From Phycisphaerae bacterium (lineage in GTDB: Bacteria; Planctomycetota; Phycisphaerae; JAJVII01): DNA of 64,000 nt. Both the position numbers and the translations under genes were made by a program. Positions within the stretch are counted from its first letter, which is position 1. Every line of letters starts with the position of its first letter. Under the pieces are notes generated by a model. It had not been told where the DNA came from. It saw nothing but the letters and a program-made list of their open reading frames with translations, and ran no database searches. The stretch spans positions 1 to 64,000 of the forward strand of contig JAJVII010000018.1 in assembly GCA_022072085.1 (NCBI GenBank). The letters run 5' to 3'. Positions 1-64,000 of the stretch are shown here, one piece after another.

Positions 1-366
1 GTCAGCCTCAAGCGCGGCGGCGCGGTGGTCCAGGTGGCCCCGGTCGCGGCCCCGGCGGTCCACCTGCCAGCAGCCCCGGCGGCGGGCGCGGCGGCGGCCC
101 AGGCTGCGGCGGCGGCCCAGGACGACCTGGTCGCCATCACCAGCCCGATGGTCGGCACCTTCTACGCCGCCCCCAGCCCGGACGATCCCCCCTTCATCAA
201 GACCGGCGACAACGTCGACGAGGAAACCGTCGTCTGCATCGTCGAGGCCATGAAGGTGATGAACGAAATCAAGGCCGAGGTCCGCGGCACGATCGCCAAG
301 ATCCTGGTCAACAACGGCGAGGCGGTCGAATACGGCCAGCCGGTGTTCATGGTCAAGCCGGGCTGA
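1..366 (+). CDS. accB: Biotin carboxyl carrier protein of acetyl-CoA carboxylase (5' truncated by window edge)
   Basis: Carries biotin between the biotin carboxylase and carboxyltransferase parts of acetyl-CoA carboxylase, the first step of fatty-acid synthesis in the cytoplasm. The reading frame is open to the window edge, so only the last 121 codons are seen. They hold an Ala/Pro-rich flexible linker (visible residues about 12-40) and then a lipoyl/biotinyl domain. The biotinylation motif EAMKVMNEI is intact, with the acceptor lysine encoded at 253-255. It ends in TGA; accC follows after 95 bases containing five 7-base repeats. An internal ATG/GTG near base 25 is not the start, because the linker continues upstream of it. 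The pairing with accC on the same strand is the usual accBC arrangement. Confidence 0.95.
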
Positions 367-410
367 CGCCCAGAGGCTGGAGACGCAAGGCGCATCCAGC
401 ATCGTCTTCC

Positions 411-445
411 TGACCCCTGACCCCTGGCCCCTGACCCCTGCCCCC
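411..445 (+). repeat. Five 7-base tandem repeats between accB and accC
   Basis: The units are TGACCCC, TGACCCC, TGGCCCC, TGACCCC and TGCCCCC, in direct succession. The tract lies about 16 bases before the accC ATG, so it must be in the accBC mRNA leader. Similar C-rich or G-rich word repeats appear near 47270-47310. No function can be read from it. Confidence 0.8.
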
Positions 446-461
446 TAGCCGCGAGGTCCCC

Positions 462-1799
462 ATGTTCAGCCGCATCCTGGTCGCCAACCGGGGCGAGATC
501 GCCCTTCGGATCATCCGGGCCTGCAAGGAGCTGGGCGTCCAGGTGGTCGCGGTCTACAGCGAAGCCGACCGCGGCGCCCACTACCTCGACCTGGCCGACG
601 ACGCCATCTGCATCGGACCGGCTGCCCCGTCCGAGAGCTACCTGAACATCGCCCAGATCATCTCCGCGGCCGAGGTCGCCAACGTCGAGGCCATCCACCC
701 GGGCTACGGCTTCCTGGCTGAGAACTCCCACTTTGCCGAGGTCTGCCGGAGTTGCAAGATCGAGTTCATCGGCCCGCCGGTGGACGCGATGAACGCCCTG
801 GGCGACAAGGCGGCTGCCCGCCGCCTGGTCAAGGAGTGCAAGGTCCCCACGGTCCCCGGATCGAACGGGCTGATCGAGGAGGAAGCCGACGCGGTCAAGC
901 TCGCCGGCGAACTCGGCTACCCGGTCATCATCAAGGCGTCAGCCGGCGGCGGTGGGCGCGGCATGCGGGTCGTCCACAACGAGGCCACGCTGCGCAGCCA
1001 GTTGCGGGCGGCGGTCGCCGAGGCCGAAAACGCCTTCGGCGACGGCTCGGTCTATCTCGAAAAGTTCATCGAGCAGCCGCGGCACGTCGAGGTGCAGATC
1101 CTCGGCGACCAGCATGGCAACGCGGTCCACTTCTTCGAGCGCGACTGCTCGCTCCAGCGGCGGCACCAGAAGCTGATGGAGGAGACCCCCAGCCCGCACA
1201 TCTCCGACAAGACGCGCGGCGAGCTGTGCAAGGCGGCCGTCAAGCTCGTCAAGGCCGCCAAGTACGTCGGCGCCGGCACGGTCGAGTTCCTCGTCGACCG
1301 CAACGAGAACTTCTACTTCATCGAGGCCAACGCCCGCATCCAGGTCGAGCACCCGGTCAGCGAACTGATCACCGGGCACGACCTGATCAAGTGGCAGCTC
1401 CGCGTCGCCTGCGGCGAACCGATCGACGTCAAGCAGACCGACATCAAGCGCAACGGCGCCGCCATCGAGTGCCGCATCAACGCCGAGGACCCGGCCCGCA
1501 ACTTCGCCCCCTGCCCCGGCACGATCACGCGGTTCATCCCGCCGGGCGGGCGCGGCGTGCGGCTGGATACCCACGCCTACGCCGGATACACCATCGGCCC
1601 GCGATACGATTCGATGATCGCCAAGCTCATCGTCCACGGCCAGAACCGCGCCAACGCCCTGAGCATCATGCGTCGGGCCCTGGGCGAGTTCGTCATCGAG
1701 CCGATCAAGACGACCATCCCGTTCCACCTGGAAATCCTGAATCACCCCGACGTGGTCAAGGGCAACTTCGACACTGGTTTTCTCGAGAGGGTCTGGTAG
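462..1799 (+). CDS. accC: Biotin carboxylase subunit of acetyl-CoA carboxylase
   Basis: ATP-dependent carboxylation of biotin on AccB. The 445 residues match the usual length of AccC (449 in E. coli) and all three parts are present: N-terminal pre-ATP-grasp domain, ATP-grasp with the glycine-rich loop [11 protein letters not shown], and C-terminal biotin carboxylase domain. [22 protein letters not shown] and the catalytic segment around Glu288/Asn290/Arg292 are readable, and the numbering matches the E. coli enzyme. One oddity is that the nearly invariant EMNTR is EANAR here (Ala289 and Ala291). The next gene starts 5 bases after the stop, so accC and the phosphofructokinase are probably cotranscribed and perhaps translationally coupled. 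Confidence 0.97.
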
Positions 1800-1804
1800 T
1801 CCAC

Positions 1805-2995
1805 ATGGCAAAGAGCAAGGGCAACGCGGTCGTGGGTCAGTCCGGCGGGCCGACCTGTGTCATCAATCAATCCCTGGTCGGTGTGGTCGAGGAGTTCGTC
1901 GCCCGCAGGACCGGCGGCAGGATCCTGGGCATGCGGCACGGCGTCGCCGGACTGGTCAAGGGCAACCTGATCGACCTCACCCGCGTCAGCCGAAAGACGC
2001 TGGACCTCGTCGCCGCGACGCCCAGCTCGGCCCTGGGCTCCAGCCGCGACAAGCCCAACCGCGACTACTGCCAGCAGATTTTCGAGGTCTGCCGCAAGAA
2101 CGACATCCGCTGGTACTTCTACATCGGCGGCAACGACTCGGCCGACTCGGCCCGCATCGTCAGCGAGGTCGCCCGCGACGCCAGCTACGACCTGCGCGTC
2201 TTCCACATTCCCAAGACGATCGACAACGACCTGCGCGAGAACGACCACACGCCGGGCTTCGGGTCGGCCGCCCGCTGGGTCGCCTGCGCGTTCATGGGCG
2301 ACGACCTGGACAACCGCTCGCTGCCGGGCGTGAAGATCAACGTGGTCATGGGCCGCAATGCCGGCTTCCTGACAGCGGCGTCAATCCTGGCCCGCACGAG
2401 CAAGGACGCCGGCCCGCACCTGGTCTACGTCCCCGAAGCCGACTTCGACGAGGCCCGCTTCGTCGCCGACGTGCAGAAGTCCCTCGCCCGCATCGGCCGA
2501 TGCCAGGTCGCCGTCAGTGAAGGCATCCACCGCAAGGGCGAGCAGCCGCTGGCGGCCATGCTCGACGCCAACGCCCCGGTCGATTCGCACGGCAACAAGC
2601 TGCTCACCGGCGGGGCCCTGGGCGCCCACCTGGTGAACCTGGTCAAGGCGGCCGCCCCCAAGGCCCGCGTCCGCGCCGACACCTTCGGCTACCTCCAGCG
2701 CTGCTTCCCCGGCGTGGTCAGCGAGACCGACGCGAGGGAAGCCCGCCAGGTCGGCCGCCTGGCCGCCCGCGCCGCGTTGGCCGGCAAGCCCAGCGGCTCG
2801 GTCGCCATCCGCCGCGTCAGCGACAAGCCCTACCGCGTCGCCTACGAGCTGGTGGACCTGAGCAAGGTCGCCCGCGACACCCGGCACCTGCCGCCCAAGT
2901 TCATCAACCGCGCCGCCAACGACATCAACGACAGCTTCCTGGCCTACGTCGCCCCGCTCGCGGGCAAGCTGCCGACGGTCGGACTGCTGGGATAG
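1805..2995 (+). CDS. pfp: Pyrophosphate-type 6-phosphofructokinase
   Basis: Phosphorylates fructose 6-phosphate in glycolysis, very probably with PPi and reversibly. The ATG at 1805 begins MAKSKGNAVVGQSGG, the family's first nucleotide-loop motif; the much longer open frame upstream only shadows accC. The 396 residues fit the short PPi-PFK class. Two diagnostic positions point to PPi use: GGNDS (108-112) has Asp where ATP enzymes have Gly104, and PKTIDND (136-142) has Lys where ATP enzymes have Gly124. The catalytic TIDND and MGRNAGF motifs are intact. Asn110 replaces the more usual Asp of GGDDS. It lies 5 bases downstream of accC. ATP use is less likely on these residues. Confidence 0.93.
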   Translation: MAKSKGNAVVGQSGGPTCVINQSLVGVVEEFVARRTGGRILGMRHGVAGLVKGNLIDLTRVSRKTLDLVAATPSSALGSSRDKPNRDYCQQIFEVCRKNDIRWYFYIGGNDSADSARIVSEVARDASYDLRVFHIPKTIDNDLRENDHTPGFGSAARWVACAFMGDDLDNRSLPGVKINVVMGRNAGFLTAASILARTSKDAGPHLVYVPEADFDEARFVADVQKSLARIGRCQVAVSEGIHRKGEQPLAAMLDANAPVDSHGNKLLTGGALGAHLVNLVKAAAPKARVRADTFGYLQRCFPGVVSETDAREARQVGRLAARAALAGKPSGSVAIRRVSDKPYRVAYELVDLSKVARDTRHLPPKFINRAANDINDSFLAYVAPLAGKLPTVGLLG

Positions 2996-3030
2996 GAAGA
3001 GAAGAGACGCGGAGACACCGAGGACGCACG

Positions 3031-3987
3031 ATGAAGATCGTCTGTCTCGACGGCTACGCGCTCAACCCCGGCGACCTGTCGTGGGCGGCGTTCGAAAAGC
3101 TCGGCGACTTCGCCGTGCACGACCGCACCCCCGCTGACGCCATCATCGGTCGCGCCCGCGGCGCCGACGCCCTGCTCACCAACAAGACGCCCCTGTCGGC
3201 TGACACGCTCGGCCACCTGGACGGCCTGCGCTACGTCGGCGTACTGGCGACGGGCTACAACGTCGTGGACGTCGCCGCCGCCCGGGCCCGCGGCGTCGCG
3301 GTCACCAACGTGCCCACCTACGGCACCGACGCCGTCGCCCAGTTCACCTTCGCCCTGCTGCTGGAACTCTGCCACCGCGTCGGCTTTCACGCCAACACGG
3401 CCCAGGCCGGCCGATGGAGCGAGTGCCCCGACTTCTGCTACTTCCTCACGCCGCAGGTCGAACTGGCCGGGGCGACGATGGGCGTCGTCGGGACCGGGCG
3501 GATCGGCCGACGCGTCATCCATATCGCCCTGGCACTGGGCATGAAGGTGCTGGCCGCCGATCCGCATCGTGAGCCGGCGCTGCCGGCCGGCGCGGGCTGG
3601 GCGGACCTGGACGAACTGTTCGCCGCCGCCGACGTGGTCAGCCTGCACACGCCGCTGACCCCGCAGAGCGAGCGGCTGGTCGACGCCCGCCGCCTGGCGA
3701 CGATGAAGCCGACGGCGATGCTCATCAACACTGCCCGCGGGCCGCTGGTCGACGAGCGGGCCCTCGCTGACGCGCTGGCGGCTGGCCGATTGGCCGGCGC
3801 CGCGGTCGACGTGCTGACCGTCGAGCCGCCGCCAGCCGACAACCCGCTGCTGAAGGCCCCCAACTGTCTGGTCACGCCGCACATGGCCTGGAGCGCCCAG
3901 GCCGCCCGCCGCCGCCTGATGGCCACCGCCGCCGACAACCTGGCCGCCTTCCTGGCCGGCCGACCCGTCAACGTCGTCAATCCCTGA
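3031..3987 (+). CDS. D-2-hydroxyacid dehydrogenase, glycerate dehydrogenase-like
   Basis: NAD(P)-dependent interconversion of a 2-hydroxy acid and a 2-keto acid, most likely hydroxypyruvate/glycerate. 318 residues. The Rossmann loop GTGRIGRR is at 154-161, and the catalytic residues are Arg236 (in NTARGPLV), Glu265 (in VEPPPADNP) and His284 (in TPHMAW). EPP...DNPLL and TPHMAW resemble the glycerate dehydrogenase (HprA) branch rather than SerA, and there is no C-terminal ACT domain. It is on the same strand as PPi-PFK with a 35-base gap, so it may belong to the same transcript. The exact substrate cannot be read from sequence. Confidence 0.9.
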   Translation: MKIVCLDGYALNPGDLSWAAFEKLGDFAVHDRTPADAIIGRARGADALLTNKTPLSADTLGHLDGLRYVGVLATGYNVVDVAAARARGVAVTNVPTYGTDAVAQFTFALLLELCHRVGFHANTAQAGRWSECPDFCYFLTPQVELAGATMGVVGTGRIGRRVIHIALALGMKVLAADPHREPALPAGAGWADLDELFAAADVVSLHTPLTPQSERLVDARRLATMKPTAMLINTARGPLVDERALADALAAGRLAGAAVDVLTVEPPPADNPLLKAPNCLVTPHMAWSAQAARRRLMATAADNLAAFLAGRPVNVVNP

Positions 3988-4081
3988 CGGGGCGGACGGG
4001 TTTCACCGACGCTTCCCGCCGCCGCCGGCGTTTAGGATAGTGGATGGACTGACGGGCCCGAATCCCCTCGGAGTGAACTTC

Positions 4082-5962
4082 ATGCGCTGGATCGCCCTGC
4101 TCCTGGTCGCCTGTCTGCCGGCTGTCGCGGCCGCCCAGGTCCGCGTGGTCAACCCCCGCATCACCACCGACAGTTCGATCGACTGCTCCTCGGTGCAGTC
4201 GGTGCTCGCGCAGATCATCAAGCCCGGCATGACCGACGAACAGAAGGCCCGGGCCTGCTGGGAGTTCATGCTCGACCACTTCTACCACTGGTGGCCGCCC
4301 GACGAAGCCGACGCCGGCGGCAACGTCCGCGACTTCGCCAAGGCCATCAACAGCTACGGCTTCGGGCCCTGCTTCGTCTGCGCCCCCGTCGAGACCGACC
4401 TGTGGGCCGCCGCCGGATACAAGACCCGCTGCTGGACCATCACCGGCCACACGATCCCCGAAATCTTCTACGGCGACGCCTGGCACATGCTCGACGCCGA
4501 CGGCCGAGGCTGGCACCGCAAGGCCGACGGCCAGATCGCATCCGTCGAGGAACTGAGCAAAGACCTCAAGCTCTTCACCGAGCCGGCGGAGCGGTCCGCC
4601 CCCTACTACCCCGAGGGCCTGCCCTACGAGGTTCACAAGCAGTACGAGTTCTGGGGCCCGGCCAGCAAGATCAGCGACCTCTACCTCTCGCGCAAGGACA
4701 ACTACGCCTTCAACGAGCGGGCGGTCTACGGCCATCCGATGTTCGTGGACCTCCGCCCGGGCGAGACGCTGACGCTGAACGACGCCAACGCCGGCAAGTT
4801 CGTGAAGTGGGCGAAGTATCCCAAGGAGAAGCCCGCCGGCCCGCAGGAGGAGGTCCGCCGAAAGACCACCTACGGAAACGGCACGCTCGTCTGGCGGCCG
4901 GACCTCAAAACGATTTCGCGGGACGACCTGCTGTGGGCCGGCAGCGAGAACGTGAAGTTGGCCGACGGCAGACTCGTGGCCGTCGACGCCAGCAAGCCGG
5001 CCGTCGCGGTCTTCCGCGTCTTCTGCCCCTGGGTGCTGGTGGAGGCGAAGGCACTGGTCACCGACCTCGCCGGCAGCCCCCTGAAGTTGGAGGTCAGCAC
5101 TGACGGCGGCCGAACATGGGGCGACGCCGAAGCCAAGGACGTCGCCAGCGGAATCATCGCCTACGACGTGAACCTGTCGCCGAGGATCGAAGGCCGTTAC
5201 GAGTATCTCCTTCGGGCCACGCTCGGCGACGGAACCATTGACTCGCTGTCCTTCGCCAACACCTTCCAGATCGCCCCGCTGTCGCTGCCGCGGCTGAAGC
5301 CGGGCAAGAACAAGGTGACCGTCTATCGCGGGCCGGACCGCGGCGTCGTCCAACTCGTCAAGGCCGGCAAGGACATTGCCAGCCCGGCCATCTACGTCGA
5401 AGCCGACGGGCTGGACACGCCCAAGTCGCTCACGCCGGCCAAGCCCGACGCCCCCGGCCACGTCGTCTACAAGCTCACGGCCCCCGCAGCCATCAAGGGC
5501 CTCTGCGTCGGCGGGCAGTTCACGCTGGACTACGGCCAGCGGCCGAAGCTGGACGCCGAATACAGCCTCGACGGGGGCAGGACGTGGGCGGCCGCCTTCT
5601 CCATCCAGGGCAATCGCAACAGCCAGAACGCCCAGTTCGAACGCAACGCGATCATCGACCTGCCGGGCAACGCGACGGCCGAGGCGCTGGTCCGTTTCAC
5701 GTTGGCCGGCGACAACAGCTTCGATCGCGGCAAGCAGTACTGCGGCGTCAACGCGATCCGCCTCTACGCCTACTACGATCTGCCGCAGCCGCCCGGCGCG
5801 AAGCTGGGCGTCGATCTTGCATGGACCGAGACGACGGGCGAGAAGACCGAGGACAAGTCGGCCCACTGGGACGTGACAAGATTCCCCACTGACTTCGAGA
5901 TCACCTGCGGCGGGCAGGCGGCGAAGTTCAAGTCGGTCCTGTTCAGGAGCCTGAAGGACTGA
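4082..5962 (+). CDS. Secreted transglutaminase-like protein
   Basis: 626 residues with a clear signal peptide (MRWIALLLVA, small residues, then AAAQ at about 19). The start at 4082 was chosen because it opens that signal peptide; the in-frame codon at 4040 does not. Residues about 45-145 resemble a transglutaminase/protease fold: Cys97 and Cys100 in GPCFVC, then His123, Glu127, Trp134 and Asp138 with typical spacing. The rest (about 150-620) is beta-rich, with repeated phrases such as LEVSTDGGRTW and YSLDGGRTW that look like Ig- or sialidase-type sandwich modules. A peptidase or cross-linking role outside the cytoplasm is possible, but the substrate is unknown. It is the last gene before a 223-base gap. 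Confidence 0.7.
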   Translation: MRWIALLLVACLPAVAAAQVRVVNPRITTDSSIDCSSVQSVLAQIIKPGMTDEQKARACWEFMLDHFYHWWPPDEADAGGNVRDFAKAINSYGFGPCFVCAPVETDLWAAAGYKTRCWTITGHTIPEIFYGDAWHMLDADGRGWHRKADGQIASVEELSKDLKLFTEPAERSAPYYPEGLPYEVHKQYEFWGPASKISDLYLSRKDNYAFNERAVYGHPMFVDLRPGETLTLNDANAGKFVKWAKYPKEKPAGPQEEVRRKTTYGNGTLVWRPDLKTISRDDLLWAGSENVKLADGRLVAVDASKPAVAVFRVFCPWVLVEAKALVTDLAGSPLKLEVSTDGGRTWGDAEAKDVASGIIAYDVNLSPRIEGRYEYLLRATLGDGTIDSLSFANTFQIAPLSLPRLKPGKNKVTVYRGPDRGVVQLVKAGKDIASPAIYVEADGLDTPKSLTPAKPDAPGHVVYKLTAPAAIKGLCVGGQFTLDYGQRPKLDAEYSLDGGRTWAAAFSIQGNRNSQNAQFERNAIIDLPGNATAEALVRFTLAGDNSFDRGKQYCGVNAIRLYAYYDLPQPPGAKLGVDLAWTETTGEKTEDKSAHWDVTRFPTDFEITCGGQAAKFKSVLFRSLKD

Positions 5963-6185
5963 AGTTCAGACGAACTGCCGGCCGATAGGATAAAGGGCCG
6001 ATAGCCGCCTGGGGGACCGCGAAAAACGACCACGATTGGCTGAGCCGGACTGGACTCTTGGCGGATTTGTGAAATAATTCAGTAGCGTCGGGGTTGTCGG
6101 ATCGGACAGCGCCGAGCACCGATCCGTAGGTATATCGCGCCACGCGGTAGTAGTTCTTTCTCGGGGGTCGGGCAGGGGCTTGGTT
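5963..6185. other. 223-base intergenic region before the transaldolase gene
   Basis: No supported gene. A small AT-richer patch (TGTGAAATAATT near 6067-6078) is the only promoter-like stretch, but no convincing -35/-10 pair could be set. AGGGG at 6174-6178 is the Shine-Dalgarno sequence for the ATG at 6186. Confidence 0.5.
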
Positions 6186-7472
6186 ATGCACCTGGACCTG
6201 GCGGACCATCTGGCAGGCTTTTTGGCCGAGCTGGTCGCGGAAGTCTTTTCGCCCAGGTTTGAACAGCTCGCCGGCCACTTTCCGTCGCATCCGCGCTGGC
6301 GGCAGATGCGCGACGCCGGCACCGAACTATGGCTGGACACCGGCGACGTCCTGGAGATCGGACGCCGCTGGACCCGCGAATTCTCCGCCGTCACCACCAA
6401 CAACAGCCTGCTCAACCGCGAGGTCCAGAAGGGCCAGTACGATCGGCTGATCCCGCGCGCCGCCGCCCTTATCCGCGGACGGGCCGGCCGCCACGTCGGC
6501 GACCGCGAGCGCGAACTGCTGGTCACTTACGCGCTGAACGCCCGGCACGGGCTCAAGCTCGTCGAGGCCTTCGACGCCCGGGTGTCGGTCGAGGAGCACA
6601 CCGACCTGGCCGCCGACACGCCCGGCGCGGTCGAGTACGGCCGCAACATCTACGCCATCTGCCCGCAGCGATTCATCGTCAAGATCCCGCTGACGCCGCA
6701 GGGCCTGGTGGCGGCCCGGCGATGCCACGACGCCGGCGTGCCGGTCAACTTCACGCTCGGTTTCTCGGCGCGGCAGAACTATCTGATCGCACGGTTCGCC
6801 AAGCCGGACTTCTGCAACGTCTTCCTCGGGCGACTTAACTCCTTCGTCGCCGACAACAAGCTGGGCGACGGCGAGCAGGTTGGCGAGAAGGCGACGCTGG
6901 CCAGCCAGCGGGCCGTGCGCGGCCTGCGCGACTCGCATCGGCTGACGACGCGGCAGATCGCCGCTTCGATCCGCACGGGCCGGCAGGTGGCCGACCTCGC
7001 CGGCGTGGACGTCCACACCATACCCGTCGGGGCCTATGACCAGTTCCTCAAGCTCGACGTCGAGGTGGCCGACCGCACCGGCGACGACCCGCAGGTGAAG
7101 CTCGCCGACGGCGTGAAACCGTCGGACTGCGCCCTGGACACGCTATGGGAAGTTCCCGACAAACTGGTGACCGCCTGCGACGCGCTGGACCAGCGCGACC
7201 CGGCCGACCTGACCGGCGCTGACCTCGTGAAGGTGCTGGCCGATCACGGCGTCGGAAACCTGCTGATCGACTGGACCGACGAGCAGATCGAATTGTCGCG
7301 GCGGGAGGGGAAGATTCCGAAGATGAAGAACTGGGCGCCGCTGCTGGCCGATGGCACGGTCGGCCTGGACGCACTGATGAACCTGGCCGGGCTGAACGCC
7401 TTCACCGCCGACCAGGACGCGATGGACGAGAAGGTCCGCAGCGTGCTGGCGGGAATGAAGAGCGCGGGGTGA
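6186..7472 (+). CDS. tal: Transaldolase (long form)
   Basis: Transfers a dihydroxyacetone unit between sugar phosphates in the pentose phosphate pathway. Visible motifs are ELWLDTG with Asp51, VTTNNSLLN (69-77), DARVSVEEH (130-138), FIVKIPLT with the Schiff-base Lys166, and VPVNFTLGFSARQ. The ATG at 6186 has AGGGG seven bases upstream, which favours it over the TTG at 6180. At 428 residues it is longer than classical transaldolases (about 215-320), with extra sequence before the first strand and a C-terminal helical extension of about 100 residues (KPSDCALDTLWEVPDK onward). The family call is firm. Whether the substrate is the usual sedoheptulose 7-phosphate pair or a fructose 6-phosphate aldolase reaction is open. 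Confidence 0.88.
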   Translation: MHLDLADHLAGFLAELVAEVFSPRFEQLAGHFPSHPRWRQMRDAGTELWLDTGDVLEIGRRWTREFSAVTTNNSLLNREVQKGQYDRLIPRAAALIRGRAGRHVGDRERELLVTYALNARHGLKLVEAFDARVSVEEHTDLAADTPGAVEYGRNIYAICPQRFIVKIPLTPQGLVAARRCHDAGVPVNFTLGFSARQNYLIARFAKPDFCNVFLGRLNSFVADNKLGDGEQVGEKATLASQRAVRGLRDSHRLTTRQIAASIRTGRQVADLAGVDVHTIPVGAYDQFLKLDVEVADRTGDDPQVKLADGVKPSDCALDTLWEVPDKLVTACDALDQRDPADLTGADLVKVLADHGVGNLLIDWTDEQIELSRREGKIPKMKNWAPLLADGTVGLDALMNLAGLNAFTADQDAMDEKVRSVLAGMKSAG

Positions 7473-7499
7473 CGGCCGCCCGCCCTCGCGCCGCCGCGA

Positions 7500-8519
7500 T
7501 TACTTCTTCGCATCCAGTTCGCTCAGTTGCACGACGCGGTTCTCGCGCGCGCTGATCTTCGCCGCGATGGCCGCCGCCAGGCTCACCCGCGCGTCGCGCA
7601 GCGAGGCCCGCGACGGCTTGCCTTCGGTGAGCACTTCCATCAGGTGGGCGACGTTGCCGCCGCCGGGCGGGGGGTCGGGAATCGGGACCTCCTGACCGTG
7701 CTCGAGCTTCTGCCCCTCTTCCTTCACGTACATCCGCGGCGTCTTCTGGCCGCTGTCGTACCACATGCTGCGGCGCAGGCCCTGGATGCCCACGCTCTCG
7801 CGGGCCATGCCCGTCGCCGCATCGGAAACCTGGAAGGTCGTCCCGTCGGCCAGCCGCCCGACCGACCACATGATCTCCTCCTCGTCGCTGCCGGGCTTGG
7901 TCGTGTCGGTGACGCAGTAGATTTCCTTGAACGGTTGGCCGGTCAGCCAGTAGACCAGGTCCAGCGCATGGCACATGTGATGGATCAGCCAGGTGCCGAA
8001 CTCCTCGGGGTGCATGAACACCTTGTATCGCATCCCGTTGGCCCAGAAGTCGCGCCCGCGCCACATCTGCACGGTGATCGTCTTGATCGGCCCGAAATAT
8101 CCCTCGTCGATCCACTGCTTGATGCCGTAGAACAGAGGCGCGTGCCGCAGGGAGTAGTTGACGATATTCACCAGCCCGCGGCTCTCGACGGCCTCGATCA
8201 TCTCGTCGGCCTCTTGGAGCGTCATTGCGATGGGCTTCTCGATGAGCATCGGCAGGCCCGCCCGGGCGCCGGCCATCACCTGCTCGTAGTGGGCGAAGCT
8301 GGTGCTCATGACGGCCAGGAAGTCGAGGTCCCAGTTCACCAGTTCGTTCACGTCGTGGGTGAGTTGGCTGATGCCGAACTGGTCGCGGGCGGTGTCCAGC
8401 CGCCCCTGGCTGCGGTTGCAGACCGCGACGATGTCGGCCTTGTCGGCGTAGAACCGCCTGATGCGTTTGGTCAGGTCCTGCCCCGCCCACCCGAACCCGC
8501 ACACGCCGCCCTTGAGCAT
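7500..8519 (-). CDS. Gfo/Idh/MocA family oxidoreductase
   Basis: NAD(P)-dependent sugar or cyclitol dehydrogenase-like protein of 339 residues. The N-terminal Rossmann fold starts MLKGGVCGFGWAG, which fixes the start at 8519 rather than the longer frame to 8567. The family EKP motif is present (LIEKPIAMT) and a C-terminal beta-sheet substrate domain follows (MWRGRDFWANG, then HHMCHALDLVYWLTG). Proteins of this family in Planctomycetota are abundant and mostly unassigned, so the substrate is unknown. It has no signal peptide and is transcribed away from the cobalamin-fold gene at 9095 across a 575-base gap. Confidence 0.9.
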   Translation of the reverse strand: MLKGGVCGFGWAGQDLTKRIRRFYADKADIVAVCNRSQGRLDTARDQFGISQLTHDVNELVNWDLDFLAVMSTSFAHYEQVMAGARAGLPMLIEKPIAMTLQEADEMIEAVESRGLVNIVNYSLRHAPLFYGIKQWIDEGYFGPIKTITVQMWRGRDFWANGMRYKVFMHPEEFGTWLIHHMCHALDLVYWLTGQPFKEIYCVTDTTKPGSDEEEIMWSVGRLADGTTFQVSDAATGMARESVGIQGLRRSMWYDSGQKTPRMYVKEEGQKLEHGQEVPIPDPPPGGGNVAHLMEVLTEGKPSRASLRDARVSLAAAIAAKISARENRVVQLSELDAKK

Positions 8520-8650
8520 GATGATCTCCTCGCCAGTGTCAGTGTCGAACTCCCGGGAGGGCCGCATTGTAGTCCCCTCCGCCGGTTAACGCGAGAGGGC
8601 TTCCAGGCGTCCCACCTAACCGAAATCCCGCCGGACGCCGGCCGACTGCG

Positions 8651-8714
8651 CAGGCCGCACGCGACCGGTCGGGGGCGACCCCGGGGTCGGGTCGGACCGG
8701 CCGCGTGCGGCCTG
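8651..8714. repeat. Large inverted repeat with an inner palindrome
   Basis: Arms 8651-8670 and 8695-8714 pair over 20 positions with one mismatch. Between them CGACCCC/GGGGTCG (8676-8689) is a perfect palindrome. As RNA or extruded DNA this gives a long stem capped by a second stem. There is no T tract directly behind it, so it is not a standard terminator. Confidence 0.85.
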
Positions 8715-8732
8715 TGGCATTGGCCGGGCATT

Positions 8733-8803
8733 GGCCGAGCTTCGGCCGAGGCGCCTTCCCCCGCCGGGAAGATTCCCGGCCGCCGGGGTGGACTTCCACC
8801 GGC
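8733..8803. repeat. Three further consecutive hairpins
   Basis: Three inverted repeats follow the large one: GGCCGA/TCGGCC (8733-8747), GCCGGGAA/TTCCCGGC with GA between the arms (8763-8780), and GCCGGGGTGGA/TCCACCGGC with a two-base bulge (8782-8803). A run of seven T starts about 14 bases after the last stem (8817-8823), too far for a classical terminator. The row lies upstream of both divergent genes. Confidence 0.75.
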
Positions 8804-9094
8804 AGCAGGCCTATGATTTTTTTGCCTATTTTAACGCGCGGTGGGTGTGCGCTGATACGGCTGTAAAATACGCATTTCACAAACTTTACGCCCTACGACC
8901 TCTGACCACCCAGACCCGCATGTCAATCTGGACAAGATAAAACGTTAAAATGGGTAAAGAATTTTCAGGAGCCCTGTCGATACACCAGTGTCAAAACCGA
9001 ATCACCCGCGGGCCTGGGACCGGGCCCGCCCAAACAGACAAGTCGCCACGGATGGCAGGAACGGACCCGCACCATTACTAAGGGAGTTGCCCCG

Positions 9095-9835
9095 ATGGCC
9101 GACGCCTCTCAGTTCTACCAGCCGTACCTCGCCGCCCTGCTCGACGCCGACCGTGCCGAGGCACGCACCGTGATGGCCCAGGCCGTCGACGCCGCCGACC
9201 GCGTCGAGGACGTTTACGACACGCTGCTTTGGCCGACCATCGAGCGGCTCGACCACCAGCTCCGCATCGAGGCCATCAACCGGGCGACGCACGAGCTGGC
9301 CGTCCGCATCCATCGTCAGGTCTGCGACCAGGTGGCCGCCCACCTGCCGCTGATGGGCGCCCACGGCAAGAAGGTCATCCTCACCTGCGGCGACGGCGAG
9401 CCGGAAGAACTGGCAGGCCAGCTCGTGGCCGACCGCTTCGAGGCCGACGGCTGGGAGGTCTACTTCCTCGGCGGCGGCGTGCCCAACGACGAACTGATGC
9501 AACTGGTCGGCCAGGTCCGCCCGCAGACGCTGGTGGTTTTCGCGTCGCGGCCGAGCGAACTGCCGCAGGTGCGTCACCTCATCGACACCATCCGCTCGAT
9601 CAACGCCTGCCCGGGCATGAACGTGCTGGTCGGCGGCGGCGTTTTCAACCGGGCCGACGGGCTGGCCGAGGAAATCGGCGCCGACCTGTTCGCCCCGACG
9701 ATCCGCGGCGTGCTGGAGATCGCAATGAACGCCGAGCCCAAGGAAGTCGTCGCCCCCAGCACCAAGAAGCGCCGCCGTCGCCGCCGCAGCCCCTACCTCG
9801 CCCAGACCGAGCAGCGCCAGCAGAAAGTCGCCTGA
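9095..9835 (+). CDS. Cobalamin-binding-fold protein lacking the axial histidine
   Basis: 246 residues: an N-terminal helical bundle (about 8-85) like the cap of methionine synthase or CarH, a Rossmann-type B12 domain (about 88-210), and a very basic tail (KKRRRRRRS near 225-233). The B12 loop reads GDGEPEELAG, then GWEVYFLGGGVP and a GGGVFN loop. In cobalamin proteins this site has a cobalt-ligating His (DxHxxG, or ExH in CarH-like proteins); here the position is Glu. The W-x9-EH signature of the CarH cap is also absent. It stands alone, with no MerR DNA-binding or catalytic domain. It may be a degenerate or differently liganded corrinoid protein, a sensor, or an RNA/DNA-associated protein through its tail. 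The ATG has AGGGAG upstream. Confidence 0.75.
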   Translation: MADASQFYQPYLAALLDADRAEARTVMAQAVDAADRVEDVYDTLLWPTIERLDHQLRIEAINRATHELAVRIHRQVCDQVAAHLPLMGAHGKKVILTCGDGEPEELAGQLVADRFEADGWEVYFLGGGVPNDELMQLVGQVRPQTLVVFASRPSELPQVRHLIDTIRSINACPGMNVLVGGGVFNRADGLAEEIGADLFAPTIRGVLEIAMNAEPKEVVAPSTKKRRRRRRSPYLAQTEQRQQKVA

Positions 9836-9872
9836 CCAGAAGGCGGGAGGCCAGTCACGCGTTCGAGAGAAG

Positions 9873-9905
9873 CCGAAGGGACGCCCGCGCGGGCGTCCCT
9901 TCCGG
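9873..9905 (+). terminator. Strong hairpin after the cobalamin-fold gene
   Basis: CCGAAGGGACGCCCGC pairs with GCGGGCGTCCCTTCCGG, with one bulged C. Only a weak T-rich stretch (GTTTGT) follows. Its place 38 bases after the stop at 9835 fits a terminator or mRNA 3' stabiliser. Confidence 0.65.
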
Positions 9906-9935
9906 TTTGTACCCCCGGTCAGGAGGGAAAGGAAC

Positions 9936-10091
9936 AACACGAAGGGCCACGAATGACAAACGCCGAGGACCACGAAGCGGAGTTCTCTTGAGATTTCGGA
10001 TTTTCGATTTCGGATTGAAGGACTTGATGCGGCTGGCTGCCATCGCGGCAATCTGAAATCCAGAATCTGAAATCTGAAATCGAAAATCCCC
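9936..10091. repeat. Dispersed-repeat remnants and a TTTCGGATT/AATCTGAAAT inverted array
   Basis: First comes a CACGAAGGGCCACGAA-type word tract (9936-9980). Then a left arm of GATTTCGGATT-like words (9991-10017) faces a right arm built of four AATCTGAAATC-like words (10050-10089). The arms are inverted copies of the same motif. This is intergenic filler between convergent genes and no coding potential is supported. Confidence 0.65.
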
Positions 10092-10101
10092 CCGCCCCGG
10101 C

Positions 10102-11829
10102 TCACGGTTTGGGCGCGGGCTCAGCCGCCAGCGCGGTCAGCAGGCCCTTGAGTTCGTCGGACTCCTGCACGCCGGCGTTGACCAGTCGGCCGTCCCGGGC
10201 GATCACCAGCGCCAGCGGCAGGTCGGTCGCGCCGATGCCCCAGGCGACGGCCTGTTTCGACTCCGGTCCCTCGGGCTCGAACCGGTTGGGCCAGGGCAGC
10301 TTCACCTCCGCAAGGTAGTCGTCCAACTGGCGGCGGCTGGCGTCCAGGCTGATCCCCACCCAGCGCACGTTGTGGTCTTTGAAGCGGTCTTCCAGGGCGA
10401 TCAGCTTGGTCATGTCCGCGGTGGACCGCGTCGACCACGACGCCCAGAACAGCAGCACGACCACCTGCCCGCGCCACTGTGTCGGGTCCACTTCGCGGCC
10501 ATCGACGGCCTTGAACTTCCACTCGGCCAGGTCGAACGGCTTGCCGGCGGCGTCGTGGCGGCGGACCAGCCCCTTCAGCCGGGCCGTCGATTCGTCCTGC
10601 CCGTAGTCCTTGACGACCTGCTGCACGAAGTCGCGGGCCTTGGGGTAGCCGACCTTGTGGACCTCGCGCAGGGCGAGCTGGGTCATCAGCGCCGGCAGCG
10701 CCGCGTTCTTCGGGAAGTCGGACTGGAGGGCCTTCACGTAGGGCGTCGCCGCGTCCATGCCCTTGGCCCGATAGCTCTCCAGCGCCAGGTTGGCCAACAG
10801 GTCCGCCCGGGCGTCGCAGGTCTTGAACGTCGTCGCCAGCAGGTTCAGCCGATCGGCCAGGAGTTTCGCGTCCTCCTTCTCGAACGCGTCCCGAGCCAGT
10901 TGCGCCCAGACGGTCGCAACGGCCTCGTTGCCGGGGTAGTCCTTGGTCAGGTCTGCCATCAGCTTGGTCCCCTCCGCCGGCGCCGACAGCAGCCGCCGCA
11001 GCACCAGGGGCCCGACCACCTGCCGCGTGACCTCCTGCTCGGGATATTCCGCGAGCATCCGCTGGAGGACAGGCCAGGCGCGGTCCCAGCCGTCGCGGTG
11101 GCGGCTGTATTCGTCCACGGCGATTCTGCCGAGCAGGACGGCCGCCGCGTCGGGCTGTTTGGGATACGCGGCGATGAATTCATCCACGAGCTTGAGGCTC
11201 TTGGGGTAGCCGTTCAGTTGCACCTTCAGCAGCACGCCCTCGCCGTAGGCCTCGCGGCCGATGTCGAGGTCCTTGTACTTGCGGGCAAACTCAAGCCGGC
11301 GGTCCAGCTCCGGCTCCAGCCACGCAGGCGTCTTGTCCGGCGACGCCGCCGGTTCGGTCACCGCCTTCTTGCGCAGGTCCGCGTTGAGCAGGTGATACTC
11401 CGCGTGGGCTTTGAGTTCGCGCGACGCCGTCGCGTCGGCCAGCACCCCGGCTACGGCGCCGCGCAGGGCCTGCATCTCCACGTCGCCGCGAATCTGCGCC
11501 GACTCGAAGAGGATCTCCAGCTCGGCCCGCCGCACGTCCGCGCGGGCGGCCACTTCCGGGAACCGCTCGCGCAGGCTGCCCAGGGCTTTGGCGGCCTCCT
11601 TCAGCCGATAGTCGTAGGCGGTGAACGCCTGACTGTCGCGCGGATCGGGCATCCGCTCGTCGCCCATGCGGCGGATCAGGTTCAGCAGGTCCCGCGCCCC
11701 AGCCGGCACATCGGCCAGGTCGTCAGGCCGGCTCGTCGGCGCCGGCTGGGCCCACAGCGCCCCGGCGCCCGCCAGGCAGACGGCTGCCACCGCGGCGTAT
11801 CGGGCAATCCACTTCGCGTTCAAGGGCAT
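10102..11829 (-). CDS. Secreted TPR-like protein with a C-terminal thioredoxin-fold domain lacking both cysteines
   Basis: About 575 residues: signal peptide (WIARYAAVAAVCLAG...ALWAQ), a long alpha-helical, TPR-like region to about residue 430, and a C-terminal TlpA/AhpC-type thioredoxin fold (about 445-570). The redox loop that would read WCxxC is WASWSTRS, with Ser466 and Ser469 where both cysteines should be, so thiol-disulfide chemistry is unlikely. The start is uncertain: GGAGG (11831-11835) is only one base before the ATG at 11829 but ideally spaced for the in-frame TTG at 11823, which keeps the same signal peptide. The unknown secreted protein gene upstream ends 63 bases before this start, so the two may form an operon. 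Function is unknown; it may be a scaffold or chaperone-like envelope protein. Confidence 0.72.
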   Translation of the reverse strand: MPLNAKWIARYAAVAAVCLAGAGALWAQPAPTSRPDDLADVPAGARDLLNLIRRMGDERMPDPRDSQAFTAYDYRLKEAAKALGSLRERFPEVAARADVRRAELEILFESAQIRGDVEMQALRGAVAGVLADATASRELKAHAEYHLLNADLRKKAVTEPAASPDKTPAWLEPELDRRLEFARKYKDLDIGREAYGEGVLLKVQLNGYPKSLKLVDEFIAAYPKQPDAAAVLLGRIAVDEYSRHRDGWDRAWPVLQRMLAEYPEQEVTRQVVGPLVLRRLLSAPAEGTKLMADLTKDYPGNEAVATVWAQLARDAFEKEDAKLLADRLNLLATTFKTCDARADLLANLALESYRAKGMDAATPYVKALQSDFPKNAALPALMTQLALREVHKVGYPKARDFVQQVVKDYGQDESTARLKGLVRRHDAAGKPFDLAEWKFKAVDGREVDPTQWRGQVVVLLFWASWSTRSTADMTKLIALEDRFKDHNVRWVGISLDASRRQLDDYLAEVKLPWPNRFEPEGPESKQAVAWGIGATDLPLALVIARDGRLVNAGVQESDELKGLLTALAAEPAPKP

Positions 11830-11892
11830 TCCTCCACGGGGCAACCCCCGGTCACTCCTGCACTGTGGCCCGGATCGGAAAACGGGTCAAGG

Positions 11893-13686
11893 CTATTGGT
11901 CGTCCGGCCGCGTCGTCGCGCCGGCGCCGCGGATGTCCGTCGCCGCGGCTCGGCCGAGGCTGGCGACGAGCTTGAACACCTCCGACGCGGCCGCCGCCAC
12001 GGCCTCGCGGTCGGCATCGGAGCGAACGGGCCCGTCGGGCATCGCCGGCGGGTCGAGCTTGAACGACCCCTCGCTCCCGTAGCGCAGAGCCAACCGCCAC
12101 TGCCCGATGCTGACAGCCTGGAGCTGCCCGTCGCGGCTGACGGTGAAGATCACCTCGGTCGCAGCCGGCCGGTTGGCCTTGGGATGAATCCACGTCGCGG
12201 TACACGCGCCGTCGGCTGCCGACTGAACCGACACGGGCGCCCAGCCGCCGCGGGCCAGGCCATCGACCAGGCGGGTCAGCCCCGTCCGCGTGAAGAACAG
12301 CTCGCCGCAAAGCAGGCCGTTGAGCAGGTCAGCCAGCTGCGCCGGCGTCCCCCGGCCGAGGGCCAGAAAGTCGAACGCCACGCCGCCGCTCGCCTTCACG
12401 CCGATCATGAACCTCGTGATCGCCGGCGGCAGGGGGAAGAAGTCACTGGACACCATGAACCACGCCCCCTCGCGCGGGGCGAAGAAGCGTGCGCCGGCGC
12501 CCTCGACCCGGCAAGCCAGCAGGACCCGGTCGCCGCGGCGGACGTGAATCACCGTCAGGTTGTCCCGCACGTTCATGCCCACGTAGGACTGAACGTTCCC
12601 AGCCGCCCCGGGCGGACCTTCGGTCCGGACCTCGAGCCCGCCCACGCCGCGACGCAGATTGACGGCTGTCGCATTGAGCAGCTCGACGGTGGCCTTCATC
12701 ATGGCCGCCCGCGCGGGGATCGACGCCGCCAGCCGATCGCCGATCGCCCGCCAGGGGTCGTCGGCGGCCGCGGCGTGCAGTTTCTTGAACGTCGCCGCCG
12801 CCGCGTCCGGCTTGCCGGCCGACAGTTCGCACCAACCCCGCCACAAGAGCAGTTGCGATGCGTCGGGCCCGCCGCCAGCCGGGAGGCGATCCAGCCGCTC
12901 CAGCGCCCCGGCCATGTTGCCGTCGCGGATCAGCCGCCCGACGAGTGACTTGACGATCTGGGGATCCGCAAGGTCGGCGTCGGTCAACCGAAGCGCCAGC
13001 ACGGCCTGGACCAGCTCTCCGCCGACGACGTCGAGCCGGTCGATCCGAAGCATTTTGGCGCCGGGCGAAAGGGCGGGATCGGCCAGCGTCGCGGCCGCGT
13101 CGCGGGTCGCCTGCGACAGCGCACCGCCCTGGGACGCCTGCTGCATGGCGGCCAGGACCGCGGCGGCCTGGGGCGTGGATTCGCAGACCGCGGCCACCAG
13201 CAGGTTGAACCCGTCGGTGTAGCTGAACAGGTCGTTCTTGAACCGCCGCACGCCGATCTGAAGCGCAGCCACGAACGCCTCAGCCGCCACCGAGCCGTTG
13301 GCGTCAAGTTCGCGGCGGACTTCGTGCTTCATCATGTCGCGGTAGTCGGCTGCCGACGCGAGCGTGCTGGCCAGGTAGACGCCCTGGAGCGTCCGCGGGT
13401 TGCTGAAGATCGCCATCCCGCGCAGCTTGTCAGCCTCGTCCTGGTTGCCGCTGATGCGCAAGAGCATGTAGAGGTCCATCGCCAGGCGCGGGGCCTCGGG
13501 CGAGTCGGGCTGGCGGGTGAGGAACTCCTGGATGGCCCGGCCGTACTCCTGCACGCGGCCCTGCGGGAGGTAGTCCTGGGCGTCCGGCGGAGGCGGGACA
13601 GGCGCCGCCGGGGTGACGTCGGCGCCGCGCAGCCCGGCAGCCAGCAGCAGCGTCGCGGCGGCAGCGAGCAGGATGCGGCTGTTCAT
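11893..13686 (-). CDS. Secreted protein of unknown function with helical repeats
   Basis: 597 residues from the ATG at 13686, which has GGGGAG upstream and opens a clean signal peptide (MNSRILLAAAATLLLAAG). The N-terminal half (about 45-320) is alpha-helical and TPR-like, with phrases such as LWRGWCELSAGKPDAAAATFKKL. The C-terminal half (about 330-590) is mixed alpha/beta without a motif I recognise. The gene lies 63 bases upstream of the thioredoxin-fold gene and probably shares its transcript. A structural or tethering role in the envelope is only a guess. Confidence 0.7.
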   Translation of the reverse strand: MNSRILLAAAATLLLAAGLRGADVTPAAPVPPPPDAQDYLPQGRVQEYGRAIQEFLTRQPDSPEAPRLAMDLYMLLRISGNQDEADKLRGMAIFSNPRTLQGVYLASTLASAADYRDMMKHEVRRELDANGSVAAEAFVAALQIGVRRFKNDLFSYTDGFNLLVAAVCESTPQAAAVLAAMQQASQGGALSQATRDAAATLADPALSPGAKMLRIDRLDVVGGELVQAVLALRLTDADLADPQIVKSLVGRLIRDGNMAGALERLDRLPAGGGPDASQLLLWRGWCELSAGKPDAAAATFKKLHAAAADDPWRAIGDRLAASIPARAAMMKATVELLNATAVNLRRGVGGLEVRTEGPPGAAGNVQSYVGMNVRDNLTVIHVRRGDRVLLACRVEGAGARFFAPREGAWFMVSSDFFPLPPAITRFMIGVKASGGVAFDFLALGRGTPAQLADLLNGLLCGELFFTRTGLTRLVDGLARGGWAPVSVQSAADGACTATWIHPKANRPAATEVIFTVSRDGQLQAVSIGQWRLALRYGSEGSFKLDPPAMPDGPVRSDADREAVAAAASEVFKLVASLGRAAATDIRGAGATTRPDDQ

Positions 13687-13873
13687 GGCAGGCTCCCCGG
13701 GATGCGCCGAAACAAGGAACGCGAACCGGACGTTCAAGGGACTTATACCCCTGCCGCCGCAGGTCCGCAACCTGGCCCGACGGTTGGGCGTTGACTTGTC
13801 CGCGTTCCCGGGCAACTATATCTGACAGGCGGGGCAGGTGGAATTCGCACCATCGAGGAAAGGACGGTGACCG

Positions 13874-14119
13874 GTGTCCAGGCGACTTCTCACGGCGTTG
13901 TTCATGCTGCTGGCGACGCTGGCGTGGGGCGCCTGCGGCTGCAACAAGCCGACCCAACCCGACCCCGCGACCGCCCAGGCCGTCAACGGCCCGGGCCAGC
14001 CCGTGCCCTACGAGACCAACTTCGGTTTGCAGGATCCCAAGAGCGGCCAGTGGCTCTACTTCGCAACCGAGACCGACGCCCGCCTCTACCAGGCCCGCAT
14101 GACGCAGGCCGGCAACTGA
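13874..14119 (+). CDS. Small putative lipoprotein
   Basis: 81 residues from a GTG at 13874 with AGGAAAGGA nine bases upstream. The N-terminus MSRRLLTALFMLLATLAWGACGC is a lipoprotein-type signal: basic, hydrophobic, then Ala-Cys and Gly-Cys either of which could be the lipidated residue. The mature part is only about 58 residues and ends with GQWLYFATETDARLYQARM, which looks like a small alpha/beta module. No family is recognised. It is divergent from the secreted gene at 11893-13686 and convergent with pyrF. Confidence 0.65.
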   Translation: MSRRLLTALFMLLATLAWGACGCNKPTQPDPATAQAVNGPGQPVPYETNFGLQDPKSGQWLYFATETDARLYQARMTQAGN

Positions 14120-14127
14120 CCAAGACG

Positions 14128-14305
14128 GAAAGAAGAAGGCGAACGCAGAGAGGATGAGAGGCAGAGGTCAGAAAGAGGGGGAATGAAGTTGGAAGAAGAG
14201 CGCCGCCGAAACTCCTGAACAATACCCGCCTCATCTTCCCTCTGTCCGCTCTGCGCCTCTGCGTTCGCCTTCTCTTCTTCCCCGTGCCCTCCGTGTCTCC
14301 GTGGT
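14128..14305. repeat. Inverted repeat of the dispersed CACAGAG/GCAGAG family
   Basis: GAAGGCGAACGCAGAG (14135-14150) is repeated as its exact complement at 14257-14272, and the flanks are also largely complementary. A CCTCCGTGTCTCCGTGG word ends the block. It fills the gap between the convergent small lipoprotein gene and pyrF and could form a long stem on either transcript. The same word family recurs at 34431-34803. Confidence 0.75.
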
Positions 14306-14308
14306 TAG

Positions 14309-15370
14309 TCACGCTTTGGGGCAGTGCTTCTCGATCGCCCGGGCCAGGTCGTCGCGGAAATCGGTCGCGGCGGCGCGGATGGCTGCCTCCCAGTCGCCGC
14401 CGAACCGGCTCTTGTAAGGCTCGCGGTCGAACGCATAGAGGATCGAACGCGAGGCGTTGACGATCCCGCCGGTCCCGTCGGCGCGGAAGCTGGCCATGCA
14501 GTCGTCCGCCGACGCCCCCTGGGCCCCGTAGCCGGGCACGAGGAAGATGCAGTGCGGCATCTTCGCGCGCAGCTCGCGGGCCTGTTGCGGCCAGGTCGCC
14601 CCGACCACCGCGCCCAGCAGGCTGTCGCCGCACGATCCCACCCGACCCGGCGCCGACGCCCAGCCCTCGACCAGCCCGGCCAGGTGCTCGTAGAGCTTCA
14701 CACCGCCGGCGTCGGCGAAGTCCTGCAACTGCCCAGCCGACTTGTTGCTCGTCCGCACCAGCGCGAAGATGCCCTTGCCCAGTTCGGCCGCCAACGAGAG
14801 GAACGGCTCGACGCCGTCGATGCCGAGGTAGGGGTTGACGGTGATCGCGTCGGGGGCCGCCCGGTCCAACTCGGCCGATATCTCCGGGCCCATGCCTGGG
14901 CGCTGCGACAGCTCCGGGTCGCCGCCCAGCCGGGCGTCGCCGGTGACGCGGATGCGTTCGGCGTCGGCGGGCGTCTGGCCGGCCGGTTCGCTCAGGTGGG
15001 CAGCCGCATAGGCCTCGGCGGTGCTGCCGATGTCGCCGCGCTTCACGTCGCCGATGGTGACCAGCCCGAGCTGGCGGGCTTCGTGGATCAGCGAGTAGTA
15101 GGCGTCCACGCCCTCGCCGCGGTAGACCTCGAAATAGGCCGACTGGAACTTCACCGCCGCCGCAACCGGCGCGACGGCCTCCAGCACGGCGGCGCAGAAC
15201 TGAAAGATCGCGTCGAGCTGGTCGCTCGCCCGGCCGGTGGACTCGGCCTTTCGCCGCAGGTCCGCGGGCAGGCGCTCGAAGTTCGGATCGATCCCCACGA
15301 CGGTCGGCCCGCCGGCGCGGGCAACCGCCCGGGCCAGCCGGTCCGCGAAATGCTCCACGGTCTCATTCAC
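14309..15370 (-). CDS. pyrF: Orotidine 5'-phosphate decarboxylase, type 2, with an insertion
   Basis: Decarboxylates OMP to UMP, the last step of de novo pyrimidine synthesis. The GTG at 15370 is chosen because GAGGGAG lies about eight bases upstream and the family N-terminus (FADRLARAV...VVGIDPN) follows. Catalytic residues are in place: Lys73 in AVKFQ, then Asp108, Lys110 and Asp113 in DVKRGDIGST. The 353 residues exceed the usual 270-310. About 40 extra residues (roughly 128-168, SEPAGQTPADAER to ISAELDR) sit right after the catalytic loop, rich in Gly, Pro and Arg and unlike a core strand or helix. The fold resumes with DAITVNPYLG. The enzyme call is firm; the insert is unexplained. Confidence 0.93.
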   Translation of the reverse strand: MNETVEHFADRLARAVARAGGPTVVGIDPNFERLPADLRRKAESTGRASDQLDAIFQFCAAVLEAVAPVAAAVKFQSAYFEVYRGEGVDAYYSLIHEARQLGLVTIGDVKRGDIGSTAEAYAAAHLSEPAGQTPADAERIRVTGDARLGGDPELSQRPGMGPEISAELDRAAPDAITVNPYLGIDGVEPFLSLAAELGKGIFALVRTSNKSAGQLQDFADAGGVKLYEHLAGLVEGWASAPGRVGSCGDSLLGAVVGATWPQQARELRAKMPHCIFLVPGYGAQGASADDCMASFRADGTGGIVNASRSILYAFDREPYKSRFGGDWEAAIRAAATDFRDDLARAIEKHCPKA

Positions 15371-15437
15371 GCCGCACGCTCCCTCTGCAAGGCGCCGCGC
15401 CGGTCCGCGGCCGCAGCGCCGGTTCGATATTTCTCGC

Positions 15438-16235
15438 TCAGTGCCAGTGCCCGCCCTCGACGGGCGCACCCTCGGGCACGAAAGTCAGCCGCATCAGCGG
15501 CACGACGCTCTTCTGCGTCTTGCCGCTGACGCTCACCTCCCGTTCCTCCTCAGCCAGCTCGATCTTCTCCAGCCGGATCGGCCGATTGCCCCAGGCCGCG
15601 TCGCTGAAGGTCCGCTTCATCGGCTGGCCGTTGATCGCCTCGAAGAAGGCGACGCCCAGGTCGGTCATCATCCGCGTGGTGCGGTCCTGCTCCTTCGTCG
15701 ACGCCTCGGCGCGGCGGCGGAGGGCCTGGTCCAGGCGGTTGCGAATCTCCGAGAGCTGGTCGGTGATGAACTGCCGCGGCAGCGGAAGCGAGCCGACCTG
15801 GATCGACTCGATGCGCACATCCACCGCGTCGGGCGTCACGACCAGCCGCAGGTGCAGCGAGATCGGCCTGTCGCCGGTCTTCTCGTGCTTGCCCGCCAGG
15901 ACCAGCCGGTCCTTGAGGATGACGATCGCCGGGTCGCGCAGCCAACTCGGCAGGCCGCTGCCGGCCATCTTGGCCACCGCGTGCAGGTAGCCGTTGAACT
16001 GCTCCTCGGTGACCTCCACGACGAAGGGCTCGTCGGCTGGACCCATGCCGGCCTGGTCGAGGAACCTGCCCGTTTCGCTGACCAGGTTGTTGGCGAAGTT
16101 GTTCAACTGCTCGTCGCTGTAGTGTCGCGGCTGGTACCAGCCGGGCGTGCGCAGCACCAGCGCCGCCAGCACGACCACGACGGTGAGGATCGCTAGGAGG
16201 ATGGAGTAGATCAGGATGCGGATGACTTTTCGCAC
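15438..16235 (-). CDS. Membrane-anchored protein of unknown function
   Basis: 265 residues from a GTG at 16235 (protein starts RKVIRILIYSILLAIL). The upstream open frame shadows nnrD. Residues about 5-27 form one transmembrane helix, which with the basic N-terminus predicts an N-in protein with a soluble domain of about 235 residues outside the cytoplasmic membrane. That domain has amphipathic helices (LVSETGRFLDQAG, TDQLSEIRNRLDQAL) and beta segments (PISLHLRLVVTPDAVDVRI). No family is recognised. It lies 67 bases upstream of pyrF and diverges from nnrD. Confidence 0.7.
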   Translation of the reverse strand: MRKVIRILIYSILLAILTVVVVLAALVLRTPGWYQPRHYSDEQLNNFANNLVSETGRFLDQAGMGPADEPFVVEVTEEQFNGYLHAVAKMAGSGLPSWLRDPAIVILKDRLVLAGKHEKTGDRPISLHLRLVVTPDAVDVRIESIQVGSLPLPRQFITDQLSEIRNRLDQALRRRAEASTKEQDRTTRMMTDLGVAFFEAINGQPMKRTFSDAAWGNRPIRLEKIELAEEEREVSVSGKTQKSVVPLMRLTFVPEGAPVEGGHWH

Positions 16236-16332
16236 GGGTGGGATTCTAAGGTCGCCCCCCGCTGCCTGCAAGATTGGCCCGCCCGCCGTCGGGCGTTTGC
16301 AGGCGTCAGGGAGGGTGGTAAGATGAACCGTT

Positions 16333-17247
16333 ATGGAGCACGTCACGCAACTGCCGCCGTTGCCGGACCGGGCAGCCGATTCGCACAAGGGCGACTTCGG
16401 CCATCTGCTGGCCGTCGGCGGCGCGCTGGGCATGAGCGGGGCGCTCGGACTGGTCGGCCGCGCCGCTGGGCGCTGCGGCGCAGGCCTGGTCAGCCTCGCC
16501 TGCCCGCAGCCGAGCCAGCCGATCGTCGCGACGCTGGTCCCCGAGGCCCTCACCATCCCCCTGCCGGCCCGCGCGGACGGGCGCATCGACCCGGACCGGG
16601 CGGCGGACTTCCTGTTGCGGTCCCCGGGCAAGTGGACGGTGCTGGCGGCCGGGCCCGGCTGGGGGCAGGCCGACGACCCGTTCACCGACAGCTCGGTCGC
16701 GCTGATGGAGCGGCTGGCGTCGCAGATCGGCGGGCCGACGGTCATCGACGCCGACGGGCTGAACCTGCTCGCGGCGTCGGGCCGCGTGAACGCCGACCCG
16801 TGGCCGCGGCTGGTCCTCACGCCGCACCCCGGCGAGATGGCCCGCCTGCTGGGCACGTCGACGAAGAAGGTGCAGTCCGACCGCGAAGCCGCAGCCGCCG
16901 AGGCCGTCGCCCGGTTCGCCCGGGGCCGATCCGAGCCGGAGGACGTGCCGGTGATCGTGCTCAAGGGGCACCGGACGATCGTGACCGACGGGCGGCGCTG
17001 CTACGTGAACGCGACGGGCAACTCGGGCATGGCCACCGGCGGATCGGGCGACGTGCTGACCGGCATGATCGCGGCGCTGCTGGCGCAGGGGATGGAGCGG
17101 TTCGACGCGGCCGTGCTGGGCGTCCACCTGCACGGGCTGGCAGGCGACCTGGCGGCCGAGGACCTCGGCCCGCGCTCGCTGATCGCCCCGGACCTGATCG
17201 ACCACTTGCCCGCGGCGATGCGGCGGGCGGAGCAGCACAAGACCTGA
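16333..17247 (+). CDS. nnrD: ADP-dependent NAD(P)HX dehydratase
   Basis: Repairs hydrated NADH or NADPH using ADP. 304 residues of the ribokinase-like YjeF C-terminal domain, with the expected motifs: HKGDFGHLLAVGG (18-30), AAGPGWG (105-111), VIDADGLNLL (137-146), LTPHPGEMARLLG (162-174), and the catalytic GGSGDVLTG with Asp240. The N-terminal NnrE epimerase half of the common bifunctional form is missing, so this is a stand-alone dehydratase. The start ATG is close behind a GGGAGGG-like sequence. The next gene on the same strand is 113 bases downstream. Confidence 0.93.
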   Translation: MEHVTQLPPLPDRAADSHKGDFGHLLAVGGALGMSGALGLVGRAAGRCGAGLVSLACPQPSQPIVATLVPEALTIPLPARADGRIDPDRAADFLLRSPGKWTVLAAGPGWGQADDPFTDSSVALMERLASQIGGPTVIDADGLNLLAASGRVNADPWPRLVLTPHPGEMARLLGTSTKKVQSDREAAAAEAVARFARGRSEPEDVPVIVLKGHRTIVTDGRRCYVNATGNSGMATGGSGDVLTGMIAALLAQGMERFDAAVLGVHLHGLAGDLAAEDLGPRSLIAPDLIDHLPAAMRRAEQHKT

Positions 17248-17360
17248 AGGCGCACCGTCCTGTCCCGGGCCGCCGGGAACGCCGGGCGGCAGGAGGGTAA
17301 GATAGAAATTGCCGCTTGGCCGATCGCAGGCCAAATGGCCGATAGTACTCTGATGGCTCG

Positions 17361-18437
17361 ATGCCGTCGGTGATGGTGATGAAGATTCAGCTCAAGCGGG
17401 TGAAGGCCCTGCGGCCGAGCGAACGCGACCTGGTGCGGCGCGTGCTGGTGCTGCTGCGCCGAGGCCGCGGGCAGGTCTGCCGGCAGTACGAAGCCGAGAT
17501 CAAGTCGCAGCTCGTGCGGCTGGACCTGCTGGCCCGCACGCTGCACGAGTCGCCCTCGGTCTACCGCGAGCAGCAGATCGGCGACCGCCGCCGCGACGTC
17601 TTCAGCCTCATCGAGGCGCTGAGCCACTGCACCGTCTTCGATTTCGAGATGCACATGCCCATGCGGGCGCTGGTGGGGCGCACGCTGCTGATGGCCAAGC
17701 TGAACTTCTTCCGGATGGCCCGGCACATCCTGACCGACGCGGTGCCCTCGTCGGCGTCGGTGCAGAACCTGCGCGTCGACGTGGAGCGGCGGCTGTGCAC
17801 GTACATCTACACGAAGATCGCCGAGGAAATCCTCGCCCGCATCTGCGTCGACACCAACCAGGAGGCCGACTTCCGCCGCAAGGCCGTCGCCCTCATCTGC
17901 CAGATCTGGGAGCACCGGCTCAGCTACCAGGTGAGCGACTTCTTCCCGATCCTCGAATCGGTGTGGGAGGCGCGCCGGCAAGCCAAGGTCGTCTTCGGCA
18001 CGCTCATGGGGACCAGCGAACTGTTCGAGCTGATGCGCAACGGATGCGACGACCGCTTCATCGACCTGTTCAGCGGGTCGAACATCAACCCCGACCAGCG
18101 GCTGGCGTTCCAGGAGTTCCTGTTCATGACCGGCGGGCCGGAGCTGGACCGCCTCCGCGAACACGTCGAGACCGGGCCGCACTCGGCCATCGGACCGGAC
18201 GAGGCGGCCTCCGTGCTTCAGACGCCGCGCGAGCGGTTCGACCTGAGCAGCCTGGCCGCCGAGAAGATGTACGAGTCGTTCCGCCGCCGCGGCATCGCCG
18301 CCCTGACCCGCCGCTTCCGCGGCGGCGCCGGCGCGTCGCGGACCGCGGAAGAATACATCATGCTTCACATGCTGGAAAAGCTCACCCTCGAGGAACTCGT
18401 CGAGGCCCACAACCTCGACGCCCCCAAGCCCGCCTGA
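17361..18437 (+). CDS. Conserved-looking alpha-helical protein of unknown function
   Basis: I do not recognise this 358-residue protein. It has no signal peptide or transmembrane segment and looks almost entirely alpha-helical. It is rich in Arg, Glu and Leu, with a basic N-terminus (IQLKRVKALRPSERDLVRR) and a C-terminal amphipathic helix (MLHMLEKLTLEELVEAHNL). Codon use is like that of its neighbours and the frame is full length, so it is a real gene. ATGs at 17361, 17376 and 17382 are all possible starts. It sits between nnrD and the convergent M23 gene with only 24 bases to the latter. Confidence 0.75.
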   Translation: MPSVMVMKIQLKRVKALRPSERDLVRRVLVLLRRGRGQVCRQYEAEIKSQLVRLDLLARTLHESPSVYREQQIGDRRRDVFSLIEALSHCTVFDFEMHMPMRALVGRTLLMAKLNFFRMARHILTDAVPSSASVQNLRVDVERRLCTYIYTKIAEEILARICVDTNQEADFRRKAVALICQIWEHRLSYQVSDFFPILESVWEARRQAKVVFGTLMGTSELFELMRNGCDDRFIDLFSGSNINPDQRLAFQEFLFMTGGPELDRLREHVETGPHSAIGPDEAASVLQTPRERFDLSSLAAEKMYESFRRRGIAALTRRFRGGAGASRTAEEYIMLHMLEKLTLEELVEAHNLDAPKPA

Positions 18438-18461
18438 CGTCCCGGCCCCCGCACCAGCCGC

Positions 18462-19370
18462 TCAGGTCTCCCTCCGGTCCGGGACCAGGCCGGCGGCGAT
18501 GTCCAGATACATCTGTCGAAAGAGAATCCACGGGTCCAGCATGATCGCGTCGCCGTCGGACTCGACGACACGGAAGACGAAGTGGCTGTGGTCGTGGTAG
18601 CCGCTCAGCACGCCGGCCCCGTCGGCGTATTGCTCGCCGGCCGCGACCGGCGAGTGCTCGGCGACCGTCAGGCGGGTCATGTGGTGGCACTGGAGTTGCC
18701 ACTCGCTGCCGTCAGGCCAGCGGTGATGGCCGCGATGGCGGTTGTTGTTCGCGCCGCCGGCGACGGTGTTGAAGAAGTACTGATCGTCGAAATCCAGCGG
18801 CGCCCGGATCGGCGTGCCGGCAGGATGGTTGATGTCCAGTCCGCCGTGCGCCGACGCCCCGAAGTACGGGCCCATCCAGCAATCCTCGCCGAGAAAGGCA
18901 CGGAAGATATCCATCCCGCGTTTGGGCAGCGGGCACCAGGCGTGCAGCGGCGGCGGGCAGATGCGGGCCGTCGCGTCCTGGATCGCGAAGCGGGCGTGCT
19001 TCTTCGGCCGGCATTCGCCGTGGGCTTCCCGGAGGAAGGTGAAGATGTCGGCCGCGCCGTCGAAGAAGATCGTCATCCCGGCGATGACCCACGGCTCGTC
19101 GAACGTCCGCTGGGTGGGGACCTCGCGCCGCAGGACGTGCTCGGCGCCGTCAACTCGGATGCGGCAGGAGAACTCGTAGAACGTCCGCCCGCCGCGGACT
19201 TCCTTCAGCGGCAGCACGCCGGCGTCCAGCGTGGTGAACAGGATCCGCGCGTCGGCCTCCAGCAGTTCGACCGTGCGGATCGTCCCGTCCAGCAGTTCGA
19301 ACCGCAGCACGTCTCCGCGGTCCATCTCGACGGGCGTCAGGGTTGGCCTGGCCTTGCGACGCAGCTCCAT
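18462..19370 (-). CDS. M23-like metallopeptidase domain protein
   Basis: 302 residues. The C-terminal part carries a LytM/M23-like zinc site: His175 and Asp179 in AHGGLDINHPAGTPIRAP, a His pair at 229-230 (CHHMTRL), and the final His-x-His at 261-263 (HDHSHFVF). The fold order matches peptidoglycan endopeptidases of this family. The first 165 residues are a beta-rich domain of unknown type (VLRFELLDGTIRTVELLEADARI). No signal peptide is visible, which is odd for a cell-wall enzyme, so it may act on a cytoplasmic or sugar-linked substrate instead. It starts 15 bases before the end of the upstream esterase gene's trailer, so the two are almost surely cotranscribed. Confidence 0.78.
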   Translation of the reverse strand: MELRRKARPTLTPVEMDRGDVLRFELLDGTIRTVELLEADARILFTTLDAGVLPLKEVRGGRTFYEFSCRIRVDGAEHVLRREVPTQRTFDEPWVIAGMTIFFDGAADIFTFLREAHGECRPKKHARFAIQDATARICPPPLHAWCPLPKRGMDIFRAFLGEDCWMGPYFGASAHGGLDINHPAGTPIRAPLDFDDQYFFNTVAGGANNNRHRGHHRWPDGSEWQLQCHHMTRLTVAEHSPVAAGEQYADGAGVLSGYHDHSHFVFRVVESDGDAIMLDPWILFRQMYLDIAAGLVPDRRET

Positions 19371-19385
19371 GCGGGCCTCGCACGT

Positions 19386-20354
19386 CTAGAGGTGTTTCTT
19401 CGCGAACGCCAGCTTGGCGGTCGACTGGAACGGGCCGCCGCCTTCGTGGTAGTTGAAGTCGTAGATGTTGATCGCCTTGGGCGCTTTGACGTTGTTGTAG
19501 GCGGCGTAGACCGTGCTGGGCGGGCAGATGTCGTCCATCAGCCCGACGCTGAACAGGCAGCGCGCCGTGATCCGCCGCGCGAGGTTCACGCCGTCGAAGT
19601 AGTCCAGCACGCCGAAGACGTCCTCGCTCCGCCCGCGGTGGCACTTGAGGTAGCCGGCGATCTCGCTATACGGCGAGGTGTTGATCAGCGTGCAGGCCCG
19701 CCGGTAGTGGCAGAGGAACGGCACGTCGGGCAGGCAGAGCTTGACCTTTCGGCCGGACAGCCCGGCCGCCGCGATCGCGATGCCCCCGCCCTGGCTGCCG
19801 CCGGCGACGGCGATGCGCTTGGCGTCCACGTGCGGCAGGCTGGCAGCCAGATCGACCGCGCGGGCCGCGTCGGTAAAGACGCGGCGGTAGTAGTAGCGCT
19901 CTCGGCTCTCGATGCCGCGGGTCATGAACCCGGGAAAGTGCGGTCCCGCGGTCGCGTCGTCGGGCGTGTCGCCGGGCATCCAGTTGCTGCCCTGGCCGCG
20001 GGTGTCCATCACAAGGTTCGCGAAGCCCGCGACCACCGGCGAGACGTAATCCAGCGGGAAACTCCGCCCGCCGCCGTAGCCGATGAAGCTGACGAACGTC
20101 GGCAGCGGCTTGGTGTTGCCGGCCGGCTCGATAAACCACGCCCGCACCGGCTGGCCGCCGTAGCCGCGATAGGTCACGTCGTAGGCGTCGACCAGTTCAT
20201 AGATCGGCTCGTCCACGCGGACCAGCGAAGCGTCCAGGTCGTGCTTGCGGGCGTCTGCGAGCGTCTGCTTCCAGAAGCGGTCGAAGTCGGCCGGCTCGTG
20301 CCGCGGGGCCCTGTAGGTGCGAAGTTTGTCCGGCGAAAGATCGAAGTGCGCCAT
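19386..20354 (-). CDS. Acetyl xylan esterase / cephalosporin-C deacetylase family
   Basis: Removes acetyl groups from acetylated (xylo-)oligosaccharides; carbohydrate esterase family 7-like alpha/beta hydrolase of 322 residues. Start MAHFDLSP at 20354 fits the family N-terminus. RGQGSNW (119-125) is a family signature. The triad is readable as Ser187 in GGSQGG, Asp274 in GLMDDICPP and His303 in YHEGGG, nearly the same numbering as the Thermotoga enzyme. There is no signal peptide, as in other CE7 enzymes that act on imported sugars. It is followed closely by the M23-like gene. The substrate range is inferred from the family. Confidence 0.9.
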   Translation of the reverse strand: MAHFDLSPDKLRTYRAPRHEPADFDRFWKQTLADARKHDLDASLVRVDEPIYELVDAYDVTYRGYGGQPVRAWFIEPAGNTKPLPTFVSFIGYGGGRSFPLDYVSPVVAGFANLVMDTRGQGSNWMPGDTPDDATAGPHFPGFMTRGIESRERYYYRRVFTDAARAVDLAASLPHVDAKRIAVAGGSQGGGIAIAAAGLSGRKVKLCLPDVPFLCHYRRACTLINTSPYSEIAGYLKCHRGRSEDVFGVLDYFDGVNLARRITARCLFSVGLMDDICPPSTVYAAYNNVKAPKAINIYDFNYHEGGGPFQSTAKLAFAKKHL

Positions 20355-20498
20355 GCCTCTGCCTGCCGTAAGGGGTGCGATCCTCCGCCCGGCGCGGGGG
20401 TTTCCGATGCGATACCCGGCAGCAAGCCATCTGTCAATCCCGCGGATGCTCAGGAGCGTGGCGAACACGGATTGCACGGATGGCGTGGGAGGAGGCGA

Positions 20499-21164
20499 TC
20501 AGTACGCCCCGCGGGCCGACAGCACCGCAGGAATCGTCTGGAGGAGAATCTGGAGGTCCAGCAGCAACGAGCGGTGACAGGCGTAATAGAAATCCAGCTC
20601 GATCCATTCGTGGTAGGGGATGTCGCTCCGCCCGCTCACCTGCCACAGGCCGGTCAGGCCGGGCTTGATCCGCAGCCGCACGCGCTCGGCGATGGTGTCG
20701 GTGCGGATCTCGTCGACGTCCAGCGGCCGCGGGCCGACCAGTGACATCCTGCCCGAGAGCACGTGGAAGACCTGCGGCAGCTCGTCAAGGCTCGATCGGC
20801 GGAGGAAGCGCCCGAACCGCGTCACCCGCGGATCGCGGCGGATCTTGAACGTCGGCCCGTCGGTCGTGTTCAGGAGCTGCACCGAGCCGCGGTCGCGGAC
20901 CGCGTCGCGGGCCATCGAGCGGAACTTGAGCATCACGAACGGGCAGCCGTCCTTGCCCGCGCGGGTCTGGCGGAAGAAGATCGGCCCGGGACTGGTCAAC
21001 TTGATCCCGACGGCGATCAGCGCCATCAGCGGCAGGGCGATCGGCAGCATCGCCAGCGCGAACAGGAGGTCCATCCCCCGCTTCAATAACAGGTAGAAGC
21101 TCGCTTCCCGCGGCAGGCCGGCCTCGGGCGGCAACGAGAGATCGTATGGGAAGGCCTGGCTCAT
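20499..21164 (-). CDS. Undecaprenyl-phosphate sugar-1-phosphate transferase (bacterial sugar transferase)
   Basis: Starts surface-polysaccharide assembly by moving a sugar phosphate from a nucleotide sugar to undecaprenyl phosphate at the inner face of the membrane. 221 residues from the ATG at 21164 (a GTG at 21173 is also possible; neither has a clear ribosome site). There is one hydrophobic segment (about 27-50), then FFRQTRAG, LKFRSM, SLDELPQ and SLVGPRP, the catalytic signatures of the WbaP/WcaJ family. Only the C-terminal catalytic half is present; the four-helix N-terminal part of long members is missing. It lies 86 bases downstream of the GT4-GT26 fusion on the same strand. Confidence 0.92.
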   Translation of the reverse strand: MSQAFPYDLSLPPEAGLPREASFYLLLKRGMDLLFALAMLPIALPLMALIAVGIKLTSPGPIFFRQTRAGKDGCPFVMLKFRSMARDAVRDRGSVQLLNTTDGPTFKIRRDPRVTRFGRFLRRSSLDELPQVFHVLSGRMSLVGPRPLDVDEIRTDTIAERVRLRIKPGLTGLWQVSGRSDIPYHEWIELDFYYACHRSLLLDLQILLQTIPAVLSARGAY

Positions 21165-21250
21165 CGTTGACACACCGACGTTGAGCGATCCCCACTTTCC
21201 TCTGCAAGACGCGTGCCGCCGGCGCAGGCTCGCGCCGGCGTTTCCCCATT

Positions 21251-23215
21251 CTATGCGTCAACCCTGCCGCCCGCGCAGCCGCCCAGCAGCCGCCACACGA
21301 ACAGCGGATTGCCCACCAGATATCGCCGGGCCTTGGCCGCCGGGTCCAGCAGCAGACGCCAGAACCATTCCAAGCCAGCCATCCGCATCGCCCGCGGCGC
21401 CGGCGGCTCGGCGCCGGTCATGAAATCGAACAGCGCCCCGACGCTCCACAGCAGCCGCGGACGCAGCCGCTCGGCGTGGTCGGCCAGCCAGTTCTCCTGC
21501 CGCGGCGTGCCCATGCCCACCGTCAGCACGTCGGCGCCGCTGGCGTTGATCGCGTCGATCACGGCGTCGTTCTCCGCCGCCCCGAAGTATCCGTCCTGGA
21601 AGCCGGCAACAAACTCGCGCCCGTAACGGGCCGCCAGCATGTCGGCCGACTCGGCCACCACCTCGCCGCGCCCGCCCAGCAGGAACACCCGCCGGCCGTC
21701 GCGGGCCAGCGCGTCGTTGAGCCGATACCAGAAGTAGTATCCGCCCAGCCGCCCGCGCGGATGCACGCCGGCAGCGGCGCAAGCGAACCGGCCACTGATT
21801 CCATCGGGCCACAGCAGGGAGCAGGTTCGCAAATTCCGCCACAGCCGCTCATCCCGCCAGGCCAGGTTGAACACGTGGGCGTTCAGGTAGTGCATTCGCT
21901 CCTGCCCCGGGCCCCCCGCCGCCCCGACCAGCCGCTCCACCAGTTCGCTTTCCTCCAGCGCCGTCACCGTCAGCCCGCACACGTCGGCCCGCCGCGGCCG
22001 ACCCGGCCGGTGCATCGGCTCGGCCGGCGCCCCGGCGATCCGCTCGTAGAGTTCCATGTGCCGCTGGGCCATCAGTTCGGCGCTGAACCAGCGGGCCGAC
22101 CGCTCGCGGGCCTCGGTTGCCAACGTCCGGGCCAGCGCCCGGTCGGTCAGCAGCCGGGCGATCGCGTCAGCCAGGGCCTCCGCGTCGCCGGGCGGCGTCA
22201 GCAGCGCCTCGCGTCCGTCGCGGACTTGCTCGGGAACGCCGCCGACGTTGCTGGCGACGATTGGCACGCCCGCCGCTGCCGCCTCCAGCAGCGCGTTGGG
22301 CGCCCCCTCCATGTGCGACGGCATTGCGAACAGGTCCGCGCCAGCCAGCAGCGACCAGACGTCGTCGCGTTCGCCCAGCAGTTTCACCGTCGATTGCAGG
22401 TTCCGCGCCGCGATCAGCCCTGTCAGCCGATCCCGCCACGCCCCGTCCCCGGCGATCAGCACGCGCAGCGCCACGCCGCGCCCCGTCAGCAGGGCGGCCG
22501 ACTCGATCAGCACCTCGACGCCCTTCTCCCGGTCCAGCCGCGAGACGCACAGCACTGTCGGCGCCGCCCCGGCATCGGGACCGAACAGGTCGGCCGCAGG
22601 CTCGACGCTCGGCGGCGCCGGCACGCCCAGACGCAGCGTCGTAAAGTCGGCCCGCGGACGGTGCAGCCGCGCCGACCAGTCGTCCACGACCGCATCGGAG
22701 ACGGCGATCAGGTGATCGGCCCGGCGGTAGATCGCCAGATCGAGCAGTGCCGCACCCGGCCGAAGGCGTGTGCGGCGGTAGGCCCCGATGCCGCCGAGCA
22801 TGGCGACCCACGCCCGGCCGGTCCGCGACGCCAGCCGGGCGGCGAACAGGTCGGCCCGCAGGTAGATCGAGTGCAGCAGGTCGATGTCGCGGCGGCGTAC
22901 GAACCGGGCGGCCTCGGTCACGGCAGACGGGCAGAGTCCCCGGCCGCGCGGCCAGTGGACGACATCGGCGCCGGCGGCGGTCAGTTCGTCGGGGATCGTT
23001 CCGGCGCACTCGCCGGCCGGGCCGGGCCGACCGCTGGGCCGATCGAGGAACGCGACGACCATGCGGACGCGGGCGCGGTCCATGCGCCGAACCATGCGGA
23101 GGACCTGGATGGTGTCGGCCTTGGGACGGTCGTTGCCCAGCAGCAGCAGCACGCCCAGCGGCTGGGGTCCGGCCTTGGCGCGGCGCGCAGCGGGAGCATG
23201 GAAGTGAATCGTCAC
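21251..23215 (-). CDS. Fused glycosyltransferase: GT4 followed by WecG/TagA/CpsF (GT26)
   Basis: About 654 residues carrying two complete transferases. Residues about 20-395 are a GT-B, GT4-type enzyme (VLCVSRLDREKGVEVLIES, then HMEGAPNALLEAAAAGVPIVASNVGGVPE in pieces, with the EGxPxxxLEA motif). Residues about 415-620 are a GT26 enzyme: HYLNAHVFNLA, LWPDGISG, VFLLGGRG, GMGTPRQENWL and WSVGALFDFMTG. A short Pro/Arg-rich linker joins them. GT26 enzymes add ManNAc or similar sugars to a lipid-linked acceptor, so one polypeptide probably does two sequential steps. The start is uncertain: the GTG at 23215 is the best in-frame codon but has no good Shine-Dalgarno sequence. The frame has no break at the junction. 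Confidence 0.87.
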   Translation of the reverse strand: MTIHFHAPAARRAKAGPQPLGVLLLLGNDRPKADTIQVLRMVRRMDRARVRMVVAFLDRPSGRPGPAGECAGTIPDELTAAGADVVHWPRGRGLCPSAVTEAARFVRRRDIDLLHSIYLRADLFAARLASRTGRAWVAMLGGIGAYRRTRLRPGAALLDLAIYRRADHLIAVSDAVVDDWSARLHRPRADFTTLRLGVPAPPSVEPAADLFGPDAGAAPTVLCVSRLDREKGVEVLIESAALLTGRGVALRVLIAGDGAWRDRLTGLIAARNLQSTVKLLGERDDVWSLLAGADLFAMPSHMEGAPNALLEAAAAGVPIVASNVGGVPEQVRDGREALLTPPGDAEALADAIARLLTDRALARTLATEARERSARWFSAELMAQRHMELYERIAGAPAEPMHRPGRPRRADVCGLTVTALEESELVERLVGAAGGPGQERMHYLNAHVFNLAWRDERLWRNLRTCSLLWPDGISGRFACAAAGVHPRGRLGGYYFWYRLNDALARDGRRVFLLGGRGEVVAESADMLAARYGREFVAGFQDGYFGAAENDAVIDAINASGADVLTVGMGTPRQENWLADHAERLRPRLLWSVGALFDFMTGAEPPAPRAMRMAGLEWFWRLLLDPAAKARRYLVGNPLFVWRLLGGCAGGRVDA

Positions 23216-23315
23216 TACCAGACTTATCGGCCAACGGCGGGTGTGGGAACAGATCAACCGGCGTCCGCGGCCTGGACGCCGGTCGGGAAGGCAATAGACT
23301 GCACACTATCCCCTG

Positions 23316-23343
23316 GCCTGCCCGCGGGAACCCGCGGGCGGGC
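23316..23343. repeat. 13-bp hairpin in the divergent GT / vWA gap
   Basis: GCCCGCGGG and CCCGCGGGC are separated by AA, and the stem extends outward by four further pairs (one G-T). It lies in the 199-base gap between the GT4-GT26 gene (-) and the VIT/vWA gene (+), 72 bases before the latter's start. It could be a leader structure or protein-binding site; no T tract follows. Confidence 0.7.
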
Positions 23344-23414
23344 TTGGCGTCAAAATGGGATCGGATCGCGAATACTCCGCGCGCCCGCGGCGCGCCCTCT
23401 TGCGGAGACCCGCC

Positions 23415-26400
23415 ATGAAACGGAAGGCCCCACTCGCGTCGCTGCTGGTCCTCGCGCTGGCCACGGCTGCACTGGCCCAGGACCGCGCCCCGGCCCTAAT
23501 GGTCCCCGGCGACAAGCAGTCCGAACCGCTGGCCGTCCAGGCCGTCGCCGTCGATGTCCGGCTGGTCGGACGCCTGGCTGAGACGAAGATGACCCTCACC
23601 TTCGCCAACGGCGGCCCGCGGGTGCTCGCGGGCGACCTCTACTTCCCGCTGCCCGAGGGTTCGACCGTGACCGGCTACGCCCTGGACATCGGCGGGCGGA
23701 TGGTCCCCGGCGTCGTCGTCGAGAAGGACCGCGGCCGGCAGGTCTTCGAGTCGGTCGTCCGCCAAGGCATCGACCCGGGGCTGGTCGAGTGGGTCAAGGG
23801 GAACAACTTCAAGACGCGGGTGTTCCCGATCCCCGCCCACGGCACGCGGACCGTCCGCGTCGAATACGTCTCGCAGCTCACCTTCACCGGCAGGGGCGGG
23901 CTCTACACGCTGCCGCTGAACTTCCGGGACAAGCTCAAGTCGTTCTCGATCCGCGTGACCGCCGCCGCCGCGCCCGCGGCCCCCGCCCTGGCCTCGGGGC
24001 CGGACGTCGCGCTGCGCTTCGAGCGGCAGGCCGACGGCTCGTTCGTCGCCGAAGGGTCGGCTGAGAACCAGCCGATCGACCGCGGCCTGACGCTCGCCGT
24101 CCCCGGCGCCGACGAGGCCGGCGTCATCGTCGAGAAGGCCCCCGACGGGCAGTTCTACTTCATCATCAACGACGTCGCGATCCCCAAGGCCGCCGAGGCC
24201 GCACCGGCCAAGGCGCCCGGCCGGGTCGTCGTCTTCTGGGACGCCTCCGGCAGCCGCAGCCGGTCCGACCACGCCCGCGAGCTGAAGCTGCTCTCGGCCT
24301 GGCTGGGGCGGTTCAAGGACGCCGCTGTTGAGGTCACGCTGCTGGTCTTCCGCAACGCCGTCGAGCGGCCGCAGACGTTCACCATCGGCAACGGCGACGC
24401 CGGCAAGCTGATCGACGCGATCAAGGCCGTGCAGTATGACGGCGGCACGCGGCTGGCCGCCGTCGCCACGCCCCCCGCCGACGCCGCGCCAAACGCGTAT
24501 CTCCTGTTCACCGACGGGCTGAACACCTTCGGCGCCGAGACCTTCCCGGCCTTCGACGCCCCGCTCTACGTCTTCGCCGACTCGCCGTCGGCCAACCACG
24601 TCCTGCTGCGCCACCTCGCGGCCCGGGCGGGCGGGCAGTACTTCAACCTCTCCGCGACGCAGGCCGCCGACGACGCAGCCATCGCCGAGTCAATCGGCAG
24701 CCAGCCGTTCAGCTTCCTGTCGGCCGACGCCGACGCCGCCGATGCCCCGCAGCTCTACCCGCGGGTCGCAACGCCGGTGGCCGGGGAGCGGTTCACGCTG
24801 GTCGGCCAGCTCCGCGGGCAGACGGCCAAGGTGACGCTGAACTACGGCGCCGGCGGCCGGGCGACGATGCACCACGCCTTCGAGCTGTCGCGCGACAAGG
24901 CCGTCGCGGGCAATCTGGCCTGCCGTTACTGGGCGATGCGCAAGGTGGACGAGCTGAGCGTCGCGCCCGAGCGGAACTGGGAAGACATCGTGACGGTGGG
25001 CAAGCAGTACAGCATCGTCACGCCGTTCACCTCGCTGATCGTGCTGGACCGGCTGGAGCAGTATCTCCAGTACGGCATCACCCCGCCGCCGGAAATGGGC
25101 GACGCCGTCCGGGACGGGTTCGCAGCGGAGATCGCCCTCCGCCGCAAGGCCGAGGATGCCGCCAAACGCAAGCAGATCGAGGACGTGCTGGCGATGTGGA
25201 AGGAGCGGACCGACTGGTGGGACAAGTCGTTCAAGTACGACAAGAACTTCAAATACAAGCAGACGGGCGACGCCACCGGCGGCGACACGGGCGTGACGCC
25301 CGCAGCCGGCGACGCCCCTGCCCCGCGACCAGCAGCCCCACCCGAAGGCGCAGCGCCCCCCCGCAGCCAGGACCAGAGCGTCACGACACCTGCCGAGAAC
25401 TCCCCCGCCCGCGAGCCCGACGCCCCCGGCGGCGTCGGCGGCGGGCGTGGCGCCAGCGGCGCCGCCCTGGACGGCAAGGACGACGCCGGGCGCAGCGGCG
25501 GGCAGCCCGGCATCGCCCTGAAGCCCTGGGACCCCAAGACGCCCTACATCATCGACCTGCGGGCAGCCAAGCCGGCCCAGCGGTTCGACGTCTACATGCA
25601 CTTCCGCAAGGACAACGCCGGGTCGCCGGCGTTCTATCTCGACTGCGCGGACTACTTCTACTCCGTGAACGAGCCGGAACTGGGCATGCAGGTGCTCAGC
25701 AACATCGCCGAGCTGGAGCTGGAGAACGCGGCCCTGCTCCGCGTGCTCGGCCATCGGCTGGCGCAGCTCGGGCGGCTGGACGAAGCCGTCGAGGTCTTCG
25801 AGCAGGTACGCAAGATGCGCCCCGAGGAGCCCCAGAGCTGGCGCGACCTGGCGCTGGTGCTGGCCGACCGCGCCGAGCGCGGCCGCGTCGCCAGCGACTA
25901 CCAGCGGGCGATGGAGATGCTCGACCACGTGGTGATGAACAAGTGGGAACGATTCGAGGGCATCGAGGTGATCGCCCTGATGGAACTCAACCGCCTGTGG
26001 GCGAAGTTCGGCCGCGAGCTGCCGGATCAGAAGATCGACCCGCCGTTCGACCGTCGGCTGATCAGGCTGCTGGACGTGGACCTGCGGATCGTGATGACCT
26101 GGGACGCCGACCAGACCGACATGGACCTGTGGGTCACCGAGCCGTCCGCGGAGAAGTGCTTCTACAGCCACAACCGCACGACGATCGGCGGATACATCAG
26201 CCGCGACTTCACGCAGGGCTACGGACCGGAGGAATACTTCGTCCGCAAGGCGATGACCGGGACTTACAAGGTGCAGGCCAACTACTACGGCAGCCGCTCG
26301 GTGGAGCTGCTGGGTCCGGTGACGCTCCAGCTCGACGTCTACACCCACTACGGCCGCGCCGACGAGCAGCGTAAGAGCGTGACCCTCCGCCTGAAGGACG

Positions 26401-26438
26401 CAAAGGAGACGGTGGACGTCGCGGACGTGGAGTTCTGA
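23415..26438 (+). CDS. Secreted VIT / von Willebrand A / TPR / DUF2135-like protein
   Basis: 1007 residues. The ATG at 23415 opens a signal peptide (MKRKAPLASLLVLALATAAL). Domains in order: VIT-like beta domain (about 35-155, LYFPLPEGSTVTGYALDI, VFPIPAHGTRTVRVEY); vWA domain (about 268-420) with the metal site Asp276-x-Ser278-x-Ser280 and LLFTDGLNTFG; a beta/helical part to about 625; a Pro/Ala/Gly-rich linker (about 625-710); TPR-like helices (about 755-860, RLDEAVEVFEQVRKM); and a C-terminal beta domain of DUF2135 type (about 890-1000, MTWDADQTDMDLWV). It looks like a large adhesion or scaffold protein outside the membrane. It lies between two blocks of glycosyltransferases on the opposite strand, with 10 bases to the downstream convergent gene. 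Confidence 0.85.
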   Translation: MKRKAPLASLLVLALATAALAQDRAPALMVPGDKQSEPLAVQAVAVDVRLVGRLAETKMTLTFANGGPRVLAGDLYFPLPEGSTVTGYALDIGGRMVPGVVVEKDRGRQVFESVVRQGIDPGLVEWVKGNNFKTRVFPIPAHGTRTVRVEYVSQLTFTGRGGLYTLPLNFRDKLKSFSIRVTAAAAPAAPALASGPDVALRFERQADGSFVAEGSAENQPIDRGLTLAVPGADEAGVIVEKAPDGQFYFIINDVAIPKAAEAAPAKAPGRVVVFWDASGSRSRSDHARELKLLSAWLGRFKDAAVEVTLLVFRNAVERPQTFTIGNGDAGKLIDAIKAVQYDGGTRLAAVATPPADAAPNAYLLFTDGLNTFGAETFPAFDAPLYVFADSPSANHVLLRHLAARAGGQYFNLSATQAADDAAIAESIGSQPFSFLSADADAADAPQLYPRVATPVAGERFTLVGQLRGQTAKVTLNYGAGGRATMHHAFELSRDKAVAGNLACRYWAMRKVDELSVAPERNWEDIVTVGKQYSIVTPFTSLIVLDRLEQYLQYGITPPPEMGDAVRDGFAAEIALRRKAEDAAKRKQIEDVLAMWKERTDWWDKSFKYDKNFKYKQTGDATGGDTGVTPAAGDAPAPRPAAPPEGAAPPRSQDQSVTTPAENSPAREPDAPGGVGGGRGASGAALDGKDDAGRSGGQPGIALKPWDPKTPYIIDLRAAKPAQRFDVYMHFRKDNAGSPAFYLDCADYFYSVNEPELGMQVLSNIAELELENAALLRVLGHRLAQLGRLDEAVEVFEQVRKMRPEEPQSWRDLALVLADRAERGRVASDYQRAMEMLDHVVMNKWERFEGIEVIALMELNRLWAKFGRELPDQKIDPPFDRRLIRLLDVDLRIVMTWDADQTDMDLWVTEPSAEKCFYSHNRTTIGGYISRDFTQGYGPEEYFVRKAMTGTYKVQANYYGSRSVELLGPVTLQLDVYTHYGRADEQRKSVTLRLKDAKETVDVADVEF

Positions 26439-26448
26439 CGGCAGCCTG

Positions 26449-27591
26449 CTACGCGGTGAATCGCCGCACAATCGACTCGAACGCGTCGGCGGTCCGGGCC
26501 GCGGTGTAGAACTCCGCGACGCGAGCACGGGCGTTGGCGGCCAATCGTCCGCGCAGCGCCGCGTCGTCGGCCAGCTGCGCGATCGCACCGGCCAGCGCGT
26601 CTGCGTCGCCGGGCGGGACGAGCAGGCCGGCCTCGCCGCCCCCCAACAGTGTCGGGTGCTCGCCGACGGCCGTGGACACGACGGCCGCCCCCGCCGCCAT
26701 CGCTTCCAGGATCGCCACACCCAGCCCCTCGCTGTCGGAGCAGCAGACGGCGACATCCGCGCCCGACCAGAGGCGGTCCGCGTCCGCCCGCGCCCCCAAC
26801 CACGCGAACTGCGGCGCCGCCAGGCCCAGCCGTTCGGCCGTCGCGAGCAGTTCGCCGCGCCCCGGCCCGTCGCCGACGACGCGAAACCGCGCCGACGGGT
26901 GCGACGCCCGCAGCCGCACCGCCGCGGCGCAGAACAGGTCCAATCGCTTGACCGGACGGGGGTTCGCGACGCAGAGCACCGCTATCTCGCCCGGCCCGAC
27001 GTCCAGATCGGCCCGCGCCGCGTCGCGGCCGCCCGGCTGCGACAGCGCCGCGATCCGATCAGCCGCCAGGCAGTTAGACAACTCGGCCATGCGATCCATC
27101 GGCAGACGTTCGATGTCCGCCAGCAGCTTCGCCTGGCACGGGCCCTGCACCGCGAACAGGTCGACGCGCCCAGCCAGGCGGCGGCTGATCCATGGCCGCA
27201 GGGTCGGGCGGCCCGGCAGCGGCGAGGTCTGCTCCCACGCGATCAGCGGCGGGTTGCTGGGCGCTCGCCGCCGGCCCCGCGCCATCGCCGCCCAGAACAA
27301 CCGGTCGCCGGCCGGATCGACCACGACCACCGCCGCCGCGCCGGCCGCCAACCGGCGCAGTCGTCCGGCAGCGCGAACGTCCAGCTTGCATCGCAGCAGG
27401 CGATCGACGACCTCGATGCCGGCGGCCCGGGCCTCGTCAGCCAGTTCGCCCGCGTCGGCGAGGCAGGCGACGACCGGCCGCCAGCCGCGACGCGCCAGCT
27501 CGCCGCCGAGCGTGAGCGTCATCCGCTCCATGCCGCCGCGAGCGAGGCGGTTGAGGACGAAGAGGACCCGGCCTGTGCGTGGTTCGCTCAT
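26449..27591 (-). CDS. Glycosyltransferase family 4 protein
   Basis: 380-residue GT-B enzyme for surface-polysaccharide synthesis in the cytoplasm. The N-terminal motif LFVLNRLARGGMERM is the classic donor of the GxxGG..R loop in GT4. The C-terminal half has VLCVANPRPVKRLDLF, RVVGDGPGRGEL and CSDSEGLGVAILEAMAAG, with the E-x7-E pair. The start ATG at 27591 overlaps the stop of the upstream GT2 gene by four bases (ATGA), so the two are translationally coupled. The long open frame beyond 27591 only shadows that gene. Sugar specificity cannot be read. Confidence 0.92.
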   Translation of the reverse strand: MSEPRTGRVLFVLNRLARGGMERMTLTLGGELARRGWRPVVACLADAGELADEARAAGIEVVDRLLRCKLDVRAAGRLRRLAAGAAAVVVVDPAGDRLFWAAMARGRRRAPSNPPLIAWEQTSPLPGRPTLRPWISRRLAGRVDLFAVQGPCQAKLLADIERLPMDRMAELSNCLAADRIAALSQPGGRDAARADLDVGPGEIAVLCVANPRPVKRLDLFCAAAVRLRASHPSARFRVVGDGPGRGELLATAERLGLAAPQFAWLGARADADRLWSGADVAVCCSDSEGLGVAILEAMAAGAAVVSTAVGEHPTLLGGGEAGLLVPPGDADALAGAIAQLADDAALRGRLAANARARVAEFYTAARTADAFESIVRRFTA

Positions 27592-28493
27592 TGCCGCTTC
27601 CGCTCCCCCGCCCGCGCCGTCGGCGTCAGCAGGCCTACGAGCAGGCCCGCCGACAGTTTCGCGTGGCCGATCCGCCCGCCGAGGGTCATGCCCAGTTCCA
27701 TCAGCGACCAGAGCAGCAGGCCGACCGCCCCGAGCAGCCAGCCGCCCGGGCCGAACAGCTTGGCCTGCGCCCGCAGGTAGTTGCGGGCGATCCGCACGCC
27801 CAGGGCGAATCGGCCCACACGGCCGACCGCTTCCTCGTGGTGCACGCAGACCGCGCCGCCGACTCGGCCGAGCAGGCCGCGGCGCGACAGCCGCTGGCTC
27901 AGCTCGCGGTCCTCGCCGTAGGTCAGCTCCGGGTCGAACCGCTCGTCGACCAGCGCCGCCCGCCGCACCGCGCAGACCCCGCCGAGGAAGTCGGCCCGCT
28001 CGACGCCCGGGGGCAGTTCGCCGCCGCGCGGGCCGCGCGGCCGCAGCCGCCACAGGCCGAACAGGCGGATCATGCGGTCATAGAGTCGGCCGCGGGCGTC
28101 GGGGCCGCCGGGCGGCTGAGTCTGCCCCTCGACCGCGACGAGCAGGCCCGTCGGGTCGGCCTCCAACGCCGCGATCAGCCGATCGGCGAAATCGGCTACC
28201 GGTTCGCAGTCGTCGTCGAAGAAGATCACCGCGTCGCCGTCGGCCAGGTCGATCGCGAGGTTGCGCGACACGCTTCGACCGGGGCGTTCCTTGCGGCGGT
28301 AGACCCACGCGACGCCGGCGCTGCGGGCCCGTTCGGCCCAGCCGTCGACGAGGCCGGTCTCTAATTCGCCGTCGTCGATGATAACAATCTGCCGCGGGGG
28401 CAACTGCTGTGCGAGAAGGGCGTCGATCAGCCTGGCCAGAGACGCCGGCCGATCGCGCGTCGGGACCGCAGCCGTCCAGGAGAGTCGGGACAT
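27588..28493 (-). CDS. Glycosyltransferase family 2 protein
   Basis: 301 residues. GT-A fold: VPTRDRPASLARLIDALLA opens the nucleotide-binding part; a DDG (IIDDGEL) and the metal-binding FFDDDCEP (DxD) follow. EDRELSQRL holds the ED base motif. The C-terminus (about 245-290) has two hydrophobic segments (FGPGGWLLGAVGLLLWSL, LSAGLLVGLLTP) that may seat it on the membrane. The start at 28493 (MSRLSWTAAVPT) is chosen over the frame to 28532 by the family N-terminus. It overlaps the next GT4 gene by ATGA and lies 57 bases behind the methyltransferase gene. Confidence 0.9.
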   Translation of the reverse strand: MSRLSWTAAVPTRDRPASLARLIDALLAQQLPPRQIVIIDDGELETGLVDGWAERARSAGVAWVYRRKERPGRSVSRNLAIDLADGDAVIFFDDDCEPVADFADRLIAALEADPTGLLVAVEGQTQPPGGPDARGRLYDRMIRLFGLWRLRPRGPRGGELPPGVERADFLGGVCAVRRAALVDERFDPELTYGEDRELSQRLSRRGLLGRVGGAVCVHHEEAVGRVGRFALGVRIARNYLRAQAKLFGPGGWLLGAVGLLLWSLMELGMTLGGRIGHAKLSAGLLVGLLTPTARAGERKRQ

Positions 28494-28550
28494 CGAACGT
28501 ATTAGACCACAGGCGTCAGCCGATTGAAACACGCGACCGAGCCGCGGCGT

Positions 28551-29318
28551 CTACCCCTTCCGCGCCGCCAGCACCGTGCCCTCGGAGACGACGAACGCCA
28601 GCCAGCGCGTCAGGCGGCAAGAGCGGATCAGCCGAAGCGCCGCCGCGTGGGCCGGGCCGCCCTCGTCGGGCAGCCGCATGTCCCAGCGGTCGTAGACGGT
28701 CGCAAAGCCCGCGTCGCGGGCCATCCGCGCCCAGCCGCCGGGCGTGTGCCAGTGGATCGCCGGCCGATCGTTGTGGCCGATCAGCGCCGGCCGGCGCGCC
28801 TGGGCCCAGCGCATGATCCGCCGCTTGAGCCGCAGGGGATACCAACTGAACGCGGGGAACGCGGCGATCTCATTCTGCCGCGGGCACAGCGCGTTGGTCG
28901 TCGCCAGCCAGAACCACCCGCCCGGGCGAAGTACGCGGAAGGCCTCGCGCGTGCCGGCCGCCGGGTCGTCGGCGTGCTCCCAGACCTCGGTCGAGAGCAC
29001 CAGGTCGAAGCTCGCGTCGGGGAAGGGAAGCCGCTCAGCCGACGCAGCCGTCAGCTCGACCTCGGCGCCGAGCTTGCGTCCGACGCGGGCCGCCAGCTCG
29101 CGCGCCGGCCCGTAGGGTTCGATGCCGGCCGCCCGATAGCCCAGCGCCCAGGCCGCCGCGACGAACAGCCCCTGTGCCGCCCCGACGTCCAGCACATCGC
29201 CCCCGTCGGGAACCGGCGCGACCGCCGCCAGCCGCCGCAGGATCCGCCGCAGGTAATCCAGCGCGTCGGGATACCGCGTCAGCGCCTGGCCCAGTGAAGT
29301 CTTCTCCGTCGCCTGCAT
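28551..29318 (-). CDS. Class I SAM-dependent methyltransferase
   Basis: 255 residues from MQATEKTSLG at 29318. The SAM-binding motif VLDVGAAQG, acidic motif II (GIEPYGPAR), and the LPFPDASFDLVLSTEVWEH and VLRPGGWFWL motifs are those of a methyltransferase 11 type domain. The insert AFSWYPLRLKRRIMRW is followed by a C-terminal helical part. It is first in the three-gene block methyltransferase, GT2, GT4, so it probably methylates a glycan or its lipid-linked intermediate; a small-molecule substrate is also possible. Confidence 0.87.
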   Translation of the reverse strand: MQATEKTSLGQALTRYPDALDYLRRILRRLAAVAPVPDGGDVLDVGAAQGLFVAAAWALGYRAAGIEPYGPARELAARVGRKLGAEVELTAASAERLPFPDASFDLVLSTEVWEHADDPAAGTREAFRVLRPGGWFWLATTNALCPRQNEIAAFPAFSWYPLRLKRRIMRWAQARRPALIGHNDRPAIHWHTPGGWARMARDAGFATVYDRWDMRLPDEGGPAHAAALRLIRSCRLTRWLAFVVSEGTVLAARKG

Positions 29319-29501
29319 TCGGCTGACTCCAAGCGAAGTGGCGCTTACTGGCAGCAACGTATCGCGCCGCGCGGGTGGGGACAAGGCTCAGCCGGGCGGC
29401 AACGTCCCCCTTCCAAGCCGACGACGCGGTCGATACAATGCCGCCTTCATTCGCCTCGGGGCGAAATGCGCCGCCCCGGGCAAGCAACCGGAGAACTCGT
29501 C

Positions 29502-30758
<1,257 letters not shown>

Positions 30759-30843
30759 GCCGACCGGCTTCCCCTCCTCTCGCTCACGGGCAGAGGGGTC
30801 GCGGCGCAGGGCCCTGCGGTCGGCGCTTCGCACTGGAGCCGAG

Positions 30844-32241
30844 ATGTTTCCACCCGCCGACATTGCCCGAATTCACGACACGGCTCTGAATCTGCTGGCC
30901 GATCCCGGCGTGCGGCTGGAGCACGGCGAAATCATCCGCCTCATGCTGGCCGCCGGAGCCACACCCGGCCACGGCGCCAACGTCGTCCGCATCAGCCGCG
31001 AAATGATCGCCGAACGCCTGGCGACGGCCCCGCCGCGGGTGCGGCTGGCATCGCTGGACGGAGGCGTCGTCGAAATCGGCGCGGGAACGGCCCCGCTGTT
31101 CTGGACCGGGGCGGCGCTGAACTGGATCGAGCCGGGCGGGCGCTGCCGCGAGATCGCGTCGGCCGACCTGGCGGCGTGGGCGCGGCTGATCGACGCCCTG
31201 GGGTCCGTGCACGGCGTGGTCGGAACGGCGATGAGCGACGTGCCGCCGCGCGGGCGCGACTTCGTCGGCCTGCGTGTGATGGCCGAGAACTGTCGAAAGC
31301 ATCTGCGGGCACTTTCGTTCACCGCCGAGGGGGCCGAGGCGATGCGGGAGATGGCCCGCGTGCTGGCCGGCGGGGCGGCGCTGCGCGATCGGCCGGTGCT
31401 GAGTATGGGCTTCACCGCGCACGGTCCGCTGCGCTGGACCAACCTGGCGCTGGACATTTACCTGCGCAGCGCCGGCGACAGGATCCCCGTGACGGTCAAC
31501 GGCGAACCCGTCGCCGGTGCGTCCGGTCCGATTACGCTGGCCGGTTCGGCGGCCGTCGGCCACGCCGAAATCCTCGCCGGGATCGTCGTCAACCAGGTGA
31601 TCGAGCCCGGCCGGCCCTGCATCCACAACCTCGGCTTCGCGCACATCCTGGACATGAGGACGGCGTCGGCGGTGACGGCCGGTCCGGAGACCTGTCTGCT
31701 CGCGGGCCTGGGTGCGGCGCTGGCGCGGCACTGCAATCTGCCGTCGCTGTCATGGATCGGCAGCGACGCGATGGTCCCCGACGAGCAGGCGTCGGCCGAG
31801 ACGATGATGGGGGCGATCGCGCACGCCCAGGCCGGCGTAAACGTCGTCTGGGGCGTCGGCTCGCTGGAGTCGGAGAAGTCGATCTCGCCGGTGAAGGCGG
31901 TGATGGACGACGAAATCGTCGGCATGGTCCGCCGCCTGCTGCGCGGGGCGCCCGCGGGCGAGGAGGAGTTGGCCGAGCAGGTCGTCCGCGAGGCCGGCAT
32001 CGCCGGCGAATTCCTCGGCAGCGACCACACGATGGCCCGCTTCCGCAGCGAGTTCTACGAGCCGCGGCTGCTCTGCCGCGTGCGGCGCGACGCGTGGGAG
32101 CAGGCCGGCGGCCGCACGCTGTCGGCCGTCGCCCGCGAGCGGACCGAGGCGATCCTGTCGGCCGAGCGGCGGCCGCTGCTGGAGGCCGCGGTTTCGGCGG
32201 AACTGGCCCGCATCGAGAAGCACTACCTGTCGCGGCTGTAG
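30844..32241 (+). CDS. MttB-like (trimethylamine methyltransferase superfamily) protein without pyrrolysine
   Basis: Would demethylate a quaternary amine or similar compound and pass the methyl to a corrinoid protein. 465 residues; the start at 30844 has GGAG upstream. Family features are the N-terminal IARIHDTALNLLADPGVRL, the barrel segments with SMGFTAHGPL, and LSWIGSDAMVPDEQASAETMM with WGVGSLESE, the region that carries pyrrolysine (amber) in true MttB. Here the frame contains no internal TAG, so it belongs with the non-Pyl members such as glycine betaine methyltransferase. The stop is 26 bases before a UroD-like methyltransferase, the usual corrinoid:acceptor partner. No corrinoid protein gene is adjacent. 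The substrate is unknown. Confidence 0.85.
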   Translation: MFPPADIARIHDTALNLLADPGVRLEHGEIIRLMLAAGATPGHGANVVRISREMIAERLATAPPRVRLASLDGGVVEIGAGTAPLFWTGAALNWIEPGGRCREIASADLAAWARLIDALGSVHGVVGTAMSDVPPRGRDFVGLRVMAENCRKHLRALSFTAEGAEAMREMARVLAGGAALRDRPVLSMGFTAHGPLRWTNLALDIYLRSAGDRIPVTVNGEPVAGASGPITLAGSAAVGHAEILAGIVVNQVIEPGRPCIHNLGFAHILDMRTASAVTAGPETCLLAGLGAALARHCNLPSLSWIGSDAMVPDEQASAETMMGAIAHAQAGVNVVWGVGSLESEKSISPVKAVMDDEIVGMVRRLLRGAPAGEEELAEQVVREAGIAGEFLGSDHTMARFRSEFYEPRLLCRVRRDAWEQAGGRTLSAVARERTEAILSAERRPLLEAAVSAELARIEKHYLSRL

Positions 32242-32267
32242 CCCGCCGCACCGCACGGGGCACGTCC

Positions 32268-33467
32268 ATGACCCATCGCCAGCGCATGCTGTCGGCCATC
32301 CGCGGGGAGCCGATCGACCGCATCCCCTGGGCGCCGCGGCTGGACCTCTGGTTCGCCGCCAACCGCCGCGCCGGCACGCTGCCGCCGCACCTGCCGCAGA
32401 CTTCGCTGCGCGACTTCACCGACGCGCTGGCTTGGGGCTATCACGCAGTCATCCCGCCGCTGAAGGAACTGCGCACCGACGCCGACGACATCGACCGCGC
32501 CCTCGGCCTCTACAACATCCACACGCTGCCGGCGCACACGGAACTGGCTGACGTCGAACGCCGCGTCCGACGCGACGGCGACCGCACGCACGTCGAATAC
32601 GACACGCCGGCCGGGACCGTCCGCACGACCGTGCTCTACGACGAAGCGATGCGCCGCGCGGGGGTGAGCATCACGCACATCGAGCGGCACGCCTTCGCGT
32701 CGCCGGCCGACTACGCGCCGCTGACGCACATCTTCCGCAGCCTGCGCGTCGCGCCCGAGCCAGGCTACGCGGCGTTCGCGGACTGCGTCGGCGACCGCGG
32801 CCTGCCGGTCGCGTGCGTCAGCCTGGCCGCTTCGCCCATGCAGCACATCCAGCGCGACCTGATGCCCCTGGACCGGTTCTTCTTCGAGCTGGCCGACCAT
32901 CCCGGCGAGCTGGCCGAGCTGGCCGACGCCATCAGTGGCTACTACGAGCGGCTGTTTGACGTGGCCGTCGCCAGCGGCGCGGAGGTCTGCCTGCTGGGGG
33001 CCAACTACGACGCGGGCGTGACGCCGCCGCCGTTCTTCGCGCGGCACATCGAGCCGTGGCTGCGTCGGCTGGCCGACCGGCTGCACGCCGCCGGGCGGTT
33101 CCTGCTGACGCACACCGACGGCGAGAACCGCGGGCTGCTGCCGCACTATGTGGCCGCGGGGGTGGACGTGGCCGACTCGGTCTGCCCCGCACCGATGACC
33201 AGCCTGTCGATGCGCGAGCACCGCGAGGTGTTGTCGCCGGCCGGGATCACGATCATGGGCGGCGTGCCGTCGGTCGCGCTGCTGGCCGACGCGATGAGCG
33301 ACGCGCAGTTCGAGGCCTACATGGACGACTTCTTCGAGCAGATCGGCGACGGCAGCCGGTTGATCCTGGGCGTGAGCGACACGACGCCGCCGGCCGCCGT
33401 CTTCGACCGCCTGCGACGCGTCGCCGAACGGGTCGAGGCGTTTGGCCCCGTGCCCGCGGCGCGATAG
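32268..33467 (+). CDS. Uroporphyrinogen decarboxylase-like methyltransferase
   Basis: 399 residues of the UroD/MtaA/MtbA superfamily, cytoplasmic. The opening MTHRQRMLSAIRGEPIDRIPW is typical of non-heme members. The zinc-binding region reads LLTHTDGENRG...GVDVADSVCPAP: the usual His-x-Cys is His-x-Asp here, with a later Cys kept. In a tandem pair with an MttB-like gene, it most likely moves a methyl from a corrinoid to an acceptor such as tetrahydrofolate or a thiol. It ends 9 bases before the ROK gene. Heme synthesis is unlikely, since true HemE signatures are missing. Confidence 0.85.
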   Translation: MTHRQRMLSAIRGEPIDRIPWAPRLDLWFAANRRAGTLPPHLPQTSLRDFTDALAWGYHAVIPPLKELRTDADDIDRALGLYNIHTLPAHTELADVERRVRRDGDRTHVEYDTPAGTVRTTVLYDEAMRRAGVSITHIERHAFASPADYAPLTHIFRSLRVAPEPGYAAFADCVGDRGLPVACVSLAASPMQHIQRDLMPLDRFFFELADHPGELAELADAISGYYERLFDVAVASGAEVCLLGANYDAGVTPPPFFARHIEPWLRRLADRLHAAGRFLLTHTDGENRGLLPHYVAAGVDVADSVCPAPMTSLSMREHREVLSPAGITIMGGVPSVALLADAMSDAQFEAYMDDFFEQIGDGSRLILGVSDTTPPAAVFDRLRRVAERVEAFGPVPAAR

Positions 33468-33476
33468 GATGCCCGT

Positions 33477-34478
33477 ATGAGCGGCAGTGACCTCATCCTC
33501 GGCTGGGACGTCGGCGGCACCAAGAGCGCCGCCGTCGTTGCGTCGCGCGGCGGGCGTGTCGTCGCGCGGCAGCAGTGGCCGTCGCAGGCCGATCGCGGGC
33601 CCGACGCGATGATCGCCGAGTTCCTCAACCACGCCGCCGACCTTCGGCGGGCGCATCGAGGCGTCTCGGCGGTCGGCGTGAGCATCGGCGGCCCGATGGA
33701 CGCGGTCCGCGGCGTGATTCTCAGCCCGCCGCACCTGCCCGGCTGGGACCGCGTGCCGCTGGCCGACCGGCTGGCCGATGAGCTGGGCCTGCCCGTCGTC
33801 GTCGAGCACGACGCCGCGGCCTGCCTGCTGGCGGAGTGGTTGTGGGGCGCAGCCGCTGGCTGCACGCACGCCGCCTACTTCACCTGCGGCACGGGATTCG
33901 GGGCCGGGCTGCTGATCGACGGGCGCGTGCTGCGCGGGCCGGGGGGAGCGTCGCCGGAACTGGGCCACGTACGGATCGCCGACGACGGGCCGGTGGTGTT
34001 CGACAAGGCCGGCTGCATCGAGAGCTTCGCGGGCGGCCAGGGCATTTCGCTGCTGGCGCCGTTCCTGTTTCCCGCGCGGTTCGACGGGCCGGTCGAGCCG
34101 CGCCGGCTGATCGAGCTGCGCGACGCCGGCGACGCCGAGGCGACGGCGGTGCTCGCCGAGGCCGCCCGGCGGACCGGGCAGGCCGCCGCGATGCTCGCCG
34201 ACATCTTCGCCCCGCAGGTGATCGTGCTGGGCTCGCTGGCCGCCCGATTCGGGCCGCAGTGGGTGCAGCAGGTCCGCGAGGCGATGGAGCGCGAAGCGCT
34301 GCCCGCGCGGGCAGCCACGACGCGGATCGCCACCGCCGGCCTGGGCGACCGGTTGCAGGATCTATCCCCCATCGCGGCGTGCCTCTACCGGCAGGGCGCG
34401 CTATTGAAACCTGCAAGAGAAGTCTTCACTAACCACAGAGGCACAGAGGCACAGAGAGATCGAGAGAGGAAGGGATAG
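33477..34478 (+). CDS. ROK family kinase or regulator, with a repeat-derived C-terminus
   Basis: 333 residues. N-terminal ATP loop LILGWDVGGTKSAA (6-19), catalytic Asp112 in EHDAAAC, CGTGFGAGLLIDG (137-149) and ELGHV with His164. The ROK zinc motif CxCGxxGCxE is degraded to VFDKAGCIES: only the last Cys (180) remains. No helix-turn-helix precedes it, so it is a kinase-type ROK (perhaps glucose or N-acetyl sugar) rather than a repressor. From residue 319 the frame runs into the dispersed repeat and encodes NHRGTEAQRDRERKG before TAG, a tail the family does not have. The start codon is 9 bases from the UroD-like gene's stop. Confidence 0.87.
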   Translation: MSGSDLILGWDVGGTKSAAVVASRGGRVVARQQWPSQADRGPDAMIAEFLNHAADLRRAHRGVSAVGVSIGGPMDAVRGVILSPPHLPGWDRVPLADRLADELGLPVVVEHDAAACLLAEWLWGAAAGCTHAAYFTCGTGFGAGLLIDGRVLRGPGGASPELGHVRIADDGPVVFDKAGCIESFAGGQGISLLAPFLFPARFDGPVEPRRLIELRDAGDAEATAVLAEAARRTGQAAAMLADIFAPQVIVLGSLAARFGPQWVQQVREAMEREALPARAATTRIATAGLGDRLQDLSPIAACLYRQGALLKPAREVFTNHRGTEAQRDRERKG

Positions 34479-34534
34479 CGTTCCGATTCTTCATGTCCTC
34501 GATTTCATCTTCTCGGTGTCTCTGTGCCTCAGGA
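34431..34534. repeat. Dispersed repeat unit 1 (inverted)
   Basis: AACCACAGAGGCACAGAGGCACAGAG (34431-34456, in pieces) faces its partial complement CTCGGTGTCTCTGTGCCTCAG (34513-34533). The left arm is inside the ROK coding sequence. It is the first of three similar units in a row. Confidence 0.8.
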
Positions 34535-34547
34535 CTTTTCATAATTG

Positions 34548-34676
34548 GCCGCTGAGGCGCTGAGTCGCAGAGGGACAAGGGTTTATGAAAGACCTCGCAT
34601 CGGAGTATTCTTGTTTCCTCTGACGCCGGTCTTGTTCCAAGTCCTTTCCCTCAGCGCCTCTGCGCCTCAGCGGCGA
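34548..34676. repeat. Dispersed repeat unit 2 (inverted)
   Basis: GCCGCTGAGGCGC (34549-34561) is matched by its complement GCGCCTCAGCGGC (34662-34674). The flanks are also similar. The loop contains CGGAGTATT and GAAAGAC, words that recur in unit 3. Confidence 0.8.
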
Positions 34677-34692
34677 ACTCAATTGTGAAGAA

Positions 34693-34803
34693 TGCTCAGA
34701 GAGCACAGAGGGCACAGAGTCCGGAGTATTGAAAGACTTCTGATTTCGAGCATTTCATGAGGTTCTTGACCTCCTCTGTGATCTCTGTGCCCTCTGTGGT
34801 GAC
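34693..34803. repeat. Dispersed repeat unit 3 (inverted)
   Basis: CACAGAGGGCACAGAG (34704-34719) is the exact complement of CTCTGTGCCCTCTGTG (34783-34798). It carries the same inner words as unit 2, and its right arm ends just before a less GC-rich stretch that leads into the next gene. Confidence 0.8.
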
Positions 34804-34877
34804 TGAAAATTTCTCTTGAATGTTTCAACAGCCACCAGCGCTGGCGGAAGCGGGCGCGGTCGGTCGATAACAGGGGA

Positions 34878-35423
34878 GTGGTCGAACTCATCCTCAATGC
34901 CGATCACGCGGACAAGGCGCTGGCCCGGGCGCTGGGGGCGTGCCGCCACCGGCTGTTCATCGCGACCGCGGACCTCAAGGACGTTCACCTGCCGTCGGCC
35001 GCCCTTCGACCGGCTCAGGGCCGGGGCGGGCGGGCCGAGTCGATCGTCGATCGGCTGGACGCAGTCGGCCGGCGCGGCGTGGATGTCCGCCTGCTGCACA
35101 GCGGCACGCCGAGCGGGCCGTTCCTCCAGGAGTTGAAGCGCCGCCGGCCGGCCGGGGTAACGATGCGCCGCTGTCCGCGGATCCACGCCAAGGCCCTGAT
35201 CGCCGACGGGCGGCTGATGTATCTGGGGTCGGCCAACCTGACCGGCGCGGGCCTGGGGGCCAAGAGCCCGCGGCGGCGCAACTTCGAGGCCGGCATCTGG
35301 ACCGACGAGCTTCGGCTGATCGACCCGGTCATCGACATGCTCGACGCCATCTGGAACGGCCACGAGTGCGAAACCTGCGACCGCAAAGCCCACTGCCCCG
35401 TCCCGCTGGAAGAGCCCTGGTGA
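34878..35423 (+). CDS. Small phospholipase-D-like protein with one HKD motif and a Cys-rich tail
   Basis: 181 residues from a GTG at 34878. One HKD site is clear: His103-x-Lys105-x4-Asp110, followed by GSANLTGAG with Ser118/Asn120. One-HKD proteins act as dimers, typically nucleases or phosphodiesterases. The C-terminus holds HECETCDRKAHC (Cys164, 167, 173; His162, 172), a likely metal site. Residues about 41-54 (ALRPAQGRGGR) are encoded by a short dispersed repeat (35002-35020). There is no signal peptide. The start is uncertain: AGGGG is only one or two bases before the GTG. It could be a DNA-repair or defence nuclease, but no neighbour supports a specific role. Confidence 0.75.
   Translation: MVELILNADHADKALARALGACRHRLFIATADLKDVHLPSAALRPAQGRGGRAESIVDRLDAVGRRGVDVRLLHSGTPSGPFLQELKRRRPAGVTMRRCPRIHAKALIADGRLMYLGSANLTGAGLGAKSPRRRNFEAGIWTDELRLIDPVIDMLDAIWNGHECETCDRKAHCPVPLEEPW
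35002..35020 (+). repeat. Short dispersed repeat inside the phospholipase-D-like gene
   Basis: CCCTTCGACCGGCTCAGGG resembles a short repeat common in several bacterial groups (TTCGAC-x-GCTCAGG). It is in frame here and adds residues around RPAQG between the first strand and helix of the enzyme, where family members vary. Confidence 0.6.
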
Positions 35424-35583
35424 GCCGGAGCAGCGCCCCACGGCAAGCACGTCGGCCTGAGCGCACGTGCCTCTGGTGAAGGCGCGCCGATCGTCGGCGC
35501 GACGGACCCTTTTCCGTCCCTGGCCGACTCGTTACGATGGCGGATCGCCGGCGCACTCCTTCGCTGGCATGAAAGGATCCGCC

Positions 35584-38500
35584 ATGAGCCGCCGCCTGCT
35601 GATGTTCGCCGTCGTTGCACTGCTCGTCGCTCCGCCCGCCCTGCTGGCCGATCTGAACGTCGAACTCCGCGTCACCGACGGCGCCAACGCGACCGACGCC
35701 GACGCCTGCCCCGTCAGCGTCGGCGTGCCGCTGTCCAAGGGCGCCTATGAGGACACGACGAAGTTCCGCGTCGTCGACGCCGACGGCAAGGACGTGCCGG
35801 CCCAGTTCGACGTGATGGGGCGATACTGGCCGGACTCGTTCAGCATCCGCGGCCTGCTGGTCAGCTTCAACGCGAAGGTGGCCAGGGGCGGCGTGGTCAA
35901 GTACACCCTCCGCGACGACGGGCGCGGCAACGCGCCGGCTGCGACGGCGCCGGGCGGCGGGCTGAAGATCGACGAGTCGGCTAACGCGGTCACCGTGGTC
36001 ACCGGCCCGCTGAAGGTTGCGGTCCGCAAGGGCGGCTTCAACGTGCTGGACAAGGTCTGGCTGGACGACAACGGCGACGGGCAGTTCGCCGACGGCGAGC
36101 TGATCGTCAACGGCTCGGACAAGAGCGGCGCGGTGATGAACGCGGACAACTTCGGCTCGGCGCAGAAGGATCTGGCGGTGAGCTGGGACTACCGCGGGCC
36201 GATGATGGCGGTGCTCAAGGTCGAGTCGGTGACGCCGGCGACGCCGGACGGCTGGGGGTTCATCTGCCGGCTGCACTTCCACGCCGGCCAGCCGACGGTG
36301 ATGGCGGACTACACGCTGAAGAACTCGGCCTACGGACGCGGCGGGCATCAACTGACGTTCGACAGCTTCACGCTGGCCGCTCCGCTGGCCAACGTGGGCG
36401 ACGCGACGGTGCGCGTCGGCGGGGCGCTGGCGGACAACGCGGGGGCCGCCGAGGGGGCCCTGGCAGCGGGCGCGGGCGTGCTCGCGGGCAAGTGGAAGAG
36501 CTACGCGATCAACGGCCAGGCGGCGGCCGGCCTGGCGGTCGGCTACGTCGATGTCAGCGACGCGTCGCGCGGCGCGATGGTCGCGGTGCGGAAGCTGAGC
36601 TACCTCTGGCCGTGCGGACTCTCGGTGTCGGCGGACAAGTCGATCGTCGCACAGCTCTGGCCCAAGGGCGACGGGCCGCACGAACTGGTGGACATGGCCC
36701 GCCGCAGCCACCAAGTGCTCTACCTGTTCCACGGCAAGGGGTGGGACCAGGGCCGCCTGTTCGCGTCGGCCAGCCTGTTCCAGCGCTGGCCGGTCGTGTT
36801 CCTCCCGCCGGCGTGGTACAGCGCGACGCGGGCGTTCTTCGACGGCGGCGGCGTGGTCTCGCCGGTGGCCGAGTGCGACCCGAAGGCCTTCGGGCGCTAC
36901 CCGGATTACCCGGCCGACAAGGACAACCAGGAGACCGGCTGGCAGAACTGGGGCGGGGCCAACTGGCGGCGGATGAGCAGCACGACCGGCGGCATGCCCG
37001 GCGACCTGAACAACGTCATGGCGTCGGGCCGGCCCGAGTCGCTCTACCGCGGCGACGACATCGCCCGGCACGGCAGCGAGATGAGGCCGATGTGGTGCGA
37101 CGGCTACGAGTATCCGCGCGACACCGTGCTGGGCTTCAACGCGAGCTACCCGCCCAACGTCGGTCTGCGCAAGCCGCCGGGCGCGAAGGACTATCCCCGC
37201 GTCGCGTACCCCAACTGGTCGAGCTGGGACATTATGCACTCGTGGGTCTACGAGGTGGGCGACTACTACTGGTACACCGGCGAGAAGTTCTGCCGCGACT
37301 ACCTGGTCATGCACGCCGACTACACGCTCTGCTCGTCGCACTACCCCGGCACCGGCGGGCCGGGCCAGCCGCAGCCCGGCTGGCAGCGCGAGACGGCTGA
37401 GCCCATGCGCATCATCATCGACGCCTACAAGATCACCGGCTACCCGCGCTACTGGAACTACATCCAGGCGTTCGCCGAGAACCTCGTGGACACCTACGTC
37501 AACTGGGCGGGCTGCTTCAACGGCTGCGGCTTCCAGCACGGGCTGATGAGCGCGACCGCGTGGGACATCTACTTCCTCCTGCCCGAGCGCACCGACGCCG
37601 AGCGCGTGCTCAAGGAGCGGCTGCTCCAGATGATCCTGGGCGCCAGCAACGGCCAGTTCTGGTGGGGCGGCAACGTCTACAAGGACGCCGACGAGGCCCG
37701 GCGCGTCACCTGGGGCTGGGGCTACTACTGGCCCTGGAGCAACCGCGAGAAATACAAGCGCCCCGAAGCCGGCAGCATGACCACGCAGTGCCTCAACGAC
37801 CGCGGGCTCTGCTACCTCTTGACCGGCCAGGAGGCCTACCGCGACAGCATCGGCCTGGTCCACGGGGCGTTCAAGCCCGACAAGCCGGGCAGCGTGCCGA
37901 AGATCATGGCCGGCTACGGACGCGTCTCCTCGGCGGCCTATCACTACGCCAGGGAACTGCACACCGCCGCCGTCCCGCCGCCGATCACGGACCTGAAGGC
38001 TGAGGCCCTGACCGGCAAAGACACCATCCTGAAACTCACATGGACCGGGCCGAAGGTGGGCCGCGTGGTCATCTTCGCATCCGACAAGCCGATCGTCGAC
38101 CGCGACGAGAAGTTCGCCGACGGCAAACTCGCCCTGCCGGTGACAGCAGGCGACGAGAAGGCCACCGACGTCTATCAAGCACGGGTAATGGCGGTCGTCG
38201 ACCACCCGGGCGGCGAGGGGCAGGCCCGTTCTGTCACCGTTACTTTCCCTTCCTCCGCTCGCGAGCGAAACTTCGAGGATTGGGCCTGGGTTGGCATCGA
38301 GGCGGTCAATGCCGCCGGGCCGGTAGACCATGGGCGCACCCGACTGAGCAATTGCGTTCGGGTGGAAAAAGCCAAGGAACTGGTCGCCGACCGCCCGTAT
38401 GCCCCGACGCTGCTGAAGGCGAGTTGCCAGAGCGACGGATTGCTCTACGCCGTGTTGGCCGACCCGGCCATAGCGCCCGGAGAGGTTGCTGTCACGCTGA

Positions 38501-39165
38501 CCAACCTGGCCGACGGCAAGGCCCTGCCGGTGAGCAAGGTCGAGATCGAGACGACGGGCAACCGCCTGCTGGCGATTCACACCGAGGGGCTGGCCGACGG
38601 CGGCGAGTATCGCCTGACGGTGAAGGGCCTCGGATCAGCCGGCAACACGGTTCTCTCCTTTGTCGCCCACGTCGGCCCGGACCGGTTCTCGCCGGTGCAT
38701 CGCGTGAACTTCGGGCCGGCGGTGGACGACTGGCAGATGGCCCGCGACTGGGACGGCGTGCTGGGCTACAACTATCCGATGTGGCAGTGGGGCTCGCAGA
38801 CGGGCAAGTTCCCGGCCAACGCCGACGCCGTCGCCGCGAAGCTGGACGGCACGAACGTGCGGCTGGCCAAGGCCGCCTTCGGCCAGATGGTCTTCAAGCT
38901 GGCGGTGAACCCGTACGTCAGCAAGTATCACCTCAAGCTGCGGGCCGGCGACGCCGGCGCCTGGCCGCCCAAGACCGTCTCGCTGGCCGTCGAGGGCCAG
39001 GAAGTCTGGAACAACCAGGCGGTCGGCAGCGCGAACAAGAAGTTCGTCGACTACGACGCCGACGTGACCGTGAGCGACGGCCAGCTCGACGTGCAGTTCA
39101 ACTGGCTCAACTGGCTGGAGTTGACCGCGGACTACCAGTGGAAGGAACTGGCGACGGGGAAGTGA
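35584..39165 (+). CDS. Large secreted RIFT-barrel polysaccharide-lyase-like protein
   Basis: 1193 residues. The ATG at 35584 has GAAAGGA seven bases upstream and opens a signal peptide (MSRRLLMFAVVALLVAPPALL). Residues about 24-110 (VSVGVPLSKGAYEDTTKF, ADGKDVPAQFDVMGRYWPD) read like the first domain of the exo-rhamnogalacturonan lyase (PcRGLX/YetA) group. A beta-rich part follows. A catalytic-looking alpha/alpha region comes next (about 500-770: MHSWVYEVGDYYWYTGEKF, WGGNVYKDADEARR). An Fn3-like module (about 795-900) and a C-terminal carbohydrate-binding-like domain (about 1035-1193) complete it. It probably acts on pectin or a similar plant or algal polysaccharide outside the cell. The lyase call rests on pattern similarity only. 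Confidence 0.72.
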   Translation: MSRRLLMFAVVALLVAPPALLADLNVELRVTDGANATDADACPVSVGVPLSKGAYEDTTKFRVVDADGKDVPAQFDVMGRYWPDSFSIRGLLVSFNAKVARGGVVKYTLRDDGRGNAPAATAPGGGLKIDESANAVTVVTGPLKVAVRKGGFNVLDKVWLDDNGDGQFADGELIVNGSDKSGAVMNADNFGSAQKDLAVSWDYRGPMMAVLKVESVTPATPDGWGFICRLHFHAGQPTVMADYTLKNSAYGRGGHQLTFDSFTLAAPLANVGDATVRVGGALADNAGAAEGALAAGAGVLAGKWKSYAINGQAAAGLAVGYVDVSDASRGAMVAVRKLSYLWPCGLSVSADKSIVAQLWPKGDGPHELVDMARRSHQVLYLFHGKGWDQGRLFASASLFQRWPVVFLPPAWYSATRAFFDGGGVVSPVAECDPKAFGRYPDYPADKDNQETGWQNWGGANWRRMSSTTGGMPGDLNNVMASGRPESLYRGDDIARHGSEMRPMWCDGYEYPRDTVLGFNASYPPNVGLRKPPGAKDYPRVAYPNWSSWDIMHSWVYEVGDYYWYTGEKFCRDYLVMHADYTLCSSHYPGTGGPGQPQPGWQRETAEPMRIIIDAYKITGYPRYWNYIQAFAENLVDTYVNWAGCFNGCGFQHGLMSATAWDIYFLLPERTDAERVLKERLLQMILGASNGQFWWGGNVYKDADEARRVTWGWGYYWPWSNREKYKRPEAGSMTTQCLNDRGLCYLLTGQEAYRDSIGLVHGAFKPDKPGSVPKIMAGYGRVSSAAYHYARELHTAAVPPPITDLKAEALTGKDTILKLTWTGPKVGRVVIFASDKPIVDRDEKFADGKLALPVTAGDEKATDVYQARVMAVVDHPGGEGQARSVTVTFPSSARERNFEDWAWVGIEAVNAAGPVDHGRTRLSNCVRVEKAKELVADRPYAPTLLKASCQSDGLLYAVLADPAIAPGEVAVTLTNLADGKALPVSKVEIETTGNRLLAIHTEGLADGGEYRLTVKGLGSAGNTVLSFVAHVGPDRFSPVHRVNFGPAVDDWQMARDWDGVLGYNYPMWQWGSQTGKFPANADAVAAKLDGTNVRLAKAAFGQMVFKLAVNPYVSKYHLKLRAGDAGAWPPKTVSLAVEGQEVWNNQAVGSANKKFVDYDADVTVSDGQLDVQFNWLNWLELTADYQWKELATGK

Positions 39166-39199
39166 ACGCCGCGGCCTCGCGGTTCCCTTCGTGGAGCGA

Positions 39200-39237
39200 A
39201 AAAGGAAGCCCGGGCAGAGCTCGCCCGGGCTTCTTTT
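39200..39237. terminator. Bidirectional rho-independent terminator
   Basis: GAAGCCCGGGC (39205-39215) pairs with GCCCGGGCTTC (39223-39233) around the loop AGAGCTC. An A run lies on the left and TTTT on the right, so the stem terminates both the + strand gene ending at 39165 and the - strand gene ending at 39263. Confidence 0.93.
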
Positions 39238-39262
39238 CTTTGCGCTCGCCGCCGGCTGCGGG

Positions 39263-40366
39263 TCAGGAGGGCTGGCCGCGGACCGGCATCGGGTTGGGCT
39301 TGACGGTGAAGGGGGTCGGCTTGCTCACGAGCTTGCCCGCCCACAGGGCCGGCGCCTCGGGCTTCTCCCTGTCGGCCGCCGGCTCGACGTCGGACTTGGG
39401 CAGTTGCTCCCTGGTCACCTCGTAAGTCGCGGTGAGCTGGTAGTCGCCCGCGGGCAGTTCGGTCTGGAGATACTGCCACCACATCGCCGGCCCGTAGGGG
39501 CTGATCAGGACGATCGCCCCGGGGGCGACCTCGATCGGCGGCAGGGAGCGCGGGTCGGTCTTGGTCATGCCGGCGTAGAGATCCGGCGCAGGCTTGATCG
39601 CCACACCGGCGGTCGTCACGAACTGGAGCGACAGGCAGCGGATATCGCCGTTGACCGTCACGGTCTGCTTCTCCTTGCCGGTGTTGCGCAGGGCGATCAT
39701 CACCTGGACGGGCGTGAGCTTCTTCTTGGTCGCGCGGTCGATGGAAGTCTTGGCGGTGATCGGCTCGTTCACCAGCACAGCCAGTTGCAGGCCGCTCTTG
39801 TCGGCGTCGCTCCAGTTCCACTTGTCCACGGCCACGGCCTGTTCGAATCCAGGCAGCCGCTGCTCGGCGCCGGCAGCCGGCGCGAAGCACTTGAAGTAAT
39901 TGGGCAGGTAGTAGCCCTTGCCGTCGGGCCGGGCCCGGAGCAGCAACAGGTAAGACTCGCCTTCCTTGAGCTGGATGTACATCGGCCCGTCGCTGACGAA
40001 GATCATCGGCTGGCCCGGCTGCGGCGGCGGGGCCGGAGGCTGGGCCCGAGTGACCAGATCGACCGCGTCCTCGGCCTTCACTTTGCCCGCAGCGTCGCGG
40101 TAGATCTTCTCAATGTTCACGGTGTAGCCGCGCATCAGCACGTCGGCTGGCTTGTCGGCGTCGGGCGAGGGCCGCCCGCCGTAGTTCAGCTCCGGCACGA
40201 TCATCTTGACTTCGGCCGGCTCGGTCGACTTGACCACCTTGGCCTGCACGACCAGGTCGCTCTGGACGACCAGGCCGGGCAGAGGCACGTCGACCATCAT
40301 CGCCCCAGCCGGCAGCGCCATCGCCAGCGCCGCCGCGACACAGACCGCCGATACGCATCGCCTCAT
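39263..40366 (-). CDS. Secreted protein of unknown function
   Basis: 367 residues with a signal peptide (VSAVCVAAALAMALPAGAM). The first part (about 30-130) resembles stretches in other secreted planctomycete proteins that begin by naming a quantity carried in the envelope (SDLVVQAKVVKSTEPAEVKM). Beta-strand content is high throughout: VMIALRNTGKEKQTVTVNGD and LPAGDYQLTATYEV look like Ig-type strands. No enzyme motif is seen. It is convergent with the RIFT-barrel gene (shared terminator) and divergent from the YpdA-like gene. Function is unknown. Confidence 0.7.
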   Translation of the reverse strand: MRRCVSAVCVAAALAMALPAGAMMVDVPLPGLVVQSDLVVQAKVVKSTEPAEVKMIVPELNYGGRPSPDADKPADVLMRGYTVNIEKIYRDAAGKVKAEDAVDLVTRAQPPAPPPQPGQPMIFVSDGPMYIQLKEGESYLLLLRARPDGKGYYLPNYFKCFAPAAGAEQRLPGFEQAVAVDKWNWSDADKSGLQLAVLVNEPITAKTSIDRATKKKLTPVQVMIALRNTGKEKQTVTVNGDIRCLSLQFVTTAGVAIKPAPDLYAGMTKTDPRSLPPIEVAPGAIVLISPYGPAMWWQYLQTELPAGDYQLTATYEVTREQLPKSDVEPAADREKPEAPALWAGKLVSKPTPFTVKPNPMPVRGQPS

Positions 40367-40474
40367 GACACGTCTCCTTCAAGCAACAATGCCCCCGCCG
40401 AAGTTTGGACGCCGGGCCGCCGCCCGGGTTCCCTCGATTTGAAAACCGCTTCCCGTCGCTGTAATCTCGACACC

Positions 40475-41509
40475 ATGACCGACACCCGCTGCCAAGTCGC
40501 CGTCATCGGGGCCGGGCCCATCGGCCTGGAACTCGCCGTCGCACTCAAGCACGCAGGCGTCGATTATATCCAGTTCGACGCCGGCCAGATCGGCAGCACG
40601 GTCGACGGTTTTCCTCGCCAGATGCGGTTCTTCAGTTCGCCCCAGCGGCTGGCGCTGGCAGGCGTGCCGATACAGACCGTCGACCAGGGCAAGTGCACCC
40701 GTGAGGAGTACCTCGCCTACCTGCGGGCACTCGTCCAGCAGTTCGACCTGCCCGTCCGCACCTACGAACGGGTCGCCGCGATCGCCCGCGACGGCGACGG
40801 CTTCGTCCTGACCAGCAGGCCGTTGGGCGACGACGGGCAGCCGCGAATCACCCGCGCCGCCCGCGTGGTCATTGCCACCGGCGACACGACCCGCCCGCGG
40901 CGGCTGGGCATTCCCGGCGAGGACCTGCCCCACGTCAGCCATCGCTTCGACGAGCCGCACCGCTACTTCCGCCGCCGCTTACTGGTCGTCGGCGGGCGGA
41001 ACTCCGCAGCCGAGGCGGCCCTGCGCTGCCACCACGCCGGCGCCCGGGTCGCGGTCAGCTATCGCCGCGACCGCTTCCCCGACAGCGTGAAGTACTGGCT
41101 GCTGCCGGAGATCAACATGCTGATCGACTCCGGCCGCATCGAAGCGCACTTCAACACGCAGCCGGTTGCCATCGCTCCCGGCTCGGTGACGCTCGCCCGC
41201 ACCGGCGGCGCCGTCGAGGTGGCTGCCGACTTCGTGCTGGTGCTGATCGGTTTCGAGGCCGACATGACGCTCTGCGAGCAGGCGGGCGTCGAGCTGGCCG
41301 GCCAGGAGCGTGCCCCGCGCTACGACGAGCGGACGATGATGACCAACGTGCCGGGCCTCTACGTCGCCGGCACGGTCGCCGCCGGCGAGCAGACGAAGTA
41401 CAATGTCTTCCTGGAGAACTGCCACGTCCACGTCGCGCGGATCGTCGCCGACCTGACCGGCGGGCCGGCCCCGCCGCCGGCTGCCCGCTACGCCCGCCCC
41501 GAGAGCTGA
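40475..41509 (+). CDS. YpdA-like FAD-dependent NAD(P)H oxidoreductase
   Basis: 344 residues of the two-dinucleotide-binding flavoprotein fold. The FAD loop is GAGPIGLELA near the N-terminus, the NAD(P) loop VVGGRNSAAEAALR near 165-180, and the second FAD motif NVPGLYVAGTVAAGEQTKYN near 310. The KYNVFLENCHVH segment is like that of the YpdA family, which reduces bacillithiol disulfide; no CxxC redox pair is visible. Whether this organism makes bacillithiol is unknown, so a related low-molecular-weight disulfide is possible. The ATG at 40475 has no strong Shine-Dalgarno sequence. The MDR gene follows convergently after 7 bases. Confidence 0.82.
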   Translation: MTDTRCQVAVIGAGPIGLELAVALKHAGVDYIQFDAGQIGSTVDGFPRQMRFFSSPQRLALAGVPIQTVDQGKCTREEYLAYLRALVQQFDLPVRTYERVAAIARDGDGFVLTSRPLGDDGQPRITRAARVVIATGDTTRPRRLGIPGEDLPHVSHRFDEPHRYFRRRLLVVGGRNSAAEAALRCHHAGARVAVSYRRDRFPDSVKYWLLPEINMLIDSGRIEAHFNTQPVAIAPGSVTLARTGGAVEVAADFVLVLIGFEADMTLCEQAGVELAGQERAPRYDERTMMTNVPGLYVAGTVAAGEQTKYNVFLENCHVHVARIVADLTGGPAPPPAARYARPES

Positions 41510-41516
41510 CCGTCGC

Positions 41517-42545
41517 CTACGCGTCGAACGTCAGCACGACGCCCATCGCGGAATACTTGGCCTTGCCGGCGAGCATCTCGAACGCCTCAGCCGCCCGCTG
41601 CCACGGGTAGCGGTGCGTGATCAGGCCGTCCACGTTGAGCTGCCCGCGTGCGACCATCTCGACGTACTCGGCGATGTTCCGTCCCTCGGTCCAGCGGACG
41701 TAGGCGTCGGGCAGGTCCTGGCCGAGCTTCTCGTACTGATCGTCGTATCGCCCCGGCCCGCCGGCCCGGCTGATGAGCAGATCCAGCTCCTTGGCGAACA
41801 CGTGCTCCCGCTTGACGGTGATGTGCTCGCCGCCGCCTACTAACACCAGCCGCCCGCGCTGCCGGCACCAGGCGGCCGCCTGGTCGGTCACCGGCGGCTC
41901 GTGGTTGGTATTGACGATGGCTCCGTCGATGCCGGCCGGCGCGAACGCCTTGACCGCGGACTCGACATCGTCACGCTCGCTGTGCAGCGCCCGCTCGCAA
42001 CCCATCCGCCGGGCCAGTTCCAGGTGCTCGTCGTGGCGGTCCAGCGCCAGCGTGCGGCAGCCCCAGGCCCGGAGGATCTGCTCCTGGAGCTGGCCGAGGA
42101 TGCCCATGCCGTAGATCACGACCCGCTCGCCCGGCGAAAAACCGCCGCGGCGGACCGAGTGCATCGCGATCACGCCCATGCCGCACATCGACGCCGCCTC
42201 CATCGACACGTTGTCGGCGATCGGCGCGACCAGCGTCCAGGGCACGCCCATCTTCGTCGCGTGCCGCACGTAGGGCCCGCCGTAGCAGGCGACCCGGCAG
42301 CCGGGCTTGAGCCCGCTCTTGGCCGACGCCTCCGCGCCCATCGCGGTCACCACGCCGGCCCCGCTGTAACCGAACCCGCGCGTGCCGTCCTCGGCGCGGC
42401 GCATCTGGCTGATCATCTTCAATTCCGTCCCGACGCTGATGCCCTTGGCGACGGTGCGGATCTCCACAATCGGATCGGCCACCGCCGGGTCGGGCATCTC
42501 GGTCCACTGCACCTTGCTGCCGGGGAGGATCAAGAGCTGCTGCAT
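41517..42545 (-). CDS. Medium-chain dehydrogenase/reductase (alcohol dehydrogenase-like)
   Basis: 342 residues from MQQLLILPGS at 42545. A GroES-like domain (GTELKMISQMRR, GYSGAGVVTAMG) is followed by a Rossmann domain with VVIYGMGILGQLQEQIL and LALDRHDEHLELARRMG. The four-Cys structural-zinc lobe of classic alcohol dehydrogenases is absent and few zinc ligands are visible, as in sugar-type or sorbitol-like MDRs that act on bulkier substrates. The substrate is unknown. It follows the M50 gene by 59 bases on the same strand and may share its transcript. Confidence 0.85.
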   Translation of the reverse strand: MQQLLILPGSKVQWTEMPDPAVADPIVEIRTVAKGISVGTELKMISQMRRAEDGTRGFGYSGAGVVTAMGAEASAKSGLKPGCRVACYGGPYVRHATKMGVPWTLVAPIADNVSMEAASMCGMGVIAMHSVRRGGFSPGERVVIYGMGILGQLQEQILRAWGCRTLALDRHDEHLELARRMGCERALHSERDDVESAVKAFAPAGIDGAIVNTNHEPPVTDQAAAWCRQRGRLVLVGGGEHITVKREHVFAKELDLLISRAGGPGRYDDQYEKLGQDLPDAYVRWTEGRNIAEYVEMVARGQLNVDGLITHRYPWQRAAEAFEMLAGKAKYSAMGVVLTFDA

Positions 42546-42604
42546 GTCGCGTTCTCCGGGTCTGTCTGGTGTCGTCGGCCGATCCGTTCGGCCGGTCGGC
42601 CATT

Positions 42605-43567
42605 TTACCAATCGGGCTGGGAAGCGGTATCGTCCGGCTGGGTCGCGCCGGTCGCGGCCGCCTGCAACTGCAAGTACGCCCGGTGTCGGACCAGGCTCCC
42701 CTCCATTTCGTCGATGGAGGCCTTGAAGCGCTTACTCCCAGCGGTCAGCGACCGCAGCCGGGTCAGGCCCGACTCGGCCTGCTGCCACCGGCCCTCGTGA
42801 ATGTCCAGCCACACGCGCAGTTCCAGGGCCTCGACGCCGTCCGGGTTCAACGCCAGCGCCGCGTCGATGTGCCGCCGCCCAGCCGGGAAATCCCCCTCTT
42901 CGATGGCCGCGCCACCCGCGTCGGCCAACTGGACGTAGCGCTCCACGTCGCTGACCGGGAACAGCCGCATCGCCCCGTCGACGGCTGAGCGGATCGCCGG
43001 GTCAGCCGCACCGCTGAACACGATGACCAGCAGCACGAGCATCGAGAGGTTGGTCGCCTTGTTCATCCGCTGGATGCTGATCCGCGGGGAAAGCACCGGC
43101 CAGATCTTCGACCCGTCCAGCGGCGGCAGCGGCACGAGGTTCACCAGCGCCAGGATCAGGTTGATCAGCGCCGTGGCCCCGAGCACGTGGTGCAGCCACC
43201 CCCACGCCGGACCCAGGCGGCCGCTCAGCCAGAAGCTGTGCCGCGTCGCCAGCATGCACAGGATGCACGCCCCGACGACCAGCAGGTTGGCCGCCGGACC
43301 GGCCAGGCTGGACACCAGGAAGTCGCGCTTGGGATGGCGGAAGTTGTAGACGTTCACCTGCACCGGCCTGGCCCACCCGAACGGCAGCACCAGCAACGCC
43401 AGCGTCCCCAGCAGCGAGAGGTGGCGAAACGGGTTGAGGCTCACGCGATGCCGGCTTCGCGAGTAGTCGTCTCCCAGCAGGCTGGCCGACCACGCGTGCG
43501 CCGACTCGTGCAGCGTCAGCCCGATCACCAGCCCCGGCAGCAGGAGCAGCGCCGTTTGCCAGTTCAT
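42605..43567 (-). CDS. M50 (site-2 protease-type) membrane metallopeptidase with a C-terminal TPR-like region
   Basis: Intramembrane or membrane-face peptidase, 320 residues. His20-Glu21-x2-His24 (LTLHESAHAW) and the distal Asp151 (NLVPLPPLDGS) form the zinc site; about four hydrophobic segments surround it. After the last one (about 175-190) a soluble helical tail with TPR-like phrases (EGDFPAGRRHIDAALALNPDG) runs to the end. The start ATG overlaps the stop of the upstream TPR gene by four bases (ATGA), so the two are coupled and probably work together. In other bacteria such proteases cut anti-sigma factors or signal peptides; no such target gene is next to it. Confidence 0.87.
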   Translation of the reverse strand: MNWQTALLLLPGLVIGLTLHESAHAWSASLLGDDYSRSRHRVSLNPFRHLSLLGTLALLVLPFGWARPVQVNVYNFRHPKRDFLVSSLAGPAANLLVVGACILCMLATRHSFWLSGRLGPAWGWLHHVLGATALINLILALVNLVPLPPLDGSKIWPVLSPRISIQRMNKATNLSMLVLLVIVFSGAADPAIRSAVDGAMRLFPVSDVERYVQLADAGGAAIEEGDFPAGRRHIDAALALNPDGVEALELRVWLDIHEGRWQQAESGLTRLRSLTAGSKRFKASIDEMEGSLVRHRAYLQLQAAATGATQPDDTASQPDW

Positions 43568-44409
43568 GACCCGCCCTCCCCCGGCTGCCCGTGCGACTCC
43601 TGTTCGTCGTTGCCGCCGCCGGTCCCGGGCGGGCCGCCCAGCAGCCCAGCCAGTTGGGCCGCGAGGCCCGGGCTCTGCTCGCGCAGCTCGACCATCAGCC
43701 GGGCCGCGTCGGCCGATCGGCCGCTCATTGCCAGCAGGAAGATGCGGTAGTAGGCCAGTTGCTCCGGCGGCAGCGCCGCGGACGCCAGGCCGAGATGCTC
43801 AGCCGCCTCAGCCGACCGCCCCTCGCGGTCCGCCTGCGCCCAGAGCACGAGGTGCGCCGGCCCGACAGTTTCGATCTCCAGCAGCAGCCGGGCGATCCGG
43901 GCCGCGTCGTCCAGACGACCCGCGCCGGCCAGCCGCAGCATCCGCTCGACGTGCAGCGACCGTGCGACGGCTGGTCCGAGATCGCGGCGGGCGGCGAATC
44001 GCTCGATCGCGCCCCGGTCGGCCTGCGGATCGTCCGCGTCGCGCAGCAGCAGGCGATACTCCAGCAGGTCCAGCAGGTCGCCGCCGCTGCCCAGCGAGCG
44101 GCCCTGCCCCAGCCGGGCCCGCGCGGCCTCGACGTCGCCGCCCTCCAACGACTCGAGGCCGAGCACCGCGGCCATCGGCCCGCAGGGCTCGCGCTGCATC
44201 GACCAGGCAGCGAAGGCCTGGGCCTCCGCCTGTCGCTGGCCGACCATCAGCAGCCGCCAGGTCGTCAGCGCCGCCTCCGGGTCGCCGCCGATCTGCCAGG
44301 CGAGCCGGTGCAGCGACACGGCCGCGGGCATGCGCAGCATCCCCGCTGCCCAGGCCACGACGCCCAGCGGCAGGGCCATCACTCTTCGAGCCAGCTTCAG
44401 GACCAGCAC
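43564..44409 (-). CDS. TPR-like protein coupled to the M50 peptidase
   Basis: 281 residues from a GTG at 44409, chosen because GGGGAG lies six bases upstream; the longer frame beyond it shadows the next gene. The N-terminus (VLKLARRVMALPLGVVAWAAGM) is hydrophobic with basic residues and probably anchors the protein in the membrane. The rest is helical, with TPR-like pairs (AEAQAFAAWSMQREP, AEAAEHLGLASAALPPEQLAYY). Its stop overlaps the M50 start (ATGA). It may bring substrate to, or gate, the peptidase. No enzymatic motif is seen. Confidence 0.78.
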   Translation of the reverse strand: MLVLKLARRVMALPLGVVAWAAGMLRMPAAVSLHRLAWQIGGDPEAALTTWRLLMVGQRQAEAQAFAAWSMQREPCGPMAAVLGLESLEGGDVEAARARLGQGRSLGSGGDLLDLLEYRLLLRDADDPQADRGAIERFAARRDLGPAVARSLHVERMLRLAGAGRLDDAARIARLLLEIETVGPAHLVLWAQADREGRSAEAAEHLGLASAALPPEQLAYYRIFLLAMSGRSADAARLMVELREQSPGLAAQLAGLLGGPPGTGGGNDEQESHGQPGEGGS

Positions 44410-44504
44410 GTTCGACTCCCCGCATGCGCCGGCCGACCCGCCGGCAACGCCAAGGAGTCCCAGTCTACCCCATCGGGCGGGCAACGGCAAAGCCGTCCGG
44501 CGTT

Positions 44505-47189
44505 TCACTTGCCTTTGGGCGCCGGCGCGGGTTGGGGCTTGGGGTCGGGGGCGGCCTTGGCGCAGACGGCGGCGGCGTCGAACAGGCGGCGCATCATCTT
44601 CTGCCATCCGCCGTGGTCCGGCCGCAGCGGCGAGGAGCCGCCGGCCTGGCTTCGGACTTCGCGGTTCCACAGGTCGACCTCCAGGTCGTGATATTCCTTG
44701 ACACGCTGCGGACCCAGGGCGGCGGTCCTGGTGTCGATGGCCTCGCTGACGACCAGGAGGGCCTCGGCGAACTGCACACCCTCGCAGAACGCCTCGTAGC
44801 GCATCGTCGTGGCCGCCCCGTCGGGACCGGCCCAGACCATGCGCTTCAGGCTCGGCTCACGCTGGGCGCAGCTCGAGTCGGGCCAGCGGTTGTAGATCGT
44901 CAGCGTGCTGCCCACGCCGCCGCGCTGGCGGCCGGGCATGACGTCGAAGAAGTCCAGGCAGATTCGGCCGACCCCGCGCGTCCGCCGCATCAGGGCGGTC
45001 ATGGCCGTCTCGCGATACCAGTTCAGACCCACGCCGGTGTCGTGGTTGCCCATCCGCTGGTAGTCGGCGCCGGGCCACCTGCGCTGCTGCCAGTACGGGG
45101 CAGCAGGCGGGGCCTTGTCCAGCGGCGTGCCGTAGCAGAACTCGTGCAGCACCGTCACGCCGCCGCCGCGCAGCGGATCGGGCTGGCGGCTGTAGGTCCC
45201 GCTGTGGCAGCCGCGCATCCACTTGGCCGGTCCGCCGCCCGGCCAGATTTCATCGAAGGCCTTGAAAACTTCGGGCGGCGCCGTGCCGTCGGACAGGATG
45301 CCCAGGATCATCGCGTCGCCCAGGCCGCGCTTGACCAGCCGCGCGTGGGCCGCGTCCAGGAACGGCTTCCAGAACTTCTTGGACTCCTCGGTCCCGAACA
45401 CCGGCGCCTGCATGTGCTCGCGGTTGCCGGTCGCCGGGTCGATGACGGTCACGGTGTTATTCTGGTCGGCCTTGCGCGTCTCCCACCCGCCGGAGTGCCA
45501 CACCTGCAACGCGACGTAGTCCAGCGACGGGAGATGCTTCTGCACCAGGTCCATGTAGCGGTCGAAGACCGAGAAGTCGTAGTCATACCCCCCGTCCGGC
45601 TTGCGGACCCAGTAGACCATCCCGTCGTTGTTGCCGAACTGCGTGCGGTCGACGACGCAGACGTTCACCAGCCGGTTGCCGACGCGGCCGAGCAGCGCGA
45701 AGCTCTTCTCCATCAGCTTCCAGTGCTCCGGGGACCACTCCTTCACCTTGTATTGCATCGCCAGCGACGTCGGCGACTGGTAGACGCCGATGTACGTTCG
45801 ATAGTCCTTCGGGTCCGGCAGCGTCCAGTCGGACACCGACAACGCGATCGGCACCGCGACCGGCCCGTGCCCGGCCACCGTCACCGTCGCCTGGCCTCGG
45901 TAGTCGCCCGCGGCCGCGTCGCGCGGCACGGCCACCCGCACCAGCACCGGCTGAAGCGCCCCGCCGCCGCCGGCCGGTTTCACCTCCGCCGGCGGCTGCG
46001 GCACGAGCCCGTCGAACCACGTCGGCAGGCCGTAGAACGACGTGTCCGGCAGCGCATACAGCAGCGTCGCCGCCGACGCCGGGATCACGCCGCTGCCCTG
46101 GACGGCCTTCAAGTCGCTCACCGCGACCTTCACGCCGCTGAATTCCTTGTCCGACCCGATGACGAACTGGCCGCAGAACGCGCCGTTCCGCGCCGCGACG
46201 ATCCGCAGCGGCCGAGTCCCCTCGCCCGAGTCGCCGTAGTCGTGGACGCACAGCCGGTCGTTGGTGTCCTCGGTCCAGACCTGCACGCCCTCGGGCCGCT
46301 GCACGTTGGGCACGACGCCGCCGCCGACGGCCTGGAGCTTGAGGTCCAGCAGGTTCATCGGCGTCCAGAAGGGCTTGGTGCGGCCTTCCGCGCCCTTGAA
46401 CCACCGCAGCGCTTCGTACGGATACTCGGTCCGCCGAATCTCCACCGACAGCAGGTTCACGCCCTTGACCAGCGCGTCAGCCGGCAGCTTGATCGGGCCC
46501 AGCACGCGGGTCCGCGCCGCCCGCCGCGACTTCGCGTCCTCGACCTTGTCCTTGGGGATGCCGCTCCAGCCGTATTCGTGGCTGCCCATCGGCGCAATCG
46601 CCCCCTGGTCGTCGACGTAGACGCTCTTAGGATACATCTGGGCCGGCATGTCGTCGGCCAGGTCGCCCGCGGGCAGAAACTGCCGCGCCAACTCGCGCCC
46701 GTTCAGCCACACCCGCACGCCGCCGTAATACTTCATCGTCAGCCGCAGTTCACGGACGGCCTGCGGATCGGTCACCTCGAACCGCCCGCGCAGGCAGAGC
46801 ATCCCGCTGGAGAATCGCTCAAACGCCAGCCCGCGAATCCAGGAGACCCGCGTCCGGGGCCAGCCGCCGTCGTCGAACGCCGTCGCCTCCCAGCCGCGCG
46901 GCGGCGCGGGCGTGTCCTGGTGGTCCACCTGGTTGTAGGGCGGCGGCACGACCGTGCCGACCAGCGGCCGCGGGGCGCTGGCGTCCTGGCCGCTGGCTTT
47001 CAACTCCTCCGCCGGTATCAGCGGCGTGCGGAGCATGAGGAACCACCGCCAGTAGCTCTCGGTGCTCAGAATGTCGACCGCCGCCGGAGCGTCCGCCGCC
47101 GGCGGATCGCCCGCCGCCACGCCGACCGCCCGCCCCGCCAGCAGAATTCCCACGAACGCCGCGACGCCGAATAGTGTGCGTTTCAACAT
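44505..47189 (-). CDS. Secreted glycoside-hydrolase-like protein (DUF4091/GH123-type architecture)
   Basis: 894 residues with GGGAG five bases before the ATG and a signal peptide (MLKRTLFGVAAFVGILLAG). An N-terminal beta jelly-roll (about 100-290, LCLRGRFEVTDPQAV, LTMKYYGGVRVWLNGREL) resembles the sugar-binding domain of GH2. A Pro/Val-rich Ig-like segment follows (about 370-460, VLVRVAVPRDAAAGDYRGQ). A barrel-like catalytic region (about 480-840) has LHEFCYGTPLDKAP, RICLDFFDVMPG and DAMILGILSDG. The C-terminus is Pro/Lys-rich. The layout is that of DUF4091 proteins related to N-acetylhexosaminidases of GH123; the substrate and catalytic acids are not proven. Confidence 0.72.
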   Translation of the reverse strand: MLKRTLFGVAAFVGILLAGRAVGVAAGDPPAADAPAAVDILSTESYWRWFLMLRTPLIPAEELKASGQDASAPRPLVGTVVPPPYNQVDHQDTPAPPRGWEATAFDDGGWPRTRVSWIRGLAFERFSSGMLCLRGRFEVTDPQAVRELRLTMKYYGGVRVWLNGRELARQFLPAGDLADDMPAQMYPKSVYVDDQGAIAPMGSHEYGWSGIPKDKVEDAKSRRAARTRVLGPIKLPADALVKGVNLLSVEIRRTEYPYEALRWFKGAEGRTKPFWTPMNLLDLKLQAVGGGVVPNVQRPEGVQVWTEDTNDRLCVHDYGDSGEGTRPLRIVAARNGAFCGQFVIGSDKEFSGVKVAVSDLKAVQGSGVIPASAATLLYALPDTSFYGLPTWFDGLVPQPPAEVKPAGGGGALQPVLVRVAVPRDAAAGDYRGQATVTVAGHGPVAVPIALSVSDWTLPDPKDYRTYIGVYQSPTSLAMQYKVKEWSPEHWKLMEKSFALLGRVGNRLVNVCVVDRTQFGNNDGMVYWVRKPDGGYDYDFSVFDRYMDLVQKHLPSLDYVALQVWHSGGWETRKADQNNTVTVIDPATGNREHMQAPVFGTEESKKFWKPFLDAAHARLVKRGLGDAMILGILSDGTAPPEVFKAFDEIWPGGGPAKWMRGCHSGTYSRQPDPLRGGGVTVLHEFCYGTPLDKAPPAAPYWQQRRWPGADYQRMGNHDTGVGLNWYRETAMTALMRRTRGVGRICLDFFDVMPGRQRGGVGSTLTIYNRWPDSSCAQREPSLKRMVWAGPDGAATTMRYEAFCEGVQFAEALLVVSEAIDTRTAALGPQRVKEYHDLEVDLWNREVRSQAGGSSPLRPDHGGWQKMMRRLFDAAAVCAKAAPDPKPQPAPAPKGK

Positions 47190-47712
47190 GGTGCTCCCAA
47201 ATCAGGACCTCAGAGGATAACCCCGCCAACCGCCGCAGGGTACGCAGTTATCCGCAAGGGGCTAAGGGGCAAATGGGTCAGGGGGCTGAGGGGTCTGGGG
47301 CCAGAGGTTAGTGGCTCGTGGCCTATAACCGACGGCCGCGTCCTCTCCCTCTCCCTCGACTTCGATGGAGAGGGCCGGGTTCTCTCCCGACGCAACGTCT
47401 TCGCGAAGTCGGGGAGGGTCGCTTCATTCGGCGTTCGGCGTTCGTCGTTCATTCGACATTCGACATTCGACATTCCCCCGTCGCCTGCATTGGCCTGCAC
47501 TTGCCTGTATTCGCCTGCATCTGCGCCGGCCGAGCCCGGCCAACGCGATTTGCCGCACGCGGCCGAGTCGGGGGTAGCCGGGGTAGGGGCAACCCGGCCG
47601 ATCGCGGGCCAGACCCCTTGGCCCCCGGCCAAACGCATTCTGTGAGGAGGCGCGACCCGGGGAGCACCGGGCGACGGGTCTGACACCCCGCCGGACCCGG
47701 GAAGTCCCCTCT
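47190..47712. other. 523-base intergenic region rich in short tandem repeats
   Basis: No gene is supported. It contains C/G-rich word repeats (47262-47312), a palindromic CTCTCC...GGAGAG stretch near 47345-47375, a run of GTTCG/CATTCGA words (47430-47475), and four 10-base units (47483-47522). A perfect promoter for either divergent gene could not be picked out. Minor open frames here follow the repeats and are not credible. Confidence 0.65.
47430..47522. repeat. Two tandem short-repeat tracts
   Basis: First GGCGTTC, GGCGTTC, GTCGTTC and then three ATTCGAC units (47430-47475). Next are four units of 10 bases: GCCTGCATTG, GCCTGCACTT, GCCTGTATTC, GCCTGCATCT (47483-47522). The decamer period is striking. 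The tracts lie upstream of the glycoside-hydrolase-like gene and downstream of the propeller gene. Confidence 0.8.
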
Positions 47713-50700
47713 TCACTTGCCCACGCAGATCACGCAGCCGGGGGAGGTAACCAGATAGATGGCGGCGGGGGTAACGGCCAGGCCGTCGGGGATCGGGGCG
47801 GCGCCCTCCAGGGCCAACGGGCAGCGGGCCGTCGGGCGGCCGTCGGACATGGCCAGGCAGGTCAACGCGTCCGGGGCCGCGACGACCAGCGTGTCGGCGG
47901 CGACGGCGAACGGACCGGCCGGCGGGGGCTTGGGCCAGCGGGCCAACGTCTTGTCGTCGCCGCCGAACTGCGTCGCCAGCAGCTTGGCCAGGTCCAGGAA
48001 GCCGCCGCGGTAGCCGCTGACCAGCACGCCCCCCTTGAACACCACCGGGGCGATGCCGCCGCCGAAGCGGATGGGCTTGGTTCCGAACTTCGAACTGGCG
48101 ACCTCGACGGCCTTGCCCGCGGCGTCGCGGCCGGCCTTGTCGAACAGGCGCGGATCGTCGGCCCCCCACATGCGGCCGGTCTTCGCGTCGGCGGCGTAGA
48201 ACGGCTGGTTGGCGCCGGTCAGCCGGTCCGGCCCGCCGAAGAAGAGCAGGTCCCCGGCCACCGACAGGTTCGGTCCGCCGACGCCCTGCACCTCGATGTT
48301 GCTCCGCTGCGTGCTGTCGCCGCGGCGGCCCCACCAGAGCAGCCGCCCGTCGCCGCGGGCGAAGGCGGACGGGCCGAACATCCCCTGCGGCACGTAGAGG
48401 ACGTCGCCGGAGGCGGCGATTGTCCCGCTGGGCGATACGCCGTGCGGCGAGACCCCGCCGCCTGGGCCGGTCACCTCCACCGCCCTGCCCGCCCGGTCGT
48501 TGGCCCACTTCACGGCGCCGGTCGCGGCGTCCAGGCTGTAGACGAAGACGCGGTCGTGGGCGCACAGGCCGGCGTAGAACTGCACCGTCCCGCCCTCGGC
48601 GATGACCCCGCCGCCGATCGGCCAGAGCGACTGCGGGCGACCCTCCAGCAGCATCATGCGGTCGTGCGGCCCGCCTCGGAATCGCCAAACGAGTCGGCCA
48701 GTGTCGGCGCGGAGGCAGTAGACGTAGCCGTCCTGGCTGCCGACGTAGAGGCGGCCCCGCCACAGGGCCGGGGCGGCCCACACCTCGCCCCCCGTGACGA
48801 ACCGCCAGCGGACCGCGCCGTCGGCGACTGAGAGGGCGTAGACGCTGTGGTCGTCGGAGCCGACGTAGACGCCCGACCCGTCGGCCACCGGCGGGGTGAG
48901 GCGGCCCGGCAGGGGCGTCCGCCAGCGCTGGGCGGGGGTAGCGGGCGCGGCCGCAGGCGTCACGCCGCTGCGGGCGGGGTCGTGGCGGAAGGCCGGCCAA
49001 TCGCCGGGGGCGTCGGCCGCAGCGATGTCGTCGGCGTAGGCCGGTCCCTTCTCGAGTTGCGGCTCGGTGTCGGCGCGGGCCTGGTACCAGGCCTCATCGA
49101 CGGGGACCAGCGTCACCCCGCCGCGGACCTGGAACGCGCAGCCGCAGCCGGAGGGCGAGTTGTAGACCAGGCCATTGCCGGCAATGACCCCCGTGCGGCA
49201 GTTGGTGCGGAAAGACTCGCAGGGGAAGACCTGGTTGCGGGTCAGATCGCCGATGACCGTGCCGCTGTAGCTGAAGAAGTAGCAGGCGGGCGTGGCCGAC
49301 GTGGCGATGCAGCGGCCGTACATGTATTTGCAGCCGTCGGGGATGCCGGTCTTGGGGCAGTAGGGGTCGCGGGCGGCGGGGAAGACGGCGGCCGCCTTGC
49401 CGGTGGCGACGGTGGTGGCGGCGACGCCCTTCATGCCGCCGCCGATGGCCAGGTCGCCGACGAGGATGCCGCGCGGGCTGGGGATGCCCAGCGGCCGCCC
49501 GTCAGCCAGCGCGAACGTGGCGGCGCGGGTGAAGACCGTGCCGCGGTAGACGCGGATGTCGCCGCCGTTGAGAACCGCGCGGCGCCAAACCTCGCGCCCG
49601 GTCGCGGCGTCCAGGGCGACCAGCGCGTCGGGCGGGGCGAAGTAGAGCAGGCGGCCGTCGGCCAGCGCGATCGAGCGGGCCGGCGCGTCCAGCCGCGTGG
49701 TCCATAGCGCGTGGCCGTCGGCGGGCGAGAGGCCTGTGAGGAAGCGCAAGCCGCCGCTCTTCTGCTGCGCGGGCTCGGTCGCGGCGTCGGGGTCAAAGTC
49801 GCGCAGCGCAGCCCCGACGAGTCGGCCGTCGCCGGCGTACCAGCCCCAGGACTTCGCGCCGGGGCGGGCCTTGTCGTCGGCAGCCAGGGCGAAGACGACC
49901 CGGCCGCTCCCGGCGTCCAGGCCGAACAGCGTGGTCCCGGCGGCCGCGAGCAGGAGGTCGGGCGTCGGAGCGTCCAGGCCGTCGCCGTTGAGGGGCTCCA
50001 GCCGTCGCTGCCAGAGCAGCGTGCCGTTGCAGGCGTTGAAGGCCTGGATCAGGTCGCCCTGTCTGGCGGGCGTCCAGCGGCCCTCGTGCGTGATCCCGCC
50101 GTGGCGGAGAAAGACGCGGCCGTAAGCCGACAGGGGGATGCCGAACTTGGTGAACCCCGGCGGGCCGGCGATCCAGAGCGTCTGGAATGGCGCCTTGACC
50201 AGCAGGTCGTCGATGCAGGGGTTGTTGCCCGGCGAACCGGTGATGCCGTGGGACCAGTCGGCGACGCCCCGCGGGCGCGGCCGCGCGAACCGCACGCACC
50301 CGTCGGCCTGGAGGACGATATCCGCTGCGCCCGCGGCACGGAGCTGCGCCGTCACGGCCTGTTGCTGCGCAGCCAGGTCGCCGGCGTCGCGGCGGCAGAC
50401 GACCCAGCCGACGCCGCCGGCCGGCCGCAGGATGCGCACCAGTTCGCGCGCGGCGGCAGCGTCGTCGCCGCCTGGCTGGGCGTGCTGCCACACGGCGACG
50501 TCGGCGACGTAGTCGGGGTAAGGAAGGTGAGCGGTGTCGCCGCGCGAGGCCGCGACGCGGGCGCCATACAGTCCGGCGTCGTCAAGCCGCTTGCGGACGT
50601 CGGCCAGCCGGGCGTCGTCGCGGACGAGGACATGCACGTAGAGCTTCGTTGATCTGGCAAGTTCGATCGCGGCGGCTGCGCCGTCGTCGCCGGTTGCGCC

Positions 50701-50841
50701 GCCATCGAGCACCACGGCAAAGCCGGCCCTGGCGGCGCCGGCTTGCAGGATGGCGGCCGCGTCGCCCTGCCCGGCATCGGCCCCCAGGCACGGCGTCGCC
50801 GCGAACAGACAGCCCGCCAGCAGCCAGGCCGACCACTTCAT
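47713..50841 (-). CDS. Exported methyltransferase-like domain fused to a PQQ-type beta-propeller
   Basis: 1042 residues. GGGAGGA precedes the ATG, and MKWSAWLLAGCLFAATPCLG is a signal peptide. Residues about 25-185 look like a Rossmann SAM-methyltransferase fold (VVLDGGATGDDGAA in the motif I place, then AVWQHAQPGGDDAAAARELVRILRPAGGVGWVV), but the GxGxG loop is poor. The remainder (about 200-1042) is a PQQ/BamB-like propeller: repeated blades with LDAATGREVWRR, ADTGRLVWRFRGG, LDAATGAVKWANDRAG and YVGSQDGYVYCLRA. SAM is not expected outside the cytoplasm, so the first domain is probably a binding module or relic. PQQ-dependent dehydrogenase residues were not found; a structural role like that of BamB is as likely. 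Confidence 0.78.
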   Translation of the reverse strand: MKWSAWLLAGCLFAATPCLGADAGQGDAAAILQAGAARAGFAVVLDGGATGDDGAAAAIELARSTKLYVHVLVRDDARLADVRKRLDDAGLYGARVAASRGDTAHLPYPDYVADVAVWQHAQPGGDDAAAARELVRILRPAGGVGWVVCRRDAGDLAAQQQAVTAQLRAAGAADIVLQADGCVRFARPRPRGVADWSHGITGSPGNNPCIDDLLVKAPFQTLWIAGPPGFTKFGIPLSAYGRVFLRHGGITHEGRWTPARQGDLIQAFNACNGTLLWQRRLEPLNGDGLDAPTPDLLLAAAGTTLFGLDAGSGRVVFALAADDKARPGAKSWGWYAGDGRLVGAALRDFDPDAATEPAQQKSGGLRFLTGLSPADGHALWTTRLDAPARSIALADGRLLYFAPPDALVALDAATGREVWRRAVLNGGDIRVYRGTVFTRAATFALADGRPLGIPSPRGILVGDLAIGGGMKGVAATTVATGKAAAVFPAARDPYCPKTGIPDGCKYMYGRCIATSATPACYFFSYSGTVIGDLTRNQVFPCESFRTNCRTGVIAGNGLVYNSPSGCGCAFQVRGGVTLVPVDEAWYQARADTEPQLEKGPAYADDIAAADAPGDWPAFRHDPARSGVTPAAAPATPAQRWRTPLPGRLTPPVADGSGVYVGSDDHSVYALSVADGAVRWRFVTGGEVWAAPALWRGRLYVGSQDGYVYCLRADTGRLVWRFRGGPHDRMMLLEGRPQSLWPIGGGVIAEGGTVQFYAGLCAHDRVFVYSLDAATGAVKWANDRAGRAVEVTGPGGGVSPHGVSPSGTIAASGDVLYVPQGMFGPSAFARGDGRLLWWGRRGDSTQRSNIEVQGVGGPNLSVAGDLLFFGGPDRLTGANQPFYAADAKTGRMWGADDPRLFDKAGRDAAGKAVEVASSKFGTKPIRFGGGIAPVVFKGGVLVSGYRGGFLDLAKLLATQFGGDDKTLARWPKPPPAGPFAVAADTLVVAAPDALTCLAMSDGRPTARCPLALEGAAPIPDGLAVTPAAIYLVTSPGCVICVGK

Positions 50842-50942
50842 GGCATCCTCCCGTGGATGCTTGCGAGTCTACCCCGCCCGTGCCCGACGGTCCACCGCGC
50901 GAAGGCCCGCCCTGACGCCGGACCGGCTGAGCCGTCCTCGAG

Positions 50943-52586
50943 TCAGTTGCCGCCGGCCGGCGGCGCGGGGGCGAGGGTCACCGGGTCGGCGCCGGGGGCC
51001 TCGATGCCGCGGCGTTCCAGCAGGGCGCCCTCCTGAAGGTGCAATTCGATCAGGGCCTTGAGGTAACTGACGACCGCGCGGACCTCCTGGATCTGGCTGT
51101 CCAGCAGGTCGCGCTGGGCCTGGGCGACCAGGAAGCTGGTCGACTTGCCCACGCCGGCCTTCTGCGTCTCGGCCCGCAGAACCTCCTCCTGCAAGTGCCG
51201 CGTCGCGGCCGTCGCGGTGACCTGCTCGCGGGCCCGGCCGACCTCGATGTAGGCCGACCGCACGTCCACCTGCACGAGCTGGGCGAGGTTGTCCACGGCC
51301 CGCTCGGCCTGCTCGCGCGTGAAGATGGCCCGCTGGTGGCGGGCGCGGGCGTCGCGGTTCTGCGGCGGATACTCGAAGCGGGCGCCGGCCAGCAGATCGT
51401 AGTCCTGGCTGCCGAAGTTGCCCGCGGCGTGGCCGAACGAGTCGGAGTAGCCGCTCTTGCCCAGGGCGATGAACAGATCCAGCCGCGGCAGCAGGCCGTT
51501 GCGGGTCTTGACCAGCTCCAGGTCGCCGCGCTGCACGCCGAGGCGAGCCTGGTTGAGGTCCGGCCTCATCCGCAGGGCCACCTGCACGTACGTCCGGACG
51601 TCGTCCAGGCCGATCCTCGGCTGAGCAGGCGGAGTCAGCAGCGTCACGTCGCGGTCGAAGATGTCGGCCCCGGCGGGGCTGGTCAGACGCAGCAGGCGCA
51701 GCCGCGCGGTCGCCTCCACGCTGCGGGCGTTGATCAGGTCCTCGTTGCGCAGGGCAACCTCGGCCTGGGCGGCGGCCAGTTCGGTCTCGGCCAGCTTGCC
51801 CACGTCGATGCGGATCTTCACCTCACGCAACTGCTGCTCGGCCAGCTTGAGCGAGTCGCTGACGATCTCGATCGTCCGGCGGGCCAGGGCGTAGTCCCAG
51901 TAGGCCTCCTCGGTCTGGGCGACGACCGCCTCGGCGAATCCGCGCAGCTCATACTGCGACGCGAGCGTGTCCAGGCGGGCCTGTCGGATGGCGGCCAGGT
52001 TGACATCCAGCCCCGCCCCGCGGAGCAGCGCCTGGTTGACCGAGAGCCCCAGCCGCGTGCGATACTGGTCGTCCAGCAGGCCGACGGTCAGGCCGGCTGA
52101 CACGTCCGTGCCGGTGGGCAGGTGCTGCGAGACGCCGGCGGTGGCGACGGTCTCGACGGTCTCGTCGTGCTTGCCGTTGGCGTCGGGCGAGCGGTCGCGG
52201 GCGTGGGTCAGTTCAGCCGTCACGTCGGGATCGAAGACCGCCCGCTCCTGCTGCTCGAAGGTGCCCAGAACGGCCGGGTTGAGTCGGCGGACGCTCAGCT
52301 CGCGGTTGTTGGCCAGCGCCAGCAGGATGGCCTGCTCGACGGTGACCTTCAGCGGCGCGGCGGCCGGCTGGGTCGTGGGCGAGGCCTGGGGCGCGGCCGG
52401 CGCGGGCCCCGGGGCGACGACGCGGGGAGCCGCCGGCAGGTCGGCCCGCGGCCGGGTCAGTGCCCGACCGATGTAGTCGCTGAGCGGCCGCTGCGGCGGG
52501 GTCATGTCGCAGGACGCCAGCAACGGCACGACGGTCAGGACCGCCAGCCCAAGGGCGGCGCGGATGATCGGATGATGCAATCTCAT
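50943..52586 (-). CDS. TolC-family outer-membrane efflux lipoprotein
   Basis: Outer-membrane channel of the tripartite pump encoded just upstream. 547 residues; the N-terminus ends in a lipobox (VVPLLASC), so it is a lipoprotein-type member such as OprM or NodT. Two TolC-type repeats rich in long helices are seen, for example EQAILLALANNRELSVRRL, GFAEAVVAQTEEAYWDY, AEQQLREVKIRIDVGKLAETELAAAQAEVALR (in pieces) and RAEAQ-type coils. A Pro/Ala-rich stretch (about 45-75) follows the lipid anchor. It lies 52 bases downstream of the RND gene, last in the TetR, adaptor, pump, channel order. Confidence 0.93.
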   Translation of the reverse strand: MRLHHPIIRAALGLAVLTVVPLLASCDMTPPQRPLSDYIGRALTRPRADLPAAPRVVAPGPAPAAPQASPTTQPAAAPLKVTVEQAILLALANNRELSVRRLNPAVLGTFEQQERAVFDPDVTAELTHARDRSPDANGKHDETVETVATAGVSQHLPTGTDVSAGLTVGLLDDQYRTRLGLSVNQALLRGAGLDVNLAAIRQARLDTLASQYELRGFAEAVVAQTEEAYWDYALARRTIEIVSDSLKLAEQQLREVKIRIDVGKLAETELAAAQAEVALRNEDLINARSVEATARLRLLRLTSPAGADIFDRDVTLLTPPAQPRIGLDDVRTYVQVALRMRPDLNQARLGVQRGDLELVKTRNGLLPRLDLFIALGKSGYSDSFGHAAGNFGSQDYDLLAGARFEYPPQNRDARARHQRAIFTREQAERAVDNLAQLVQVDVRSAYIEVGRAREQVTATAATRHLQEEVLRAETQKAGVGKSTSFLVAQAQRDLLDSQIQEVRAVVSYLKALIELHLQEGALLERRGIEAPGADPVTLAPAPPAGGN

Positions 52587-52638
52587 GAGGCCCTGCCTCT
52601 CTGCATGCCGGGCATAGGACCCGGCGGGCTCGGCGGCG

Positions 52639-55600
52639 TCAGCCGGACGACGGGGCGGCCGACCGCGGGTCCAGCGCCGGCGAATGCCGGCTCATCCGCC
52701 ACTCGAAGATCGAATACATCACGGGCACGAAGACTAGGGTGATGAGGGTGGAACTGACCAGCCCGCCGACGACCGCGCGGGCCATCGGGGCCTGGGCCTC
52801 GCCGCCCTCGCCCATGCCCATGGCCAGCGGCAGCAGGCCCAGCACGGTGGTCAGGGCGGTCATCAGGATCGGGCGGAGGCGGCGTCGGCCCGCTTCCTCG
52901 ATGGCGGCGAAGAGTTCCATGCCGTCGCGGCGGCGCAGCAGGTTGGTGTGGTCGACCAGCAGGATCGCGTTGTTGACGACGATGCCGCCGAGCATGATGC
53001 AGCCGATGAACGACTGGACGTTGAAGGTCGTGTTGGTGAGGAACAGCAGGACCATCACGCCGATGGCGGCCAGCGGCACGGAGAACATGACCACGAACGG
53101 ATCGCGCAGCGATTCGTACTGGCAGGCCATCACCATGTAGACCAGCACCAGGGCCAGGACGAAACTGAGCATCAGCTCGCGGAAGGCCTTGACCTGGTCC
53201 TCGTAGTCGCCGCCGAAGACGATGCCGAAGTCGCGCGGGACGACGACGGAGGACAGGCCCTTGCGGATGTCCTGGAGGATGCTGCCCAGGTCGCGTCCGC
53301 TGATGTTAGCCGACACGGTGACCACTCGCTCCTGGTTCTTGCGCTCGACGCGGACCGGCCCGCCGCGGGGCATGATGTCGACGACGTTGCGCAGGACGAC
53401 GGCCTGGTTGTCGCTGTTGGTCAGCGTCAGGTTCAGCACGTCGTCCAGGGACATCCGCTCGGCGTTCTTCATCTGCACGAGGATGCGGAACTCGTCGCCA
53501 CCGTCGCGGTAGTTGCTGGCCCGCGTGCCCGAGAGGACCGTCTGGAGCATCTCGGCGATCTGCTTGACCGAGAGCTTCATCTCGGCGGCCTTGTGGCGGT
53601 TGACGATGATCAGTTCCTCCGGGCTGCCGCTCTCGCGCGAAAGCTGCACGTCGGTCACGCCGCTGATGCCCTGGACGACCTCCTGGACGCGCTCGGCCAG
53701 GGCGTCGGCAACCTCCAGTTCGTGCCCGCGGATCTCCACCTGCACCTTGTCGTCGCTGGTTCCCAGACGCAGCAGGAACAGGCCCTGCCCGGCTCGCGTG
53801 CGGATGGTCGCCCCGGCGATGCGCGAGAGCTTCTTCCTCAGTTCCGCGGCGATCTGCTCGCTGCTGCGCGAGCGCCGGGACTCGGGCGTCAGGGCCACGC
53901 GCAGCTCGCCGGTGTGCGGGCCGCGCGAGCGGAAGCTGGCGCCGCCCATGAACGCCACGGTGCTGTCGGTCTCGGGCACGCTGGCCTTCACGATCTTCTC
54001 GATCTCGGCCATCTTGGCGCTGACCACCTCCGGCCGCGTGCCGACGTCCATTTCGATGCCGACGCGGACCTCGCCCTCGTCGGTGCTGGGCATCAGCTCG
54101 CTGCCGATCAGCGGAAACAGGGCCACGCTGCCGATCAGCAGCAGCGCGGCGCCGATCACGACGGCGGCGCGGTGGTGCAGGGCGAACCGCAGCGTGTCGC
54201 GGTAGCCGTCCTCCATGGCGGTGAACATGCGGCCGGTGACGCGGAAGAGGCGGTGCAGGAGCGTCTCGCGGCCGGCGCCGCGGGCGGCGCTGCGGACCTG
54301 GGCGCGGAGCATCTTGGCCGCCAGCATCGGCACGACCGTCAGGGCGACCGCCAGCGAGCAGAGCAGCGAGAAGCTGACGACCAGCGAGAGCTGGCGGAAC
54401 ATGACGCCGGCCATGCCGCGGACGAACAGCAGCGGGAGGAAAACGGCCAGCGTGGTCAGGGTGCTGGCGATGATGGCGGCGGTGACCTCGCTGCTGCCGT
54501 TGATGGCGGCCTGCTCGGGGGGCTGTCCCGCCTCGTGAAGGCGGTAGATGTTCTCGAGCACGACGATGGCGTTGTCGACGAGCATGCCCACGCCCAGCGC
54601 CAGCCCGCCGAGGGTCATGATGTTGAGCGTGAACCCGCCGAAGTACATCAGCGCGAAAGTGGCGACAATGCTGGCGGGGATGGCCATCGCGATGATCATC
54701 GTGCTGCGGACGTTGCGGAGGAAGAACAGCAGGACGAGCACCGCCAGCAGCCCGCCGTAGGTGGCCGACGAGCCGACGTTGCGGATCGACCGCTCGATGT
54801 ACTTGGAGGTGTCGATGATCGGGACGATGTGAATCTGCGGGAAGTCGGCGTTGATGCGGTCGAGCTCGGCCAGGGCGGCCTTGGCAACCTCGACGGTGTT
54901 AGTGCCCGACTGCTTGTTGATCGAGAGGCGCAGCCCGGGCTTGCCGTTGACACGGACGATCTCGCGGACGCGCTGCCAGGAATCCTCGACCTCGCCGACA
55001 TCGCGGAGCTGGACGGGCACGCCGTCGCGCAGGGCGATGACCGTGTTGCGCAGCTCGTCGAGGTTGGCGTATTCGCCGGGCGTGCGGATGAGCACCTCGT
55101 AGTTGCCGCGGTCGATGGTGCCGGCCGGCACGTTGACGTTCTCAGCCTCGATGCGGTCCAGGATCGTGTCCAGCGGGATGTTCAGGGCCTTGATCTTGTC
55201 GACGTTGAGGTTGACGTGGATCTCGCGGTCGAGCCCGCCGCGCACGTCCAGGGCGGCGACGCCGGGCACGCGCTCGAACCGGTAGCTGATCTGGTCGTCG
55301 ATGGTGCGGCGCATCTGCACGGGGTCCAGGTCGCCGTAGACGCCCAGGATCAGCACGGGGAAGCTGGCCAGGTCGAACTTGCGCAGCGTCGGCTTGTCGG
55401 CGTCGTCGGGCAGATTGCCGACCACGCGGTCGAGACGGTCGCGGACGTCGTTGGCCGCCGCGTCCAGGTCCGTCCCCCACGCGAAGCTCACGCGCACGTT
55501 GCTCTGGCCCTCGGTCGAGGTCGAGGTGACCTCCTGGACGCCGGGCACGGCGCTCATGGCCTCCTCGATCGGTCGGCTGATCAGTTCCTCGATCTCCTCC

Positions 55601-55767
55601 GGGCCCGCGTTCTCGTACGTCGTCGAGACGCTCAGCGTCGGATAGGTGATGTCGGGCATCAGGTCGATCGGCAGGCGCATCAGAGAGATGCCGCCGAGGA
55701 TCAGCACGATCAGCAGCACCATGATGGTGAAGACCGGGCGGTGGACGCTGAATTCACTCAGCTTCAT
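52639..55767 (-). CDS. RND efflux pump, HAE1/AcrB type
   Basis: Inner-membrane proton-drug antiporter of 1042 residues, the normal length. MKLSEFSVHRPVFTIMV and the 12-helix, two-large-loop pattern are clear, with DLMPDITYPTLSVSTTY near residue 35. In TM4 the proton-relay pair reads VDNAIVVLEN (Asp-Asn where AcrB has Asp-Asp), and in TM10 GIVVNNAILLVD (Asn where AcrB has the relay lysine). This is found in many non-enterobacterial members and suggests a variant proton path. Its ATG overlaps the adaptor's stop by four bases (ATGA). Substrates cannot be read from sequence. Confidence 0.95.
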   Translation of the reverse strand: MKLSEFSVHRPVFTIMVLLIVLILGGISLMRLPIDLMPDITYPTLSVSTTYENAGPEEIEELISRPIEEAMSAVPGVQEVTSTSTEGQSNVRVSFAWGTDLDAAANDVRDRLDRVVGNLPDDADKPTLRKFDLASFPVLILGVYGDLDPVQMRRTIDDQISYRFERVPGVAALDVRGGLDREIHVNLNVDKIKALNIPLDTILDRIEAENVNVPAGTIDRGNYEVLIRTPGEYANLDELRNTVIALRDGVPVQLRDVGEVEDSWQRVREIVRVNGKPGLRLSINKQSGTNTVEVAKAALAELDRINADFPQIHIVPIIDTSKYIERSIRNVGSSATYGGLLAVLVLLFFLRNVRSTMIIAMAIPASIVATFALMYFGGFTLNIMTLGGLALGVGMLVDNAIVVLENIYRLHEAGQPPEQAAINGSSEVTAAIIASTLTTLAVFLPLLFVRGMAGVMFRQLSLVVSFSLLCSLAVALTVVPMLAAKMLRAQVRSAARGAGRETLLHRLFRVTGRMFTAMEDGYRDTLRFALHHRAAVVIGAALLLIGSVALFPLIGSELMPSTDEGEVRVGIEMDVGTRPEVVSAKMAEIEKIVKASVPETDSTVAFMGGASFRSRGPHTGELRVALTPESRRSRSSEQIAAELRKKLSRIAGATIRTRAGQGLFLLRLGTSDDKVQVEIRGHELEVADALAERVQEVVQGISGVTDVQLSRESGSPEELIIVNRHKAAEMKLSVKQIAEMLQTVLSGTRASNYRDGGDEFRILVQMKNAERMSLDDVLNLTLTNSDNQAVVLRNVVDIMPRGGPVRVERKNQERVVTVSANISGRDLGSILQDIRKGLSSVVVPRDFGIVFGGDYEDQVKAFRELMLSFVLALVLVYMVMACQYESLRDPFVVMFSVPLAAIGVMVLLFLTNTTFNVQSFIGCIMLGGIVVNNAILLVDHTNLLRRRDGMELFAAIEEAGRRRLRPILMTALTTVLGLLPLAMGMGEGGEAQAPMARAVVGGLVSSTLITLVFVPVMYSIFEWRMSRHSPALDPRSAAPSSG

Positions 55768-57017
55768 GGCCGGTCCTCCGGGGCGGTCGCCGGGCGGGAG
55801 GCGGCCGGCGGACCGACCGACTCGTCCGGTTGCGTCGTCGGCAGCGACGGCGCAGGCTGCGTGGCGCGGATGTCGATCTTCGAGCCGTCCTGGAGCAGGT
55901 GCTGGCCGAGCACGACGACCGGCCGATTCAGCGCCGGCCGGAGCACCTCGACCAGCGGACCGTTGATGATGCCCAACTCCAGCGGCACGAAGCGGACGGT
56001 GTCGCCCGCGGGGTCAACCACGAACACGCCCGTCCGCCCGCCGCGACGGGCCTCGCCGGCGACCGGGACGGCGGTCACGTCGCGGTGGCGGGCAAACTCC
56101 AGCTCGACCTGCACGGACATGCCCGGGCGCAGCAGTCGGCCGGAGTTGGGCACGCGGACCTCGACGCGGGCCTGTCGGCTGGTTTCCTGGAGCTGCGGGG
56201 CGATGCGCAGGACGCGGCCGGTGAACCGCCGCCCGGGATAGGCGTCGGCGGTGAGGATCGCCTCCTGGCCCGGGGCGATCTTGGAGTAGTCGCGTTCGAT
56301 CACGTTGATGACGGCAATCAGCGGATCGATGTCGAGGATCGAGACGATCGGGTCGTTGGCCGCCAGCAGCGCCCCCTGCTGGATGAACCGCTGCCCCACG
56401 ATGCGCTGGTCGCTGCCGCCTTCCCAGACGGCCGATATCTTCGTGTAGCCCAGCCGGATCTCCGCCTCGCGCAGGGCGGCGTTGGCCTGCTCCACCTGCG
56501 CCTGGGCCACCTGGTAGCGGGCGTCCTGCACCTCGAACTGGGCCTTGGCCTGGTCGTAGTCCGAGGGGCTGTTGATCTTCTGGCGGACCAGTTCGGCGAC
56601 CCGTTCGAACTCGCGCTGGACGGCCTCGCGGCTGCTGCCGGCCTCCAGCAGCTTGGCCTCGGCGACCGCCTCCTCGGCGCGGGCCCGCTCGGCCTGCTGG
56701 ATGTATTCCATGTCGTCCAGCACGGCGATGAGCTGGTCGCGGCGCACCGGGCTGCCCAGGTCGACCAGCAGCTTGTCCAACCGACCGCTCACGCGCGGCG
56801 AGATGACGAACTGCGAGTCGGCCACCAGGCCGCCGGTGTAGCGGCCCACGTCGCGCATCGTCACCCGGGCCGGCTGAGTCACCTCGACGGGAACCGGCGC
56901 GGAGCGTCGCCCGTTGGCGGCCTCGGCGGCTGACAGCTTCTGATAGACGCGCCAGCCCACCAGCCCGATCAGGGCCGCCAGCGCCACCAGCGACAGGACG
57001 ATCATGACTTTCTTCAT
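55764..57017 (-). CDS. RND efflux periplasmic adaptor (membrane fusion protein)
   Basis: Links the RND pump to the TolC-type channel in the periplasm. 417 residues starting MKKVMIVLSLVALAALIGLV, an N-terminal membrane anchor or signal. Then come a lipoyl-like half (RVSGRLDKLLVDLGSPVRRDQ), a long coiled-coil hairpin (about 105-190, LLEAGSSREAVQREFERVAEL), the second lipoyl half with GRRFTGRVLRIAP, and a beta-barrel. The C-terminus is Pro/Thr-rich. The longer open frame upstream shadows the tetR gene. The start overlaps the tetR stop (ATGA), and its own stop overlaps the pump start: three tightly coupled genes. Confidence 0.94.
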   Translation of the reverse strand: MKKVMIVLSLVALAALIGLVGWRVYQKLSAAEAANGRRSAPVPVEVTQPARVTMRDVGRYTGGLVADSQFVISPRVSGRLDKLLVDLGSPVRRDQLIAVLDDMEYIQQAERARAEEAVAEAKLLEAGSSREAVQREFERVAELVRQKINSPSDYDQAKAQFEVQDARYQVAQAQVEQANAALREAEIRLGYTKISAVWEGGSDQRIVGQRFIQQGALLAANDPIVSILDIDPLIAVINVIERDYSKIAPGQEAILTADAYPGRRFTGRVLRIAPQLQETSRQARVEVRVPNSGRLLRPGMSVQVELEFARHRDVTAVPVAGEARRGGRTGVFVVDPAGDTVRFVPLELGIINGPLVEVLRPALNRPVVVLGQHLLQDGSKIDIRATQPAPSLPTTQPDESVGPPAASRPATAPEDRP

Positions 57018-57646
57018 GGCCGATTGTCCTCGGTCCCGAGGTCCGGGCGGCCCAGGGCGACCTCGACGTCTCCCCGCGCCCCGTTGCAGAACATCTCGAC
57101 GACGACCTCCAGGCGGCGATAGGCCGGGTCGGCGTCGGCCAGATCCCTCGCCCGCGTCCGCAGCAGACCCAGCAGGAAGTTGGCCAGCACCTCCGGGGCG
57201 ATGTCGGTTCGCACCTGGCCCTCGGCGACGCCCTTGGCGATGATCCGGGCGACCGCGGCGACCAGGCTCTTGCGGGTCTGCATCCAGCGGTCGCGGATCG
57301 GGCCGCGACACCAGTTCATCCGCCCGTCCTCGGCCTGCATCATGCGGAACAGCTCCCGCCGCCGGTCGAAGAACCCGCTGATCTGCGCGCAGGCCTCGGT
57401 GAGCTGGGCGGCGAACGACGCCCCGGCCGGCACCTGGACGTTGAGCAGTTCGCACAGTTCGGCGAATCCGTTGGTCGCGGTCTGGAAAAACAGGTCGTCC
57501 TTGTCGGCAAAGTAGCGGTAGATGGTCCCCTTGCCCACGCCGGCCGACTGGGCGACGTCGTCCAGGGTGATCTCGTGAAACCGCCGGCTGGTGAACAGCC
57601 GCTCGGCCGCCTGCATGATCTGCGGTCGCTTGTCGGGCCTGGGCAT
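57014..57646 (-). CDS. TetR family repressor of the efflux operon
   Basis: 210 residues from MPRPDKRPQIM at 57646. The N-terminal helix-turn-helix is ITLDDVAQSAGVGKGTIYRYFADKDDLF (in pieces, about 22-50), with the GTIYRYF recognition-helix motif. The C-terminal ligand-binding part (about 60-200) is helical and variable, as usual. Its promoter and a symmetric operator lie immediately upstream, and it is first in the four-gene efflux operon, so it most likely represses its own transcript and is released by a pump substrate. Confidence 0.94.
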   Translation of the reverse strand: MPRPDKRPQIMQAAERLFTSRRFHEITLDDVAQSAGVGKGTIYRYFADKDDLFFQTATNGFAELCELLNVQVPAGASFAAQLTEACAQISGFFDRRRELFRMMQAEDGRMNWCRGPIRDRWMQTRKSLVAAVARIIAKGVAEGQVRTDIAPEVLANFLLGLLRTRARDLADADPAYRRLEVVVEMFCNGARGDVEVALGRPDLGTEDNRP

Positions 57647-57684
57647 GATGCTGTGCTCCGCTGGCTGGTGCCGCCGGAAACGAA

Positions 57685-57698
57685 ACTGACTGGTCAGT
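57685..57698. promoter_or_regulatory. Likely TetR operator
   Basis: ACTGAC, two bases (TG), then GTCAGT: a perfect inverted repeat, typical of TetR/AcrR-family boxes. It lies directly downstream of the -10 element, so bound repressor would block transcription of the tetR-efflux operon. Confidence 0.78.
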
Positions 57699-57728
57699 AT
57701 CGTAACAGGACCAAGTGTTTGCTGTAAA
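57699..57728 (-). promoter_or_regulatory. Sigma-70-like promoter for the tetR-efflux operon
   Basis: Read on the minus strand: -35 TTTACA (57723-57728), an 18-base spacer, and -10 TACGAT (57699-57704). Both are close to consensus and the operator follows at once. The spacing to the ATG at 57646 leaves a leader of about 40-45 bases. Confidence 0.7.
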
Positions 57729-57813
57729 GAGGCTTGTATGGACACCGGCGCCTTGGGATAATCTTCGGTCGCATCAAGTCTCGCGCTCGGCCCCGTCGGC
57801 GGAGGCAAACAGC

Positions 57814-58776
57814 ATGGACAGCGACCAGCTCAAGGCGATGACCTACCAGCGCCCCAGCCGCATCCCGGTGAGCGTGGGCATCCTGCCGTCGGCGTGGATG
57901 AAATACCGCGACGCCCTTCGCGAGCTGGTCCGCAGCCACCCGGACCTTTTCAACGGCAAGACCGGACCGGACGACTACAACCAGGTTTGGCGGGAGAGCT
58001 ACCGCGCCGGCGATCACGTCGACGCCTGGGGCTGCGTCTGGAGCAACGTCCACGAAGGCCGCGAAGCCATTGTCACCGGACACCCCCTGCCCCGCCGCGA
58101 GGACATCCGCACGCTGGTGATGCCGGCTGAGGACGACAATATGCCGCACGGGTTCATGTATCTCCGCCTGGCCGACCTGCGCGGCTTCGAGGAGGTCATG
58201 GTCGACTTCGCCGAGGAGCCGCCGGAGTTGCAGCGGCTGATCGACATCGTGCTTCAGTACAACCTGCGGCAGGTGGAGCTTCGGCTGGCCCAGAGCGGCC
58301 CGGGCGAGATGGTCCACTTCGGCGATGACCTGGGGATGCAGACCAGCCTGCCGATCAGCCCGGCCAAGTGGCGTAAGTACCTCAAGCCCTGCTACGCCGC
58401 CATCTACGGGCGGGTGCGGCAGGCCGGCCACCCGGTTTACATGCACACCGACGGGCACATCCACGAGATCATCCCCGACCTGGTCGAGTGCGGCGTGCAG
58501 GTGGTCAACCCGCAGGTGCGGGCCAACGGGCTGGAGAACCTGTCCGCCGTCTGCAAGGGCAAGGTCTGCGTCGACCTGGACCTGGACCGCCAGCTCTTCC
58601 CGTTCGCGACGCCCGACCAGATCGACCGCCACATCGAGCAGTGCGTGCGGACGCTGGGCTCGCCGCAGGGCGGACTGTGGCTCAAGGCCGAGATCGACGA
58701 CGGCGTGCCGCTGGAGAACGTCGAAGCGGTCTTCAGGGGCCTGGAGAAATACCGCGGCATGTTCAGCGCGGCCTGA
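57814..58776 (+). CDS. Uroporphyrinogen decarboxylase-like protein (second copy)
   Basis: 320 residues from MDSDQLKAMTYQRPSRIPV at 57814. It belongs to the same superfamily as the gene at 32268 but is shorter. The presumed metal site reads YMHTDGHIHEIIPDL, again with His-Thr-Asp-Gly instead of the His-x-Cys-Gly of MtaA/MtbA. VHFGDDLGMQTSLPISP and GLWLKAEIDDGVPLENVEAVF are other family-like segments. No corrinoid protein or MttB gene is adjacent. It is divergent from tetR and sits before a RIFT-barrel gene, so it may serve methyl release from a plant-derived compound; this is only a suggestion. Confidence 0.83.
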   Translation: MDSDQLKAMTYQRPSRIPVSVGILPSAWMKYRDALRELVRSHPDLFNGKTGPDDYNQVWRESYRAGDHVDAWGCVWSNVHEGREAIVTGHPLPRREDIRTLVMPAEDDNMPHGFMYLRLADLRGFEEVMVDFAEEPPELQRLIDIVLQYNLRQVELRLAQSGPGEMVHFGDDLGMQTSLPISPAKWRKYLKPCYAAIYGRVRQAGHPVYMHTDGHIHEIIPDLVECGVQVVNPQVRANGLENLSAVCKGKVCVDLDLDRQLFPFATPDQIDRHIEQCVRTLGSPQGGLWLKAEIDDGVPLENVEAVFRGLEKYRGMFSAA

Positions 58777-58878
58777 GTTCGTCTTCGGTCGGCGACGCGA
58801 CGAAATCCTTTCGCGGATCGACAAGCCCCTGCCCTGCGGACGCCGAGACTTCTCGCCGCCGGCGGCGTTCATTCGTGC

Positions 58879-61224
58879 ATGGAGACGGTCGTGGACAAGC
58901 CATCGGGCATCTTCCGTCTGATCCTGTCCGCCTTGCTGCTCGCCGCGGCGCTGTGCGTCGCGCCGCGGACGACGGCCGCCGCCCCGGACGCCGACGGCGC
59001 CGGCGCCATGCCGCCGCCCGGCAGGGCCGACACCTTCGCCCAGGACACGTGGCTGCGGCGGAACCGGTTTCCGCTGCGGATCAAGGTGATCGCGACCGAC
59101 GGCAAAGGCGGGCAGAACGTGCCCGTGACCCTCTCGGTCGCCTGCGGCCAGGGCGATTACCCGGCGGGCGAGCTCTGCCCGATGCTGGGCGGCGAGGCCC
59201 TGGCGGCACAGGTGGACGTGCTGGCCGCCTGGCCGGCCGACAAGTCGATCAAGCACGCACTGGTGACGGTCGTGCTGCCGAACCTGGAAGCCGGCAAGGC
59301 CGTCGAGCTGACCTTCGTCCAGGCCGCCCCGCCCGCACCGCCGGCGTTTGTCGTCGCAGCCGACCTCAAGTCCTTCGCCATCGACAGCCGGTTTGTCAAC
59401 CCCGACGGCAGCCTGACGACCGCAGCCGTACCGCAGGCGGACCTGACGCGGCTGGCCGACGTGCTGGCGGGCAAGGTCGCCGCCGACGCAGCGCGGAAGT
59501 TGGCCCCGCGGCTGGCCGGCCCGATCTGCTACGAGTTCGAGCTGAAGGTCCCGGCGAAAGATGGCGAGGCGGCGGACCCCGACATCGACATCTACTACCG
59601 CCTGCGGGTCTACAGCGGCGTGCAGGCCGTGCGGGTCGAGTGGGACGTTGAGAACAGCCGCCTGCCGGCCAAGCCCTATCCGAAGAAGTTCACCATCGCC
59701 GACCGTCAGTTCAGCAAAGCGACCTTTGAAATCGTCGGAACCAACGACCAGCCGGCGGTGCGGCTGGAGCTGGGCCCGCTGACGCAGTGGTGGGCGACGC
59801 GCTACCGCGTCTGCCGCTGGTGGGGCAGTCGGCCGACCGCGACGTTCGCCAAGGAGGACGCCGCCTACCTGATCTACTCGGAGTTCTTCCCCAAGATCGA
59901 CCTGGAGCACCCGCTGACCGACGCCCAACGGGCCCGGCAGGAGGAGAAGGTGACCGGGGCGTCGTGGCACGCCGACCCGGCGGACAACCCCGACGGCGTG
60001 CCCCTGTCCAACGGACCGGTGACCGCCTACATGGGCATGACCGGCGGGCGGGCCGACATCGGCTATTACCCGACGTGGGACCTGCTGGCGCTGGCGACCG
60101 ACTCGCCGACGCTGGCCTACGCCGCCCGCTGCGCCGACGGCAACGGGCTGGCAGCGTTCCCGGTTCACAAGCGTCCGGGCGAAAGCGGGCAGCCCGGCAT
60201 CGCCTACGACGACCCGATCCGCGGCTGGCTCTACGACGTCGCCAACCGACCCGGGCGACCCAACCCGGTCGAGTACTCTCGCGTCAAGCAGAGCTGCCCG
60301 AATCGCCCCGACGCCGGCCACCTGCCCAGCGCATCGTATTACACCTACCTGGCGACGGGCGAGAAATTCTACGAGGAGGAGATGGCGTTCTGGTCCGCGG
60401 ACCAGCTCTGGGGCAGCAAGGGCTATCAGCCCTCGCACGACCGCTACAGCGCCTGGCCGCTGCGCAACGCGACTGACGCGGCGTTCATCCTGCCCGACGC
60501 CCACCCGATGAAGCGGTATTTCATCGACTACGTGCAGCGGTCGCTGGACTACCAGGTCGAGTGCATGAAGGACATGGGGGCCTACTATGCCGACAACGCC
60601 CGGCGGACCGTGTCGGGCCGGAAGGACTTCGTCTGTTCCGGCCAGTTCTCGATGTGGCAGCAGGCCTACTACCTCTGCATGCTCGACAACGCCGCCCGCA
60701 AGGGCTTCGCCTCCGCAGCCAACGTCCGTGACAAAGGGGCCGACCTGCTGCTGCGGCTGTACGAGGGCAAGGAGGAGTTCAAGGCCCCCGACGGCAAGGT
60801 CTACCGCTCGCTGCCCAACCTGGCGATCCCCTACAGCACCGCGGTCAACCTGATGCGCGTGGACTGGACCGATCCGGCCAAGCCCAAAGTAAACGTGCTG
60901 CGCAACATCACCGCCAACAGCGGCGAGGTCTTCTACTACTCGATGCTCAACGCCCAGCACGCCTACACCGACAACGCGAAGCTCGCCGCCGCGCTGCCGA
61001 AGAAGGTGATGGAGCCGGAGGACTGGCGGCTGGACCCGGCCTACTACGAGAAACACAAGGACGACGCGAGCTACTACACCTACGAACCCAACGGCTGGAC
61101 CAGCGCCGCGCTGGCCCGCTACGACAACCCGCGGGCCCAGGCGATGTACGGGTTCGTCCGCAAGTACATGGACGGGTTCCTCAGGCCCGACCGCCGCATC
61201 CGCGGGATCGAACTGGTGAAGTGA
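58879..61224 (+). CDS. Second secreted RIFT-barrel polysaccharide-lyase-like protein
   Basis: 781 residues with a signal peptide (FRLILSALLLAAALCVAPRTTAAA). Residues about 55-150 (RNRFPLRIKVIATDG, VPVTLSVACGQGDYPAG) align by eye with the first domain of the protein at 35584, the PcRGLX/YetA type. A beta-rich second part (about 180-330) and an alpha/alpha-type region (about 440-700: YYTYLATGEKFYEEEMAFW, AYYLCMLDNAARKGF) follow. It lacks the Fn3-like and C-terminal binding modules of the larger paralogue. It is followed after 20 bases by the FG-GAP gene, so they may be an operon. The lyase activity is inferred. Confidence 0.72.
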   Translation: METVVDKPSGIFRLILSALLLAAALCVAPRTTAAAPDADGAGAMPPPGRADTFAQDTWLRRNRFPLRIKVIATDGKGGQNVPVTLSVACGQGDYPAGELCPMLGGEALAAQVDVLAAWPADKSIKHALVTVVLPNLEAGKAVELTFVQAAPPAPPAFVVAADLKSFAIDSRFVNPDGSLTTAAVPQADLTRLADVLAGKVAADAARKLAPRLAGPICYEFELKVPAKDGEAADPDIDIYYRLRVYSGVQAVRVEWDVENSRLPAKPYPKKFTIADRQFSKATFEIVGTNDQPAVRLELGPLTQWWATRYRVCRWWGSRPTATFAKEDAAYLIYSEFFPKIDLEHPLTDAQRARQEEKVTGASWHADPADNPDGVPLSNGPVTAYMGMTGGRADIGYYPTWDLLALATDSPTLAYAARCADGNGLAAFPVHKRPGESGQPGIAYDDPIRGWLYDVANRPGRPNPVEYSRVKQSCPNRPDAGHLPSASYYTYLATGEKFYEEEMAFWSADQLWGSKGYQPSHDRYSAWPLRNATDAAFILPDAHPMKRYFIDYVQRSLDYQVECMKDMGAYYADNARRTVSGRKDFVCSGQFSMWQQAYYLCMLDNAARKGFASAANVRDKGADLLLRLYEGKEEFKAPDGKVYRSLPNLAIPYSTAVNLMRVDWTDPAKPKVNVLRNITANSGEVFYYSMLNAQHAYTDNAKLAAALPKKVMEPEDWRLDPAYYEKHKDDASYYTYEPNGWTSAALARYDNPRAQAMYGFVRKYMDGFLRPDRRIRGIELVK

Positions 61225-61244
61225 CCCCGCAAGGAGACCGCCCC

Positions 61245-63083
61245 ATGAAGCGGACAGATGTTCTGATCGCGCTGGCTTGCGGGCTGGCCTGGGCGGCGAC
61301 GCCCTGCCGGGCGCTGATCAACCCGCGGTTCACGCCGATCAACCTGGTCGAGCAGGCGTCGGCGATCGTCGTGCTCAAGCCAGCGGCCCCCGACGACAAG
61401 GGCGAACTCGCCGCCAGGGTCGTCAAGACGCTCAAGGGCAAGGCCCCCGCCGACAGGATCGCCGTCGATCTGCTGGCCGAGTGGATCAAGCCGATCGCGG
61501 CCGACATCGCCGCCGCCGGCGACGAGCCGGCGCTGCTCTTCGTCGGCGCCGGCGAGGAGAACCAGGACGCCGTCTACCTGCACCTGGCCGGGCGATGGAT
61601 CCAGTTGGAGGCCCAGAGGGACGGGACCTACTCCATGATCGCCGTCGATGTCGAGATGCGCGGCACCTGGGCCGGCGGCAGCGACATGCTCGAACGGGCG
61701 GTCGAATACATCCTGGCCGACCGCTCGCCCGACATGCCCGTCGCCGTCGGCTGCACCTGGGCCCAACGGCCGGTGCTGGGCAAGATCGCCGGGCCCGTCC
61801 GCGCCGCCCAGGCGATCGACCTGGCCGGCGACGGCCGACTCGCCCTGTTCCTAGCCGCCGACACCGGCGACCGCGTCTATCGCTATGACCCCGGCCAGAA
61901 GGAGTTCGCCGACGCGACCGCGTCGCTGAAGCTGGCCAGCAAGTCGCGAACCGCCGTGTGGGCCGACTTCAACGGCGACGGCCGGGCCGACCTGGCGAGT
62001 TGGGACGGCCAGGCCCTGACGCTGTGGCTCCAGTCGGCTGACGGGACGTTCCCGGCGGCGGCCGCCGCCGGGGCCGACCTGCCCGACGGATGCCTGGCGC
62101 TGGCGGCGCTGGACGCCGGCGTCGCGGGACGCGCGGGCCTGCTGGTCTCGACGGCCCGTGGGCCGGTGCTGCTGGCGCCGCAGAAGGAGGGCGCGTTCAA
62201 GGCCGCCCCGCTGGACGGCGGCGCCGATCGCGCCGCCCTCGGCCAGCCGGGCGCATGCCTGCTGGCTGACTTTGACGGCGACGGCGTCGCCGACGTGCTG
62301 GAGGCCTTCGCCGAGTCGGGCCTGTTCTACAAGGGCAAGGGCGCCGGCGCCTTCGCGCCGGCGGCCCGGTGCGGCGTCGCCGCCGGCAAAGGCCGCTGCG
62401 TCGCGTGGGCAGGCGACTTCGACGCCGACGGGCGGCTGGACATCTTCATGTCCGGCCCCGACGCCTGCCGCCTCTGGCAGAACCTGGGCGAACTGAAATT
62501 CCAGGAGACCTTCGCGGCCTCCGGCGAGACGGCCTACATCGTCCAGCCCAAGGCCGTCTGCGGCCAGACCTGCGACATCAACAACGACGGCCGGCAGGAC
62601 CTGCTGGTCGGCTACGCCAAGGGCATCCCGCTGATCTTCTTCAACCGCGGGTTCCGCAGCTTCGGCAAGGCGCTGGAGATCACCGAAGACAACATCATCC
62701 CCGAAGCGGAGCCCGGCGTGCAGGCCGCCGTCGTCGAGGACTTCACCGGCGACGGCGCCCAGGACCTGGCGGCGGTGCTGACCACCGGCGAGGTCCGCGT
62801 CTTCGTCCGCAGCGCCGACAACCCCGACCTCTGCGCCGCCGTCCGGGCCGCGCTGCCGATGGGCAAGGGACCGGTCGGCCCGGCCACCGTGACCGGCTGG
62901 GCCGGCACGCGCTGCCTGGGCGCCTGGAGCGTGACCGCCGGGTCGCCCGGAGCGCTGATCGCCCGCGGCCGCGCGGGCAAGATCACCGTGAAGTGGTCCA
63001 TGCCCGGCGGCAACTCAAAGCCGCAACAGCAGGAGGTCACCGCGGCCGACAAGCCGGTTCGGCTGGAACTGGTCGCCCCCTGA
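61245..63083 (+). CDS. Secreted FG-GAP/VCBS repeat protein
   Basis: 612 residues. AAGGAG eight bases before the ATG at 61245 fixes the start, and MKRTDVLIALACGLAWAA is a signal peptide. After an N-terminal domain (about 30-180) six FG-GAP-like calcium loops follow: DLAGDGRL, DFNGDGRAD, DFDGDGVAD, DFDADGRLD, DINNDGRQD and DFTGDGAQD, about 40-90 residues apart, consistent with a seven-bladed propeller. The end (about 560-612) is beta-rich. Proteins of this type bind calcium and sugars or cell surfaces. It probably works with the RIFT-barrel protein upstream. Confidence 0.82.
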   Translation: MKRTDVLIALACGLAWAATPCRALINPRFTPINLVEQASAIVVLKPAAPDDKGELAARVVKTLKGKAPADRIAVDLLAEWIKPIAADIAAAGDEPALLFVGAGEENQDAVYLHLAGRWIQLEAQRDGTYSMIAVDVEMRGTWAGGSDMLERAVEYILADRSPDMPVAVGCTWAQRPVLGKIAGPVRAAQAIDLAGDGRLALFLAADTGDRVYRYDPGQKEFADATASLKLASKSRTAVWADFNGDGRADLASWDGQALTLWLQSADGTFPAAAAAGADLPDGCLALAALDAGVAGRAGLLVSTARGPVLLAPQKEGAFKAAPLDGGADRAALGQPGACLLADFDGDGVADVLEAFAESGLFYKGKGAGAFAPAARCGVAAGKGRCVAWAGDFDADGRLDIFMSGPDACRLWQNLGELKFQETFAASGETAYIVQPKAVCGQTCDINNDGRQDLLVGYAKGIPLIFFNRGFRSFGKALEITEDNIIPEAEPGVQAAVVEDFTGDGAQDLAAVLTTGEVRVFVRSADNPDLCAAVRAALPMGKGPVGPATVTGWAGTRCLGAWSVTAGSPGALIARGRAGKITVKWSMPGGNSKPQQQEVTAADKPVRLELVAP

Positions 63084-63190
63084 CCGCGCCCGTCACGCCA
63101 TCCGCCGCCGCAATAACGGCGCCCCGCCGGGCCGCCCGTCGGATATCATTTCCTGGGCGGGGACGCATCCCCCGGTGCAACAGAGCGACG

Positions 63191-64000
63191 ATGAAACCAC
63201 GCGAGTTGGCAAATCTCGGTGTGCCGCGCGGCGACGCGATGAAGATCGCGGGCGAGTGCGTCCGATCCGCTGCCGCCGCGGGCATGGACAAGGCCGCCAT
63301 CCGCGCCGCGGTCGGCAGGGCCGTCGGCGATCCGGCTGCCCACCGCGACGACGCGCACTTCGGCCCGCTGGCAGCCGCCGTCGGCTTGGCCCGGCAGGCC
63401 CAGGCGCAGTTCACGCCGCGCCCCGAGCCGGCCCCCTGGCGGCAGTGGGGCGAGGACCTTGAGCCGACCGCCGTCGATCAGCTCCGCAACGCCTGCAAGC
63501 TGCCCGTCGCGGTGGCCGGGGCGCTGATGCCCGACGCCCACCAGGGCTACGGCCTGCCGATCGGCGGGGCGCTGGCGACCGACAACGCGGTCATTCCCTA
63601 CGCCGTCGGCGTGGACATCGCCTGCCGCATGAAGCTGACCGTGCTGGACCTGCCGACCTCGGCCATCACCGGCCAGCGCGACCGGCTGGTCAAGGCGATC
63701 GACGCCGAGACGCGCTTCGGCGTGGGCGTCGAGTTCCGCAACCGTCGCCGGCACGACGTCATGGACGCGGACTGGTCGGTCACCGACGTGACGCGAGCCC
63801 AGAAGGACAAGGCCTGGGCTCAGCTCGGCACCAGCGGCAGCGGCAATCACTTCGTCGAGTTCGGCACGCTGACGCTGGAGCGTGACGAGCTGGGACTGGC
63901 CGCCGGCGTCTACCTCGCGCTGCTCTCGCACAGCGGCAGCCGCGGCGCGGGGTCGGCCGTCGCCGACCACTACAGCAAGCTGGCGATGCGGCTGCACCCC
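63191..64000 (+). CDS. rtcB: RtcB-like RNA ligase (3' truncated by window edge)
   Basis: 270 residues are visible and the frame is open at the window edge. RtcB joins 2',3'-cyclic phosphate and 5'-OH RNA ends using GTP and Mn2+. Seen here are MPDAHQGYGLPIGGALA (113-129), Asp142 and Cys145 in GVDIACRM (the metal-binding pair), GTSGSGNHFVEFG (213-225) with His220, and SHSGSRGAG with His247. The later catalytic His and the guanylated-His region lie beyond the edge. The first 85 residues are an N-terminal extension (ANLGVPRGDAMKIAGECV) that classic RtcB lacks, so it may be a related, less-studied subgroup. The start ATG has no strong Shine-Dalgarno sequence. Confidence 0.85.
   Translation, partial: MKPRELANLGVPRGDAMKIAGECVRSAAAAGMDKAAIRAAVGRAVGDPAAHRDDAHFGPLAAAVGLARQAQAQFTPRPEPAPWRQWGEDLEPTAVDQLRNACKLPVAVAGALMPDAHQGYGLPIGGALATDNAVIPYAVGVDIACRMKLTVLDLPTSAITGQRDRLVKAIDAETRFGVGVEFRNRRRHDVMDADWSVTDVTRAQKDKAWAQLGTSGSGNHFVEFGTLTLERDELGLAAGVYLALLSHSGSRGAGSAVADHYSKLAMRLHP

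Follow-up and report, generated by a model that had tools for sequence, protein, structure and literature searches.

A class-wide family of stand-alone B12-fold proteins in Phycisphaerae that has largely lost the axial histidine

The class Phycisphaerae has a previously undescribed, class-wide family of proteins with the fold of B12 sensors. Judged by their residues, these proteins have lost the chemistry for base-off/His-on cobalamin, namely the axial His, the tail-base Ser, and the adenosyl-stacking Trp. The family was recognized from P0001, a protein encoded in a window of 64,000 nucleotides (the whole stretch of DNA that was analysed) from a Phycisphaerae bacterium, and the replacement of His by Glu is not peculiar to this protein. 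No description of the family was found in the open-licence papers searched.

Results

Gene and predicted fold

The open reading frame of P0001 is real. GGGAG is found at 9082-9086, 8 nt 5' of the ATG. The gene and the N-terminal domain of its product are:

9095..9835, plus strand: coding sequence of the stand-alone His-less B12-fold protein P0001, 246 aa (open reading frame, Pfam, AF2)
9104..9337, plus strand: four-helix cap domain, residues 4-81 (AF2 secondary structure)

The original prediction was of a stand-alone cobalamin fold with a well-kept Rossmann core and glycine loops, and both points are borne out. The Pfam B12-binding family PF02310 matches above its cut-off (2.7e-9; 37.3 bits against a gathering score of 32.1). 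PF02607 (B12-binding_2) falls below its gathering score in P0001 (19.7 bits against 23), and it matches 80 of 82 family members at E<=0.001. The AF2 model, built from an 82-sequence alignment, has a mean pLDDT of 93.3, cap helices at residues 4-16, 20-33, 37-57, and 63-81, and a CarH-like fold. The best Foldseek matches in the PDB are the B12 domain of CtMerR and the photocobilins, followed by CarH and AerR.

P0001 lacks the additional domains of its relatives. A Pfam scan of the 246 aa found no HTH, and the AF2 cap begins at residue 4. Only about 35 residues, mostly basic tail, lie C-terminal to the Rossmann domain, and the C-terminal globin-like bilin domain is absent. The NCBIfam model for CarH gives 35.8 bits against a cut-off of 400, and P0001 is far below all of the NCBIfam corrinoid-protein cut-offs (26.5 against 370 bits, for example). 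The host genome encodes just one more clear relative, a corrinoid-type protein with 22% identity and a normal GDLHDIG motif.

Distribution of the family

The family is present in 333 of 397 genomes of the class (E<=1e-30) and in 246 of 283 good genomes, nearly always as a single copy. The search began with 61 related genomes and was extended to 294 from the phylum and finally to 397 from the class. Typical matches within the class are 1e-65 to 1e-113, compared with about 1e-43 for the best one outside it, and the phylum sample outside Phycisphaerae gave no match of comparable strength. Named relatives are MAGs of Phycisphaerae, Phycisphaerales, and Sedimentisphaerales, some of them filed only as Planctomycetota or planctomycetes. 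A tblastn search of plasmids found remote relatives only.

Residues were counted in 133 non-redundant members and in 19 outgroup or PDB sequences. The outgroup is made up of unassigned proteins and of B12 domains joined to histidine kinases or an HTH, and all of these have the axial His. The members are mostly from MAGs, with start codons set by rule, and the census leans to typical members because they were partly chosen by sequence pattern. Forty extra loci were added against this lean, and 33 of them are true members.

Loss of cobalamin-binding residues

Three sites carry signatures of cobalamin binding in the relatives:

9386..9421, plus strand: beta1-alpha1 loop, residues 98-109, the former cobalt-ligand loop, with E102, E104, E105, and Q109
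9539..9541, plus strand: Phe149, where D/ExHx2G-x41-SxT/V has its DMB-contacting Ser (alignment, exact x41 spacing)
9260..9295, plus strand: site of the W-x9-EH AdoCbl signature, residues 56-67, reading L56 ... H66-E67

The loop was originally read as GDGEPEELAG with Glu in place of the cobalt-ligating His, and this reading stands. Glu104 (codon 9404-9406) occupies the axial column, and no alignment placed a nearby His at the site in P0001. Across the 133 members the column holds Glu in 108, Asp in 7, Gln in 6, His in 4, Ala in 3, Gly in 2, and Pro, Asn, and Ser in one each, while the outgroup and solved structures have His in 19 of 19. Absence of the axial His from 129/133 members against 0/19 outgroup sequences is beyond chance. 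The Glu variant is thus the usual one (81%), and it is not fixed. For this reason Glu104 is not taken as a new cobalt ligand; the proposal of Glu as a replacement ligand is weakened by a column that also tolerates D, Q, A, G, P, N, S, and H, and a conserved Glu as direct cobalt ligand was rejected. Among the acids of the loop, E102 is conserved (114/133), and E105, directly after the axial position, even more so (129/133).

The second loss, equally telling, goes beyond the original prediction. The published motif is D/ExHx2G/Px41SxT/Vx22-27GG, and its Ser corresponds to residue 149 (PMC9304148). In CobDH the Ser of the SxT/V motif hydrogen-bonds the DMB base (PMC3727330). Ser is present in 17 of 19 outgroup sequences and in none of the 133 members, which have Phe (82), Tyr (44), Val (5), Cys (1), or His (1), so that F, Y, or H accounts for 127.

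The cap is also altered. It was predicted to lack W-x9-EH, which is correct for P0001 (L56-x9-H66-E67). In the family E66 and H67 occur together in 78/133 members; P0001 is more degenerate at this pair than its family. Four AdoCbl light signatures, GxxW, EH, GxxH, and GxxxP, are described for light-responsive CBDs (PMC11796333). Besides the EH pair, the members have GxxW in 0/133 (18/19 in the outgroup), GxxH in 0/133, and GxxxP in 106/133. GxxxP is the only one of the four in P0001.

The few His-containing members are restricted to one small lineage and one stray sequence. In both the FastTree and the IQ-TREE tree the family forms a single clade (0.83; UFBoot 87). The f6 lineage, whose three members keep His, branches first as sister to all other members, a weak split (0.28; 45). 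The f6 members already have Tyr or Phe at 149, which suggests, with weak support, that Ser disappeared ahead of His. The stray sequence, L202, sits well within the tree, and its His looks like a reversal. L186 (G298:C16; family f19) is a divergent second copy with a LEELA loop and no His, possibly a product of duplication and further drift. As a separate matter, a DNA pattern for the HEL site variant was far too unspecific to be used; its matches do include f6 family genes.

Conservation of the pocket

The family has residues of its own around the former ligand site:

9305..9316, plus strand: R71 and R74, family-specific cap arginines, residues 71-74
9470..9493, plus strand: GGGVPNDE loop, residues 126-133, with GxxxP kept and D132 family-specific
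9635..9652, plus strand: GGVFNR loop, residues 181-186, with R186 invariant in the family

R71, R74, D132, R160, R186, and E193 are near-invariant in the family and absent or rare in the outgroup. R71 and R74 are both present in 132/133 members and 0/19 outgroup sequences. On the helix that also carries residue 67 they take its i+4 and i+7 positions, one and two turns past the E-H pair, and so presumably point into the former ligand cavity. The ligand-face loops have conservation values of 0.70, 0.81, 0.60, and 0.85, compared with an overall mean of 0.59 and with 0.53-0.69 on the opposite face; the average value of 0.60 belongs to the beta3-alpha3 loop with aromatic residue 149. Conservation thus peaks in two of the four loops at the strand ends (0.81 and 0.85), where relatives bind the corrin, and this argues for a site that is constrained and altered, a pocket that looks retuned rather than decayed. 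The changed ligand that was originally proposed is therefore well supported: the axial His and the DMB-contacting Ser are gone class-wide, and most ligand-face loops exceed the rest of the protein in conservation.

Basic tail

The basic tail is a feature of the family:

9764..9787, plus strand: basic tail KKRRRRRR, residues 224-231

The six Arg do not end the protein, as had been stated; they are residues 226-231 and are followed by 15 more residues. At least five K/R in a stretch of eight are found within the last 60 residues of 107/110 members and 56/776 neighbouring ORFs, and a full 8/8 stretch in 54/110 and 0/776, respectively. There are two main forms of the tail, PKKRRRRRRPPLL and GRRRKRKK, and in some members it is short or weakly basic.

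Upstream motif

Operator-like sites precede the gene:

8822..8836, plus strand: operator-like site TTGCCTATTTTAACG (-273)
8921..8935, minus strand: weaker operator-like site TTGTCCAGATTGACA (-174)
8943..8957, minus strand: operator-like site TTACCCATTTTAACG (-152)

The strongest similarity between the leaders of P0001 and its closest relative (L034) is a block around -150, the 15-bp motif TTRYCYAWWTTAACA. The second and third sites are 22 bp apart, and an identical 22-bp pair occurs in that relative. The motif, at up to two mismatches to TTRCCYATWTTAACA, is found in 57/108 family upstream regions (at least two copies in 30/108), in 5/577 other genes, and in 0.55/108 shuffles; the pattern was derived from the family regions, so its presence there is circular and its absence elsewhere is not. 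After refinement, operator-like sites number 196 and are spread over 75/108 regions, where shuffles yield about 10 sites; the motif is absent from about half of the family. The sites are often laid out as an inverted pair with a separation of 55-56 bp, or on one strand as pairs separated by 18 or 22 bp.

The motif is specific to the gene in several genomes. The 5.49-Mb host genome has two copies of the exact degenerate pattern, both upstream of P0001 (8822-8836 and 8943-8957), and four copies when one mismatch is allowed. Several other genomes likewise have their sole copy upstream of the family gene. A regulon search with the motif found matches beyond the family gene near unrelated genes, and no regulon is claimed for that reason. 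Of the two host copies with one mismatch, one (L285; G000:C17:55643-55657) precedes by 70 bp an ORF resembling, by eye, a CpaF/TadA pilus ATPase, and it may be there by chance. Autoregulation through the putative operator is the simplest guess. From the K/R-rich tail and this dedicated upstream motif, it is plausible that P0001 is linked to nucleic acid.

Leader RNA

Part of the family has a hairpin with a GGA loop in the leader, of which P0001 has a weak version:

9045..9056, plus strand: leader hairpin GCC-ACGGAT-GGC, with GGA loop and 3-bp stem

This hairpin is not in the minimum-energy fold of the P0001 leader. The typical form is GGGC-AGGAG-GCCC, as in L037:4708-4802 and 27 similar leaders. 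Among the closer set, 44/80 leaders have a GGA-loop hairpin with a stem of at least 3 bp (background 7/624) and 36/80 one with at least 4 bp (background 3/624); the more distant, diverse set has 3/33. An adjoining 8-bp helix shares its 5' strand with the hairpin and covaries, with 12 two-sided changes against 3.1 in shuffles (0/500). Single folds of several leaders pair the Shine-Dalgarno region with an upstream CTCC. Neither the window nor the loci of three relatives matched any Rfam family.

CsrA binds GGA motifs (PMC4894983) and is encoded in 54 of the 61 relatives, including the host. The hairpin is a candidate CsrA-type or autoregulatory leader. Six genomes of the f11 lineage (G011, G020, G029, G043, G050, and G057) have neither CsrA nor the B12-fold family, and the two may have been lost together there. 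The f5 and f2 genomes are without the B12-fold family only and have CsrA.

Genomic context

P0001 stands alone between two minus-strand genes:

7500-8567, minus strand: Gfo/Idh/MocA oxidoreductase, upstream
10102-11844, minus strand: thioredoxin-domain protein, downstream
6180-7472, plus strand: transaldolase-type gene of the flanking region, apparently ordinary
14309-15469, minus strand: OMP-decarboxylase-type gene of the flanking region, apparently ordinary

No conserved operon partner was found, and no methyltransferase is beside P0001. RNase R is upstream and divergent in 16/80 loci, and other lineages have HU-like, ATP synthase, ClpP/trigger factor, or proline synthesis genes. Because neighbours differ among lineages, no functional link is drawn from them. 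Elsewhere in the host genome there are two consecutive cobalamin riboswitches (G000:C51:30148-30727). Together with the GDLHDIG protein they indicate that the cell probably uses corrinoids.

Discussion

Interpretation

Shared ancestry with CarH/photocobilin-type B12 sensors is part of the best explanation of the family, which as a whole has a little less than an even chance of being right. A non-corrinoid function by itself is likely. The full picture, of a new ligand and a nucleic-acid-linked regulator, falls somewhat short of even. The kept cap-on-Rossmann architecture would contain a newly charged pocket (R71, R74, D132, R160, R186, E193, and E102/E105) that binds a different small molecule, probably polar or anionic, or that shuts by salt bridges. 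P0001 would act as a stand-alone regulator that contacts partners, and nucleic acid through the Arg-rich tail. Its expression may be tightly controlled, possibly by P0001 itself, via the tandem or inverted upstream motif. The most specific version, in which the B12-sensor fold was repurposed class-wide for another small molecule in an HTH-less protein with nucleic-acid contact by the Arg tail and control of its own gene through a tandem or inverted operator, has only a small chance of being correct in every part.

The closing of the pocket by salt bridges leads to another explanation, a pseudo-B12 domain without ligand in which Arg and acid pairs clamp the cap to the Rossmann domain permanently and the protein serves as a scaffold for interaction or oligomerization. 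The new conserved cap Arg and the Rossmann-face acids fit such salt bridges, and Phe or Tyr at 149 would occupy the tunnel of the tail base. Class II LitR functions without B12, and a scaffold role without ligand has been proposed for it (PMC9758184). However, conservation is greatest in the glycine-rich loops GGGVP and GG-FNR, which is usually a sign of a bound ligand and not of a plugged site, and the clamped domain is somewhat less likely than the best explanation. Retention of the fold, GxxxP, and the glycine loops could also mean that a corrinoid is still bound His-off, either base-on or base-off with water or a carboxylate below the cobalt, in a B12 or light sensor. The E-H pair found in many relatives, the His-off cobalamin sites of other enzyme families (PMC13331322), and the riboswitches and corrinoid-type protein of the host are consistent with this. 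It is nonetheless quite improbable, given that residue 149 is aromatic in 127/133 members, GxxW is missing from all 133, the axial column varies, and P0001 lacks the E-H pair as well. Loss of several signature residues might finally suggest a decaying relic without function. This is extremely improbable, and is refuted by the conservation of the family: its wide and nearly always single-copy occurrence in the class, its invariant family-specific residues, and its conserved dedicated upstream motif. The preferred reading remains a regulator that responds to something other than a corrinoid.

Significance

With cobalamin chemistry lost and the pocket strictly kept in nearly the whole class, the family is a natural ligand-switch experiment in a major sensor fold. 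The f6 lineage may preserve an intermediate state, with His kept and Ser already lost. Domain databases label the family as B12-binding against the evidence of its residues, so that hundreds of genomes are misleadingly labelled. The family gene belongs to the core of the class, and its specific upstream motif offers a way into its regulation.

Comparison with known systems

P0001 resembles class I CarH/LitR in its cap and Rossmann fold (Foldseek TMq 0.71-0.73 for CtMerR, 8jbs/8jbt, and 0.59-0.70 for TtCarH), in its GxxxP loop, and in the Glu preceding the axial position. Unlike these proteins it has no MerR DNA-binding domain, axial His, GxxW, or tail-base Ser, and it has a basic tail. Its best PDB sequence matches, at 2e-22, are the photocobilins (SasPcob 8j2w/8j2x and AbDPcob 8j2y). 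Stand-alone forms of photocobilin exist, and photocobilins are thought to work via protein-protein contact (PMC10979010). W-(10)x-EH, E/DxH, and a globin domain that binds bilin at the C terminus are all retained in photocobilins and all missing from P0001.

Other relatives are similar in layout. AerR of Rhodobacter capsulatus (7te2) is also a stand-alone B12-fold protein without its own HTH, and it is a regulator. P0001 matches it by profile (6.7e-6) and by fold; the relationship is remote, with 15% identity in the fold match. AerR is described as B12-binding (PMC9144470). The corrinoid methyl-carriers MtgC, MtbC, MtaC, and CobDH share the two-domain layout, and their NCBIfam models weakly match 64-82 of 82 members, but P0001 lacks their DxHxxG. 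Cobalamin proteins without a lower His do exist, among them radical-SAM enzymes, CFeSP, and QueG (PMC13331322). Class II LitR (PmlR/PplR) is a precedent for a relative of the B12 sensors that works without B12 (PMC9758184). It keeps the MerR HTH and the cap domain only, whereas P0001 keeps both subdomains and has no HTH.
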